Shown here one piece after another: positions 1-49,163 of a stretch of DNA of 49,163 nt; within the stretch, counting starts at the first letter, position 1, and each line of letters begins with the position of its first letter. The stretch covers positions 36,753 through 85,915 of the forward strand of contig CAJOCL010000007.1 in assembly GCA_905233565.1 (NCBI GenBank). The letters run 5' to 3'. The stretch is from an uncultured Synergistales bacterium (GTDB lineage Bacteria > Synergistota > Synergistia > Synergistales > Aminobacteriaceae). The translations under genes were made by a program, and so were the position numbers. The notes below the pieces were generated by a model. It did no database searches. It saw only the letters and a list, made by a program, of their open reading frames with translations, and was not told where the DNA came from.

Positions 1-1079
1 TATATATTTGCTGACATAACGCGCTCAACTTCAGCCGGATCATATGCAAAGTCTTTGGCTGTTGCACGCGAAATTTTGCCGTCCCTGAACCAGCGTACTA
101 AATCCTGTTCCATCGTGTGCATTCCGAAACTCATTCCCGTGAGCATTGCATTGCGTATACTGCTGATTTTTCCTTCACGAATGCTTGCGCGTATTGCCGG
201 CGTTGTAATCATTATTTCAGTTGCGCAGACCCTGCCTTTTATGTCATCTCTAGGGATAAGCTGCTGTGAGCAAATTCCGAGCAGAGTATAGGCAAGCTGC
301 AGCCTGATTTGATTTTGCTGATGAGGCGGGAAAACGTCAACGATTCTTTCAATTGACTGTGAAGCGTCCTGAGTGTGGAGCGTTCCGAAAACCAGGTGTC
401 CCGTTTCAGCCGCCGTAATCGCCGCGCCTATTGTCTCAAGGTCTCTCATTTCGCCTATCATGATAACATCGGGATCCTGCCTCAAAACGTGCCTTATTCC
501 TGACGAAAAATTTTCAGTGTCGTGGCCGATTTCACGCTGATGAATTACGGAGAGAGCCGGAGAGTGTATATATTCGATAGGATCTTCAATCGTTACGATA
601 TGGGCTTTACGCTTGTGGTTAATTTCGCTGATTATTGCTGCGAGGGTTGAGCTTTTTCCATGTCCCGTAGGACCTGTAGCAAGGAATAAGCCCCTGTGCT
701 TCTGAGACATGGTTTTCAGTATCGGCGGAAGTCCAAGCTCATCAAGAGAGCGTATAACCGTAGGCACAAGCCTGAAGGTTAAAGATACGCCGTTCATTTC
801 ACGGTAAGCACTGCCCCTGAATCTCTGAGTTTCATACGTGAACGCGAAATCAAGATCGCCCGTCCTGTTGAAACGCTCAAGCTGTGAACCGTCAAGTATT
901 TCACTGATGAATTTTTCGAGAGCTTCTTTTGTGAATATCACTGAACTTTCAATATAATTCAGCTCGCCGTGAACACGCAGAGCCGGAAAACAGCCCGAAC
1001 TCAGATGAATATCGCTTGCACCGTCATTAATTGCAAGTTTTATGAGCTTTTCTAAATCAGGATTATTAAATTGTTGCAC
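1..1079 (-). CDS. pilT: Type IV pilus retraction ATPase PilT (3' end beyond window)
   Basis: Hexameric cytoplasmic ATPase that disassembles the type IV pilus and powers twitching motility. Reading the minus strand from a GTG at 1079 gives 359 codons with no stop before the window edge; PilT is usually about 350-370 residues, so only a few C-terminal residues should be missing. The N-terminal region has the ASDIHLSSG signature (about residues 21-29), followed by Walker A GPTGHGKSS (about 136-144), the Asp box IEDPIEY, Walker B with GEMRD, and the His box GTLHTQDA. The start overlaps the end of pilB by 14 bases, so the two are probably translationally coupled. No pilC or pilin gene is in the window. 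The GTG is chosen because it fits the PilT N-terminus and the coupling; an SD inside pilB is weak. Confidence 0.93.
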   Translation of the reverse strand, partial: MQQFNNPDLEKLIKLAINDGASDIHLSSGCFPALRVHGELNYIESSVIFTKEALEKFISEILDGSQLERFNRTGDLDFAFTYETQRFRGSAYREMNGVSLTFRLVPTVIRSLDELGLPPILKTMSQKHRGLFLATGPTGHGKSSTLAAIISEINHKRKAHIVTIEDPIEYIHSPALSVIHQREIGHDTENFSSGIRHVLRQDPDVIMIGEMRDLETIGAAITAAETGHLVFGTLHTQDASQSIERIVDVFPPHQQNQIRLQLAYTLLGICSQQLIPRDDIKGRVCATEIMITTPAIRASIREGKISSIRNAMLTGMSFGMHTMEQDLVRWFRDGKISRATAKDFAYDPAEVERVMSANI

Positions 1080-2748
1080 TTATTATCTCCTCCATTGATG
1101 TATAACCCTGTAAAGCAGCGTTAATCCCGGAACGCCTAAGGGTTTTCATTCCGTCTTCAATTGCAGCCGCTCTGAGTTCCATAGCGTCAGCACCTTTAAC
1201 GATCATTTCGCGGAGATGGTCATTAATTACCATGATTTCATATATTCCGCGCCTGCCCCTGTAACCGTGCCTGCAATGTTGACAGCCTATAGGCTTGAAT
1301 GCCGTACTGCCTGACGGTATGCCGAGCTTTTCGCATGTCATGTCATCAATTTCGTATTCCTCTTTGCAGTGAGGACATAAGCACCTGACAAGACGCTGAG
1401 CGATTACGCCGGTTAAAGATGCTGCGAGAAGGAAAGGTGCCGTTCCCATGTCGATAAGACGTGTTGCCGCGCTTGGAGCGTCATTCGTGTGTAACGATGA
1501 CAAGACAAAATGTCCTGTAAGTGCTGAACGTATTGCGATCTGTGCCGTAGCTTCGTCCCTGATCTCACCTATCATGATTTTGTCGGGGTCCTGCCTCAGA
1601 ATTGAACGTAATGCGCTGTCGAATGTCAGGCCTGCTTTTTCGTTGACGTTGACCTGATTTATTCCTGCTATGTAAAATTCTACGGGGTCTTCAACCGTAA
1701 CGATATTAATATCAGGGTTGCTTATTTTCTTGAGCATTGAATAAAGTGTTGTAGATTTTCCCGAACCTGTAGGGCCTGTAGCTAACATCATTCCCCAAGG
1801 GGTAGCGCAGAACTGCTCAATATATTTCATGTCATCATCTTCAAGCCCCAAATGTTCAAGTTCAACGAACGAGTTATCACGGTCAAGGATACGTAGGACG
1901 ACTTTTTCACCGCTCATTGTCGGGAGTGAAGAGACTCTCAAATCTATGTGTCTTCCGTCTATGATAGTGAGGATACGCCCGTCCTGAGGTTTTCTTTTTT
2001 CTGCGATGTCCATACCGGCCATGATTTTGAGACGTGAAATTACTGCCGGCTGAACGACTGCGGGGTACTGGTTATGAATATATAAAGCACCGTCAACCCT
2101 GAATCGTATACGGCTCATATTTTCGTAAGCCTCAAAGTGAATATCTGAAGCGTTTTCCCTGACAGCCTGCTCGATTGCCCTGTTGACGAGTTCGATTAAA
2201 GGCGCGTCATCAGGATTCATTGTTGCGGTCGTTGCGGCAAGAGGCGTATAAGCGTCTCCGGCCTCCATTGTATCGGTCATTGCACCTTGAAGGTTAGCGG
2301 AGAAGTCGTACATTCGTGATAGATTTCGGCTTATGTCGTCTCCGCCTGATGTTGCGATTCTCAGGTCATGGCCTGTGAGCATTTTTATTTCGTCCTGAGC
2401 GGGAAGGTCAAGAGGATCGCTCATTGTAACTAGCAGTGTATCATCTTCGTCGAGTTTCAGCGGTATTAAATTAAGGCGTTCGGCAACGTTGCGGGGAATC
2501 ATCTTGAGTGCTTCGTCCTGAGCCTGATAGCGGTCAAGCTGTATAAACTGGAGCTCAAGCTGTACTGCAAGAGTTTCTGCGACCTGCGTTGGGGTCAAAG
2601 CACCCAATGATACGAGGATTTCACCAAGACGCTTGTCCGATGTTTTCTGAAGCATGAGGGCTTTGTCGAGTGAATCCTGGCTGACTAACTCATATTCTAT
2701 CAGAATTTCGCCGAATCTTTTTCGCTGCGTAAAGAATATATCCTGCAA
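1066..2748 (-). CDS. pilB: Type IV pilus assembly / type II secretion ATPase PilB (GspE family)
   Basis: Cytoplasmic motor that drives pilin polymerisation, 560 residues as expected for PilB. Residues 1-150 look like the MshEN/T2SSE N-terminal domain (the RFGEIL..., LGEILVSLG... repeats). The motor domain follows: SDIHFE near 201, Walker A GPTGSGKS at 325-332, Walker B IMIGEIRD at 391-398 and the His box SSLHTNDA near 417-424. A tetracysteine zinc element is visible (CLCPHC near 456-461 and CQHC near 489-492), which is typical of PilB/GspE and absent from PilT. The start is TTG, supported by an AAGGAGG box about 8 bases upstream. It overlaps pilT, and together they give extension and retraction motors. 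The operon probably continues past the left edge. Confidence 0.96.
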   Translation of the reverse strand: MQDIFFTQRKRFGEILIEYELVSQDSLDKALMLQKTSDKRLGEILVSLGALTPTQVAETLAVQLELQFIQLDRYQAQDEALKMIPRNVAERLNLIPLKLDEDDTLLVTMSDPLDLPAQDEIKMLTGHDLRIATSGGDDISRNLSRMYDFSANLQGAMTDTMEAGDAYTPLAATTATMNPDDAPLIELVNRAIEQAVRENASDIHFEAYENMSRIRFRVDGALYIHNQYPAVVQPAVISRLKIMAGMDIAEKRKPQDGRILTIIDGRHIDLRVSSLPTMSGEKVVLRILDRDNSFVELEHLGLEDDDMKYIEQFCATPWGMMLATGPTGSGKSTTLYSMLKKISNPDINIVTVEDPVEFYIAGINQVNVNEKAGLTFDSALRSILRQDPDKIMIGEIRDEATAQIAIRSALTGHFVLSSLHTNDAPSAATRLIDMGTAPFLLAASLTGVIAQRLVRCLCPHCKEEYEIDDMTCEKLGIPSGSTAFKPIGCQHCRHGYRGRRGIYEIMVINDHLREMIVKGADAMELRAAAIEDGMKTLRRSGINAALQGYTSMEEIISATI

Positions 2749-2817
2749 TATTATTCCTCCTTAACAAATTAAGTTAGAAATCAAATTATCATTACATTAT
2801 AATATAACTTCTAATAA

Positions 2818-3933
2818 TTATAAAATGGATACGTAAGGCCATGTCCCTGAATCTTTTTTTACTACGTAATGCCACCACCAATAAAATATCATCACGGCAA
2901 TCAGTATCATGTTTGTTATAACTCTGAGATACTTTTCTTTGACGAAACGCGAAAGAGCAGCAGTAGCAAATACGTTGAAGACCTGAGAATATAATAAAAA
3001 CCTGTTCAGCATGAAACGTACGGCTAGTTGGAATATAATACAGAATATAAGATTAAATTTATAAAATTCAATGTTAGATTTAGCTTCTGCCGGCCCTGAA
3101 AGTGTATAGGCTGCTCCTTTTCTATACAGAAGCATCATGAGCAGAGTTCCGAAAGTTATTAACAATATCAGCGTAGAACCTCCAGTCTCATTATATTGAT
3201 TATCAAAATAGACATCGTATTTTGCTGCAAGAAATGGGACAAAACTAAGTGCTGTCCTCATTATTCTTCTTGTGAAAGCAAGCATAACCGCAACGCTGAT
3301 TAATATTGCAAACTTTAGCCACGCCTTTTTTTGTACTTCATCAGAGGTCATTACCATATGCATTGCCAGGCCTACTCCGAAGACCATGAACGCTGACCTG
3401 TGGAACAAACTGGCAAATAATATCCATAAAGAAAATTTGCCGTATTCTTTCTTTTCAAGTTTATCAAAATTCATAAAAATAATTGATGCTGAAAGGAATT
3501 GACGAATTACATTAAGAGAGCGGTTATAAAACATGAAGTAAAACACAAACATAGTTACATAAAGCGGTATTTTATCTTTATGCCTGTAAGCTCCTACATA
3601 AGTGCATGAAATTGTGATAAGCATACAGACAAAATAGAACCAGTTCTCATGTCCGAACGTTTTCATAACAGAATAGCATATAATGTTATAGCCTAAATCA
3701 GTACCGCTTGCTTTATTAAAAGTTAGAAAATCTGGGGAACGCAAAGCGCGCATACAATGCTGCTGACCGTAAACTAATGTGTCAATTCCTACACCGTTGG
3801 CTCTAAGCCCTCCAAGTATTGACGGTACAAGAATACTGATTACCGAAAACAGAATCATTACTTTCTTGTCTCTGGATTTCTGCGCAAGGTATGCAAAAAA
3901 CACAGACACCAGAAAACAGGATACATATATCAC
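2818..3933 (-). CDS. EpsG-family polytopic membrane protein (polysaccharide polymerase-like)
   Basis: Integral inner-membrane protein of 371 residues with about nine to ten hydrophobic segments. It shows the EpsG/Wzy-like pattern: an N-terminal membrane pair, then GLRANGVGIDTLVY (the R...G.DT..Y motif, residues about 43-56), and a central NRSLNVIRQFLSASI segment followed by LFHRSAF. EpsG proteins are thought to polymerise exopolysaccharide or O-antigen repeats at the outer face of the inner membrane. The start is GTG at 3933 with a GAGGGG box upstream. It is an orphan here: no glycosyltransferase, flippase or chain-length regulator sits beside it, so the polymer is unknown. Its AT-rich codon use resembles the acyltransferase at 47504 more than the neighbouring housekeeping genes, which hints at transfer. 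Confidence 0.75.
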   Translation of the reverse strand: MIYVSCFLVSVFFAYLAQKSRDKKVMILFSVISILVPSILGGLRANGVGIDTLVYGQQHCMRALRSPDFLTFNKASGTDLGYNIICYSVMKTFGHENWFYFVCMLITISCTYVGAYRHKDKIPLYVTMFVFYFMFYNRSLNVIRQFLSASIIFMNFDKLEKKEYGKFSLWILFASLFHRSAFMVFGVGLAMHMVMTSDEVQKKAWLKFAILISVAVMLAFTRRIMRTALSFVPFLAAKYDVYFDNQYNETGGSTLILLITFGTLLMMLLYRKGAAYTLSGPAEAKSNIEFYKFNLIFCIIFQLAVRFMLNRFLLYSQVFNVFATAALSRFVKEKYLRVITNMILIAVMIFYWWWHYVVKKDSGTWPYVSIL

Positions 3934-4030
3934 GCTTTAATTCCCCTCATCTCTCTTTAAGAAAATTAACTTTTTGTAACTCATAATATCATATTAAGTA
4001 AAATATTCATGGACAGTACATGTATTAATT

Positions 4031-5893
4031 TCACTTTTTTACATTCTTTACAAACCCCGAACGTACCGCATTAACCACAGCAAGGCACATAACCCCCGTA
4101 TCAGCAAAAACGGCAGCACGCATTCCGGCCAAGCCAAACGCACCAAGTATCAGACAAATCATCTTCAAGCCTATAGAGCAATAAACATTCTGTCTGACAA
4201 TACTCATGCACCTGCGCGAAATCCTCACGGCCTCAGCAACTTTCATCGGATTATCGTCCATTAAAACAACATCAGCAGCTTCAACTGCAGCATCAGATCC
4301 CAAAGCACCCATCGCAATCCCTACATCAGCACGGGCAAGTACAGGCGCATCATTTATCCCGTCCCCGACAAATACCGTAACTCCTGAACTCTCCGCAATC
4401 TCATCAACTTTCGCGGCCTTATCCGCAGGCAGCATCTCACTGTAATACTCGCTTATCCCCAAAGCATCGGCAGCTTCTCGGGCCGTATTCTCATTGTCGC
4501 CCGTCAGCATTATTACTCTCTCTATACCTTCTGATTTCAAGGCTTTTACGGCTTCTTTTGATGATGACTTCAAAATATCTGAAATTACTACATGGCCGGA
4601 ATATTTCCCACTTTCTGAAACATGTATAACCGTCCCTGATTTATGAATGCAATCACAGCCACATTCAGCACCGATTGAAGCCATGAATTTTTCACTGCCT
4701 GCACAGACTAATTCACCGTTTACTTTCGCTTTAACTCCGTAACCCGCAATCTCTTGGACATCTTCAACTATACACATATCATCTTCATTCGGATATGCCT
4801 TTTTTAACGCTTCTCCTGCCGGGTGATGTGAATATCTCTCAGCATGTGCCGCAATATGAAGAAGTTCATTGACGCTGCAATTTTCAGGGTGTATTGCAGA
4901 AACTTGAAATGTCCCCTGTGTCAGCGTCCCCGTCTTGTCGAAAACAACGCATGATGTCTCAGCTAAACGCTCGATAAATATTTCACCCTTCACCAGAATG
5001 CCGCGCTTCCCTGCTGCTCCCGTTGACGCAAAAAACGCTAAAGGTACGCTCACAACTAAAGCACATGGACAGCTGACAACTAAAAACGTCAACGCCCTGT
5101 AAGCCCACGTACTGAAATCAGCATAAATTAACGGCGGTATTAACGCAATGCACAAAGCCGCAATACATACGGCAGGCGTATAAACACGTGAAAATCTCGT
5201 TATGAATTTTCCAGTTCTTGACTTGTTGATTTCCGAACTTTCAATGAGTTCAAGAATTTTTGATGCTGTTGACTGCTGAAAACTGCAGACCGTCTTAACT
5301 CTCAGTACACCAGAAAGATTAACGCTTCCGCTGAGAACTGAATCACCTGCTTTAACGCTTCTCGGCATACTCTCACCCGTCAATGCTCCCGTGTCAATCC
5401 CTGAATTTCCCTCGATTACAATTCCGTCAACCGGTATCTTTTCGCCCGGCTTGATGACTATTACGCTGCCCGTCTCAACTCCTGAAGGGTCAACACGCTC
5501 AATATTCCCGTCTTTTTTCTCAAGATTCGCATAATCCGGCCTCAAGTCCATTAATGCCGTTATGCTGTCCCTTGTCCTGTCTGACGCATAATCCGAAAAC
5601 GTCTCGCCCAACTGATAAAATATCATAACCGCTGAAGCCTCGCCGTATTCGCCCAAGATTAACGCACCTATGGTCGCTATTGACATCAGGAAATGTTCAT
5701 CGAATACCTCACCGCTCTTTATCCCTTCAATTGCCTCAAGGATTACATCATAACCGGCAATAAGATAAGGAATTAAATAAAGCAGAAATTTCACGGCTCC
5801 TTCAGCCTTTATTCCAAACGGAAGATAATTAATCCCCAAAATAATTAACACTGATATTGCAATACGCAGAACAATTTTTACACGCCCGTTCAT
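4031..5893 (-). CDS. Heavy-metal translocating P1B-type ATPase (Zn/Cd/Pb exporter type)
   Basis: Inner-membrane pump exporting soft divalent metal ions using ATP, 620 residues. Visible landmarks in order are TGES at 172-175 (actuator), SCPCALV with the intramembrane CPC at 275-277, phosphorylation motif DKTGTLT at 319-325, the SHHPAGEAL His-Pro element near 356-364 (P1B-specific) and GDGINDAP at 510-517 (hinge). The last membrane helix contains an Asp (FADTGVMCL), as in the ZntA/CadA subgroup, arguing for Zn/Cd/Pb rather than Cu. There is no N-terminal HMA metal-binding domain or Cys-rich leader; a CGCDC cluster sits in the nucleotide domain near residues 411-415. No metal-responsive regulator is adjacent. 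ATG start with AAGGTG upstream. Confidence 0.93.
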   Translation of the reverse strand: MNGRVKIVLRIAISVLIILGINYLPFGIKAEGAVKFLLYLIPYLIAGYDVILEAIEGIKSGEVFDEHFLMSIATIGALILGEYGEASAVMIFYQLGETFSDYASDRTRDSITALMDLRPDYANLEKKDGNIERVDPSGVETGSVIVIKPGEKIPVDGIVIEGNSGIDTGALTGESMPRSVKAGDSVLSGSVNLSGVLRVKTVCSFQQSTASKILELIESSEINKSRTGKFITRFSRVYTPAVCIAALCIALIPPLIYADFSTWAYRALTFLVVSCPCALVVSVPLAFFASTGAAGKRGILVKGEIFIERLAETSCVVFDKTGTLTQGTFQVSAIHPENCSVNELLHIAAHAERYSHHPAGEALKKAYPNEDDMCIVEDVQEIAGYGVKAKVNGELVCAGSEKFMASIGAECGCDCIHKSGTVIHVSESGKYSGHVVISDILKSSSKEAVKALKSEGIERVIMLTGDNENTAREAADALGISEYYSEMLPADKAAKVDEIAESSGVTVFVGDGINDAPVLARADVGIAMGALGSDAAVEAADVVLMDDNPMKVAEAVRISRRCMSIVRQNVYCSIGLKMICLILGAFGLAGMRAAVFADTGVMCLAVVNAVRSGFVKNVKK

Positions 5894-5946
5894 TTTTCAG
5901 CACCTTAATAATTAAATAATTATTTGCATTTTATAGATTATCTCAC

Positions 5947-5984
5947 AAAAAAAAGAGAGTACCCCTTTTTTCAGAGATACCCTC
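5947..5984 (-). terminator. Intrinsic terminator downstream of the 6002-8212 gene
   Basis: On the minus strand the arms at 5984-5974 and 5965-5955 form an 11-bp stem (three G-U pairs) with an A-rich 8-base loop, followed by eight U residues (5954-5947). It lies directly after the stop of the lipoprotein gene and separates it from the P-type ATPase gene. Confidence 0.85.
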
Positions 5985-6001
5985 ATTAATTAACTTACGT
6001 T

Positions 6002-8212
6002 CTACTGTTTTATTCCGCCGAAGTCATTAATTTTGTGTACGGTGCGGAAAATATTGCTGCTTGAAGGAATATTCCTCACGCCTTCCGTATCAACCTGTAT
6101 CGTTATCGCTTCAGGGAACAGCGTGAACACTGTATCTCCGCTGATAGTAACCGTCGTTTCAGTAACCGTTAAAGTGTTGCTGTTTGTATTCGTGCTTGTA
6201 TCGCTGTTTGTGTTACTGTCCGTGCCTGACTGATTGCCGCCCGTGCTGCTTTCACCGCTTTCACCGCCGGGAGCTGCACCGCCGCCGCCGTTATTGCTAG
6301 CCTGAGAATAGTTGTAGACTGCATTACCTGAAATGTCAACACCGTTCTCCGCGTCAATTCCTGCCTCGCCTGCTGAGTCCTGAGAAGTAGTTCCGGCCGT
6401 AATGTTCAAAGTTCCGCCCTGTATTGAAACCCAGCCGTTCGAGTCGATTCCATCACCGCCTGTCGAGTTGATCGTCAGAGTTCCGCTGTCCATCTGGAAC
6501 ACTGAGACATAATCTTCGTTTACGTTGATAGCATCATCGGAGGCCGTAACGTTGATTATTCCGCTCTCTATCAGCATGTGCATTTCTGAGTCAAGACCTT
6601 CATATGTAGAATTGATGGTTAGAGTACCCGTTCCGTTAGCTCCTCCGCCGATTACCATTGTGCGCCTCGAATGGAATGCGCCGTCAAGTTTGTACATCTT
6701 TTCCTGCTCGCCTATGTCAGTTCCGATACCTGAGCCGGTGTACACGGGTTCATTCGTATCATCATCAAGTTTCGGGCAAAGTTCGAGTATTCTGTAAAGA
6801 TTCGTGCCGGTGAATGTGTTTGTTGTCCCGTCAGCAATCTCAACAAGTGCGCCAACGTCATAATCACCTGTATCATCGCTTATCATCTTTGAGCCGATGG
6901 TCTTCCAAAGGTTATCCGCTGATAAAACTGACTGAGTATCATAACCCATTCCGCCGTTTTCTGCCCATTTGTAGACTTTGTAGAAAACAATAGCAGGAGC
7001 AACGGTGCATTCGACATCAACGCCGTCAAGGATAATACGCGCCTGGTGCTTTACTTTCGCGCCGAGCTCAACCCATATCTGACCCTTCCAAGTTCCTGAG
7101 AGCCTGTAAGTTCCTGGTTCAGTGATGTGAAGTACGGGGTTGTTATAGGCCTCTTCTGCTGAATGCGTCATCGTTGAGAATGCCGGTATGCTGCTCGTGT
7201 CAGCTGCTGATGAGAACGAGGCAGAATTAGGAGGATTCGGCCCTTCACCTCCGCCCGGCATGTCAGGGGGCATATTACCGCCGGGAACCTCACCGCCTCC
7301 GGGAAATTCACCGCCCGGCATTCCGCCCATTCCTGCAACCTGCATCGGGAGCGTTGCGAATATGTACTTGTCGCTGCTGTAAGCTGATCCGTATGTAGCG
7401 CCTAACGCTGCTACAGCCTCACTAACTGCCGATGATGACATGTCATAGTAAACAACATATTCGGTGTCTTCGTCTTTTTTTGCAGTGTTTGAAGTGCTGA
7501 ACTCAAGCGTATTTGACATGTAGCGTATGTCACGGGCAATATACACGCCGTTTACTTGTTTGATATTTTCAAGAACTGCATCTTCACTGAGTTCTTCTGT
7601 GCTGTCTCCAAGTGTCCAGTATTCTGTAGGGTGCTGGGGATCTGCATGCCATACGTAATTATATGGTGAGATTGTTTCACTGCCTACAACTGCCGTTCCG
7701 TCTGAGTTCAGTACTATGTCAATTATATTTTCGTCAGACTCAAGCTCTATTGATGATGTTGCAAATTCAAGATTTGTATACGTCATCTTCTGTGCAGCTC
7801 CGCCGTAACGGTTGACTTCTCCGTAGGGTGTTGTCGTGTCAATTCCCGAACCGCTTGGATTATAGGCGAATATTACATCCGTATCGCTGCCGTTCTCAGT
7901 GATTATGAAGGGTACGTCATCGCTTATTGAGTTAAAGAACTCAAGGTTAAGCGTAATATCCTCGCTTCCCCTAGTAACAGGCGCAACATAATACTTTGCG
8001 GTTGTCCCTATGATACCGACCTGATTGCCCCTGAAAATATTATAGGAACCGTCACGCTTCAAAGCCCTTGATGTAATGATCATTCTATGGCTCTGCAATG
8101 ACTTCTGGGTTCTGGCGGTCTGAACGCCCCCGCCGCTTCCTCCGCATCCTGACATTGAAAAAACAAACAATGACATTATGAAGAGGTACAACATACTTAA
8201 AATTTTTTTCAT
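6002..8212 (-). CDS. Secreted carbohydrate-binding lipoprotein (Cthe_2159-like beta-helix domain)
   Basis: Predicted surface or periplasmic lipoprotein of 736 residues. The signal peptide ends in a lipobox, SMSGC, with Cys23 followed by a GGSGGG linker. A Gly/Pro/Met-rich stretch lies around residues 295-325 (GGMPGGEFPGGG and similar). The C-terminal half carries the Cthe_2159 carbohydrate-binding pattern: EPGTYRLSGTWKGQIWV, then ILDGVDVEC, GTGTLTINSTYEGLDSE, IINVTASDDAINV and GGTLNITA, i.e. right-handed beta-helix rungs with paired Asp residues. The founding family member binds acidic polysaccharide such as pectin, but the ligand here is unknown. A Gly-rich then Ser/Thr/Asn-rich tail follows near residues 640-690. 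ATG start with GGAGG upstream; monocistronic, with its own terminator. Confidence 0.8.
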   Translation of the reverse strand: MKKILSMLYLFIMSLFVFSMSGCGGSGGGVQTARTQKSLQSHRMIITSRALKRDGSYNIFRGNQVGIIGTTAKYYVAPVTRGSEDITLNLEFFNSISDDVPFIITENGSDTDVIFAYNPSGSGIDTTTPYGEVNRYGGAAQKMTYTNLEFATSSIELESDENIIDIVLNSDGTAVVGSETISPYNYVWHADPQHPTEYWTLGDSTEELSEDAVLENIKQVNGVYIARDIRYMSNTLEFSTSNTAKKDEDTEYVVYYDMSSSAVSEAVAALGATYGSAYSSDKYIFATLPMQVAGMGGMPGGEFPGGGEVPGGNMPPDMPGGGEGPNPPNSASFSSAADTSSIPAFSTMTHSAEEAYNNPVLHITEPGTYRLSGTWKGQIWVELGAKVKHQARIILDGVDVECTVAPAIVFYKVYKWAENGGMGYDTQSVLSADNLWKTIGSKMISDDTGDYDVGALVEIADGTTNTFTGTNLYRILELCPKLDDDTNEPVYTGSGIGTDIGEQEKMYKLDGAFHSRRTMVIGGGANGTGTLTINSTYEGLDSEMHMLIESGIINVTASDDAINVNEDYVSVFQMDSGTLTINSTGGDGIDSNGWVSIQGGTLNITAGTTSQDSAGEAGIDAENGVDISGNAVYNYSQASNNGGGGAAPGGESGESSTGGNQSGTDSNTNSDTSTNTNSNTLTVTETTVTISGDTVFTLFPEAITIQVDTEGVRNIPSSSNIFRTVHKINDFGGIKQ

Positions 8213-8309
8213 ATGAGAAACCTCCGATTACAAAAATTTACTTTAATTAAAGTGTGTTTATTCTAACATACAAAATGAAATTTAAGCGGAAAATTCACGG
8301 ATTCAATAC

Positions 8310-8341
8310 AAAAAATCTCCCCCGTAATTACAAAGGGGAGA
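8310..8341 (-). terminator. Intrinsic terminator after the solute-binding-like gene
   Basis: Minus-strand hairpin: TCTCCCC (8341-8335) pairs with GGGGAGA (8322-8316 region) and is followed by a run of U from 8315 to 8310. It closes the 8365-9183 transcript. Confidence 0.85.
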
Positions 8342-8364
8342 CAGACAGAAAGTTATAATCAAAA

Positions 8365-9183
8365 TTATTTCTTTCTGATGTGAAAGAACTTGTTCCAGCT
8401 GTAATACGGCCTCGAAAGCGTAACGCCTGCGGGAGCGTCCAAATTCCACGTGAAAGCCTCCGCAGTTTCATACCAGAACACGACATCAACGCGCCCTGAC
8501 AATAACGCGGTAGTCCTTGCGCCGGACTCAATGTTCACAAGCTCAATATTAACCTTCAGCCTGCGGGCAATTTCAGCAAGAAGAGCAGTGTTGAAACCTG
8601 AGGGCTTTCCGCTTGCATCAATGTAATCTATGGGCGGAAGATCTCCGGTTACGGCAGCCCTTATCGTCTCTGCTCCGTCATATTTCGTGAACTCTACGGG
8701 TTTATCTTTCTCATCGCTGTAGATGTAAATCCCCTGAATTTCCGGGAGTGTCCAGTCGTCTTCGAGTTCCTTAATAACTCTGTTGAATTTTTCTGCAAGT
8801 TTAACGTTTTTTGAATCAAAACCGAAAGCGAGGCTCATTGGCGCATTAGTTAATGAAACGCAGCATATTTCATAATCCGGGTTATTCTTCACGACATATT
8901 CTGCAACAATCTCAGGAAGTGCAATCTCATCAATATCGTGCCTGTCAATGGCCATAAGCATGGCATTCAGTGAGTCATAGAATTTCACTCCGTAAAGTTC
9001 ATGACGGTTTGAGAGAAGATTCCAGCCCGTTGTCCTGCGGCTGTCCTGAATGATTTTTGCAAAATTCTCCTCTGTCGTGTTCAGCCTCGTAAGGAAACCG
9101 ACCCTCACGGTCATAATTACGGAAGAATACGCGCACGAGGCAAGTATAACGGCAATGACTGACGCAAAAATTATTTTTTTCAC
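8365..9183 (-). CDS. Periplasmic solute-binding-like protein with two half-domains (SBP family 3-like)
   Basis: Exported protein of 272 residues. I place the start at the GTG at 9183, not further upstream, because a GGGAG box sits 7-11 bases before it and the protein then opens with a normal signal peptide (KKIIFASVIAVILASCAYSS). The C-terminal part (VTGDLPPIDYIDASGKPSGFN...LLSGRVDVVF...LSRPYYSW) is the first lobe of a family 3 binding protein. The segment before it (YDSLNAMLMAIDRHDIDEIA...NAPMSLAFGF...FNRVIKELEDDWTL) looks like a second lobe. The lobe order is thus reversed or made of two truncated copies. No permease or ATPase gene is adjacent. It may bind an amino-acid-like ligand or act as a sensor. 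Confidence 0.7.
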   Translation of the reverse strand: MKKIIFASVIAVILASCAYSSVIMTVRVGFLTRLNTTEENFAKIIQDSRRTTGWNLLSNRHELYGVKFYDSLNAMLMAIDRHDIDEIALPEIVAEYVVKNNPDYEICCVSLTNAPMSLAFGFDSKNVKLAEKFNRVIKELEDDWTLPEIQGIYIYSDEKDKPVEFTKYDGAETIRAAVTGDLPPIDYIDASGKPSGFNTALLAEIARRLKVNIELVNIESGARTTALLSGRVDVVFWYETAEAFTWNLDAPAGVTLSRPYYSWNKFFHIRKK

Positions 9184-9233
9184 GATTAAATATCTCCCTT
9201 CGGAAAGTTTATACACTTGTAATTATGATAACA

Positions 9234-9268
9234 CAAAAAAACAGAGCCGCCTGAAAATTTCGGCTCTG
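9234..9268 (-). terminator. Intrinsic terminator after livK-like gene
   Basis: Minus-strand stem of 8 bp (CAGAGCCG at 9268-9261 with CGGCTCTG at 9249-9242), loop of 11, then seven U residues from 9241. It follows the stop of the 9295-10425 gene. Confidence 0.88.
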
Positions 9269-9294
9269 CGTTGATTTCGTTATGATTACAATTT

Positions 9295-10425
9295 CTATAC
9301 TTCAGGCTGAACGATTCCGATGAAAGTTTTCTTTCCGTTTTTAATCTCAACGATACCCATATCCTTTTCAGCGTCATGAGTAGCGTTGATTGTCGTCATT
9401 CCAGTAACTGTAGGAAGTCCCTTTGTTGCTTCGAGAGCATCGCGGATTTTCGCGGGTTCAAAACTGCCGGCTCTCTCGATTGCGTCTTTAAGAAGGATAT
9501 ATGCGTCATAGCCGAGAGCGCAGTTTACATTGGGGTCTTTGTCGGGGTGAGCCTTTTTCCATGCCTCAGTGAACGCCTTTGCAGTATCGTTCATTTCAGG
9601 CATTGACGGATCATAAGCAAATGTCGTGTGCATGAAGCCTTCAACTGCATCACCGCCGAGCGTTACGATTTCGGGGTTGTCCATTGCGTCAGCTCCGATA
9701 AATCTGAACGTTGCGCCCAGTTCTTTGGCCTGCTTGAGGACGATTGCACCCTCAGCAAAATAAGCAGGAAGGAAGACTATATCAGGCTTTGCTTCCATAA
9801 GGCTCGTAAGCTGTGCCGTGAAATCCGTATCTCCTGTCTGATACATGAGGCTTGCGACGATTTCTCCGCCCATTTTCTTGAAGGAATCGCGGAAAAATTT
9901 GCCAAGTCCGACGCTGTAATCATTCGACATGTCTACGAGCGTAGCAGCCCTCTTGAGATTGAGAGTTCTGAAAGCATAAGTTGCCGCACCTGCGCCCTGA
10001 AAAGGATCGATGAAGCAGACGCGGAAATAAAACTTTTTGCCGTCCGTAACAAGCGGATTCGTGCATGAAGTCCCGATTACGGGTATTCCGGCCTTCTCTG
10101 CGACTTCACCGCCGGCCATTGCGAGCGATGAACCGTATGTACCGATGATCGCGCATACTTTGTCGTTCTCAATGAGACGGGTTACGGCGTTTGCTGCCTC
10201 TACCTTGTCGGATTTGTTATCAACGATAACGAGTTCGACCTTTTTGCCGAGTATTGTCGGATTCAGCGAGTGTGCTAACTGTGTTCCCTCAAGTTCAAGC
10301 TGTCCGCCGAATGCGTTCTGACCCGTCAGGCAGTTGAATACTCCGATTCTGATTAGGTCATCATCAGCCGCAGCAACAGAACAGAACATTAATACGAGCA
10401 TTAACGCTGCTAAAAACTTACGCAT
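9295..10425 (-). CDS. Branched-chain amino-acid-type ABC transporter substrate-binding protein (LivJ/LivK family)
   Basis: Periplasmic binding protein of 376 residues (family 4 / Peripla_BP_6). It has a signal peptide (MRKFLAALMLVLMFCSVAAADD), then IRIGVFNCLTGQNAFGGQLELEG, the usual first strand and loop, VELVIVDNKSD, IIGTYGSSLAMAGGEVAEKAGIPVIGTSC and a C-terminal ALGYDAYILLKDAIERAG, all in family order. It delivers amino acids or related small ligands to an ABC permease. The livHMGF partners are not in the window, so the ligand and partner are unknown and it may serve a distant transporter. ATG start with AAGGAG 11 bases upstream. A TATAAT on the minus strand at 10470-10465 is a plausible -10, but its -35 is weak. 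Confidence 0.92.
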   Translation of the reverse strand: MRKFLAALMLVLMFCSVAAADDDLIRIGVFNCLTGQNAFGGQLELEGTQLAHSLNPTILGKKVELVIVDNKSDKVEAANAVTRLIENDKVCAIIGTYGSSLAMAGGEVAEKAGIPVIGTSCTNPLVTDGKKFYFRVCFIDPFQGAGAATYAFRTLNLKRAATLVDMSNDYSVGLGKFFRDSFKKMGGEIVASLMYQTGDTDFTAQLTSLMEAKPDIVFLPAYFAEGAIVLKQAKELGATFRFIGADAMDNPEIVTLGGDAVEGFMHTTFAYDPSMPEMNDTAKAFTEAWKKAHPDKDPNVNCALGYDAYILLKDAIERAGSFEPAKIRDALEATKGLPTVTGMTTINATHDAEKDMGIVEIKNGKKTFIGIVQPEV

Positions 10426-10493
10426 GAAAATAACAACTCCTTAATTTATGAAAAATTTTAGAAAATTATATCACGCCTTAATTTAATATGGAG

Positions 10494-10522
10494 TTGACAA
10501 TTAAAGCAATTTATGTGATTAT
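10494..10522 (+). promoter_or_regulatory. Consensus sigma-70-type promoter for the AroB-like gene leader
   Basis: A perfect -35 TTGACA (10494-10499), 17-base spacer and GATTAT (10517-10522) with an extended TG element just upstream. Transcription would begin near 10529, giving a leader of about 250 nt before the ATG at 10776. The leader holds the aromatic-rich ORF and the terminator listed below. Confidence 0.75.
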
Positions 10523-10559
10523 TTTAGCGTTAAATTTTTAGAGGAGTTTTTAATTTAGA

Positions 10560-10655
10560 GTGAATATTCTTACATTAGCAGCAAATTGTGAATTTAAGTT
10601 CAGCTTTAACCGCTGGTATTGGTTCCAGAGGGCAAATTTGCTTTGGCTGACGTAA
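10560..10655 (+). CDS. Putative aromatic-rich leader peptide (31 aa)
   Basis: Short ORF starting at GTG 10560 and ending with TAA at 10653-10655. Its middle reads FKFSFNRWYWF, and a further Trp occurs at position 29: 8 of 31 residues are Phe, Trp or Tyr, and 7 of these fall within 11 consecutive codons. Leader peptides of trp- and phe-type attenuators have this composition. It lies 31 bases after the predicted transcription start and 50 bases before an intrinsic terminator that precedes an AroB-family gene. An AGGAG sits at 10542-10546, but the spacing to the GTG is 13 bases, longer than ideal, and the start codon is not ATG; these are the main weaknesses. The ORF is too short for database-style recognition. 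Confidence 0.6.
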   Translation: MNILTLAANCEFKFSFNRWYWFQRANLLWLT

Positions 10656-10748
10656 GGGAAAGACAGGCTCATAACGTTTTTAAGTTAAACGGAAAAGATT
10701 AAAACAACACCTTCTGAATCAGTCAAAGATTTTCAGGAGGTGTTTTTT
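10641..10748 (+). promoter_or_regulatory. Candidate transcription attenuator (terminator with competing antiterminator pairing)
   Basis: Terminator: AACACCTTCTGAA (10706-10718) pairs with 10732-10744 (13 bp, one G-U) and runs into six U (10743-10748). Competing pairing: CTTTGGCTGA (10641-10650), the last codons of the leader ORF, is complementary over 10 bp (one G-U) to TCAGTCAAAG (10719-10728) in the terminator loop. A ribosome paused on the Trp/Tyr codons at 10614-10622 would leave 10641-10650 free, while one reaching the stop at 10653 would cover it and let the terminator form. The base pairs are read from the sequence; the mechanism is inference. Confidence 0.55.
10706..10748 (+). terminator. 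Intrinsic terminator inside the leader of the AroB-like gene
   Basis: 13-bp stem (one G-U), 13-base loop, six U. It lies between a strong promoter and the start codon at 10776, and no other plus-strand gene upstream needs terminating, so it most likely controls read-through into the AroB-like gene. Confidence 0.8.
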
Positions 10749-10775
10749 ATCGACAGGAAGGAATGAAATTTAGCA

Positions 10776-11849
10776 ATGCCAGCAAACGTAAATGTCAGGA
10801 TGAACGCTGAACAAAGCTACAGCATAAAGATACGCAGAGGGATAATCGAGCGTCTTGGGATTGAGATTCTCAGGCTCTGCGACGATTCATATGCTGAGAT
10901 TTTGATCATAACTGACGAAAAAGTATCAGGCTTGTACCTTCAGCAGGTAATCATGAACTTTCAGGAATGCCCAAAACCGAAGGGAATGCGCCTCAGAATC
11001 TGCGAAATCCTCATCGACTCCCGCGAAGCCTCAAAAAACTTTCAGACCGTTGCAAAATTACTTGATGACATGGCCGCTCTTGGACTATCGGGAAAGTGTA
11101 TTGTCGTTGCACTGGGCGGCGGTGTAGTCTGCGATGCTGCCGGATTTGCTGCCGGCTGCTACATGGGGGGAGTGAGGCTCGTTCTTGTTCCGACGACATT
11201 ATCAGCAATGATTGAAGTTTCAGCGTGGGGGAATGCCCTTCTGAATCTGAGTGCAGGGAAAAATCTGGCCGGTATGTCCTGCAGGCCTTCGGTTGTAATA
11301 TGCGATACGGACTGCCTGAAGACGCTTTCACATGAAGAATATAAATCAGGAATTGCGGAAACGTTAAAGACGGCCATAATGTCGGGCGAGGAACTTTTCA
11401 GGATATTTGAGCGCGGAGACGTTCAGAATAACATTGAGCGCGTCATAGAAGGCTGCATAAAATACAGGGCAAACCTTAAATCAGAACTGAGGACAAAATG
11501 TCTCGGCTATTCACTCGGAAACGCTATAGAGAGCCTGAGCGGTTACGAAATACAGCACGGCTTTGCATTGTCTCAGGGCATCGCAATAACTGCCGGAATA
11601 TCGGCTGAAATGGGCTGGTGCAGCAAAGAGACGGCATCAAGAATAATAAATGCACTCTCAAAAAATGAACTTCCTGTAACATGCCGGAAATACAGCGCGC
11701 ATTTAATCTCACAGACATTACTGCAGGGGCGCAAAATTTCAGACGGGATAATTGAACTTGCCGCAATATCTGAAATCGGGAAATGCTGCATCATGAATAT
11801 TAAAGCAGGTGAACTTGAAGATATTATTTCGGCGGGCATTAATGCCTAA
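10776..11849 (+). CDS. 3-dehydroquinate synthase-like protein (AroB family, divergent active site)
   Basis: AroB-family protein, 357 residues, the family's normal length. Recognisable elements are GGGVVCDAAGFAAGCYMGG (114-132, NAD-binding), LVPTTL (137-142), AGKNLAG (160-166), SGIAETLKTAI (191-201, keeping the metal-ligand Glu195 and Lys198) and QHG (His261). Canonical AroB turns DAHP into 3-dehydroquinate, the second shikimate step, using NAD and Zn or Co. Here the GHTFGHAIE motif reads GYSLGNAIE (244-252): a metal-ligand His and the neighbouring catalytic His are Tyr245 and Asn249. The region VDSSVGGK reads IEVSAWGN, and the C-terminal DKK reads GRK. Catalysis by the usual route is doubtful. 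An aromatic leader peptide upstream still links it to aromatic amino acids. SD AGGAAGGA lies about 14 bases before the ATG. Confidence 0.8.
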   Translation: MPANVNVRMNAEQSYSIKIRRGIIERLGIEILRLCDDSYAEILIITDEKVSGLYLQQVIMNFQECPKPKGMRLRICEILIDSREASKNFQTVAKLLDDMAALGLSGKCIVVALGGGVVCDAAGFAAGCYMGGVRLVLVPTTLSAMIEVSAWGNALLNLSAGKNLAGMSCRPSVVICDTDCLKTLSHEEYKSGIAETLKTAIMSGEELFRIFERGDVQNNIERVIEGCIKYRANLKSELRTKCLGYSLGNAIESLSGYEIQHGFALSQGIAITAGISAEMGWCSKETASRIINALSKNELPVTCRKYSAHLISQTLLQGRKISDGIIELAAISEIGKCCIMNIKAGELEDIISAGINA

Positions 11850-11901
11850 AGTGTAATATAATATTAATACTAACTATATAACTTTTCAGGTGGTGTCAAG
11901 A

Positions 11902-12432
11902 ATGGACATTCGTTTTGTACAACGGGGCTGCGAAATAGATGACAGACTCAGGGATTACATGGAGAAGAAGATTTCAAAACTCGAAAAATTCTTCAAACGT
12001 ATCCTTAACTGCCAGATAGTCGTAACCCATCACAAGGGCAGCTTCAACGTTGAGACTACGGCCAATGCAAACGGTGTAATTCTCAGGGCTGAAGAAGATG
12101 CAGCGGAACCCAGAAAGGCATTTGACCAGTCTCTGAAGAATCTTGAGCGCAGAATAAAGAAGTATAATTCATATCTCAAGGACAGGGCGCAGCTCGGTGC
12201 AGGTGAAGACTTCTCGTTCAGCCTCGATGAGCCGGAGACGGATTCAAACTCTCCCGTAATCGACAAGGTTAAAAAAGTTGAAGTTCACCCGATGGAAGCA
12301 GCAGAAGCCGTAATGCAGATGGAACTTGTCGGACATGCTTTCTTCGTCTTCCAGAACGCCGCGACAGGTGAAATTAACGTGGTCTACAAACGCGGAGAGA
12401 ACAGTTACGGACTTATTGAACCCGTAAGGTAA
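11902..12432 (+). CDS. hpf: Long-form ribosome hibernation promoting factor
   Basis: Binds the 30S decoding centre in stationary phase and, through its C-terminal domain, dimerises ribosomes into 100S particles. It is 176 residues from the ATG at 11902, which an AGGTGG box precedes by about 7 bases; a GTG four codons earlier overlaps that SD and is less likely. The N-terminal S30AE domain (MDIRFVQRGCEIDDRLRDYMEKK onwards, residues 1-100) has the basic RRIKKYN segment. An acidic linker follows, then the C-terminal dimerisation domain (VKKVEVHPMEAAEAVMQM...GHAFFVFQNAATGEINVVYKR). It lies 52 bases after the AroB-like stop and may be read through from it, but it has its own terminator. Confidence 0.95.
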   Translation: MDIRFVQRGCEIDDRLRDYMEKKISKLEKFFKRILNCQIVVTHHKGSFNVETTANANGVILRAEEDAAEPRKAFDQSLKNLERRIKKYNSYLKDRAQLGAGEDFSFSLDEPETDSNSPVIDKVKKVEVHPMEAAEAVMQMELVGHAFFVFQNAATGEINVVYKRGENSYGLIEPVR

Positions 12433-12454
12433 AATTCAGGCCGCAAATTCAAAT

Positions 12455-12503
12455 AACAGCTTCCGGGTAAAAAATGAAAATTTGCTCGGGAGCTGTTATT
12501 ATT
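12455..12503 (+). terminator. Hairpin terminator between hpf and dapF
   Basis: AACAGCTTCCGGG (12455-12467) pairs with CTCGGGAGCTGTT (12485-12497), 13 bp including two G-U pairs, loop of 17, followed by an imperfect U tract (TTATTATT). It could end the hpf transcript or attenuate dapF. Confidence 0.6.
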
Positions 12504-12542
12504 ATGCCCATAAATAAAAATCAGGAAAGGAGTTTGTTAAAG

Positions 12543-13373
12543 TTGAAATTTACGAAGATGCACGGCTGCGGGAATGATTATGTCTATGTAAACTGCTTTG
12601 AGGAAAAAGTAAACGAACCTGAAAAACTCTCGCGCATAATTTCAGACAGGCACAAGGGAATCGGAGCGGACGGGTTAATTTTAATCCTGCCTTCAGAAAA
12701 AGCAGATGCATTCATGCAGCTGTATAACTCTGACGGCTCATCTGATACGATGTGCGGCAACGGTATACGCTGCGTCGCTAAATACGTATATGATCACGGC
12801 CTTGTTACGCCTGACAGAAGGACGCTGAAAATTGATACTCCAGTCGGAATGAGGGAGCTTGATTTAACGGTTGAAAACGGGAAAGTATCGTCAGTACGCG
12901 TGAACATGGGCAAAGGCAGCGCAACAAGCGGAATACCCGAGAATATTCGCGTTCATGATAAAGACCTGAAATTTATCGGTATCAATGTCGGCAATAACCA
13001 CGCAGTATATTTTGTTGAGGATAACCCGGTTCTTGAGGGGATAAATAAATGGCCTGACAGCAAATTTGCATCTGAAGGGGTTTATTTTGAAACACATGAA
13101 AAATTCCCGAACAGAATAAACAGCGAATTTATAGAGATAATTTCGCGGAATGAAATAAATATGCGTGTTTACGAACGCGGATCGGGCGAAACTATGGCAT
13201 GCGGTACGGGGTCAACGGCTTCAGCTTTTGCAGGGTACATTTCAGGAAAACTGGATAACGATGTTACCGTACATTTGAGGGGCGGAGATTTAAGAATCTT
13301 TATCGACAGCGATAATACGTGCTACATGACGGGGCCTGCCGTTGAAGTTTTCACGGGAGAATATAAAGTGTAA
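12543..13373 (+). CDS. dapF: Diaminopimelate epimerase
   Basis: Converts LL-diaminopimelate to meso-diaminopimelate for lysine and peptidoglycan synthesis; PLP-independent, using two Cys as acid and base. From the TTG at 12543 it is 276 residues, matching the family. AAGGAG at 12527-12532 supports this start; a longer frame beginning at 12474 would start inside the upstream hairpin loop. The first catalytic Cys is in MCGNGIRC (near residue 72) and the second in ETMACGTGSTAS (near 219). The N-terminal KMHGCGNDYVYV is the usual opening. Presence of dapF indicates meso-DAP-type peptidoglycan. No other lysine genes are adjacent. Confidence 0.96.
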   Translation: MKFTKMHGCGNDYVYVNCFEEKVNEPEKLSRIISDRHKGIGADGLILILPSEKADAFMQLYNSDGSSDTMCGNGIRCVAKYVYDHGLVTPDRRTLKIDTPVGMRELDLTVENGKVSSVRVNMGKGSATSGIPENIRVHDKDLKFIGINVGNNHAVYFVEDNPVLEGINKWPDSKFASEGVYFETHEKFPNRINSEFIEIISRNEINMRVYERGSGETMACGTGSTASAFAGYISGKLDNDVTVHLRGGDLRIFIDSDNTCYMTGPAVEVFTGEYKV

Positions 13374-13380
13374 ATAACAA

Positions 13381-13410
13381 CCCCTCCGCAAGCGCGGAGA
13401 GGTTTATATA
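13381..13410. terminator. Terminator between convergent dapF and pepT
   Basis: GC-rich hairpin CTCCGC-AAGC-GCGGAG (13384-13399), extended by two C-G pairs across a one-base bulge and flanked by U/A-rich sequence on both sides. It lies between two converging genes and probably serves both. Confidence 0.7.
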
Positions 13411-13412
13411 TT

Positions 13413-14645
13413 TCATTTTGCTGCAAGTTCAAGTATTTTCAAAACTACTTCTGTAGCTTTTTCCATTGACTGAACGGATACAAATTCAAAACGTCCGTGA
13501 TAATTATGACCGCCGATAAAAATATTCGGCGTAATCAGCCCGCGATATGACAACGCCGCACCGTCAGTTCCGCCCCTCATTGCCTTGTAATAAGGCTCGA
13601 TTCCGATTTCCTTCATGGCCTTAACCGGAAGTTCTACGATGTCCATACGGTCTTTGACTTTTTCAAGCATGTTGTAATACTGGTCGTGCATTTCAAGTTC
13701 AAATCTTTCTGAATCGTACTTTCTGCCGAGCCATTCGACACAGTCGGCAAAAAATTTCTTTCTTGCCTCAAATTTTTTCATGTCATGATCCCTGATGATA
13801 AAGTGAAGTTCAGCGTTCTCAGTATCGCCGTTGAAAGTCAGGCAGTGATAATAACCCTCGTATTTTTCAGTCGTTGCGGGTGTCTCATGTGCAGGAAGCA
13901 TTGAGAGCAGCTCACAGCCGAGAGTTACGGCACTAAGCATTAAGCCTTTTGCTGAACCCGGATGAACGGAACGGCCATGTATCTTTACGGTTGCGCTTGC
14001 GGCGTTGAAGTTCTCGTAACTTACCTCGCCGACTGATCCGCCGTCAAGCGTGTAAGCAAAATCAGCCCCGAAGTTCTCAATATCAAGATGTCCGGCAAGT
14101 TCGCTTATCTCCTCATCAGGCGTAAAAGCAACGCATATATCGCCGTGTTCAAATTCAGGGTGTTCAATTATCCAGTCAACAGCCCCCATAACTTCCGCCA
14201 TTCCTGCCTTGTCGTCAGCTCCCAGCAGCGTAGTGCCGTCAGTAACGACTAAGTCGTGGCCGATATAATCCTTCATGAACGGGAAATCTCTCGGCGACAT
14301 TATGATATTCAGAACTTCATTAAGCACTATATCTTCACCGTCATAGTTTTTGACAACACGGGCCTTAACGTCTTTCCCCGATGCTTCGGCTGCCGTATCC
14401 ATGTGCGTAATAAAACCTATGGCAGGAATTTTTTTGTCGGTATTGGCCGGCAGTCTTCCCGTTACGTAGCAGTATTCGCTGACAGTAACGTCTTTGAATC
14501 CGCGTTCGTTTAATTCGCGTTCCATTTCGCGGGCAAGTTCCCATTGAGTGTCGGTGCTTGGAACTTTTCCGGCCAGTCCTGCTTTTTCGTCCGACTGAGT
14601 GTCATATTTAACGTAATTCAAAAAGTGTTCTAATGTCGTATACAT
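13413..14645 (-). CDS. pepT: Peptidase T (aminotripeptidase, M20B)
   Basis: Cytoplasmic dizinc enzyme releasing the N-terminal residue from tripeptides, 410 residues from ATG 14645 (E. coli PepT is 408). Metal and catalytic motifs in order are GFITHMDTA (His, Asp), LLGADDKAGMAE (bridging Asp), FTPDEEI (catalytic Glu plus ligand Glu), YTLDGGSVGE (Asp) and IFIGGHNYHG (His). The dimerisation or lid domain lies between YTLDGG and the last His. The start codon shares one base with the dppF stop (TAATG), so import and cleavage of peptides are translationally coupled. An in-frame start 11 codons upstream lies within dppF and lacks the family N-terminus. Terminator at 13381-13410. Confidence 0.96.
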   Translation of the reverse strand: MYTTLEHFLNYVKYDTQSDEKAGLAGKVPSTDTQWELAREMERELNERGFKDVTVSEYCYVTGRLPANTDKKIPAIGFITHMDTAAEASGKDVKARVVKNYDGEDIVLNEVLNIIMSPRDFPFMKDYIGHDLVVTDGTTLLGADDKAGMAEVMGAVDWIIEHPEFEHGDICVAFTPDEEISELAGHLDIENFGADFAYTLDGGSVGEVSYENFNAASATVKIHGRSVHPGSAKGLMLSAVTLGCELLSMLPAHETPATTEKYEGYYHCLTFNGDTENAELHFIIRDHDMKKFEARKKFFADCVEWLGRKYDSERFELEMHDQYYNMLEKVKDRMDIVELPVKAMKEIGIEPYYKAMRGGTDGAALSYRGLITPNIFIGGHNYHGRFEFVSVQSMEKATEVVLKILELAAK

Positions 14646-15628
14646 TATTGATTTATATTCTCCTTTGCATGATGACATGCGGCAAAATGACCCGGCAGAA
14701 TCTCCCTCAATGCCGGCGGAGTATTGCGGCAGATGTCTTCAGCGTAACGGCATCTCCCGGCAAAACGGCAGGCATTCGGAGGCTCTATCGGGCTCGGAAC
14801 ATCGCCCTCAAGTATAATACGTTCGCGCTTAACGTCCAATTTTGCGAGCGGGATTGCTGACAGCAAAGCCTGAGTGTAAGGGTGAAGGGGCGTTTTGAAA
14901 AGGTCTTTATATTCCGCAAGTTCGACAATCTGCCCTAAATACATTACGGCGATTCTGTCCGAAACATGACGGACTACGCTCAAATTATGCGAAATAAATA
15001 CATAAGTATACTTAAATTCTTTCTGCAATGAATTTAGCAGGTTAAGTATTTGAGCCTGAATGCAGACATCAAGTGCCGAAACGGGTTCATCAAGGACGAT
15101 AAATTCAGGATTCAGGGCAAGAGACCGCGCAATGCCTATTCTCTGCCTCCTTCCTCCGTCCAATTCGTGAGGGTAGCTGTTTTCCAGCCTCTCAGCAAGC
15201 CCGACCGTGTCCATTAACGAGCGTATGTGTTTCCTCATTTCGTTTTTATTGCCGTAAATATTGTTGACGATTAACGGCTCTGCTATTAGCTCCCATACTG
15301 AAAGACGGGGATTGAGGCACGAATAGGGATCCTGAAAAACTATCTGAACACGTTTCCGCAAAACCTTCATTTCATGCGCCGATGCCTTAGTTATGTCAAA
15401 ATAGCCGTCATCATCATTATTTTTCAGCAGAACTTTTCCCGACGTGCTGTCAAGAAGACGTATTAAACAGCGTCCCAGCGTTGATTTTCCGCAGCCCGAC
15501 TCGCCGACAAGCCCCAAAGTTTCGCCCTTCTTAATCTCAAAGCTGACATCATCAACAGCATGTAACATTCCGCGTTTAGTCGCAAAATATTTCTTCAGAT
15601 TTTCAACCCTTATATATGCCCCGCTCAT
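14645..15628 (-). CDS. dppF: Dipeptide/oligopeptide ABC transporter ATP-binding protein (DppF/OppF)
   Basis: Second ATPase subunit of the peptide importer, 327 residues from ATG 15628. This start is chosen because GGGGAGG lies just upstream and it overlaps the dppD stop as ATGA. Walker A is [10 protein letters not shown]-loop [11 protein letters not shown], Walker [13 protein letters not shown] and H-loop FISHNL. The signature region reads LDGGRRQR rather than LSGGxxQR, a mild deviation in the LSGGQ signature. The C-terminal oligopeptide-transporter extension has Cys residues ([14 protein letters not shown]) that bind an Fe-S cluster or metal in OppD/F relatives. The stop overlaps the pepT start. 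Confidence 0.94.
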
Positions 15629-16623
15629 GATAAAGCCTCCCCGTTCATGAATTTTTTGACGCATACAGGACAGGCCGCAAAATGTCCCTCTTCAGCCTCT
15701 ATCATTTTAGGGCGTGAATTTCTGCACTCATCAACGGCCATGCTGCATCTCGGGTGAAACGCACAGCCTGAGGGCAGGTTCACGGGGTCAGGCATAAGGC
15801 CAGGAATAACCGGCAGTTCGTCAACGTCCTCTTCAATATCAGGAACTGAACGGAACAAACCGCGTGTATACGGGTGTACCGGGTTCGTGTAAAGGGAGCG
15901 TTTATCAGCGTATTCAACAACACGGCCTGCGTACATTATTGCAACTTTGTCGCAGATGTCCGCAACGATTCCCAGATCATGAGTGATTAATATCATTGAG
16001 GCTGAAAATTTCTGTTTCAGTTCCTTCATGAGTTCGAGAACCTGAGCCTGTATCGTTACATCAAGCGCGGTTGTAGGCTCGTCAGCAATCAATAATTCAG
16101 GATCACAGGCAAGGGCAATCGCTATAACAACTCTCTGCTTCATTCCTCCTGAAAACTGGTGAGGATAATCGTGCATTCTTTCGCGCCTTATTCCGACAAG
16201 TTCGAGCATATCGCCTGCAAGTTTCAGGGCTTCGGATTTTGATACGTTCTTGTGAAGGCTTATCATTTCCGCGATCTGCTTATCTACGGTGATTACGGGG
16301 TTAAGGCTTGTCATGGGGTCTTGGAAAATCATTGCAATTTTTGCACCCCTGATTTTCCTCATTTCAGATTCAGACTTGGAAAGCAGATTTTCACCGTTAA
16401 AAATAATTTCGCCTGATTTAATTTTTCCGGGAGGATTGGGGATTAATCTCATTATGCCGAGTGCCGTTGTAGTTTTCCCTGCTCCAGTCTCTCCGACAAA
16501 TCCGAGAGATTCACCCCGTCCCAGCGTAAGATTCAAGCCCTCGACAGCGTGAACAGTTCCGCCCTCAGCTTCGTAATGTATCGTAAGATTCTTAATATCA
16601 AGCATGGTATCAGTATCATTCAT
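15625..16623 (-). CDS. dppD: Dipeptide/oligopeptide ABC transporter ATP-binding protein (DppD/OppD)
   Basis: First ATPase subunit of the peptide importer, 332 residues. Walker [11 protein letters not shown]-loop [11 protein letters not shown], signature FSGGMKQR, Walker [13 protein letters not shown] and H-loop LITHDLG are all intact. The C-terminal oligopeptide extension carries [15 protein letters not shown], a Cys cluster known as an Fe-S site in OppD-type proteins. ATG start with AGAGGTGA upstream. It overlaps dppF by four bases (ATGA) and follows dppC by seven bases, so it is within one operon. Confidence 0.95.
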
Positions 16624-16630
16624 TGTAAAA

Positions 16631-17518
16631 TCACCTCTTCAATTTCGGGTCAAGAGCATCCCGGAGGCCGTCACCCAAGAAATTAAGCGCAAGTATCGTG
16701 AGCATTATTGCAAGTCCCGGATAAAGCGTCATGTGCGGGAAATCGCGTATATACTGCCGTCCTCCTGAAAGCATCGCGCCCCATTCAGGATTAGGGGGCT
16801 GAATGCCGAGACCTATAAATGACAGCCCTGCCGCGTTCAGTATTGCAGACGCAACGCCCAAGGTTGACTGTACGATAATCGGTGCCATGCTGTTGGGGAT
16901 AATGTGTTTCAGGATTATACGAAGATCCGAACTTCCTGCAGCCCTTGCTGCCTCGATAAATTCCATACTTCTTATTGATAATACTGATCCCCTGACTATA
17001 CGGGCATAAGTCGGAACTGCCGAAATTCCTACAGCTATCATTAAATTCATGAGGCTGGGCCCTAATGCAGCAACTATTGCGATTGCAAGCAGCGTCTGAG
17101 GTATTGACAATAAAACATCCATTACTCTCATTATGCAGTTATCAAGCCATCCGCTGTAGTAGCCTGATACCGCCCCAAGCATTCCGCCGGTTATCAACGC
17201 TATTCCTACAGCGATAAAGCCTACCTGCAAGGACACTCTTGCACCGTAAATTAATCTGCTGAGAATGTCGCGGCCAAATTCGTCAGTTCCCAGCCAGTGT
17301 GCAGATGACGGCGTCTCGAACATGTGCATTAAATCCTGTTTTATGGGGCTGTAGGGCGATATTGCTTCGGCGAAAACTGCACAGAATACAAGAATAAATA
17401 TTATTGCAAGCCCGAACATTGCCAGAGGGCTTTTGCTGAGTCTCAAAAAAACTTCAAATAAAGGACTCCTTCTTTTGCGTACAAGCTCAGGGATTATTTT
17501 TTCGTCTGTCGTTGTCAT
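16631..17518 (-). CDS. dppC: Dipeptide/oligopeptide ABC transporter permease (DppC/OppC)
   Basis: Inner-membrane permease, 295 residues. It has the OppC N-terminal helix (LAMFGLAIIFILVFCAVFAEAISPY), the OppC_N region, HWLGTDEFGRDILSRLIYGARVSLQVG, and the EAA loop EAARAAGSSDLRIILKHIIPN that docks on the ATPases. It ends with the typical LNFLGDGLRDALDPKLKR. ATG start with AGAGGTG upstream. It lies between dppB (30-base gap) and dppD (7-base gap). Confidence 0.95.
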   Translation of the reverse strand: MTTTDEKIIPELVRKRRSPLFEVFLRLSKSPLAMFGLAIIFILVFCAVFAEAISPYSPIKQDLMHMFETPSSAHWLGTDEFGRDILSRLIYGARVSLQVGFIAVGIALITGGMLGAVSGYYSGWLDNCIMRVMDVLLSIPQTLLAIAIVAALGPSLMNLMIAVGISAVPTYARIVRGSVLSIRSMEFIEAARAAGSSDLRIILKHIIPNSMAPIIVQSTLGVASAILNAAGLSFIGLGIQPPNPEWGAMLSGGRQYIRDFPHMTLYPGLAIMLTILALNFLGDGLRDALDPKLKR

Positions 17519-17548
17519 AATAAATAATTCACCTCTATTCTCGATTTT

Positions 17549-18478
17549 CTATTTCAATTCAGCTTTTATTCTAGGGTCAATGTAAGCATAAAGCAGATCG
17601 ACGAGAAGATTAACGATGCTGAAAGTTATAGCAATGAATAAGACTCCGCCCTGTACCATAGGATAATCACGGCTCATTATTGCGTTGACCATTAAACGCC
17701 CGACACCGGGTACGGCGAATATGCTTTCAGTGAGTATTGCACCCGACAATAACTGCCCGAACTGAAGACCGCAGAGCGTTACTACGGGGATTAAAGCGTT
17801 TCTTAGCGCGTGAACGCCGATGACTATGCTTTCCTTCTGTCCTTTTGCGCGTGCCGTCCTTATGTAGTCAGCCCGTATGACTTCAAGCATTGATGATCTT
17901 GTCATTCTTGTAACCATTGAGATTGACTGCGCTGCAAGTGCAACTGACGGCAGTATCATGGCCTTGAAAGTTGAAAATCCAGAGGACGGCAGCCACCTTA
18001 AACGAACGGCAAAGAACAGTATCAATAAAAGCCCGAGCCAGAAAACAGGCATTGACAGCCCTATCATTGCAAAAATCATCGTTATTGTATCGAACCATGA
18101 ATACTGCTTTATTGCCGAGATTATTCCGCACGGTATGCCTATTATTATTGCGATAATCATTGCGAACGCCGAGAGCTTCAGCGTGTAGGGGAATGCCGTT
18201 AATATTTCCTGCATTACAGGACGTTTTGAACTGTATGAACGGCCTATATCTCCCTTGAAGACGGCTTTATATACATAATTTCCGAACTGAACAAGAAACG
18301 GGTCATTAAGTCCCTCCTTGTCCCTAAATTCTTTTATTGCCTCGTCAGTTGCCAAATCTCCGAGTACCATTCTTGCAGGGTCTCCTGGCGTGAAGTAAAG
18401 CAGGGTAAATACACAGAACGCAACGCCCAGCAAAACGGGGATAAGCATTAATATACGTCTGAGGATATATTTGAGCAT
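17549..18478 (-). CDS. dppB: Dipeptide/oligopeptide ABC transporter permease (DppB/OppB)
   Basis: Inner-membrane permease, 309 residues, with six predicted helices. The N-terminus MLKYILRRILMLIPVLLGVAF and FTPGDPARMVLG are standard for DppB/OppB. The EAA loop reads RTARAKGQKESIVIGVHALRNAL, and the C-terminus ends in LLYAYIDPRIK. ATG start with GGGAAG upstream. A hairpin with a U-rich tail lies between dppA and this gene and could lower its expression relative to the binding protein. Confidence 0.95.
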   Translation of the reverse strand: MLKYILRRILMLIPVLLGVAFCVFTLLYFTPGDPARMVLGDLATDEAIKEFRDKEGLNDPFLVQFGNYVYKAVFKGDIGRSYSSKRPVMQEILTAFPYTLKLSAFAMIIAIIIGIPCGIISAIKQYSWFDTITMIFAMIGLSMPVFWLGLLLILFFAVRLRWLPSSGFSTFKAMILPSVALAAQSISMVTRMTRSSMLEVIRADYIRTARAKGQKESIVIGVHALRNALIPVVTLCGLQFGQLLSGAILTESIFAVPGVGRLMVNAIMSRDYPMVQGGVLFIAITFSIVNLLVDLLYAYIDPRIKAELK

Positions 18479-18521
18479 GAAATCACTTCCCTTTTATCAA
18501 TTATCAATAATTATCAATAAA

Positions 18522-18558
18522 AATTAACGGCAGGGGGTGAATATTAATGTCCTGCCGT
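18522..18558 (-). terminator. Partial terminator or mRNA-stabilising hairpin between dppA and dppB
   Basis: Minus strand: ACGGCAGG (from 18558) pairs with CCTGCCGT (near 18528), about 8 bp with a 15-16-base loop, then a U-rich tract. A hairpin directly after the binding-protein gene of an ABC operon is a common way to make more binding protein than permease. The left coordinate is approximate. Confidence 0.6.
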
Positions 18559-18591
18559 CATGGATTGCGTTAAATTCTCAGAGTTTTAACC

Positions 18592-20097
18592 TTACTCCTC
18601 AAAGTATACGTTCCTGAATGAATGAACCTCGAAGGGGTCAACCTCAAAGCCCTTAACGATCTTGCGGACACCGGCAATTGCTTCATCATTATGAAGATAT
18701 ACCATCGGACACTGTTCGTTAATATAGAGCTGCATATCACGGTAAACTTTTGCGCGTTCTTCTCCGTCGGGGAGGCTGCGTCCCTTTGCGAGCATTTCAT
18801 CAAGTTTCGGGTCATTGAAGCCCGTGTAGTTAGTTCCTGCGTTGCTCTCAAGAAGTCCTGAGACAGCGTAATCAGGATCGGGAACTGAAAGCCCCCAGCC
18901 GAGTAAGAAGACATCATGTGTCTTTTTCTGAAGATCGCTGAGGTACGCGCCCCATTCCTGCTGCATTATTTCTGAATGTATGCCGACTTCAGCAAGCTGT
19001 GCCTGAATTATCGTGGCCATGTCAATACGTTCCTTGCGTTCGTTTGACCTGATTATGATTTTTATTTTTGACGGGTCGACACCTGCTTCTGCAAATAACT
19101 TCTTTGCTGCCTCGACATCACGGACATGAACAGGAAGTTCATTATTTATTGAATACTTCGTTACTTCAGGTATCAGGCTGCGCGGTGTCTGTCCAACTCC
19201 CCTGAAGACTGCGCGCTGAATGTTCACGGTGTCAAGAAGTGCTGAAATTGCCTGCCTTACGCGTACATCGCTGAAAGGTGCTTTATTGACGTTGAAGCCC
19301 ATGTAAGTTGTTGACGGGATAACTTTTCGCTGCAACTCAAGTTCGGAGTTTTCCTGAATCCTTGCAATCTCAATCGTCGTAACGGGATATGCAATATCAA
19401 CCGCTCCTGTCTCAAGCTCAATCGTTCTGTTTGTGGGTTCAGGGATTGAACGGACTATTAAAGTCTTGAATTTTGCCTTGTTCCCCCAGTAGTCATCAAA
19501 ACGCTCAAAAGTGTAATGATCTCCCTTTGCCCATTCTTTGAACTTGAAAGGCCCAGTACCTACCGGGTTCATGCCGTAGTCATCACCGGCTGCCTCAACA
19601 ACTTTTTTGCATACGATGTTGCCCCAGCTGTGGACGAGAGACGAGAAGAACGGGTAATTAACTTTTTTCAGGTGAATAATTACCGTGTAATCATCAATGA
19701 TTTCCACGTTGTCCAAATCCTGCGAATACGTGTGAATGTGAGAGCCTGCCGGAGTGTTTGCGCGTTCAAGCGAGAACTTGACATCAGCAGCGGTCATCTC
19801 ATCGCCGTTATGGAACTTAACGCCCTTACGAAGATACATTTTGTAATCTTTATCCGTTATGAACTCCCATTTTTCAGCAAGACCCGGCCTGAGTGTTCCG
19901 TCAGGGTTAAGAAATATGAGAGTGTCATAGATATGTGAACAAGCCCTCGATGTCGGGTAATCGTTATGACCTATAGGATCAAGGGTTGTAGGGTCGTACT
20001 GATCCGCAACTATAAGTGTATCCTTAGCGGCTAATGAAGCACCTGCAACGGATAATACGAAAACTAACGCAATGAAAACTGAATAAAACTTCTTCAA
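18592..20097 (-). CDS. dppA: Peptide ABC transporter substrate-binding protein (DppA/OppA, family 5)
   Basis: Periplasmic peptide-binding protein, 501 residues from TTG 20097. AAGGAGG lies nine bases upstream, and a consensus -10 at 20145-20140 means a longer frame starting at 20148 would begin at or before the transcription start. Signal peptide: KKFYSVFIALVFVLSVAGASLAA. The family 5 signature is present (TLDPIGHNDYPTSRACSHIYDTL), then AEKWEF, YMYLRKGVKFHNGDEMTAADVKFSLERA and NVNKAPFSDVRVRQAISALLD. The ligand is probably di- or oligopeptides, in keeping with the downstream peptidase T, although family 5 also includes nickel and sugar binders. Confidence 0.95.
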   Translation of the reverse strand: MKKFYSVFIALVFVLSVAGASLAAKDTLIVADQYDPTTLDPIGHNDYPTSRACSHIYDTLIFLNPDGTLRPGLAEKWEFITDKDYKMYLRKGVKFHNGDEMTAADVKFSLERANTPAGSHIHTYSQDLDNVEIIDDYTVIIHLKKVNYPFFSSLVHSWGNIVCKKVVEAAGDDYGMNPVGTGPFKFKEWAKGDHYTFERFDDYWGNKAKFKTLIVRSIPEPTNRTIELETGAVDIAYPVTTIEIARIQENSELELQRKVIPSTTYMGFNVNKAPFSDVRVRQAISALLDTVNIQRAVFRGVGQTPRSLIPEVTKYSINNELPVHVRDVEAAKKLFAEAGVDPSKIKIIIRSNERKERIDMATIIQAQLAEVGIHSEIMQQEWGAYLSDLQKKTHDVFLLGWGLSVPDPDYAVSGLLESNAGTNYTGFNDPKLDEMLAKGRSLPDGEERAKVYRDMQLYINEQCPMVYLHNDEAIAGVRKIVKGFEVDPFEVHSFRNVYFEE

Positions 20098-20139
20098 TGT
20101 GTGAAGCCTCCTTGAAATTTTGAAACTTGAAATGACAGC

Positions 20140-20168
20140 ATGATACAAAAATTCGTATCTTATGTCAA
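20140..20168 (-). promoter_or_regulatory. Promoter of the dppABCDF-pepT operon
   Basis: Minus strand: perfect -35 TTGACA (20168-20163), 17-base spacer, -10 TATCAT (20145-20140). Transcription would start near 20133, giving a short leader of about 35 nt before the TTG start of dppA. Confidence 0.85.
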
Positions 20169-20256
20169 AAGTGAAATGCCCGTTTTAATAATTTGGTGTA
20201 ATATTTTTATATCACATGCCACGTAAATTTTTAATCGGGAGGCTCAAAGTAAAAAA

Positions 20257-20880
20257 ATGCCAAGCAAAATATATGAATGTATCTCTAAAATCTCAGAGAG
20301 CATAATGGCTAATAAAGACTACCTGACGGAATTAGACCGCGAAATCGGAGACTCTGATCACGGTATAAACATGGCTCGCGGATTTCAGGCAGTAATGGAA
20401 AAAATATCGCCTGACGATTCAGATATAGGAGTAGCATTGAAAAAAGCCGGAATGACACTGCTTTCAAAAGTCGGCGGAGCTTCAGGCCCTCTTTACGGTA
20501 CTGCATACATGGAAGCCGGGAAAATCATGATCGGAAAGACTGAGCTTTTGCCTGAAGACATGAAAGCAATCTTTGAGGCCGCAATATCGGGAATACAGAA
20601 GCGCGGCCATGCGGTGAGAGGCGAAAAGACAATGTTAGACGCGATTATCCCGGCGAGTGAAGCATATTCAGCAAAAATTTCTGAAGGCTCAGACATGATT
20701 TCCGCATTTGAGGCAGCATGTTCTTCAGCACGTGAGGGCGTTGAATACACAAAGACGATCATTGCAACTAAGGGGAGGGCAAGCTATCTCGGTGAACGCA
20801 GTATCGGCCATCAGGATCCCGGCGCAACATCAGCGGCTTTAACTCTTGAAGCGATACGCGATTACATGAAAGGCAAATAA
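20257..20880 (+). CDS. dhaL: Dihydroxyacetone kinase subunit DhaL (ADP-binding)
   Basis: Nucleotide-binding subunit of the PTS-dependent dihydroxyacetone kinase, 207 residues. It passes phosphate from DhaM via bound ADP to dihydroxyacetone on DhaK. The Mg-nucleotide motif GDSDHGINM lies at about residues 32-40 (usual form GDGDHG), with GGASGPLYGT at 70-79 and the C-terminal RASYLGERSIGHQDPGATS. ATG start with GGGAGG upstream. It is followed by dhaM after 5 bases. The order L-M-K differs from the E. coli K-L-M order. Confidence 0.94.
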   Translation: MPSKIYECISKISESIMANKDYLTELDREIGDSDHGINMARGFQAVMEKISPDDSDIGVALKKAGMTLLSKVGGASGPLYGTAYMEAGKIMIGKTELLPEDMKAIFEAAISGIQKRGHAVRGEKTMLDAIIPASEAYSAKISEGSDMISAFEAACSSAREGVEYTKTIIATKGRASYLGERSIGHQDPGATSAALTLEAIRDYMKGK

Positions 20881-20885
20881 CAATC

Positions 20886-21281
20886 ATGGTAGGAATAGTT
20901 ATAGTCTCGCACAGCTGGAAAATTGCAGAGGGTGTCTGCGATCTTGCACGTGAAATGGCAAACGGCCATGAAGGAATTATCCCTGCAGGAGGGCTTGAGG
21001 ACGGCTCAACCGGCACCGATGCCCAGAGAATAGCCGATGCAATTGTTGAAGCAGATTCAGGTGACGGAGTTGTCATACTTGCCGACATAGGCAGCGCAAT
21101 AATGAGCGCAGAGGCAGCAATAGAACTTCTTGAAGACGAAGGACGGGAGATTAACGCGGTAATAGCGGATGCGCCGATTGTTGAAGGTGCAGTCTGCGCA
21201 GCGGTTGAAGCAGCAGGAAGCGGGAGCGTTGATTCTGTTCTCACAAGTGCTGAAGAATCGCGCGAGGTCAATAAATTATAG
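20886..21281 (+). CDS. dhaM: Dihydroxyacetone kinase phosphotransfer subunit DhaM (EIIA-like domain only)
   Basis: EIIA-Man-fold phosphocarrier, 131 residues, taking phosphate from HPr and giving it to DhaL-bound ADP. The fold start MVGIVIVSHS carries the phosphorylated His9. ILADIGSAIMSAEAAIELL (about residues 64-82) and VIADAPIVEGAVCAAVEAA (about 89-107) are typical DhaM segments. It lacks the HPr and EI-like extensions of E. coli DhaM, as in the short Gram-positive form. No ptsH or ptsI is in the window, so the phosphate donor must be encoded elsewhere. Confidence 0.93.
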   Translation: MVGIVIVSHSWKIAEGVCDLAREMANGHEGIIPAGGLEDGSTGTDAQRIADAIVEADSGDGVVILADIGSAIMSAEAAIELLEDEGREINAVIADAPIVEGAVCAAVEAAGSGSVDSVLTSAEESREVNKL

Positions 21282-21302
21282 AACAGACAGGAGACTGAAA
21301 AA

Positions 21303-22298
21303 ATGAAAAAGTTAATTAACAGCGTTGACAATATTGTTGATGAAATGCTTGACGGAATGACTGCGGCATTTCCACAGTATGTTAAGAGGCTTGAGGGCTT
21401 TAACGTCCTTGTCAGGGCAAAAGGGCCTTCAGATAAGGTTGCGTTAGTTTCGGGCGGAGGCTCAGGGCATGAACCGTCGCACGGCGGTTTTGTCGGGCGC
21501 GGAATGCTTGACGGTGCAGTCGCAGGAGAAGTATTCACCTCACCGACACCGGATCAGATATATGAGGCTGTTAAAGCAGTGAACGGCGGAAAAGGCGTAT
21601 TGCTGATAATCAAAAACTACACTGGCGATGTCATGAATTTTGAAATGGCTGAAGACATGGCCTCAGATGATGGAATAACCGTGAGTCATGTAATAGTCGC
21701 TGATGATGTCGCTGTCGAAAATTCAACGTGGACTACAGGACGCAGAGGGATTGCAGGTACAGTGTTCGTTCACAAAATAGCCGGTGCAGCTGCTGAAGCA
21801 GGTTTAACGCTTTCTGAAGTTAAGCGTGTTGCCGAAAAGGTAATATCTAACGTCCGCTCAATGGGAATGGCTGTTAATGCCTGTACAGTTCCGGCAGCAG
21901 GGAAGCCGGGTTTTGAGCTTGAAGATGACGAGATCGAAATCGGAATCGGCATTCACGGAGAACCGGGAACTCACAGGGAAAAAATTTCAGATGTCAACAA
22001 CATCACCGATAAGCTGATTGACAAGATACTCGCTGAAGGTATTTACAGCTCAGGCGATGAAATTGCGCTTATGATAAACGGCATGGGCGGCACTCCCTTA
22101 ATGGAGCTGTTCATTGCCAACAAACATGCTCATGAAGTTCTTGACGGCAAGGGGATAAAGATTGCGAAAACTTATGTCGGCAATTATATGACATCGCTTG
22201 ACATGGAAGGATTTTCAGTAACTCTTCTGAAACTTGATGACGAACTGAAAAAATTCCTTAATGCTCCGGCTGATACTCCTGCGTTTGTTCAGTTCTAA
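21303..22298 (+). CDS. dhaK: Dihydroxyacetone kinase subunit DhaK (substrate-binding)
   Basis: Binds dihydroxyacetone covalently through a His and receives phosphate from DhaL, forming dihydroxyacetone phosphate for glycolysis. It is 331 residues, as expected. Motifs: SGGGSGHEPSHGGFVGRGMLDGAVAGEVFTS cut into its usual blocks from about residue 49, then IIKNYTGDVMNFEMA, GRRGIAGTVFVHKIAGAAA, and GIGIHGEPGTH with the substrate-binding His in GIHGEPG. ATG start with an AGGAG box upstream. Last of the three kinase genes. Confidence 0.95.
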   Translation: MKKLINSVDNIVDEMLDGMTAAFPQYVKRLEGFNVLVRAKGPSDKVALVSGGGSGHEPSHGGFVGRGMLDGAVAGEVFTSPTPDQIYEAVKAVNGGKGVLLIIKNYTGDVMNFEMAEDMASDDGITVSHVIVADDVAVENSTWTTGRRGIAGTVFVHKIAGAAAEAGLTLSEVKRVAEKVISNVRSMGMAVNACTVPAAGKPGFELEDDEIEIGIGIHGEPGTHREKISDVNNITDKLIDKILAEGIYSSGDEIALMINGMGGTPLMELFIANKHAHEVLDGKGIKIAKTYVGNYMTSLDMEGFSVTLLKLDDELKKFLNAPADTPAFVQF

Positions 22299-22301
22299 GC
22301 A

Positions 22302-23279
22302 ATGACACTGATTAATGGGCAGCATAAGGACAGGTTATTCAAGTTCATATTTGGAAATCCTGACCATAAAGAATGGACACTGAGCCTCTATAACGCGCTG
22401 AACGATACAAACTTCACGGATCCTGAAGAAATAGAGTTCAACACGATAGAAGAAGCCGTGTATATGGGAATGAGGAACGATGTGTCATTCATTCTAGCTT
22501 TTGTGATAAGTATTTGGGAGCATCAGTCATCATTCAGCCTTAATCTGCCTATAAGGTTATTTCTGTATGCCGCTCATTTGTACGAGAAGTACATAACAAG
22601 CGGTAAATTTCACAGATTCAGCCGTAAATTGCAGAGGCTTCCGAAACCTAAGTGTATATGTTTCTACAACGGAACTGAAGATCAGCCTGAAGAAGTAATA
22701 CTGAAATTGAGTGATGCTTTTGACGATAATGACGGAGATATTGAAGTTCGTGTGAAAATGCTGAATATCAATTACGGCCGTAACAGGGAATTAATGGAAA
22801 AGTGCCGCCCGATTGAAGAATATTCGTGGTTTGTTGAGGCAGTGAGGTTGAAACAGAAAGATGGGCTGAGTCTTGAAAAGGCAGTAGATTTGGCGATTGA
22901 TGAAATGTCAGATGATTTTGCACTCAAAAAGTTTCTGCTGATGAACAGGGCGGAGGTGAAAGGTATGTTTCTCAGTGAATATGATGCAGAGAAAGAAATG
23001 GAGTATCTTCGTGAAGAAATACGCGAAGAAATACGCGAAGAAGCTCGTGAAGAAGGCCGTGAAGAGGGCCGTGAAGAGGGCCGCAAAGAGGGGCGTGCAG
23101 AAGGCCGTGCGGAAGGCCGCAAAGAGGGGCGTAATGAAGGCATTAATAATGCTAATGAGCGTGTAGCTTCAGACATGCTGAAGAACGGCGAGCCTCTGGA
23201 AAAAATCAAACTCTACAGTCAGCTTGCTGAAACCGCAATCTTTAATTTGGCAAAAACTCTTGGCATTTCGGTTATGTAA
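22302..23279 (+). CDS. Rpn-family PD-(D/E)XK nuclease / putative transposase-like protein
   Basis: 325 residues. The N-terminal HKDRLFKFIFGNPDHKEWTLSLYNALNDTNF and central WEHQSSFSLNLPIRLFLYAAHLYEKYI match the Rpn/PDDEXK_2 recombination-promoting nuclease family. The active-site core is probably NDVSF...SIWEHQS, where the E and Q follow a hydrophobic strand. Rpn proteins stimulate RecA-independent recombination, and some act in phage defence. Residues about 235-275 are a run of charged four-residue repeats (REEG, RKEG, RAEG) predicted to be helical, a hallmark of this family. It starts three bases after the dhaK stop with no visible SD, so it may be translated by coupling. Its role beside dihydroxyacetone kinase is unclear, and it is probably mobile. 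Confidence 0.82.
   Translation: MTLINGQHKDRLFKFIFGNPDHKEWTLSLYNALNDTNFTDPEEIEFNTIEEAVYMGMRNDVSFILAFVISIWEHQSSFSLNLPIRLFLYAAHLYEKYITSGKFHRFSRKLQRLPKPKCICFYNGTEDQPEEVILKLSDAFDDNDGDIEVRVKMLNINYGRNRELMEKCRPIEEYSWFVEAVRLKQKDGLSLEKAVDLAIDEMSDDFALKKFLLMNRAEVKGMFLSEYDAEKEMEYLREEIREEIREEAREEGREEGREEGRKEGRAEGRAEGRKEGRNEGINNANERVASDMLKNGEPLEKIKLYSQLAETAIFNLAKTLGISVM
23005..23140 (+). repeat. In-frame 12-bp tandem repeat in the Rpn-family gene
   Basis: About eleven imperfect 12-base units of the type GAAGAAGGCCGT encode the repeated four-residue R-E/K/A-E-G units. Such runs change length easily by slippage without shifting the frame. Confidence 0.8.
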
Positions 23280-23287
23280 AAATTATT

Positions 23288-23323
23288 AAACGGGAGCAGC
23301 TGAAATATACTGTTCCCGTTTTT
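23288..23323 (+). terminator. Intrinsic terminator after the dhaLMK-rpn unit
   Basis: AAACGGGAGCAG (23288-23299) pairs with CTGTTCCCGTTT (23310-23321), 12 bp with one G-U, loop of 10, then a U run. It isolates the dha unit from the fapR promoter six bases downstream. Confidence 0.87.
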
Positions 23324-23328
23324 ATGTC

Positions 23329-23357
23329 TTGACTAAGTTAAAAACAAATCTTATACT
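23329..23357 (+). promoter_or_regulatory. Promoter of the fapR fatty-acid operon, with a possible FapR operator
   Basis: -35 TTGACT (23329-23334), 17-base spacer, -10 TATACT (23352-23357). An imperfect inverted repeat overlaps the spacer (GACTAAG at 23331-23337 and CTTATAC at 23350-23356). In Bacillus the FapR operator overlaps the promoter in a similar way, but the known Bacillus consensus is not well matched, so operator assignment is tentative. Confidence 0.65.
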
Positions 23358-23395
23358 TTGCGACAATAATTTTTGCAGTGAGGTAATATAATCAG

Positions 23396-23986
23396 GTGCT
23401 AAAAGATAATCCCGGCAGAAAATCACGTCATGACAGACTAAGGAAAATACTCGCCGAAAATCCCATGATTACTGACAGTGAAATAGCTTCACGCTTAAAC
23501 GTCAGTATATCGACTGTCAGGCTTGACCGCGCGTTAATGGGTGTCCCCGAACTCCGCGAACGCATAAAGACAATGGCTCAGGACGCAATGAGCAAACTTC
23601 AGTCACTTAATCCCGGCGAGGTTATCGGCGAACTTCTCGAACTTGAGCCGGACAAGTGGGCGTTATCAATTCTCAAAACGGCAAAAGATATGGCTTTCAG
23701 GTTTACTGACATAGTCAGCGACAATTACGTTTATTCTCAGGCAAGCTCAATAGCCGTCGCGGCGATAAATGCGGCAAAAGTAATCATTGATTCAATGCGC
23801 GGAGAATACAAAGGCCATGCAAAAGTCGGCGATGTCCTTGTCGCGTACGCAAAAGTCGGCGTTAATCACGAGGGTCGCAAAATCGTAAGTGTCCGTACAA
23901 AAGTCGGGGACAAGGAAATTTTCGTGGGCAGATTTATTATTGAAGTTCTTGAACAAAACTCAAAAGAGGCAGGTGATGTTAATTGA
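23396..23986 (+). CDS. fapR: Transcription factor FapR (malonyl-CoA-responsive repressor of lipid synthesis)
   Basis: 196 residues. N-terminal DeoR-like helix-turn-helix (ITDSEIASRLNVSISTVRLDR, about residues 25-45) joins through PELRERIK to a hot-dog-fold effector domain (SLNPGEVIGELLELEP... ASSIAVAAINAAKVIIDS... GDVLVAYAKVGV... VGDKEIFVGRFIIEV). In Bacillus, FapR represses fap/fab genes and is released by malonyl-CoA or malonyl-ACP. Finding it first in this cluster strongly supports the call and suggests autoregulation of the whole operon. The start is GTG with a GTGAGG box upstream. It overlaps plsX by four bases (TTGA). Confidence 0.93.
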   Translation: MLKDNPGRKSRHDRLRKILAENPMITDSEIASRLNVSISTVRLDRALMGVPELRERIKTMAQDAMSKLQSLNPGEVIGELLELEPDKWALSILKTAKDMAFRFTDIVSDNYVYSQASSIAVAAINAAKVIIDSMRGEYKGHAKVGDVLVAYAKVGVNHEGRKIVSVRTKVGDKEIFVGRFIIEVLEQNSKEAGDVN

Positions 23987-24975
23987 GCGGAAAAATTACT
24001 ATCGCACTTGACGCAATGGGCGGAGATAACGCACCTTCTGAAATATGCAAGGGCGCAAATTCAGCCTGCAAAGAATTTGATGACATTGAAATAATCCTGA
24101 CCGGCGATACGGAGCGCATTAAATCCTGTCTTGAACCTCACCCGAGAATACATATTGAACACGCCTGCGAAATTATTGATCCTGACGAGCACCCCGCGAA
24201 TGCAATACGGAAAAAAAGAGATTCAAGTCTCCGTGTCGCAATGGAAATGGTAAGGCGCGGTGATGCTCAGGGCTGTATAAGTGCAGGAAGTACGGGCGCA
24301 ATCGTTGCCGGCGGCGTTCTTGTTGTCGGCAGAATTGAGGGCATTGACCGCCCAGCGCTTGGTGTCCCCATTCCTTCAATGGACAATATAGCTTTCACTC
24401 TCGATGTCGGCGCAACAGTTAGGTGTAAACCCGAAAATCTTTTACAGTTCGCACAGATGGGAAGCATTTATTCACGCAAAATTCTCGGTGTCCCTAATCC
24501 TGAAGTTAAGCTGCTTTCAAACGGAAGCGAGGATATAAAGGGTGATGATACTGTTCTTGCTGCCCGTGAACTTATAGAATCTCAGGGAAATTTGAACTTC
24601 GGCGGATATATTGAAGGCAATGAGGTTTTATTCGGAAAGGCTGATGTAGTTGTCTGTGAAGGCTTCAACGGAAATATAGCCTTGAAGTTAGGCGAGGGAT
24701 TAATTCAGGGCTTAAAACAAATGCTCTCTGAAGAAGTCAACAAATCTTTAATGGCAAAAGCAGGCATGTTAATGCTTTATCCCGCCGTAAAAAAACTGCT
24801 CGCCCGTTTCAGCTATGAAAAATACGGCGGTACCCCGTTGTTAGGCGTAAAAGGTGCCGTCCTGAAAGCTCACGGACGTTCAAAATCTCCTGCTATAGTC
24901 AGCGCAATATCGGCAGCAAGAAAATTCATAGCCGAAGACGGAATCACACAGATTAACCGTGAAATAACGAAATAA
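23983..24975 (+). CDS. plsX: Phosphate acyltransferase PlsX
   Basis: Makes acyl-phosphate from acyl-ACP, the first step of the PlsX/PlsY route to phosphatidic acid; a peripheral membrane enzyme. 330 residues. The N-terminal ITIALDAMGGDNAP is diagnostic, followed by SAGSTGAIVAGGVLVVGRIEGIDRPAL and DVGATVRCKPENLLQFAQMG. The C-terminal half has VVCEGFNGNIALKLGEG and YGGTPLLGVKG. The start is TTG overlapping the fapR stop; AGGTGATG upstream can act as the SD. Confidence 0.96.
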   Translation: MSGKITIALDAMGGDNAPSEICKGANSACKEFDDIEIILTGDTERIKSCLEPHPRIHIEHACEIIDPDEHPANAIRKKRDSSLRVAMEMVRRGDAQGCISAGSTGAIVAGGVLVVGRIEGIDRPALGVPIPSMDNIAFTLDVGATVRCKPENLLQFAQMGSIYSRKILGVPNPEVKLLSNGSEDIKGDDTVLAARELIESQGNLNFGGYIEGNEVLFGKADVVVCEGFNGNIALKLGEGLIQGLKQMLSEEVNKSLMAKAGMLMLYPAVKKLLARFSYEKYGGTPLLGVKGAVLKAHGRSKSPAIVSAISAARKFIAEDGITQINREITK

Positions 24976-24999
24976 AAATCTATCTGGAGGTGAAATATT

Positions 25000-25959
25000 A
25001 TGTTATTAAGAGATGATAACCGTATATGTAAATTGCTTGGGACAAAATATCCCGTTATTCAGGGCGGAATGGCTTGGGTTGCGAACGCCGAATTAGCGTC
25101 AGCAGTCAGCAATGCAGGAGGCTTGGGAATAATCGCCGCTGCTAACACTCCCCCTGAGATTCTCGAACAGGAAATTATAAAGGCTAAAAAATTAATTGAG
25201 CCGGGAAGACCTTTCGGACTTAATATAATGCTTATGTCCCCTACAGCTGAAGATGCCCTCGAAGTTGCGGTTAAACAAAGAGTCCCCGTAGTAACTACAG
25301 GTGCAGGAAGTCCGGGCAAATTCCTGGAGCGTCTAAAACCTCTGGGAACAATAGTAATCCCCGTAGTTGCGTCCGTAACTCAGGCACGGCGTGTCGAAAA
25401 ACAGGGCGCGGATGCCGTTGTTGCCGAAGGAATGGAGGCAGGGGGACACATCGGAGAGCTGACAACTATGGTACTCACTCCGCAGATCTCACAGGCCGTT
25501 AAAATCCCCGTTATATGTGCCGGCGGTGTTGCTGACGGGAGGGGAGTTGTTGCCGCGTTTGCACTGGGGGCTGAGGGCGTTCAGGTCGGTACGCGTTTCA
25601 TTTGCTGTGAGGAATGCACCGTTCACCCGAATTATAAAAAGGCTGTTGTTGACGCGAGAGACAGAAGTACGGCTGTTACGGGTCAGAGCTTGGGTCATCC
25701 AGTAAGATGTCTGAGGAATAAGCTGACGGCTGAATTTGAACGTTTAGAGGCTGCGAATGCTCCTGCCTCAGAAATTGAGGCTCTTGGAACAGGCAAATTA
25801 AGGGCTGCAGTTGTTGACGGCGATACTGACTGGGGCTCGTTAATGGCCGGTCAAAGTGCAGCAATGGTCAATGATATACTCCCGGCAAAAGTTATTATCG
25901 AAAATATGTTCAGTGACGCAGAAAAAATTTTATCCCGTTTAGGCGAGGTGAAAAAATAA
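25000..25959 (+). CDS. fabK: Enoyl-ACP reductase II FabK (FMN-dependent)
   Basis: Reduces trans-2-enoyl-ACP in the last step of each elongation cycle using FMN and NADH. It is unrelated to FabI and typically insensitive to triclosan. 319 residues. Motifs: KYPVIQGGMAWVANAELASAVSNAGGLGIIAA (split here by the FMN-binding loop), AVVAEGMEAGGHIGE with the catalytic His region, IPVICAGGVADGRGVVAAFALGAEGVQVGTRF (phosphate-binding), and SLMAGQSAAMV. Nitronate monooxygenases are relatives, but position in the fab cluster and the C-terminal motif support FabK. ATG start with TGGAGGTG upstream. No fabI is in the cluster. Confidence 0.94.
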   Translation: MLLRDDNRICKLLGTKYPVIQGGMAWVANAELASAVSNAGGLGIIAAANTPPEILEQEIIKAKKLIEPGRPFGLNIMLMSPTAEDALEVAVKQRVPVVTTGAGSPGKFLERLKPLGTIVIPVVASVTQARRVEKQGADAVVAEGMEAGGHIGELTTMVLTPQISQAVKIPVICAGGVADGRGVVAAFALGAEGVQVGTRFICCEECTVHPNYKKAVVDARDRSTAVTGQSLGHPVRCLRNKLTAEFERLEAANAPASEIEALGTGKLRAAVVDGDTDWGSLMAGQSAAMVNDILPAKVIIENMFSDAEKILSRLGEVKK

Positions 25960-25960
25960 C

Positions 25961-26911
25961 ATGTCAGAAAAATATGCTTTATGTTTTCCCGGTCAAGGTT
26001 CCCAGAAAGTCGGAATGGGACGCGAAATCTTCGAGGCTTTCCCCTGTGCAAAATCAGTATTTGATGAAGCTGACGATTCTTTATCGTTTCACCTTACGCG
26101 CCTTATGTTTGAAGGCCCTGAAAGTGAATTAACCCTGACGAAATACGCCCAGCCCGCAATAATGACCGTAAGCATTGCAGCTTTGAGAGTTTTGACTGAC
26201 GCTATGGGCGCGGAGATTAACCCCGTCTGCATGGCCGGCCACAGTCTGGGCGAATATACAGCTTTATGTGCCTCTGAAGTTCTTTCTTTCAGGGACGCCG
26301 TAAATCTCGTTCACAAGCGCGGAACGTTCATGCAGGAAGCCGTACCCGAAGGCGAAGGGGCGATGGCCGCTTTAATTGGTGCAAGCCATGATGACGCTCT
26401 GAAACTCTGTGAAAGCGTTTCAGATAACGGTGAAGTAAGCCCGGCAAATTTCAACTGTCCCGGTCAGGTCGTAATTTCAGGATTGAGCGCACCTGTTGAC
26501 GCTGCAATATCAAACGCAAAAACTTTCGGGATTAAGAAAGCAGTTAAACTCAGTGTCAGCGCACCTTTTCACAGTATTTACATGAAGCCGGCAGCAGAAA
26601 AATTAAAAGCTGAGTTCAAAAAAATTTCGTGGAATGAGGCAAAGTATGATATTATCGCTAATGTTGACGCTAAACCCGTCAGAACTCCGGCGAAAATTCA
26701 AGAGAAGTTATATTCTCAGACTTTCAGCCCCGTTTTATGGGAAGATTCAGTGTCATTCATGATTGATGAATTGGGGATTAATTCATATTATGAAATCGGA
26801 GCGGGTGAAGTTCTTTCAGGATTGATAAAGAAGTGCAGAAAAGGAATGAATTTATTCTCAGCTTCAACCCCTGAAAAATTAGAAGAGTTACGCGTCAAAC
26901 TGGAGGGTTAA
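25961..26911 (+). CDS. fabD: Malonyl-CoA:ACP transacylase FabD
   Basis: Transfers malonyl from CoA to ACP, supplying the extender unit. 316 residues. LCFPGQGSQKVGMG opens the protein. The nucleophile is in GHSLGEYTAL (about residues 93-102), the malonate-binding Arg in HKRGTFMQEA, and the catalytic His in SVSAPFHSIYM (near 205). ATG start one base after the fabK stop; the SD GGCGAGGTG lies inside fabK. Confidence 0.96.
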   Translation: MSEKYALCFPGQGSQKVGMGREIFEAFPCAKSVFDEADDSLSFHLTRLMFEGPESELTLTKYAQPAIMTVSIAALRVLTDAMGAEINPVCMAGHSLGEYTALCASEVLSFRDAVNLVHKRGTFMQEAVPEGEGAMAALIGASHDDALKLCESVSDNGEVSPANFNCPGQVVISGLSAPVDAAISNAKTFGIKKAVKLSVSAPFHSIYMKPAAEKLKAEFKKISWNEAKYDIIANVDAKPVRTPAKIQEKLYSQTFSPVLWEDSVSFMIDELGINSYYEIGAGEVLSGLIKKCRKGMNLFSASTPEKLEELRVKLEG

Positions 26912-26917
26912 AAATCA

Positions 26918-27649
26918 ATGCTTGCGCTTGTAACGGGTGCTTCAAAAGGAATCGGAAGGGCTATAGCTCTTGAGCTTGCACGGAATAATTTTGACGTCGC
27001 AGTGAATTATAATCACAGCATGGAGGCCGCAGAAGCTCTCTGCAATGAAATAAGGCAGTTAAACGTAAAATGTGAAATTTTCAGGGCTGATGTAAGCATT
27101 CAGGAAGAAGCCGCGAAGATGTTCGGCGAAATAAAAGCCTCAATGGGAAATATCAGCGTTTTAGTCAATAATGCAGGTATTACGAAAGACGGCTTATTGC
27201 TGAGAATGAAGCCAGAAAACTGGCTGGCAGTCATAAATACAAATCTTAACGCCGCATTTTACTGCACTCAGCTTGCAATAAAAGACATGTCAAAAGCGCG
27301 TTACGGCAGAATAATAAACATCTCTTCAGTTGTCGGGCTTATCGGCAACGCAGGGCAGTGTAATTATTCAGCTTCAAAAGCTGGTATAATCGGCCTCACG
27401 AAATCAGTTGCGCGTGAATACGCCGGATACGGAATTACGGCGAACGCAATAGCACCGGGCTTTATTGATACGGGAATGACTGATATACTCAAGCAGGAAG
27501 TAAAAGAAAGCATATTGAAAAATATCCCGGTTGGAAGGATCGGGAAGCCTGAAGAAGTCGCAAGAGCCGTGATGTTCTTTGCGGACGAAAAAAGCGCATA
27601 TATTACCGGTCAAGTCCTCGCAGTTGACGGGGGCATGACAATGGTTTAA
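26918..27649 (+). CDS. fabG: 3-oxoacyl-ACP reductase FabG
   Basis: NADPH-dependent short-chain dehydrogenase that reduces 3-oxoacyl-ACP. 243 residues. The cofactor motif is TGASKGIG (6-13), with NNAGIT near 86 and the catalytic Ser in NISSVVG. YSASK holds the Tyr and Lys, and the C-terminus SAYITGQVLAVDGGMTMV is typical. It lies 6 bases after fabD with an SD (GGAGG) inside the fabD end. Confidence 0.96.
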   Translation: MLALVTGASKGIGRAIALELARNNFDVAVNYNHSMEAAEALCNEIRQLNVKCEIFRADVSIQEEAAKMFGEIKASMGNISVLVNNAGITKDGLLLRMKPENWLAVINTNLNAAFYCTQLAIKDMSKARYGRIINISSVVGLIGNAGQCNYSASKAGIIGLTKSVAREYAGYGITANAIAPGFIDTGMTDILKQEVKESILKNIPVGRIGKPEEVARAVMFFADEKSAYITGQVLAVDGGMTMV

Positions 27650-27703
27650 TGTATTCATCAATTTAATTTAAGAATTTTATCCCCTGAAGGGAGGTGAATT
27701 AAC

Positions 27704-27955
27704 ATGACGAAAGAAGAAGCAGTGGCAAAACTGAAGGCAATAGTCTCAGACCGCCTTGATGTTGAAGAAGATCAGGTAACGCCTGAAAAGAATTTTGTAG
27801 AAGATCTGGGCGCGGATTCGCTTGACATTGTAGAACTCATCATGGGAATCGAGGAAAACTTTGACATTGAAATACCCGATGAGGACGCGGAGAAGCTCAC
27901 ATCAGTAGGCGAAGCAATGAAGTACACGCTTGACAAAATCGGCGTGGAGGAGTAA
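27704..27955 (+). CDS. acpP: Acyl carrier protein
   Basis: Acidic 83-residue four-helix carrier. The phosphopantetheine site Ser is in [16 protein letters not shown] (Ser39 or so), with conserved helix II that docks the Fab enzymes. It carries acyl chains between FabD, FabF, FabG, FabK and PlsX in this cluster. ATG start with a strong GGGAGGTG box upstream, consistent with high expression. Confidence 0.97.
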
Positions 27956-27982
27956 TCAGGCATTAAGAACAGGCCGTTTAAC

Positions 27983-28020
27983 GGGGGAGGAGCTGTTTTA
28001 CCGGTTCTGTCCCCCTGTTT
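27983..28020 (+). terminator. Possible partial terminator between acpP and fabF
   Basis: GGGGGA (27983-27988) can pair with TCCCCC (28010-28015), with a long loop of about 21 bases, followed by TGTTTATAT. This may reduce fabF relative to the abundant acpP, but the long loop and mixed U tract make it uncertain. Confidence 0.4.
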
Positions 28021-28057
28021 ATATAAAGCATAAAAAAACATGAGGAGTGTGAAAAAT

Positions 28058-29305
28058 TTGACAGAAAAAAAACGCAGAGTAGTTGTAACAGGATTAGGCC
28101 CGATAAGCCCGATAGCGTTCGGAAAAAAAGATTACTGGCAGGCTCTCAAAGACTCTAAAAACGGAATATCAAGCATTACTACTTTTGATTTAGGCGACTG
28201 CCCGGTTACGTTCGGAGCTGAGATTAAAAATTTTGATCCGTCTGCCTACATGCCCGGAAAAGAAGCTAAAAGATCTGACAGGGCTATACAGTTTGCAGTA
28301 GCTGCGGCAAAATTGGCAGTTGAAGATTCAGGGCTTGACGTTAAGAGCGTTGACCCCTACAGGCTGGGCGTTTACATAGGAACAGGTCAGGGCGGTATCG
28401 AAACATCATTCAACAATTTCAGGATAATGCTTGAAAAAGGTTCAAGGCGCGTAAGTCCGTACTTTATCCCGATGATGATCAGCAACATGTCGACAGCTTA
28501 CGTTGCGATCGTACTCGGAGCAAAGGGTCCGAATTTGTGCGTTGTTACGGCCTGTGCAACGTCCCTTCACTCAATGGGCGAGGCTTATCACACGATAATA
28601 CGTGATGACGCAGATGTAATTATTGCCGGAGGAACTGAGGCGGCTTTACGTGCTATAAGCATTGCAGGCTTTGCATCAATGAAAGCACTTTCAACACGGA
28701 ACGATGACCCTGAACACGCAAGCAGGCCGTTTGATAAAGACAGGGACGGTTTTGTCATGGGCGAGGGTGCGGGCGTTGTCGTTCTTGAGGAACTTGAACA
28801 CGCGTTGTCAAGGGGAGCGCATATTTATGCAGAGTTCACGGGCTACGGCACTTCATGCGATGCAGGACACATAACGGCTCCTGACCCTGAAGCTAAAGGC
28901 GCGGCATATGCTACGGAAAAAGCAATAAAAATGTCAGGCTGGGAAAAATCGCAGGTTGACTATATAAACGCTCACGGAACTTCAACGGGTCTTAACGACA
29001 AAATGGAAGCAGGAATGATTAATCACGTTTTCGGTTCTGGCGCAAAGAATATAACCGTAACGTCAACAAAATCAATGATCGGCCATTGTCTTGGAGCTGC
29101 GGGAGGCCTTGAAGTAATAGCCTCACTTCAGGCAATCGAAGAAGGATATATTCATCCGACATTGAATTACACTACACCTGATCCCGAATGCGATTTGAAT
29201 ATCTCGACAGGCTCAGGAGTAAACAGGAAAGTTGACAGGCTGCTCGTGAACAGTTTCGGCTTCGGCGGACACAACGGGGTGCTGGCGTTTGAGCGTTATG
29301 TCTGA
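28058..29305 (+). CDS. fabF: 3-oxoacyl-ACP synthase II FabF
   Basis: Condensing enzyme that elongates acyl-ACP with malonyl-ACP. 415 residues from TTG 28058, close to the usual 412. I prefer this to an ATG at 28040 because that ATG lies upstream of the AGGAG box (28043-28047), while TTG is about ten bases after it. Catalytic triad: Cys in VVTACATSLHSM, His in NAHGTSTGLND and His in MIGHCLGAAGG. FGFGGHNGVLAFER ends the protein. It overlaps the rnc start. No fabH or fabZ is present here, so initiation and dehydration enzymes are elsewhere. Confidence 0.95.
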   Translation: MTEKKRRVVVTGLGPISPIAFGKKDYWQALKDSKNGISSITTFDLGDCPVTFGAEIKNFDPSAYMPGKEAKRSDRAIQFAVAAAKLAVEDSGLDVKSVDPYRLGVYIGTGQGGIETSFNNFRIMLEKGSRRVSPYFIPMMISNMSTAYVAIVLGAKGPNLCVVTACATSLHSMGEAYHTIIRDDADVIIAGGTEAALRAISIAGFASMKALSTRNDDPEHASRPFDKDRDGFVMGEGAGVVVLEELEHALSRGAHIYAEFTGYGTSCDAGHITAPDPEAKGAAYATEKAIKMSGWEKSQVDYINAHGTSTGLNDKMEAGMINHVFGSGAKNITVTSTKSMIGHCLGAAGGLEVIASLQAIEEGYIHPTLNYTTPDPECDLNISTGSGVNRKVDRLLVNSFGFGGHNGVLAFERYV

Positions 29306-30023
29306 TTTTGACCTTGAGGCTCTCAAAAATAAACAGCGTCTTGACGAACACGAAATCAAATTCCTTGAAGAGGGCATCGGCTACACGTTTGAAGATAAAA
29401 TGCTGCTTGAAGAGGCGCTGTGTCATTCTTCATTTGCGAATGAATACGGGCTTAATTACAACAATGAGAGGCTTGAATTTCTGGGCGATGCGGTTCTTGA
29501 ATTTATCGTAACAAGAACTTTATTCAGGACTTACCCTGACGCTAACGAGGGGGAATTAACGCGTATGCGCTCCGAACTTGTAAAGGCTGATACGCTTTTC
29601 AGGAAGGCCGATTCCCTCCGTATTCCGTATATAGTCCTTCACGGCCATGCAATGAAAGACGGCGAACTGCCTAAATCAGTAACGGCTAATGCGCTTGAAG
29701 CCGTAATCGGTGCTGTTTGTCTTGACGGCGGAATGAGTTCGGCTGAACGTGTAGTAAAAAAATTATTCCTCAGCGATTCCGAAGAGCAGATGGCAGAAAG
29801 AGACCCTAAAACGAGCCTGCAATTATGGCTTCAGGCAAGGGGAATGACACTCCCGAAGTATGAACTTCTGAAAGTTGAAGGCCCTTCACATGCGCCGATC
29901 TTCACGGTAAGGCTTTACATGAACGGTTTTGAACATATTGAGACCGACAGGACGCGGAAAGGTGCGGAAGCTAAGGCAGCAGGGTTAATACTCAGGGACT
30001 TGAGGGCTAAATTTGGCGCGTAA
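29298..30023 (+). CDS. rnc: Ribonuclease III
   Basis: Double-strand-specific endoribonuclease that processes rRNA precursors and mRNAs. 241 residues from ATG 29298, which overlaps the fabF stop. The catalytic signature NERLEFLGDAVLEF is followed by LVKADTLF and NALEAVIGAVCLDGG (metal-binding Glu/Asp), and the C-terminal dsRNA-binding domain begins at DPKTSLQLWLQARG and ends with RKGAEAKAAGLILRDL. acpP-fabF-rnc order is common in bacteria. Confidence 0.96.
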   Translation: MSDFDLEALKNKQRLDEHEIKFLEEGIGYTFEDKMLLEEALCHSSFANEYGLNYNNERLEFLGDAVLEFIVTRTLFRTYPDANEGELTRMRSELVKADTLFRKADSLRIPYIVLHGHAMKDGELPKSVTANALEAVIGAVCLDGGMSSAERVVKKLFLSDSEEQMAERDPKTSLQLWLQARGMTLPKYELLKVEGPSHAPIFTVRLYMNGFEHIETDRTRKGAEAKAAGLILRDLRAKFGA

Positions 30024-30861
30024 GATATTTTTATTTACCCTTATAGCCGCAATAATATTATTTGCCGGAAGTGCCGGTTATTGTGATGACAAGCTAAACA
30101 TTTCAGTAACACATCCATGGCTTGCACTTCTGGCCTCATTTATCGGGGGTGCTGAAGTCAACGTTACCCCGATAAGAATCTGGAACTCAAACGGCGATTT
30201 AACAATGAACGAACGCGGTAAAATACTGCGTGAACTTGAAGACGGCGCGAAAATAATTGCGATTGATGAGAATGACGCCCAATCTTCAGGAATTAAGAAC
30301 GCCGCTAAATATACGGTTAAATATTTATATTCACCTTTTCCCGTAAGCATAAACTCACTGTATGACCCTTCAGTTATTCCGTTTGTTGCACAGAGAGTGC
30401 TGACGGCACTTTCAGAATGGGATTCCCGTAATTATCCGTTTTATCAGAGAAGACTTGCAGAGTTTCAGGCGAGATTGTCAAGTGCAATTCTCGTCGGTCA
30501 GGTCATGAAAGATATTTCGATTTCCGACATGACGGGCTCTTCTGGAGTATTGCTCCGTGCTGCAGGGTGCAAAATTGAAAGACCCGAACAGCTCGAACAG
30601 TGGCAGAAGGGCAATTTTTCAGGGCTGCGCGAATATATGGACGAGATGAGAGATAAAGGAACCGCAATAGTGATTGATGATGATACGCCTGACGTATTAA
30701 GACGCTACCTGTCGGGAAAATCCGACGTTTACAAATGGGAACGGCCTGACCTTGAACGAGATTATCCGACTTTCCTGCATGAGCAGTATATTTCACTTTG
30801 GCAGAAGATTACGGCCAAGCCTCTGCCGGCTAATTCAAAGAGAAGCAAAAATACAAGATAA
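30013..30861 (+). CDS. Exported ZnuA-like (cluster A-I) solute-binding protein lacking obvious metal ligands
   Basis: 282 residues from a TTG that overlaps the rnc end by 11 bases. The signal peptide RKIFLFTLIAAIILFAGSAGYC precedes LNISVTHPWLALLASFIGGAEVNVTPI, which resembles the opening of ZnuA/TroA metal-binding proteins. ILRELEDGAKIIAID and a long helix with AQRVLTALSEWDSRNYPFYQRRLAEF also fit that fold. The His and Glu residues that hold zinc or manganese are not at the expected places (HPW followed by no DPH motif), so metal binding is doubtful. No transporter partner is adjacent. The C-terminus is basic (SKRSKNTR). The function is unknown; the family call is moderate. Confidence 0.6.
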   Translation: MARKIFLFTLIAAIILFAGSAGYCDDKLNISVTHPWLALLASFIGGAEVNVTPIRIWNSNGDLTMNERGKILRELEDGAKIIAIDENDAQSSGIKNAAKYTVKYLYSPFPVSINSLYDPSVIPFVAQRVLTALSEWDSRNYPFYQRRLAEFQARLSSAILVGQVMKDISISDMTGSSGVLLRAAGCKIERPEQLEQWQKGNFSGLREYMDEMRDKGTAIVIDDDTPDVLRRYLSGKSDVYKWERPDLERDYPTFLHEQYISLWQKITAKPLPANSKRSKNTR

Positions 30862-30925
30862 TATTCCGCATATTCCCTTATACTGTAGAATATGAGAACG
30901 ATAAAACAACGGGAGGAAAATAATT

Positions 30926-32758
30926 ATGTGCGGTATATTAGGTTACACGGGAGACCGTCAGGCGAGCGGAATATTACTCGCCGGGCTTGCAAGGCTTGAA
31001 TACAGGGGCTACGACTCGGCAGGAATTGCAATACTCAACGACGGAAAAATCAAAGTTGCAAAGAACAAGGGAAGGTTAAAAGTCTTGGAGGACAGAATAA
31101 ACGCCGGCGAAGAAGTTTCTGGAACATGCGGAATCGGCCACACACGCTGGGCAACTCACGGCGAACCTTCTGACGTAAACGCCCATCCATTATGGAGCGA
31201 TGACATGGCCGTTGTTGCCGTCCATAACGGAATTGTCGAAAATTACAGGGAGATCCGGAAGATGCTCGGTGAACACGGCTACACTTTCTATTCTCAGACG
31301 GATACCGAAGCAGCCGTCAAGCTCATTGATTTTTATTACAAGCAGGAAAAAACACCCCTCAGAGCAATAACTCAGGCAATCAAAAAAATTGAAGGCTCAT
31401 ATTGTTTCGTCCTGTTATTCAAGGATTTCCCGAACGAAGTTTGGGGCGCAAGGAAAGATTTACCGCTCATTGCAGGACAGGGAAAGGGCGAATCATTCCT
31501 AGCGTCGGACGTTTCAGCAATACTTCAGGACACGAGGCAGGTTTATTATCTCGACAACATGGAAATAGTTCAGCTCAAAAAAGGCAGTGTCAGATTTTTT
31601 GACGGTGAAGGTTACGCAACGCACAAGGAAATCAGCGAGGTAACTTGGGATGCAAACGCCGCTGAGAAGGGCGGTTTTGAACACTTCATGATGAAGGAAA
31701 TCCACGAACAGGCCCGCGCAGTCAAGGACACTTTCGGAGCTGTCTATCATTCAGGAAAAATAGATCTTACTGAAAAGGGACTCAGTGATGAGGCGATAAA
31801 ATCAGTCTCGCAAATATATATAGTCGCCTGCGGAAGTGCCTATCATGCCGGAGCTGTCGCGCAGTATGTCATTGAGGATTTAGCAAAAATTCCCGTCCGT
31901 ATTGAAATGGCCTCCGAATTTCGTTACCGTGATATGCCTATGGACAAAAACGCCCTCGCAATAATAATTTCACAGTCAGGCGAAACGGCCGACACCCTCG
32001 CGGCAATGAGACGGGCTAAAGAAAACGGAATAAAGACCCTTGCAATCGTAAACGTTGTGGGAAGCACAATAGCCCGTGAAGCTGACAGCGTTTTTTACAC
32101 TATGGCAGGGCCTGAAATCGCTGTTGCAACAACTAAGGCATACAGTGCGCAGTTAGTTGCATGTTATGCAATCGCCGTGAAATTCGCAAAAGTCAGGGGT
32201 GTTATTGATGATTCTGAATGTGAGAGGCTGATCGCTGAAATTCAGAAATTACCCGAAAAAATAGACGAGATTCTCGACGAAAAAGGAAGCCTTGAGGCAA
32301 TTGCTCATAGATTCATCAATGCCCGCAACGCGTTTTATCTAGGCCGTAATATTGATTATGCCGTCGCAATGGAAGGCAGCCTGAAAATGAAGGAAATCAG
32401 CTATCTTCACAGTGAGGCAATCGCAGCCGGTGAAATGAAGCACGGGCCTATAAGCCTTATTGAAAAGGGTATGCTTGTAGCCGGAGTAATGACGCAGAAA
32501 AATTTGTATCAGAAAATGGCCAGCAACATGCTTGAGGCAAGGAGCAGAGGAGGCTTTCTTTTGATCGTTTCGCCGAGAGACTGTGATTACCTGAAAGATG
32601 AGGCCGATTTCGTTTTTCATGTCCCTGAGACTGACGGACACTTTACCGCCAGCCTTGCAGTGATTCCGCTTCAATTACTGGGATATTATGTCGCTGTCGC
32701 AAGAAAACTTGATGTAGACAAGCCCAGAAATTTAGCAAAAAGCGTAACGGTTGAGTAG
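30926..32758 (+). CDS. glmS: Glutamine-fructose-6-phosphate aminotransferase (isomerizing)
   Basis: Makes glucosamine-6-phosphate for peptidoglycan and LPS. 610 residues. The N-terminal glutaminase starts MCGILGYTG with the Cys nucleophile exposed after Met removal, and has GIGHTRWATHG and HNGIVENY. Two SIS domains follow (YIVACGSAYHAGAVAQYV, IIISQSGETADTLAAMRRAKE, and AVAMEGSLKMKEISYLHSEA), ending with KSVTVE. ATG start with GGGAGG upstream. Only 64 bases separate it from the gene before, too short for a glmS ribozyme, so regulation is by other means. A small hairpin CATATTC/GAATATG (30869-30894) lies upstream. Confidence 0.97.
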   Translation: MCGILGYTGDRQASGILLAGLARLEYRGYDSAGIAILNDGKIKVAKNKGRLKVLEDRINAGEEVSGTCGIGHTRWATHGEPSDVNAHPLWSDDMAVVAVHNGIVENYREIRKMLGEHGYTFYSQTDTEAAVKLIDFYYKQEKTPLRAITQAIKKIEGSYCFVLLFKDFPNEVWGARKDLPLIAGQGKGESFLASDVSAILQDTRQVYYLDNMEIVQLKKGSVRFFDGEGYATHKEISEVTWDANAAEKGGFEHFMMKEIHEQARAVKDTFGAVYHSGKIDLTEKGLSDEAIKSVSQIYIVACGSAYHAGAVAQYVIEDLAKIPVRIEMASEFRYRDMPMDKNALAIIISQSGETADTLAAMRRAKENGIKTLAIVNVVGSTIAREADSVFYTMAGPEIAVATTKAYSAQLVACYAIAVKFAKVRGVIDDSECERLIAEIQKLPEKIDEILDEKGSLEAIAHRFINARNAFYLGRNIDYAVAMEGSLKMKEISYLHSEAIAAGEMKHGPISLIEKGMLVAGVMTQKNLYQKMASNMLEARSRGGFLLIVSPRDCDYLKDEADFVFHVPETDGHFTASLAVIPLQLLGYYVAVARKLDVDKPRNLAKSVTVE

Positions 32759-32801
32759 TGCTGTATAATGGCACTAAATTTCTAAACAAGGAGAAGTTTT
32801 T

Positions 32802-32852
32802 TTGACTGACAAATTAAAGACTGTTTCAGGCCGGGAGGTCTGGAGCAGGTAA
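32802..32852 (+). CDS. Short upstream ORF (16 aa) before the RNHCP gene
   Basis: TTG at 32802 preceded eight bases upstream by AAGGAG (32788-32793) opens a 16-codon ORF, (M)TDKLKTVSGREVWSR, ending at TAA 32850-32852. Its last codons form the 5' arm of the hairpin at 32833-32870. It may be a regulatory upstream ORF or a remnant of a longer gene. I do not recognise the peptide. Confidence 0.45.
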   Translation: MTDKLKTVSGREVWSR

Positions 32853-32900
32853 AAACTCTATGAACCTCCCAAGAGAACAAAAAATTCACACTTAGGAGGT
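32833..32900 (+). promoter_or_regulatory. Possible translational switch before the RNHCP gene
   Basis: GGGAGGT (32833-32839) pairs with ACCTCCC (32864-32870), with an inner TGGAG/CTCTA stem. No U tract follows, so it is not a terminator. The 3' arm ACCTCC (32864-32869) is also complementary to GGAGGT (32895-32900), the SD of the gene at 32905. The two pairings exclude each other, and the first overlaps the upstream ORF, so translation of that ORF could decide whether the SD is hidden. The complementarity is seen; the function is inferred. Confidence 0.45.
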
Positions 32901-32904
32901 TTTA

Positions 32905-33315
32905 ATGTTGAACAGAGAGAATAAGCGCAGGATTCTCGATAAAAATTATTACAAAAAGCATTCCTGCGAAGACGGTTTTACTTGTAAAGTTTGCGGTTGG
33001 AAGGTAAATCCTCCGCTTTACGGTGAACGGCACAGAAATCACTGTCCGAATTGTTTATCAAGCCTTCACCTTGACAATGAACCCGGCGACCGTGAAGCAG
33101 ATTGCGGCGGCATAATGGACGCGATAGGTGTATGGGTCAGGAATAACGGAGAATGGGCAGTGATTCACCGTTGCAGAAGGTGCGGTCATCTCAGCTCGAA
33201 TCATGTTGCGCCTGATGATAACCCGCTTAAATTAATATCACTTGCTATGAAGCCTGTTGCGTTTCCGCCGTTCCCGATTGACCGCATTCATGCAATGTTG
33301 AAAGCCGAAGTTTAA
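32905..33315 (+). CDS. RNHCP-domain zinc-ribbon-like protein
   Basis: 136 residues, cytoplasmic, of unknown function. The named motif is visible: RHRNHCPNCLSSLHLDNEPGDREADCGGIMDAIGVW (about residues 45-80, cut by the Cys pair). Further Cys pairs CKVCGW (26-31) and CRRCGHLSSNH (91-101) make four metal-binding half-sites, suggesting two zinc ribbons. ATG start with a strong TAGGAGG box. It stands alone between glmS and a bidirectional terminator, behind a short upstream ORF and hairpin. RNHCP proteins are widespread but uncharacterised to my knowledge; a nucleic-acid-related role is a guess. Confidence 0.85.
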   Translation: MLNRENKRRILDKNYYKKHSCEDGFTCKVCGWKVNPPLYGERHRNHCPNCLSSLHLDNEPGDREADCGGIMDAIGVWVRNNGEWAVIHRCRRCGHLSSNHVAPDDNPLKLISLAMKPVAFPPFPIDRIHAMLKAEV

Positions 33316-33320
33316 TAGCA

Positions 33321-33358
33321 AAAATTAATCCCCCTGTCTTAACGGCAAGGGGATTTTA
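33321..33358. terminator. Bidirectional terminator between RNHCP gene and MFS gene
   Basis: AATCCCC (33328-33334) pairs with GGGGATT (33349-33355), with T-rich sequence on the plus side and A-rich sequence on the other, between two convergent genes. Confidence 0.8.
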
Positions 33359-33361
33359 CAT

Positions 33362-34621
33362 TTACAGCATACTGACAAGAAGACCGACAAGAAATGTACT
33401 CGGCCCCATTGTAAAGAATAATTCAGGAATTGTTACGCCGATTGAGATTAAAACGCTTGCACCTACGGCAGCTGCGGCCATGAATAAAGAGTCAGTTATA
33501 TTTGAACACGCTATAACCCCTGAAACTTTATCGCCCGCTTCAGTCTGCATTACGGCATAAAGCGGAACTATATACAATCCTCCGCAGAATGCAATCATGA
33601 AAAGGCAGACTGTAATCATGAAATTTTCGGGGCGCGTGAAAAATTCCCAAGCTCCTATAATCGGCGTACCTTCAGGAACCGGCGGTCTGCTGCTCACGTA
33701 CCATAAAAGAAGGCTTGACAACGCTATTCCGTAAGCTGCTGAAGGAACGTATTTAGATGTAACTTTGCCTTTTAAGAGGCTGTCGCAGAACATTGAGCCA
33801 ATACCGATACCGCATGAGAATATTGCAAGGAACGATGTTGCAACGCTCTCGTCAGCACCTAAAATCATTCTTGAATACGTCGGGAACTGTGCGAGGAACA
33901 CTGAACCTACAAGCCAGAACCACGAAATCGCAAGCATTGAACCGAATACGCGCCTCATCGGGTAAACTTCCCTGAACATCTCGGCAGTTCTATGAATAAT
34001 CCTGAATGATACTGTCCTGGTTTCGTCAATCGGCTTTGTAGGAGGTATGAACATGCTGAAGAACCAGCCTAACGCCGCTATCGTTACGGCAAGACCGCCG
34101 ACCCAGAATATCCCGTTTTCCTTCAGTATCATCAATCCGCCCGCTATTGTTCCCGTCAGAATTGCTAAATATGTTCCCATTTGAATTAACCCGTTTCCCG
34201 CGATTAACTCATCTTCTTTCAGGTGCTGAGGGAGAATGCTGTACTTTGCAGGCGAAAAGAAGGCCGACTGCGCACCCATTAAGAATAATACGGCCATGAG
34301 TAACCAGACATTCCCGAGCCAGAAGCCGAGAGCTGCACCGGACATTATGACTATTTCGGCAAATTTTACCCAGCGCATCAAAGTTGAACGGTCGTACTTG
34401 TCTGCAAGATCGCTCGCTGTCGGGGCAAATATGAAAAACGGCAGAATAAATATTCCTGCTGCCGCATTAACAAGTATTCTTGAGTCAACCCCCGCAGCAT
34501 CTCCCAGTCTGTAAGTTATCAGCATCATTAACGAACTCTTGAAAAAGTTATCGTTAAACGCTCCGAGAAACTGCGTTAAAAACAGCGGCATAAACCTTCG
34601 TACAAATAATAATTTCAACAT
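33362..34621 (-). CDS. MFS transporter, LplT/Aas-like (lysophospholipid transporter type)
   Basis: Inner-membrane protein of 419 residues with about 12 helices. The opening FMPLFLTQFLGAFNDNFFKSSLMMLITYR matches the LplT family and the MFS half of Aas fusions, which flip lysophospholipids across the inner membrane for re-acylation. DLADKYDRSTLMRWVKFAEI is the MFS loop 2-3 motif, and GAQSAFFSPAKYSILPQHL is a second family motif. No acyltransferase or acyl-ACP synthetase domain is fused or adjacent, so the substrate is not certain. The start codon directly follows the cysS stop on the minus strand, so it is probably co-transcribed with cysS. Confidence 0.8.
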   Translation of the reverse strand: MLKLLFVRRFMPLFLTQFLGAFNDNFFKSSLMMLITYRLGDAAGVDSRILVNAAAGIFILPFFIFAPTASDLADKYDRSTLMRWVKFAEIVIMSGAALGFWLGNVWLLMAVLFLMGAQSAFFSPAKYSILPQHLKEDELIAGNGLIQMGTYLAILTGTIAGGLMILKENGIFWVGGLAVTIAALGWFFSMFIPPTKPIDETRTVSFRIIHRTAEMFREVYPMRRVFGSMLAISWFWLVGSVFLAQFPTYSRMILGADESVATSFLAIFSCGIGIGSMFCDSLLKGKVTSKYVPSAAYGIALSSLLLWYVSSRPPVPEGTPIIGAWEFFTRPENFMITVCLFMIAFCGGLYIVPLYAVMQTEAGDKVSGVIACSNITDSLFMAAAAVGASVLISIGVTIPELFFTMGPSTFLVGLLVSML

Positions 34622-36052
34622 TTACAATTCACGCTTCCATTTCGTACCCTGCGGCGTATCTTCCAGAACGATTCCCCGCGCTTTAAGTTCGCTGCGTATT
34701 TCGTCCGAACGTGCAAAATTCTTTGCTTTCCTTGCCTCTGAACGTTCCTTAATTAAACGCTCAATCTCTGCCGCTTCTTCGTCATGTTCCGTTTCTGCGT
34801 CATCACTGCCGATAATGCCTAAAATTTCATCGTATTCATTGAGAGCATTTTTTGACATCGTAAAGAAATCTTCGGGGAGTGATTCATTTTCCTTCAGGCT
34901 CGTATTAATCAGATAGACGACATCGAATAATACCCCCATTGCTGCAGCCGTATTAAAATCGTCGTTCATGGCCTCAGAAAATTTAGCGTGTAAATCGTCA
35001 AGTTCAGACTTGAATTTATCCACGTAAAAATCTGAATTGTTATCTCTTCTTGTTTTTGCGGCGAAATCCAAATCACTCCTGCAGTTCCGTAATCTTTCAA
35101 CGCCCGCTGCTGCCTGTTCGAGAGATTCAGGGGTGAAATTAATCGGGCTTCTGTAATGTGCGCTCAGCATGAAAAATCTTATTGCTAACGGCGGATATTT
35201 CTTTAACGCTTCACGGGCAGTAACGAAATTTCCAAGTGATTTTGCCATTTTTTCACTGTCGATTAACAGAAATCCATTATGCAGCCAGTAATTTACAAAC
35301 GGTTTTCCCGTTCCTGACGCTGCCTCGCTCTGTGCTGCCTCGTTCTCATGATGAGGGAACATTAAATCCACACCGCCCGAATGAATATCAATATTATCTC
35401 CGAGATATTTTGATGACATCGCAGAGCATTCAATATGCCAGCCGGGCCGCCCCATTCCCCAGGGACTTGGCCATGAAGGTTCGCCGGGCTTTTCAGCTTT
35501 CCAGAGTGCAAAATCTAACGGATCTCTTTTCTTTTCACCCGGTTCAATCCTTGCACCTGCTTCCAAGTCTTCAAGATTCTGCTTGCACAGTGATCCGTAT
35601 TTAGGCCAGCTCCTGATATCGAAATATACATCGCCTTCTGAAACGTAAGCGTGTCCGTTGTCGATTATGCGCTGAATTGTGCTGATGATTTCCGGAATAT
35701 GCTCGGTTGCTCTTGGCGCAACGTCAGGCCGTCTTATTCCCAGAGCGTCAGCATCTTTGTTGTATTCGGCGATAAATCGTTCCGCAAGCTGCTGGACGGT
35801 TATATTCTCCCTGTGTGCGCGGTGTATCATTTTGTCGTCAATGTCGGTGAAGTTCTGCACGAATTTTACGCTGTAACCTTCATGTTCGAGCCAGCGTCTT
35901 AGAACATCAAACACTATGAAAGGCCTTGCGTTCCCTATGTGAAAATAATCGTACACTGTCGGGCCGCATGAATAAAAACTTACATGGCCTTTGTTAATCG
36001 GTGTAAATTTTTCTTTGGTTCTTGTGAGGTCGTTAAATAATACGAGACTCAA
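34622..36052 (-). CDS. cysS: Cysteinyl-tRNA synthetase
   Basis: Charges tRNA-Cys. Class I synthetase, 476 residues. The HIGH-type motif is FHIGNARPF (near residues 37-45) with zinc-binding YSCGPTVYD before it, WHIECSAMS and HHENEAAQSEA supply further zinc ligands, and the KMSKS-type loop reads KMAKSLGNF. The C-terminal DALR and anticodon-binding region ends with LEDTPQGTKWKREL. The start is TTG at 36052, with AAGGAT upstream; an ATG nearby is in another frame. No T-box is seen in the short upstream region. Confidence 0.96.
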   Translation of the reverse strand: MSLVLFNDLTRTKEKFTPINKGHVSFYSCGPTVYDYFHIGNARPFIVFDVLRRWLEHEGYSVKFVQNFTDIDDKMIHRAHRENITVQQLAERFIAEYNKDADALGIRRPDVAPRATEHIPEIISTIQRIIDNGHAYVSEGDVYFDIRSWPKYGSLCKQNLEDLEAGARIEPGEKKRDPLDFALWKAEKPGEPSWPSPWGMGRPGWHIECSAMSSKYLGDNIDIHSGGVDLMFPHHENEAAQSEAASGTGKPFVNYWLHNGFLLIDSEKMAKSLGNFVTAREALKKYPPLAIRFFMLSAHYRSPINFTPESLEQAAAGVERLRNCRSDLDFAAKTRRDNNSDFYVDKFKSELDDLHAKFSEAMNDDFNTAAAMGVLFDVVYLINTSLKENESLPEDFFTMSKNALNEYDEILGIIGSDDAETEHDEEAAEIERLIKERSEARKAKNFARSDEIRSELKARGIVLEDTPQGTKWKREL

Positions 36053-36106
36053 AATATTTCATATCCTTTCAGAAATCCTTTCAGGAAATTAAAATCCTGA
36101 GATTAT

Positions 36107-36133
36107 TTTACACTGTAATAGTGATATTATAAT
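36107..36133 (+). promoter_or_regulatory. Possible promoter for the cyclophilin gene
   Basis: TTTACA (36107-36112) and a perfect TATAAT (36128-36133), but the spacer is 15 bases, shorter than optimal. It lies about 40 bases before the ATG at 36175. Confidence 0.45.
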
Positions 36134-36174
36134 CATCAATTATCAATTATAAAAAGGGAGGATTTATTTTTATA

Positions 36175-36711
36175 ATGTACAAGTTACTATGTGAATTAAT
36201 CGCGTTCGCTCTCGTCTGTTCACCTGCATTTGCTGATGAGGCAGTCAAAAGACCTGTAGCAAAGTTCCAGACATCAATGGGAGATTTCAGGATTGAATTA
36301 TATTCCGATTTAGCCCCCAACACGGTCAAAAACTTCACGGATTTAGCCTCAAAGAATTTCTATGACGGCGTAATCTTCCACCGTGTAATCGACAACTTTA
36401 TGATTCAGGGCGGAGATCCTACCGGCACGGGGCGCGGAGGTCCAGGATACGTTATTCCTGACGAGTTCGGCAAAGGCCTTAAACACAACGCACCCGGCAT
36501 TCTCTCAATGGCAAACGCCGGCCCTGACACAGGCGGTTCACAGTTCTTTATAACCCTCGTTCCTACCCCGTGGCTTGACGGACATCACGCGATTTTCGGC
36601 CATGTCATAGAGGGTATGGATATCGTTGAGGCTATCGGACATGTTAAAACTAACAGGCAGGATAAGCCGGTTGAAGACGTTGTAATAAAGACAATAACCA
36701 TAGAGGAGTAA
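36175..36711 (+). CDS. Exported cyclophilin-type peptidyl-prolyl cis-trans isomerase
   Basis: 178 residues. Signal peptide MYKLLCELIAFALVCSPAFADE indicates the periplasm. The isomerase core includes FQTSMGDFRIELYSDLAPNTVKNF, the catalytic FHRVIDNFMIQGGDPTGTGRGG (Arg in FHRV), and LSMANAGPDTGGSQFFITL and TPWLDGHHAIFGHVIEGMD. It speeds proline isomerisation in exported protein folding. ATG start with AGGGAGG 11-16 bases upstream. The next gene follows after 5 bases. Confidence 0.95.
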   Translation: MYKLLCELIAFALVCSPAFADEAVKRPVAKFQTSMGDFRIELYSDLAPNTVKNFTDLASKNFYDGVIFHRVIDNFMIQGGDPTGTGRGGPGYVIPDEFGKGLKHNAPGILSMANAGPDTGGSQFFITLVPTPWLDGHHAIFGHVIEGMDIVEAIGHVKTNRQDKPVEDVVIKTITIEE

Positions 36712-36716
36712 TAATC

Positions 36717-37676
36717 ATGAACAAAAAAGTATATGTTACGCGCACGCTTCCGACTTACGTAATGAAGACGCTCGGCAATATCTGCGAATATGACGTGAAT
36801 TCTGAAGAGAGGCTCGCAACACGTGAAGAACTTGTAAACGCCGTCAAAAATTACGCGGTTATTATAACAATGCTCAACGACCCTATAGACGCTGATTTAA
36901 TCAGTCAGGCCGGCCCCGATCTGAAATTAATCGCAAATTACGGTGTCGGCTTCAATAATATTGACGTTAAGGCAGCAAATGAAAAGGGAATTTACGTTAC
37001 AAACACCCCTGACGTTCTCACGGATGCTACGGCTGACACGGCTTTTACTCTCATGTTCGCGGCAGCAAGGCGCGTCATCGAGGGCGACTACATAGTACGC
37101 AACGGGACTTTTGAGTGGGCTCCAAAATATATGCTAGGTTATGACATAACAGGCCGGACGGTCGGAGTAATCGGAGCAGGGAGAATAGGCACAAACTTCG
37201 GCATTAAAGCCGCAAGGGGCTTCAACATGAAAGTTTTATATTACAGCCGCAGAAATTCCCTTCATCTTGAATCAGTCGGAGCGCAGAGGGTAGGACTTGA
37301 AGAGCTTCTCGAACGTTCTGACTTCGTAAGTCTTCACCTTCCTCTTACGCCGTCAACAAGGCATTTAATCGGCGCGAATGAACTTGCAAAAATGAAACCT
37401 GACGCAATATTAATCAACACTTCAAGAGGACAGGTTATTGACGAAAAGGCGCTTGCTGACGCTTTGCAAAGACGCGTTATCGCAGGTGCAGGGCTTGACG
37501 TTTACGAGAATGAACCGGAAGTCGAACCGGCTTTGAAGACCCTTCAGAATGTTGTACTGCTTCCTCACGTGGGTACTGCGACATTCGGGACGCGCCGCGA
37601 GATGGGGTTAATGGTAATCAGGAATATTGAGGCAGTTTTTGAAGGGAAAGAACCGCCCCAAATGGTGAGAGTTTAA
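36717..37676 (+). CDS. D-isomer-specific 2-hydroxyacid dehydrogenase (glyoxylate/hydroxypyruvate reductase type)
   Basis: NAD(P)-dependent reductase of 2-oxoacids, 319 residues. NAD site GVIGAGRIG (about residues 150-158) is followed by catalytic Arg in NTSRGQVIDE, Glu in DVYENEP and His in LLPHVGTAT. N-terminal LIANYGVGFNNIDV is the substrate loop. The GVGFNNID loop and overall length resemble GhrB/GyaR-type glyoxylate or hydroxypyruvate reductases. Exact substrate cannot be fixed from sequence. The stop overlaps the nnrD start (TAATG). Confidence 0.92.
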   Translation: MNKKVYVTRTLPTYVMKTLGNICEYDVNSEERLATREELVNAVKNYAVIITMLNDPIDADLISQAGPDLKLIANYGVGFNNIDVKAANEKGIYVTNTPDVLTDATADTAFTLMFAAARRVIEGDYIVRNGTFEWAPKYMLGYDITGRTVGVIGAGRIGTNFGIKAARGFNMKVLYYSRRNSLHLESVGAQRVGLEELLERSDFVSLHLPLTPSTRHLIGANELAKMKPDAILINTSRGQVIDEKALADALQRRVIAGAGLDVYENEPEVEPALKTLQNVVLLPHVGTATFGTRREMGLMVIRNIEAVFEGKEPPQMVRV

Positions 37677-38512
37677 TGAAAGCTGAAGAGTTAAAAAAAT
37701 TACTGCCCCCCCGTCCTGATGACATGCACAAGGGCAACAGAGGCAGATTGTTGATTGCGGGCGGCTCCCTGCGTTATCCGGGCGCCCCTGCACTCAGTGC
37801 GCTTGGAGCTTTGAGGAGCGGTGCAGGTGTAGTTACGCTTCTTTCACTTCAAAGCGTATGCGCTTTATGTGCCTCAAGGCTGCCTGAAGTGATTTACTGC
37901 TTTGATGATGATGCTTTCAGGTGGAAGGAGCTTGCACTCTCACAGAAAAATATTGATGCCTTAGTCATAGGGCCGGGACTTGACAGGAGCGTTGCAGCAG
38001 AGATTTTCACTTCGAGAATGTGGCGCGAATGGCCGGTTAAAATTCTTGTTGACGGGGACGGATTGAACGCGCTTGCTTCGTCAAAAGACAATCTGAAATC
38101 AAGAACTGACGCAGTTTTAACGCCTCATGAGGGCGAGGCGGGCAGGCTGCTCGGAGTTTCGGCTGAAGATATAAGGGCTGACAGACCCGGCGCAGTCCGT
38201 GAACTTTCCGAACGCTGGGGCTGTGTCGTCCTGAAAGGCCATAACACTTTGATTGCGTCAGGCGGAAAATTCGCTGAAATCCCGTACGGGGGGCCTGAAT
38301 TGTCCGTACCTGGTTCGGGCGATGTCCTTTCGGGCTGTATAGGGGCATTTCTTGCGGGCGGCCTTGATGCTTTTGATGCTGCTGTTCTTGGTGCCTCAGT
38401 TCACGGGATTGCAGGGGGCTTGCTTGCGCGTGAAGGTGTTGACGGCGTATTGGCTTCTGACATTGCAAACACTCTCCGCAAAGTCATTCACGGATTGAGA
38501 GCGGGAAAATGA
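37676..38512 (+). CDS. nnrD: ADP-dependent (S)-NAD(P)H-hydrate dehydratase
   Basis: Repairs hydrated NADH and NADPH. 278 residues, ribokinase-like fold. KGNRGRLLIAGGSLRYPGAPALSA opens the domain. Other motifs are VIGPGLDRS, ILVDGDGLNAL, LTPHEGEAGRLLG, KGHNTLIASGG and VPGSGDVLSGCIGAFLAGG with the catalytic Asp. The epimerase domain (NnrE), which is fused in E. coli-type proteins, is absent, so NnrE would have to be a separate gene elsewhere. It is followed by a small membrane protein and tsaE, a common nnrD neighbour. Confidence 0.94.
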   Translation: MKAEELKKLLPPRPDDMHKGNRGRLLIAGGSLRYPGAPALSALGALRSGAGVVTLLSLQSVCALCASRLPEVIYCFDDDAFRWKELALSQKNIDALVIGPGLDRSVAAEIFTSRMWREWPVKILVDGDGLNALASSKDNLKSRTDAVLTPHEGEAGRLLGVSAEDIRADRPGAVRELSERWGCVVLKGHNTLIASGGKFAEIPYGGPELSVPGSGDVLSGCIGAFLAGGLDAFDAAVLGASVHGIAGGLLAREGVDGVLASDIANTLRKVIHGLRAGK

Positions 38513-38775
38513 CGGAATTAAAAACTCATCGTAAGCGCGTAGACTGGGACGCGGAAATTGAAAAAACCGAAAAAATACGGCGTAAAGGTCTGTTCATGAG
38601 CGTTTTGAGTTTCGGAATGGCAATAGCTTTCATATTCGGAATGAGCCGTTCAACGGGTGCAGATATTGAAATTCCGAGAACGGTTCTTTTTGCCGTTATA
38701 TTCTGCGTCTCATGCGTAATATTCAGGGCAGTTGTCAAACACAGGGCGGAAAAGCGGAATCAGCAGAAAAAATGA
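38509..38775 (+). CDS. Small two-helix membrane protein, unknown function
   Basis: 88 residues. A charged N-terminus (TELKTHRKRVDWDAEIEKTEKIRRK) is followed by two hydrophobic helices (about residues 28-44 and 58-74) and a basic tail. Not recognised. It overlaps nnrD by ATGA at its start and tsaE by ATGA at its end, so it is tightly coupled in the operon and is likely a real gene. A cytoplasmic-facing N- and C-terminus fits the positive-inside rule. Confidence 0.8.
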   Translation: MTELKTHRKRVDWDAEIEKTEKIRRKGLFMSVLSFGMAIAFIFGMSRSTGADIEIPRTVLFAVIFCVSCVIFRAVVKHRAEKRNQQKK

Positions 38776-39221
38776 TATATATTTCACATTCTGAAGATGA
38801 CACGGGGAATTTAGGCCGTTCGCTAGGAAAGGCTTTAATTTCGGGAGTTACTGTGCTGCTTTACGGCGATTTAGGATCCGGGAAAACCGTTTTAGTTCGC
38901 GGAGTCTGTGAATTTTTCGGGATTTCAGGAGTCAGAAGCCCTTCTTTCACGCTGATTAACGAGTATGAGACGAAATCAGGAAATTATATAATTCATGCCG
39001 ATTTGTACAGGCTTGACCCTGAAAGCGTTTATGCAATCGGCCTTGAGGAGTACGCTGGGGCAGATGATACCATTCTTTTTGTTGAATGGCCTGAACGCTG
39101 GGAAAATCCGCCGTCTGATAACGTTATAAAAGTATATTTTCAGGCACTTAACGAAAATGAACGCGAGATTAAAATTTTTGCTGACGGTTTGAAGGCTCAG
39201 GAGGTGTTAAACAGTTTATGA
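38772..39221 (+). CDS. tsaE: tRNA threonylcarbamoyladenosine biosynthesis ATPase TsaE
   Basis: ATPase needed with TsaB and TsaD to make t6A37 in ANN-decoding tRNAs. 149 residues from ATG 38772, which overlaps the preceding stop; an extension to 38712 would lie in the previous gene. Walker A GDLGSGKT (about residues 33-40), RSPSFTLINEY, HADLYRLD and EWPERW are all typical. Followed by tsaB with a 4-base overlap. tsaD and tsaC are not in the window. Confidence 0.95.
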   Translation: MIYISHSEDDTGNLGRSLGKALISGVTVLLYGDLGSGKTVLVRGVCEFFGISGVRSPSFTLINEYETKSGNYIIHADLYRLDPESVYAIGLEEYAGADDTILFVEWPERWENPPSDNVIKVYFQALNENEREIKIFADGLKAQEVLNSL

Positions 39222-39844
39222 ATATGCTTGCTGTTGACTGCTGTTTGAAATTAACGGGTACTGCCCTGATGACTGACGGAAAAATAATGGCTCAGATACA
39301 GGGTGATTTAGGCCGCAAACAAAGCTCCGAACTTCCTAAAATGTCAGAAAAAGTTTTGAAATCAGCAAATTTGACATGGCCTGAACTTGATTATATAGCT
39401 CTGACTAACGGGCCGGGTTATTTCACCGGTATACGTGTCGGGGCTGCTTACGCGTCGGGGCTTGCTTACGCGTCAGGAGCTGAGATTATCCCGATTTCAA
39501 CACTTGAGTTACTTCCTTTTACGTTCAGAAAAAATCATGATGTAAAAAAAATATTAACGCTTATATATGCAGGTCACGGCTTTGTATACGCGTCATGTGA
39601 TAAATTTCTTGAGGCCGGAGAATATTCGCATTCTCAGATTCTTTCATGGCTTTCTGAAAATCAGGATGCCGTTGCAATTTCAGATGATCCAGAGCGTACG
39701 GGACTTAATATTGATATTTTCGCCGTAAAACCTGATATATTATCATTATGTGAAATTGCACATAAAAATATTGACCGTGCAATAAGTCCTATGGAGCTAA
39801 AAATTTCGTACTACCGCGCCCCTCAAGGTGCAGAAGGGAGATAA
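39218..39844 (+). CDS. tsaB: tRNA threonylcarbamoyladenosine biosynthesis protein TsaB
   Basis: Scaffold partner of TsaD in t6A synthesis, 208 residues. MLAVDCCLKLTGTALM is the ASKHA-fold opening, and TNGPGYFTGIRVGAAYASGLAYASG is the diagnostic GPGSFTG-like motif. PISTLELL follows. The start overlaps tsaE by ATGA. The C-terminal half is divergent, as is usual in this family. Confidence 0.93.
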   Translation: MNMLAVDCCLKLTGTALMTDGKIMAQIQGDLGRKQSSELPKMSEKVLKSANLTWPELDYIALTNGPGYFTGIRVGAAYASGLAYASGAEIIPISTLELLPFTFRKNHDVKKILTLIYAGHGFVYASCDKFLEAGEYSHSQILSWLSENQDAVAISDDPERTGLNIDIFAVKPDILSLCEIAHKNIDRAISPMELKISYYRAPQGAEGR

Positions 39845-39853
39845 TAAAAAATT

Positions 39854-40381
39854 ATGAATGCTGCTTTTATTGTTGATGCTGTTCTTGGAATAATCCTCAT
39901 ATTCTTTTTATACAGGGGATTAGTAAACGGATTTTCAGGTGAAATTATTGGCCTTGTAGGCTTCTTTGTCAGTACGTTCTGCGCTTGGAAATTCGTGGAT
40001 CCTGCCGTTGAAATCGCATCGAGATACATCAATGACCCGGCTTTTGACAGGACTATATTGTCGCTGGCCTGTGCGGTTGGAATATTTTTCACCGTCCAGA
40101 TCATATTTGCAATAATAGGCTTCATTTTGTCATATCTCGTTAAAGTAACTCAGCTTTCACTGTCTGACCACATATGCGGAATGTTAATCGGTTTCCTGAA
40201 GACCTGCTTTATAACGATAGTAATCTATGCTATTCTCTCATCGTTCCATAACATAATCCCCACTGAGTGGATGGAAGAAAGCTGGTTTATGAAGGGAGCT
40301 TCTTATGTTTGGCCGCATATAAGGGATCTGCTTCAGAAAAACGGGATAATTGATTTCACTGCGCTAACGGGCGGAATGTAA
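39854..40381 (+). CDS. CvpA family membrane protein
   Basis: 175 residues with four predicted helices (about residues 5-22, 31-50, 66-88 and 103-125). FIVDAVLGIILIFFLYRGLVNGFSGEIIGLVGFF is the CvpA/colicin V production signature with the conserved R-G...G. CvpA supports envelope integrity and colicin V export in E. coli. It is a frequent neighbour of mutS2, as here: the stop is directly followed by the mutS2 ATG. Confidence 0.9.
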   Translation: MNAAFIVDAVLGIILIFFLYRGLVNGFSGEIIGLVGFFVSTFCAWKFVDPAVEIASRYINDPAFDRTILSLACAVGIFFTVQIIFAIIGFILSYLVKVTQLSLSDHICGMLIGFLKTCFITIVIYAILSSFHNIIPTEWMEESWFMKGASYVWPHIRDLLQKNGIIDFTALTGGM

Positions 40382-42739
40382 ATGTTAATATCAGAAAGCG
40401 TAAGAGAGATTTTAGAACTTGATAAAAATCTGCTCCCCTTCCGTGAAAAATTGAGAGGCGGTTTAGGGGAGTTATTTTTGTCATCGTTAAAACCTGCTGA
40501 AGACTTCAAAACTCTCAAAGAACGTGAAAAATTACTCCGTGAATGGCTTGATTTGACCGATCATAACGGAGAATTTCAATTTAATGCTGGATTGGAAGCG
40601 GTTTCGCCGATGTTCGGGAACGCAAAGAAGAGCGGCATTCTTTCGGGCGAGGAGTTATTGAAAGTAAGGGCAGTTCTTCAATGCGCGAGGCACATACGCG
40701 AGGGATTGGCCGAAAAGACGGTTAATTATTCCGCCGTTGACAATTTAAGACGGGGGATAAGGGATTTTCTGCCCGAAATTGAAGCGTTGAATGTCATTGA
40801 TGATTACGGAAGACTGAACGACAACGCCTCGCCGAAACTCGCAAATATACGCGCCGAACTTGAGAGCCTGAAGAAAACGGGGCGGAGATTATCCCAGAAA
40901 CTCTTTGAGGACCCGGATATAACTAATATGCTTCAGGAAAGATCGCTTTCATGGAGGGAAGGAAGATTTCTTGTCTTAGTAAGGCAGGAATATATAAACA
41001 GATTTCCCGGCCTTGCCGTTGAACGTTCGGCATCGGGAAATTCAGTTTACATGGAACCAAAATCATTATCACGCGTGAACAATGATTTAATCATAAAGAC
41101 AAAAGATGAGCAGGACGAAGAACGTATCATACTTTTGACGCTAACAAGAAATATTTTATCCCGTGAAAACGCAATAATAAACGCTGAAAGAATAATAGGA
41201 ACTTTTGACCTTCTCTGCGCCTGTGATGATTTAATACGTAATAATCACTGGGTGATTCCTGAGCTTACGGCAAAAAATTTTTTCAGGTTCATTGACGCAA
41301 GACACCCCATGTTACGCGACAAGGCCGTACCAGTAACGTTTGAATGCGGCGAAAAGTTCAGCACTCTTGTGATTACGGGATCGAACACTGGCGGAAAGAC
41401 CGTTACATTAAAAACCGCAGGAGTTTTAACCGCTGTTGCATGGCTGGGGCTGCCGTTACCGGCAAGAGACGGAACTGTAATCGGAACTTTTGACGCGATT
41501 TATGAGGATATAGGGGACGAGCAGAGTATCGAGCAAAATTTATCAACTTTCAGCTCACATCTTCAGAAGATCATATACATTCTGAAAAATGCAAAGCCGT
41601 CTTCACTTGTTCTTCTTGACGAGTTAGGGGCGGGAACTGATCCTCATGAAGGGGCGGCGTTAGGCGTTGCGATATTGCAGACGCTCAAAGAAATGGGCTG
41701 CGTTACGCTCGCAACAACACATCACAACCCGATAAAGCAATATGCCCTGACATCAGAAGGCGTTGAGACTGCAAGCATGGAATTTGACATTCAGAAATTG
41801 CGGCCTACATACAGGCTTTTAATGGGAATACCCGGAAGGAGCAGCGCACTTTTAATCGCCAAACGTTACGGAATGCCCGAAAATGTTCTTAAACTTGCTC
41901 AGGGTGAGTTAGACAGTCGCGAAATTACGGCAGAGGACATAATGAGCGAATTAAACGAACGCAAGGCAGCTTTAGACACTGCGGAACATGAAGTAAAATC
42001 GGCCATGAAAGAGGCTGAAGACCTGAAGAAAGCGTATCAGAGCCGTGTTAAGGAAATTGATTATCAGAGAGATAAAATCATGCAGGCTGCTGACAGGAAG
42101 GCCGAAAAGTTCATAGCTCAGGCAGAAGAGACTTCAAAGGACATAATACGGAGCATGGAGGAGGCAGCGAGGGACATAGCAAGAAAAGGTTACAACGTAA
42201 AACGCAGGGAATTAAAGACACTTCGGGGAGTTATTGACAAGAGACACCAGAAAAGGACTGAGCGCGAAATCGAAAACAGCCCCAAGCCTTTTGAGCCAAA
42301 AGTCGGAGTTACGGCAATGGTTGCAGGAAGCGGACTTGTAGGAATAATAAACGAAATCAGGAACGGACGCGCTTACATGACCGCAGGGCCGATGACTGTT
42401 GATGTTCCTTTGAGCCAGTTAATAGCCACCGACAAAAAAGCTCAGGTTGCTACACCTCCGCAGGATACAACGAAACTTCCGAGACCTGAGAGTGTCCCTT
42501 CGTCAATAATGGTTCGGGGAATGCTCGTCGCTGAAGCAATGCCGCTCGTTGAAAATTATCTGGATAAGGCGTACAGGTCAAATCATTCTGTAGTTACGAT
42601 AATTCACGGAAGGGGCGAGGGGATTTTGAGAAGGGAAGTACATTCGCTTTGCTCAAGACTGAGTTATGTTAAAAGCTACAGGCTCGGCGTTGAGGGAGAG
42701 GGCGGTTACGGAGTTACTATAGTTGAATTTAAGCAGTAA
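40382..42739 (+). CDS. mutS2: Endonuclease MutS2 / ribosome-splitting factor
   Basis: 785 residues. MutS-type ATPase domain with Walker A GSNTGGKTVTLK (about residues 334-345), Walker B SSLVLLDELGAGTDPHEG and H-loop TLATTHHNPIK. A long coiled coil follows (about 515-640), then a KOW-like region and a C-terminal Smr domain with HGRGEGILRREV. The first Smr motif, usually LDLRG, reads IMVRG here. MutS2 suppresses recombination in some bacteria and, as RqcU, splits collided ribosomes in others. N-terminal mismatch domains of MutS are absent, as expected. Confidence 0.95.
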   Translation: MLISESVREILELDKNLLPFREKLRGGLGELFLSSLKPAEDFKTLKEREKLLREWLDLTDHNGEFQFNAGLEAVSPMFGNAKKSGILSGEELLKVRAVLQCARHIREGLAEKTVNYSAVDNLRRGIRDFLPEIEALNVIDDYGRLNDNASPKLANIRAELESLKKTGRRLSQKLFEDPDITNMLQERSLSWREGRFLVLVRQEYINRFPGLAVERSASGNSVYMEPKSLSRVNNDLIIKTKDEQDEERIILLTLTRNILSRENAIINAERIIGTFDLLCACDDLIRNNHWVIPELTAKNFFRFIDARHPMLRDKAVPVTFECGEKFSTLVITGSNTGGKTVTLKTAGVLTAVAWLGLPLPARDGTVIGTFDAIYEDIGDEQSIEQNLSTFSSHLQKIIYILKNAKPSSLVLLDELGAGTDPHEGAALGVAILQTLKEMGCVTLATTHHNPIKQYALTSEGVETASMEFDIQKLRPTYRLLMGIPGRSSALLIAKRYGMPENVLKLAQGELDSREITAEDIMSELNERKAALDTAEHEVKSAMKEAEDLKKAYQSRVKEIDYQRDKIMQAADRKAEKFIAQAEETSKDIIRSMEEAARDIARKGYNVKRRELKTLRGVIDKRHQKRTEREIENSPKPFEPKVGVTAMVAGSGLVGIINEIRNGRAYMTAGPMTVDVPLSQLIATDKKAQVATPPQDTTKLPRPESVPSSIMVRGMLVAEAMPLVENYLDKAYRSNHSVVTIIHGRGEGILRREVHSLCSRLSYVKSYRLGVEGEGGYGVTIVEFKQ

Positions 42740-42805
42740 ATCTATATTATAATTATTCATTCCATAAAACTTGAATTAATCAATTAAAAAGGAGAGATAA
42801 GTTAA

Positions 42806-43798
42806 ATGGAAAAAAAGATTAAACGTATCGGAGTTTTGACAAGCGGCGGAGATTCACCGGGCATGAATGCGGCAGTCAGGGCAGTAGCGAGAACGGCGCA
42901 GCATTTCGGCATTGAATGCGTTGGAATACGCAGGGGCTGGCAGGGGCTTATCAACAGCGATTTCATAATCCTCAAGGGCGAGGTTGTCCGGCACATTCTC
43001 GGCAGGGGCGGAACGATATTATACACTGCGCGCAGTGAAGAGTTCATGACCGAAAAGGGACGCGAAAAGGCCGTTGCAACATGCAAAATGCTTGGCCTTG
43101 ACGGTATTGTCGCAATCGGAGGGGACGGAACTTTCAGGGGTGCGCTTGAACTTTCACGCTTGGGCATTCCTGTAATGGGCATTCCGGCAACAATAGATAA
43201 CGACATCGGCTGCTCAAATTACACCATCGGTTTTGATACTGCCTGCAACACTGCAATAGAATGTATCGACAAGCTGAGGGATACTATGCAGTCCCACGAA
43301 AGATGCAGCGTTGTTGAAGTAATGGGAAGACACGCTGGATTTTTGGCACTTTATGTGGGTATTGCTGTCGGTGCAACTTGCGTTTTAATTCCTGAACATG
43401 AAGTTAATTTCGAGGAAGATGTCGTTAAACGCATTCAGAATGCAAGACTTGCCGGAGCTACTCACTTCACTATCGTAGTTGCTGAAGGTGCAGGAAGCGC
43501 GATAGACATCGGGCAGAGAATCCATGAGTCATTGGGGCTTGATCCGAGAGTTACGGTTCTCGGACATATTCAGAGGGGCGGAGCGCCTACGGGGAGAGAC
43601 CGCGAGACGGCCACGAGAATGGGTTATTATGCTGTCCGTGCATTTGCTGAGGGGCGTTCAGGCAGCGTCATATGCACTCAGGCAGGAAGCATAACGGAAA
43701 TACCGATCGAAGAGGCTCTTGCAATGAAAAAGAGCCTGCCTATGATACGTTATGAAATCATGGAAGCAATTTCAGCACCGGGAGTGTTTAATAACTGA
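42806..43798 (+). CDS. pfkA: ATP-dependent 6-phosphofructokinase
   Basis: Phosphorylates fructose-6-phosphate in glycolysis, 330 residues. GVLTSGGDSPGMNAAVRA (ATP loop), GGDGTFRGALELS (about residues 102-114), catalytic PATIDNDIGCSNYTIGFDTA, VEVMGRHAGFLA and GHIQRGGAPTGRDRE are present. The Gly after GGD (GGDG) indicates ATP rather than pyrophosphate as phosphoryl donor. ATG start with AAGGAGAG upstream. It provides the lower-glycolysis link for dihydroxyacetone phosphate made by DhaKLM. The next gene starts one base after its stop. Confidence 0.96.
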   Translation: MEKKIKRIGVLTSGGDSPGMNAAVRAVARTAQHFGIECVGIRRGWQGLINSDFIILKGEVVRHILGRGGTILYTARSEEFMTEKGREKAVATCKMLGLDGIVAIGGDGTFRGALELSRLGIPVMGIPATIDNDIGCSNYTIGFDTACNTAIECIDKLRDTMQSHERCSVVEVMGRHAGFLALYVGIAVGATCVLIPEHEVNFEEDVVKRIQNARLAGATHFTIVVAEGAGSAIDIGQRIHESLGLDPRVTVLGHIQRGGAPTGRDRETATRMGYYAVRAFAEGRSGSVICTQAGSITEIPIEEALAMKKSLPMIRYEIMEAISAPGVFNN

Positions 43799-43799
43799 A

Positions 43800-44666
43800 A
43801 TGTCATACTTTCGTATTTTACTTGCCGTTATGTGTGTTCTGTTCTGCTATGCTCCGGCAAAGGCAGAAGAGATTATGACGGTCAAGACTGAGACATTTGA
43901 AATGGACTATTTCAAATTCGGGCATGGCCGTAAAAATTTTGTGATTATTCCGGGCGTCAGCGTACAGAGCGTAATGAAATCAGCTCAGGCAATCTCAGAC
44001 AGCTATAAAATTCTCACGGAAGATTTTACGGTCTATGTAATGGACCGAAGGAAAGATATTCCGCCAAGCTATTCAGTTTATGACATGGCACGGGATACGG
44101 CGGAAGCGTTGAGAGCCTTGAATCTTGACAACGTTTATATATTCGGGGCATCTCAGGGCGGTATGATAGCGATTAAGATTGCCATTGATAATCCTGAACT
44201 TGTTAAATGCCTGATTCTCGGTTCTACGTCAGCAAGGTTAAGCAAAGAAGATTTCAAGGTATTTGAAGACTGGATTAAATTGGCAAAATCAGGAAATGCG
44301 GAAAAACTTTATCTTTCATTCGGTGAAAAAGTTTATTCGAAATCCGTATTTGAAAAGATTCGGGGAGTATTGATCGAGTCAGCAAAAACCGTAACGGCTG
44401 AAGAGCTTAAACACTTTATTATTATTGTGGAAGGCGGAATCGGCTTTGATGTTGTTGATGACCTGGAAAAAATTTCATGCCCCGTGTTAATAATCGGCGC
44501 AAAAGATGATGAGATGTTGGACAGCAATGCTTCTGCTCAGATTATGGAACATTTGAGCGGTAAAACGTTCTGTGAGCTTTTCATATATGACGGTTACGGC
44601 CATGCTGCTTATGATGTTGCGCCCGACTACAAGGAACGTATATTGAAATTTGCTAATCAGTTTTAG
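43800..44666 (+). CDS. Exported alpha/beta hydrolase
   Basis: 288 residues from ATG 43800, just after the pfkA stop; an in-frame start at 43752 would lie inside pfkA. Signal peptide SYFRILLAVMCVLFCYAPAKAEE. The nucleophile elbow is FGASQGGM (Ser). Acid Asp probably lies in GAKDDEMLD and His in YDGYGHAAYD, completing the triad. The oxyanion region is VIIPGVSV. The substrate is unknown; peptidase, esterase or lipase are possible. A strong terminator follows. Confidence 0.85.
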   Translation: MSYFRILLAVMCVLFCYAPAKAEEIMTVKTETFEMDYFKFGHGRKNFVIIPGVSVQSVMKSAQAISDSYKILTEDFTVYVMDRRKDIPPSYSVYDMARDTAEALRALNLDNVYIFGASQGGMIAIKIAIDNPELVKCLILGSTSARLSKEDFKVFEDWIKLAKSGNAEKLYLSFGEKVYSKSVFEKIRGVLIESAKTVTAEELKHFIIIVEGGIGFDVVDDLEKISCPVLIIGAKDDEMLDSNASAQIMEHLSGKTFCELFIYDGYGHAAYDVAPDYKERILKFANQF

Positions 44667-44686
44667 CTAAGGATTAAAGATTAAAC

Positions 44687-44713
44687 GGGTTGGGGCTTCC
44701 TGACCCTTTTTTA
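44687..44713 (+). terminator. Intrinsic terminator after the pfkA-hydrolase unit
   Basis: GGGTTGGG-GCTT-CCTGACCC: 8 bp (including two G-U), a four-base loop, then six U residues from 44707. Confidence 0.85.
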
Positions 44714-44750
44714 TTGATATTATTTATATTAACATTGACTTGGATTATTA

Positions 44751-44827
44751 TGGTGGCGGCACCTGGATTCGAACCGGGGACAACGCGGGTATGAACCGCG
44801 TGCTCTAGCCAACTGAGCTATACCGCC
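44751..44827 (-). tRNA. tRNA-Met (CAT), elongator
   Basis: 77 nt on the minus strand with CCA encoded. Acceptor GGCGGTA pairs with TGCCGCC, the D arm is GCTCAGTTGGCTAGAGC, and the anticodon arm CGCGG-TTCATAC-CCGCG gives CAT. The T arm has GGTTCGAATCC. The paired first position (G1-C72) separates it from the initiator next to it. It could also be an Ile tRNA with a lysidine-modified CAT, but the body resembles elongator Met. Third in a three-tRNA operon. Confidence 0.92.
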
Positions 44828-44839
44828 TTGAGATTAATT

Positions 44840-44916
44840 TGGTGGCGGGGAAAGGATTTGAACCTTTGACCTTCGGGTTATGAGCCCGACGAGCTTCCAA
44901 ACTGCTCCACCCCGCG
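44840..44916 (-). tRNA. tRNA-fMet (CAT), initiator
   Basis: 77 nt on the minus strand with CCA. Begins CGCGGGGTGGAGCAG, ends CCCCGCCACCA; the unpaired position 1-72 (C opposite C) and the GGG...CCC anticodon-stem pairs (GTCGGG-CTCATAA-CCCGA) are initiator hallmarks. The variable and T arms are normal. Confidence 0.95.
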
Positions 44917-44931
44917 ATATTAAATTGTCAG

Positions 44932-45018
44932 TGGTGCCGGACGAGGGATTTGAACCCTCACGGACTTTACGCCCTCGGGATTTTAAGTCCCGTGTGTCTA
45001 CCATTCCACCAGCCCGGC
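44932..45018 (-). tRNA. tRNA-Leu (TAA)
   Basis: 87 nt on the minus strand with CCA. Acceptor GCCGGGC/GTCCGGC, anticodon loop CTTAAAA giving TAA, and a long variable arm (class II), then GGGTTCAAATCCC. First gene after the tRNA operon promoter. Confidence 0.95.
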
Positions 45019-45047
45019 GTTTAGCCTGGTGATTTAGCACAAGGGAT

Positions 45048-45076
45048 ATTTTACCCTTGATGTGCTTTAGCGTCAA
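45048..45076 (-). promoter_or_regulatory. Promoter of the tRNA Leu-fMet-Met operon
   Basis: Minus strand: -35 TTGACG (45076-45071), 17-base spacer, -10 TAAAAT (45053-45048). The predicted start is about 20 bases before the tRNA-Leu 5' end. Confidence 0.8.
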
Positions 45077-45079
45077 GTC

Positions 45080-45088
45080 TGCTATAAT
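45080..45088 (+). promoter_or_regulatory. Extended -10 promoter for the Stealth gene
   Basis: TGCTATAAT (45080-45088) is a perfect extended -10 (TGn plus TATAAT) about 38 bases before the ATG at 45126; no good -35 is needed with this type. It lies within a few bases of the opposite tRNA promoter. Confidence 0.65.
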
Positions 45089-45125
45089 CTAAGCAGTCTA
45101 AAGAAAGGTAATTGATTTAAGTAAA

Positions 45126-46157
45126 ATGAGCGATAAAAAAGATATTGATTTTGTAATTGCATGGGTTGACGGTTCAGATAAGGAATGGCAGAAGCTCAAA
45201 GCATTGTATGAAAATGAGAATAGAGTTATCGAAAAAAGCGGAGTTGCACATTATAGAGACTGGGGAATATTGCGTTACTGGTTCAGGGCAGTTGAAAAAT
45301 ACGCACCGTGGGTCAGGAAAGTGCATTTTATAACTTGCGGACAAAAACCGGAATGGCTCAATCTTAATCATTCAAAACTTAATTTTGTTAAACATGAAGA
45401 TTATATCCCTCATCAGTGGCTGCCTACTTTCAGCTCACACCCTATAGAATTAAATATATTCAGGATTGAGGGGCTTTCAGAACAATTTGTATATTTCAAT
45501 GATGATATGTTTCTTAATGCTCCTGTTAAGCCTGAAGATTTCTTTGTGAAAGGCCTTCCTTGTGACTGTGCCGGTTTGAATCCCGGTCCGACGTATATGG
45601 GAAGTGCGGCCGTTACGAATGTTACACTCAATGATTTACTGACTGTAAGCAAATATTTCAAATTCCGTAAACAGTTTAAGACAAATTTCACAAAATGGAT
45701 AAACTTAAAATACAGCTCTAAAATCTTACTCAAGACATTACTTTGTTTCCCGTTCTGTTACTGGGGGCCTTATTTGGGCATACACACATCACATTCAGCA
45801 ATTTCATATCTCAAGTCAACATTTATTGAAGTCTGGGAAAAAGCAAAAGAAGACTGTGAATTAACAAGCAGCCACCGTTTCAGGGATAAATCAGATGTCA
45901 ATCAGTGGCTCATGGAATACTGGCAGATAATGAGCGGAAATTTTTATCCAAGAAGGACTAACACTGTAGCAAGTTACGGCTCGGAAAAAATTGACAGCAA
46001 TCTAACAATAGTCATAGATGAAATTTTGAAGCACAGGCACAAAATTATTTGTGTCAATGACGGTTTGGCAATTAAGAACTTCGATGAAGTATCGGCAAAA
46101 ATACGGGAGGCATATTCTCAGATATTGCCTGAAAAGTCATCTTTTGAAATATATTAA
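45126..46157 (+). CDS. Stealth-family sugar-phosphate transferase
   Basis: 343 residues. DFVIAWVDGSDKEW (CR1, residues 8-21) and RYWFRAVEKYAPWVRKVHFITCGQKPEWLN (CR2, here cut at the Cys) with LPTFSSHPIELNIFRI and EQFVYFNDDMFLN define the Stealth family. SSHRFRDKSDVNQWL is CR3. Stealth enzymes transfer sugar-1-phosphate to build phosphodiester-linked capsule or surface glycans from UDP-sugars. The FNDDMF motif holds the likely metal-binding Asp residues. The sequence is complete, but no capsule locus adjoins it. The SD is weak (AAAGG). AT-rich codon use suggests transfer. Confidence 0.9.
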   Translation: MSDKKDIDFVIAWVDGSDKEWQKLKALYENENRVIEKSGVAHYRDWGILRYWFRAVEKYAPWVRKVHFITCGQKPEWLNLNHSKLNFVKHEDYIPHQWLPTFSSHPIELNIFRIEGLSEQFVYFNDDMFLNAPVKPEDFFVKGLPCDCAGLNPGPTYMGSAAVTNVTLNDLLTVSKYFKFRKQFKTNFTKWINLKYSSKILLKTLLCFPFCYWGPYLGIHTSHSAISYLKSTFIEVWEKAKEDCELTSSHRFRDKSDVNQWLMEYWQIMSGNFYPRRTNTVASYGSEKIDSNLTIVIDEILKHRHKIICVNDGLAIKNFDEVSAKIREAYSQILPEKSSFEIY

Positions 46158-46243
46158 AAAATTTCGTGGCTGTATGAAACCGTAAGGCTGTAATGCTGAT
46201 TATGATAAAATTTCAGACATGATATACAGGAGGCGTAAATCAG

Positions 46244-47473
46244 TTGTTGCACAATGAAATATTAACTTCAGCGGAAAAACTTGAAAAATCAATGACAGAA
46301 TCATTAATGCGTTTGTGCCGTATTCCGGCAATATCACCGCATAACGGAGGAACCGGCGAGGACGCAAAAATTCTCGAACTTGCGAAAATCATTGATGAAC
46401 TCGGCCTGAAAAATATTACCCTTAAACTTGAACATGTTGACGACGAGAAGGCAGCTTCAGGGAAAAGACCGTCATTGTTTCTTGAATGTCCGGGCAAAAA
46501 ATCGCGCAGAATCTGCATATTGTCTCACATTGACGTAGTACCGGAAGGGGACAGGTCATTATGGACGCTTGATCCGTTCAAGCCTGAAATAAGGGGTTCA
46601 AGGATTTACGGGCGCGGAGTAAGCGATAACGGGACATGCCTTGTGGCCTCGCTGTTTGCGCTCAAGGCACTTCAAGATGCAGGAATTGAACCTGAATACA
46701 CTGTTCTGCTTGCTTTTGTTGCTGATGAGGAGATGGGCAGCCATTACGGCTTGGAACAGCTTATCGAACGCGATATTTTCAGGGCTGATGATCTTGTTGT
46801 CGTGCCTGACAGCGGAAATGATGCCGGAGACTTCATAGAAATTGCGGAAAAAGCATCGTGGAAATTGATTTTTACGGTGAACGGGAAACAGGTACACGCC
46901 GCATTGCCTCACAAGGGGATAAATGCCTGCCGTGTTGCGAATATTCTTGCGCATGAGGTTGACGAAGCACTGCACGAGACATTCAAGCAGAGGAATGAGA
47001 TATTTGATCCTCCTTTTTCGACATTTGAGCCGACAAGAAGGCTTGCGAATGTCCCGGCTGTTAATATAGTTCCTGGCCGTGAAAGATTTGAGTTTGACTG
47101 CAGGGTATTGCCTGAAGTGTCGCTTGATGATGCCTTTGAAGTTGTAGAAAAGATAAGAATTGATGTTGAACGCAGGACGGGCGCGAAGATTGAACTTGAA
47201 GTGGACAGGACGGACGCTGCGGAACCCACAAAAATTGAAGATGAGGTTTGCAGCCTGCTTTCTGAGAGTATAAATAAGGTGCTTGGTATTGAACCCTCTG
47301 CGGGCGGAATAGGCGGAGGAACTTTCGCGGCGTTTTTCAGAAAGAAGGGAATCCCTGCGGTTGTCTGGGCTCAGGAATGCGAAGGGGTTGCGCATCAGCC
47401 TGATGAGTTTACGGAGATAAGCTATCTTGTGAATAATGCTAAAGTTTTTGCGCTGATGATGGCAGGAAAATAA
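46244..47473 (+). CDS. M20-family metallopeptidase/deacylase
   Basis: 409 residues. Cytoplasmic dizinc amidohydrolase. Metal motifs: ILSHIDVVPEGD (His, Asp), YGRGVSDNGTCLVAS (bridging Asp), FVADEEMGS (catalytic Glu plus ligand Glu) and VVPDSGN (Asp). HAALPHKGINA is the dimerisation-domain His, and EGVAHQPDEF gives the last His ligand. The overall layout resembles DapE/ArgE and M20A dipeptidases (the diaminopimelate-desuccinylase or PepV branch); substrate cannot be assigned. The start is TTG with AGGAGG ten bases upstream. Confidence 0.9.
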   Translation: MLHNEILTSAEKLEKSMTESLMRLCRIPAISPHNGGTGEDAKILELAKIIDELGLKNITLKLEHVDDEKAASGKRPSLFLECPGKKSRRICILSHIDVVPEGDRSLWTLDPFKPEIRGSRIYGRGVSDNGTCLVASLFALKALQDAGIEPEYTVLLAFVADEEMGSHYGLEQLIERDIFRADDLVVVPDSGNDAGDFIEIAEKASWKLIFTVNGKQVHAALPHKGINACRVANILAHEVDEALHETFKQRNEIFDPPFSTFEPTRRLANVPAVNIVPGRERFEFDCRVLPEVSLDDAFEVVEKIRIDVERRTGAKIELEVDRTDAAEPTKIEDEVCSLLSESINKVLGIEPSAGGIGGGTFAAFFRKKGIPAVVWAQECEGVAHQPDEFTEISYLVNNAKVFALMMAGK

Positions 47474-47503
47474 AAAATTTTACATAGAGTGAGGCTTGAC
47501 AAA

Positions 47504-48553
47504 ATGAAAAACTGCGTTGAGGTTGACCAACCAGAACAGACCAGACAGCATTATTTTGATTTTTTGAGGGTGTTTGCGGCATTTGCAGTAATGATTTTGC
47601 ATGTATCAGCAGAAAATTGGTATACTGCAGATGTTTGTTCACTTGAATGGGGTGTAATGAACTTCTACGATAGCTTAGTGCGTTGGGCTGTACCAGTATT
47701 TGTTATGATAAGCGGTGCATTATTCCTGAGCAGGGATATTACACTCAAAAAAATTGTCAGTAAATATATATTTAGGATATTTACTGCATTTTTGTTTTGG
47801 TCATTTATTTATGCGTTTGCATATTATGCCAAGCACAGAAATGTTATGGGGGCTATAGCATTTTTCGTGAAAGGTTCATATCATCTTTGGTTTTTGTTCA
47901 TGATCACGGGGCTTTATTTGATAATCCCGTTTGTTAAGAAAATTGCTGAATCTGCTTCGCTCACTAAATATTTTCTTCTATTGGCGTTTATATCAGCGTT
48001 TCTTATTCCTGAGTTTGTACAAATCATATCGCTGTTTTCTGAAAAGTATGGCTTATTTGCAGAAAATGTTTTCAACAAGTTTAGCTTAAATTTTGTTACT
48101 GGTTTTACTTCTTATTTCCTTTTAGGGTACCTGCTGAGTAAAGTATACATATCCCGCAATGCTGAACGCTTAATTTATACTGCTGGGATTATAGGCTTTA
48201 TATTAACCATTCTTATGTCTCTTTGCGCATCACGGTTTAAGGGTGAACCTTTTATGGGTTTTTATGATTATTATAATGTCAATGTGTTATGTGAGGGAAT
48301 TGCAGTATTCGTATTTTTCAAAGCAAAATTTAACCGTTCAGTAAAAATTATCAGGTTATTATCGCAATATTCATTTGGGGCATATCTAGTTCATGTTGCT
48401 GTTATCATGCTCCTGTTAAGGCTTGGCCTCAACTCCCTTACCTTTAATCCAATAATCTCAATTCCTGTAATTTCTGTGATTGTGTTTGTGATTTCGTTCT
48501 CAATATCTGCAGTTCTCAATAACATTCCTGTTTTGAAAAGATATATTGTATAA
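47504..48553 (+). CDS. Acyltransferase family 3 membrane protein (O-acetyltransferase type)
   Basis: 349 residues from ATG 47504; GAGG about nine bases upstream supports it over a GTG at 47489. Around ten membrane helices. HYFDFLRVFAAFAVMILHVSA carries the Arg and His of the family active site (about residues 17-37), with VPVFVMISGALFL and YHLWFLFMITGLYLIIPF following. These enzymes O-acetylate surface polysaccharides or other glycans. The gene is strikingly AT-rich and lies between the M20 gene and the end of an rRNA operon. It could modify the glycan made by the EpsG- or Stealth-type proteins, but the linkage is only inferred. Confidence 0.88.
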   Translation: MKNCVEVDQPEQTRQHYFDFLRVFAAFAVMILHVSAENWYTADVCSLEWGVMNFYDSLVRWAVPVFVMISGALFLSRDITLKKIVSKYIFRIFTAFLFWSFIYAFAYYAKHRNVMGAIAFFVKGSYHLWFLFMITGLYLIIPFVKKIAESASLTKYFLLLAFISAFLIPEFVQIISLFSEKYGLFAENVFNKFSLNFVTGFTSYFLLGYLLSKVYISRNAERLIYTAGIIGFILTILMSLCASRFKGEPFMGFYDYYNVNVLCEGIAVFVFFKAKFNRSVKIIRLLSQYSFGAYLVHVAVIMLLLRLGLNSLTFNPIISIPVISVIVFVISFSISAVLNNIPVLKRYIV

Positions 48554-48568
48554 ACATAAAATAAACAT

Positions 48569-48605
48569 AAAAAAGAGAGGAAGCCCAACAATGAACTTCC
48601 TCTCT
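48569..48605 (-). terminator. rRNA operon terminator
   Basis: Minus strand: 10-bp stem (48605-48596 with 48583-48574, AGAGAGGAAG/CTTCCTCTCT), loop of 12, then six U. It ends the 23S-5S transcript and may also serve the convergent acyltransferase gene. Confidence 0.9.
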
Positions 48606-48621
48606 TCGCTTTTTATCTAAA

Positions 48622-48735
48622 CTGGCAGCGGTCTGCTCTCCCGTGCGTACCCCGCACAGTACCATCAACGCTCGCAGGCTTAACTTCCGGGTTCGGCATG
48701 TGTCCGGGTGTGTCCCTGCCGCATCTGCCGCCAAT
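48622..48735 (-). rRNA. rrf: 5S ribosomal RNA
   Basis: Minus strand, about 114 nt. Conserved CCGAACCCGGAAGTTAAGC and GATGGTACTG are present, and the terminal helix pairs TTGGCGGC at the 5' end with GCTGCCAG at the 3' end. Ends are placed from this helix and may be off by a few bases. Downstream of 23S on the same strand. Confidence 0.95.
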
Positions 48736-48789
48736 AATCTGTCCCCTGAACATATCTTCAGCTTCATACATAACACAGTCATGAAATTA

Positions 48790-49163
<374 letters not shown>

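Follow-up and report, generated by a model that had tools for sequence, protein, structure and literature searches.

The window, the whole stretch of 49,163 nucleotides from an uncultured Synergistales bacterium that was analysed, contains a short leader region ahead of a gene whose product is homologous to AroB (3-dehydroquinate synthase, DHQS). The AroB-like gene is followed by hpf. The features of the locus, all on the plus strand, are the following.

10494..10522, +, sigma-70-type promoter (TTGACA at 10494-10499, 17-base spacer, GATTAT at 10517-10522, TGn in front)
10540..10546, +, Shine-Dalgarno sequence AGAGGAG, spaced 13 nt from the GTG of the leader ORF
10560..10655, +, predicted leader peptide ORF of 31 codons (GTG at 10560, stop TAA at 10653-10655; frame open in 24/24 leaders)
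10569..10579, +, region 1, 5' arm of a predicted hairpin sequestering region 2 (pairs with 10646-10656)
10593..10625, +, putative aromatic sensor codons FKFSFNRWYWF, 7/11 aromatic
10641..10656, +, region 2, ORF end with the stop codon, predicted to pair with either region 1 or region 3
10707..10748, +, predicted intrinsic terminator (12-bp stem 10707-10718/10732-10743, six T at 10743-10748)
10719..10728, +, region 3, the terminator's apical loop and putative antiterminator partner of 10641-10650
10776..11849, +, AroB-like protein of 357 aa, predicted DHQS fold with degraded active site (TIGR01357, structure model, residues)
11857..11862, +, TATAAT, putative -10 element of hpf's own promoter, retained even in genomes in which hpf and the AroB-like gene are not neighbours
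11908..12432, +, hpf, ribosome hibernation factor (TIGR00741, 60.4 bits, cut-off 40.9), a possible target of read-through

On the minus strand a divergent gene for a branched-chain amino acid type substrate-binding protein (9295-10425) adjoins the leader. An ORF resembling a periplasmic binding protein (8365-9216, also minus) lies beyond it.

The leader ORF and its predicted switch

The leader ORF has 31 sense codons and encodes VNILTLAANCEFKFSFNRWYWFQRANLLWLT. Among the 747 short ORFs (15-60 aa) of the whole window it is the only one with 7 aromatic residues in 11 codons; the leaders of relatives carry 7-13 aromatic codons each. In 24 aligned leaders the start codon was GTG (20), TTG (3) or ATG (1), with no others. 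Over the first 25 codons these leaders had no in-frame stops in frame 0 versus 27 and 63 in the other frames, and the share of Phe, Trp and Tyr in codons 10-25 was 51% in frame 0 versus 6% and 10%. In the aromatic stretch, synonymous changes made up no larger a share in frame 0 than in either alternative frame, so the case for coding is made by frame openness and composition. On these grounds the leader ORF is a predicted translated ORF rich in codons for the amino acids sensed.

TTGACA and a TGTGTAATTATT-like -10 element are retained upstream of the relatives' genes. The distance from Shine-Dalgarno sequence to start is 12-14 nt in the relatives inspected, and the long spacing in the window is therefore a conserved feature. 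A sequence-only reading of this locus had described the promoter at 10494-10522, the GTG-started ORF and the FKFSFNRWYWF run, all of which are present within 1-2 bases of where it put them; the GTG start and long Shine-Dalgarno spacing on which it had urged caution are real and shared with relatives. Its terminator had a 13-bp stem and six U. The six T are in place and the stem is 12 bp long.

Across the aligned leaders the terminator stem was 99% paired, with 14 double-changed cells versus 2.4 in shuffles, and this pairing and covariation support a predicted intrinsic terminator ahead of the gene. The earlier reading had also noted a 10-bp complementarity between the end of the ORF and the terminator loop. 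This pairing, CTTTGGCTGA (10641-10650) with TCAGTCAAAG (10719-10728), one G-U among its ten base pairs, is present and covaries in relatives: helix 2:3 was paired in 93% of cells, with 9 double-changed cells versus a shuffled mean of 1.4 (0/500 shuffles). Compensated forms are seen in L052 (TTTGCTGA/TCAGCAAA), L053 (TCTTGGCTG/CAGCTAAGA), L056 (GCTGTATGCTG/CAGTAAACAGC) and L058 (GATTCGGCTG/CAGTCGAATC). The mean fit of cognate region 2 and loop sequences among the genus leaders was above all of 20000/20000 permutations, a test that is slightly conservative because L052 was mis-anchored in it and that, like the shuffles, ignores the kinship between leaders.

A further helix, absent from the earlier reading, is formed by region 1, CTTAC.TTAGC (10569-10579), which is complementary to GCTGACGTAAG (10646-10656). 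Helix 1:2 was paired in 90% of cells, with 13 double-changed cells versus a shuffled mean of 4.2 (0/500 shuffles); it is a predicted sequestering hairpin, weak in some relatives. Lengthening the antiterminator by AAGG:CCTT, into the arm of the terminator, gave 85% pairing and no covariation, and this extension was left out. The two most divergent leaders (L060, L062) retain the ORF end and the switch poorly. The fold of the leader region is more stable than that of shuffles (z = -2.3). Searches with Rfam gave no family at gathering score for the window's leader and no amino-acid leader family among its matches up to E 10, and none of the amino-acid leader families (Trp_leader, Phe_leader, His_leader, others) was found in 14 further loci, mostly of DAHP synthase. 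As Rfam gave no match, identity as a T-box, a riboswitch or an Rfam leader was ruled out.

The behaviour of the switch was examined with a simple model in which a ribosome footprint was imposed on the transcript, folded through region 3. The median probability of the antiterminator helix across leaders was 0.11 with the ribosome absent, and it fell to 0.00 when the ribosome stood close to the stop codon. With a stall at the aromatic codons it was 0.58 when the upstream RNA may re-pair and 0.90 when it may not. For the leader of the window itself, the antiterminator was favoured by a stall at F12, and the outcome of stalls at W19-W21 depended on the re-pairing of region 1 around the ribosome; late stalls in WYWF gave an intermediate antiterminator probability if the RNA 5' of the ribosome pairs freely. 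From the 2:3 covariation and this folding, the antiterminator is predicted to compete with the terminator and to be blocked when the ORF is completed.

We infer the order in which the ORF and the three helices would act from known attenuators. With no stalled ribosome, or with the ORF finished, region 2 would lie under the ribosome or be held by region 1, and with region 2 covered or held the terminator would form and transcription would end at about 10748. A stall at the Phe, Tyr or Trp codons 12-22 would cover region 1 or draw it into the ribosome, leaving region 2 free. Free region 2 would pair with region 3, the loop of the terminator, while the terminator's 3' arm is still to be made, and with the 2:3 helix formed RNA polymerase would read through into the AroB-like gene. 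The signal sensed would be aromatic aminoacyl-tRNA, by ribosome-mediated transcription attenuation. In everything that computation can show, the leader is a textbook example of such a predicted attenuator. The translation-coupled attenuation put forward in the sequence-only reading is supported by the comparison, with ORF and helices conserved and covarying and the stall folding in agreement; in relatives the terminator, the aromatic ORF and the 2:3 pairing are retained together, with compensatory changes, so that the comparative test set out in that reading did not refute it.

The AroB-like protein and the aromatic pathway of its hosts

The AroB-like protein is the sole match to TIGR01357 in its own genome, and its score of 204.6 bits is below the cut-off of 305, which was missed also by 4 of 13 control genomes with a match. 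The structure model has a pLDDT of 90, and its best PDB matches are all DHQS enzymes (TM about 0.88 to 3okf); on this model the protein has the predicted fold of DHQS. We compared 12 active-site positions, constant in 12 canonical AroBs, in 22 full-length AroB-like proteins, using residue numbers that we take to be those of the Aspergillus DHQS enzyme. The equivalents of K152, R264, H271 and H275 are present in 12/12 canonical proteins and in 0/22 AroB-like proteins. D146, N268 and K356 are each found in 1/22 and K250 in 2/22, whereas N162 (20/22), E194 (20/22), K197 (19/22) and H287 (22/22) are retained. DHQS catalytic residues have been lost in all 22 full-length orthologues, one metal histidine being among the losses. 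An AroB would be expected to bind its metal through Glu, His and His and to have catalytic Lys, Arg, Asn and His; judged by this alignment, the set is incomplete.

The protein is nevertheless conserved. Close pairs of AroB-like genes gave dN/dS values of 0.06-0.14 (about 0.1), which indicates strong purifying selection, and in a phylogenetic tree the AroB-like clade is monophyletic with canonical Synergistaceae AroB and has a long stem branch. Two variants were noted. In G007 and G019 (L059, L061) the protein ends at 236 aa and is without its C-terminal domain, with the leader, the ORF and purifying selection remaining. In G023 (L011/L057) the gene has an in-frame insertion in its middle (1188 nt match versus 1071 nt).

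Chorismate synthase (AroC) is absent from 30/30 genomes that have both the leader and the AroB-like gene, and from every genome of the genus searched, nearly complete ones included, save G018, G020, G036 and G062. DAHP synthase above the cut-off occurs within the genus only in G018 and G062, and in none of the tested genomes with leader and AroB-like gene. The genome of the window (G000) has no AroC, DAHP synthase or AroA, the nearest matches being KdsA and MurA; the shikimate pathway is absent from it. Its TrpB is a distant homologue only (143 bits versus a cut-off of 392). An indolepyruvate:ferredoxin oxidoreductase alpha subunit and the distant TrpB homologue are found at G000:C2:166694-168409 and G000:C7:8020-9093. 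Since the shikimate pathway is absent, the organism most likely imports aromatic amino acids or derives them from aryl acids, the second route being a guess.

The lost residues and the absent pathway rule out that the gene is a functional aroB. The target proposed in the sequence-only reading, an AroB-like gene, is thus correct as to homology and does not extend to AroB function. The product is almost certainly, as far as its residues and the gene content of its hosts can tell, a DHQS homologue without DHQS activity, under selection in bacteria unable to make chorismate. Because the gene is non-functional as aroB and the shikimate pathway is absent, read-through cannot simply restore aromatic synthesis. 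The protein might instead still have catalytic activity, as an altered DHQS or a different sugar-phosphate cyclase on an unknown route to aromatic compounds, which we consider unlikely. Such a role would agree with the retained fold and partly retained NAD-site motif, with a metal Glu kept in most proteins and one metal His kept in all, and with the predicted control of the gene by aromatic amino acids. However, the second metal His and several active-site positions are lost with no one constant replacement residue, two species lack the C-terminal domain, and the upstream and downstream enzymes are missing.

No terminator was seen between the AroB-like gene and hpf, and hpf lies directly 3' of the AroB-like gene in most relatives, including nearly all leader genomes. 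Read-through from the leader into hpf is possible, but hpf has a putative promoter of its own. That the attenuator mainly governs hpf, so that aromatic starvation would raise the hibernation factor in an auxotroph with the AroB-like ORF as a passenger, is less probable still than a surviving enzyme, even though leader and hpf stay in G007 and G019 where the AroB-like protein is cut short. A TATAAT at hpf was found in every genome inspected, even where hpf lies elsewhere, G012 has leader and AroB-like gene on one contig and hpf on another, and purifying selection acts on the AroB-like protein, even in the truncated pair. Given the separate TATAAT and the arrangement in G012, hpf as the sole target of the attenuator is not favoured.

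Distribution and origin of the leader

AroB-like orthologues with 60-76% identity occur in many species of one uncultured Synergistaceae genus, and the named records of these relatives come for the most part from the gut or rumen of goat and deer. The ORF, the aromatic run, the terminator and the 2:3 pairing are found again ahead of the orthologous gene in about 30 species of this rumen genus. A covariance model built from 24 genus leaders found leaders in 32 genus genomes (E about 1e-10 or better), ahead of the AroB-like gene in 30 and ahead of tyrA-aroA in 2, G020 and G036, followed in G036 by aroC, pheA and aroK (loci L101, L103, L148). These two genomes, which are 79-83% complete, gave no match to the AroB-like protein or to class-I DAHP synthase. 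Weak matches of the model (E 0.002-0.1; G029, G035, G024, G036:C48, G000:C2, others) were mostly plain terminators with no aromatic ORF and were rejected. The model found no leader in G018 or G062, which have both DAHP synthase and AroC, and inspection showed none ahead of DAHP synthase in these two genomes nor ahead of aroB in G018.

The sequence-only reading had called the attenuation of an aroB-type gene by a mixed F/W/Y leader unusual. Mixed F/W/Y leaders are not unusual in the order, in which most DAHP synthase genes examined have one: an aromatic leader was found upstream of DAHP synthase in 24/30 Synergistales loci, typically encoding YYF..GQWR(Y/F)YYASG. In these leaders the 3' part of the ORF (e.g. 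CGTGGAAATCCG) is complementary to the terminator loop and inner stem (CCGGATTTCCACA), with compensated pairing in L134 (GTAGAGATCCG/CGGGTTTCTAC), L142 (TGAAAATCGG/CCGGTTTTCA) and L120 (GCGATTCGTGC/GCACGGGATCGC). Cognate pairing exceeded 20000/20000 permutations in a set of 22 DAHP synthase leaders, for one of which (L133) the automatic terminator finder had taken a wrong hairpin. The DAHP synthase leaders L099/L100 and L117, from the window's own family, have a TTGGCTG-type region 2 in common. The leader of the AroB-like gene is most likely descended from an attenuator that controls aromatic synthesis in other members of the order, at DAHP synthase or at tyrA operons.

Conserved parts of the peptide, such as LWLT at its end in the genus leaders and GQWR(Y/F)YYASG across the order, might suggest a nascent-chain arrest peptide that, like TnaC, senses a free small molecule and not charged tRNA. 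This is very unlikely, since LWLT overlaps RNA region 2 and changes with the RNA (IRLT in L044, RLLT in L052, CMLT in L056) with pairing retained, and since aromatic residues differ freely among leaders in how many there are and where they stand, which a codon sensor would lead one to expect. That the terminator and its leader are a fossil whose regulation has been lost along with the biosynthetic pathway is the least credible reading, as compensatory changes in all three helices and open aromatic frames in 24/24 leaders point to continuing selection on the switch.

The likeliest history is that an order-wide attenuator of aromatic synthesis outlived its pathway on a degenerate AroB. We are confident, though not certain, that the locus is an aromatic-tRNA attenuator on a DHQS homologue without DHQS activity and that the leader descends from the attenuator of aromatic synthesis of the order. 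More tentatively, with a chance somewhat short of even, the attenuator was kept after pathway loss on a catalytically dead AroB that acquired a new, non-DHQS role in responding to aromatic starvation, such as that of a regulator, a scaffold or a binding protein. A single predicted attenuator design, ORF end paired with terminator loop, is spread across the order and sits on pathway genes that differ by lineage (DAHP synthase, tyrA-aroA, AroB-like). In one genus it would have outlived the pathway and would drive a conserved protein whose active site is dead. This offers a testable pseudoenzyme case, in which regulation would tell when the AroB-like protein is needed, its job aside.

Comparison with known systems

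Attenuation of shikimate genes has been described elsewhere. The aroR leader of Corynebacterium glutamicum aroF mediates control by Phe and Tyr (Neshat et al. 2014, as described in PMC7356990 and PMC6892785). By that description it is alike in placing an aromatic leader peptide before a shikimate-pathway gene (DAHP synthase); it belongs to another phylum and has a functional biosynthetic target. In Acholeplasma, uORFC-13-1 combines a uORF and a terminator upstream of aroF and is a proposed attenuator (PMC8632094). Unlike the leader studied here its U run codes for Phe only, and it is confined to Acholeplasma and unassigned environmental sequences (PMC8632094). The legend to Fig. 6b of Stav et al. 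2019 (PMC6429828) gives two F/Y-rich uORFs at shikimate genes from a survey of five genomes. These genomes include the Synergistete Thermovirga lienii, and one of the uORFs may therefore be the DAHP synthase leader seen here; the main text names no genome for the uORFs, and the paper does not deal with AroB-like proteins or rumen genomes. A search of the open-access literature on attenuation and leader peptides in Synergistetes turned up nothing on aromatic genes in the phylum and, the possible motif of Stav et al. 2019 aside, no described aromatic attenuator in Synergistales.

Compared with AroB itself, the AroB-like protein is alike in fold and ancestry and unlike in its lost catalytic residues, its score below the TIGR01357 cut-off and its lack of a pathway. 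The leader resembles the trp, phe and his leader attenuators of Proteobacteria in its short ORF rich in the regulated amino acids, its 1:2, 2:3 and terminator structures and a promoter close upstream. It differs from them in that region 1 precedes and region 2 follows the aromatic codons, the terminator contributes its apical loop, not its 5' arm, as region 3, and Phe, Trp and Tyr codons are mixed in a leader with no Rfam match. The attenuation mechanism is of a known kind; the target gene is the surprise.
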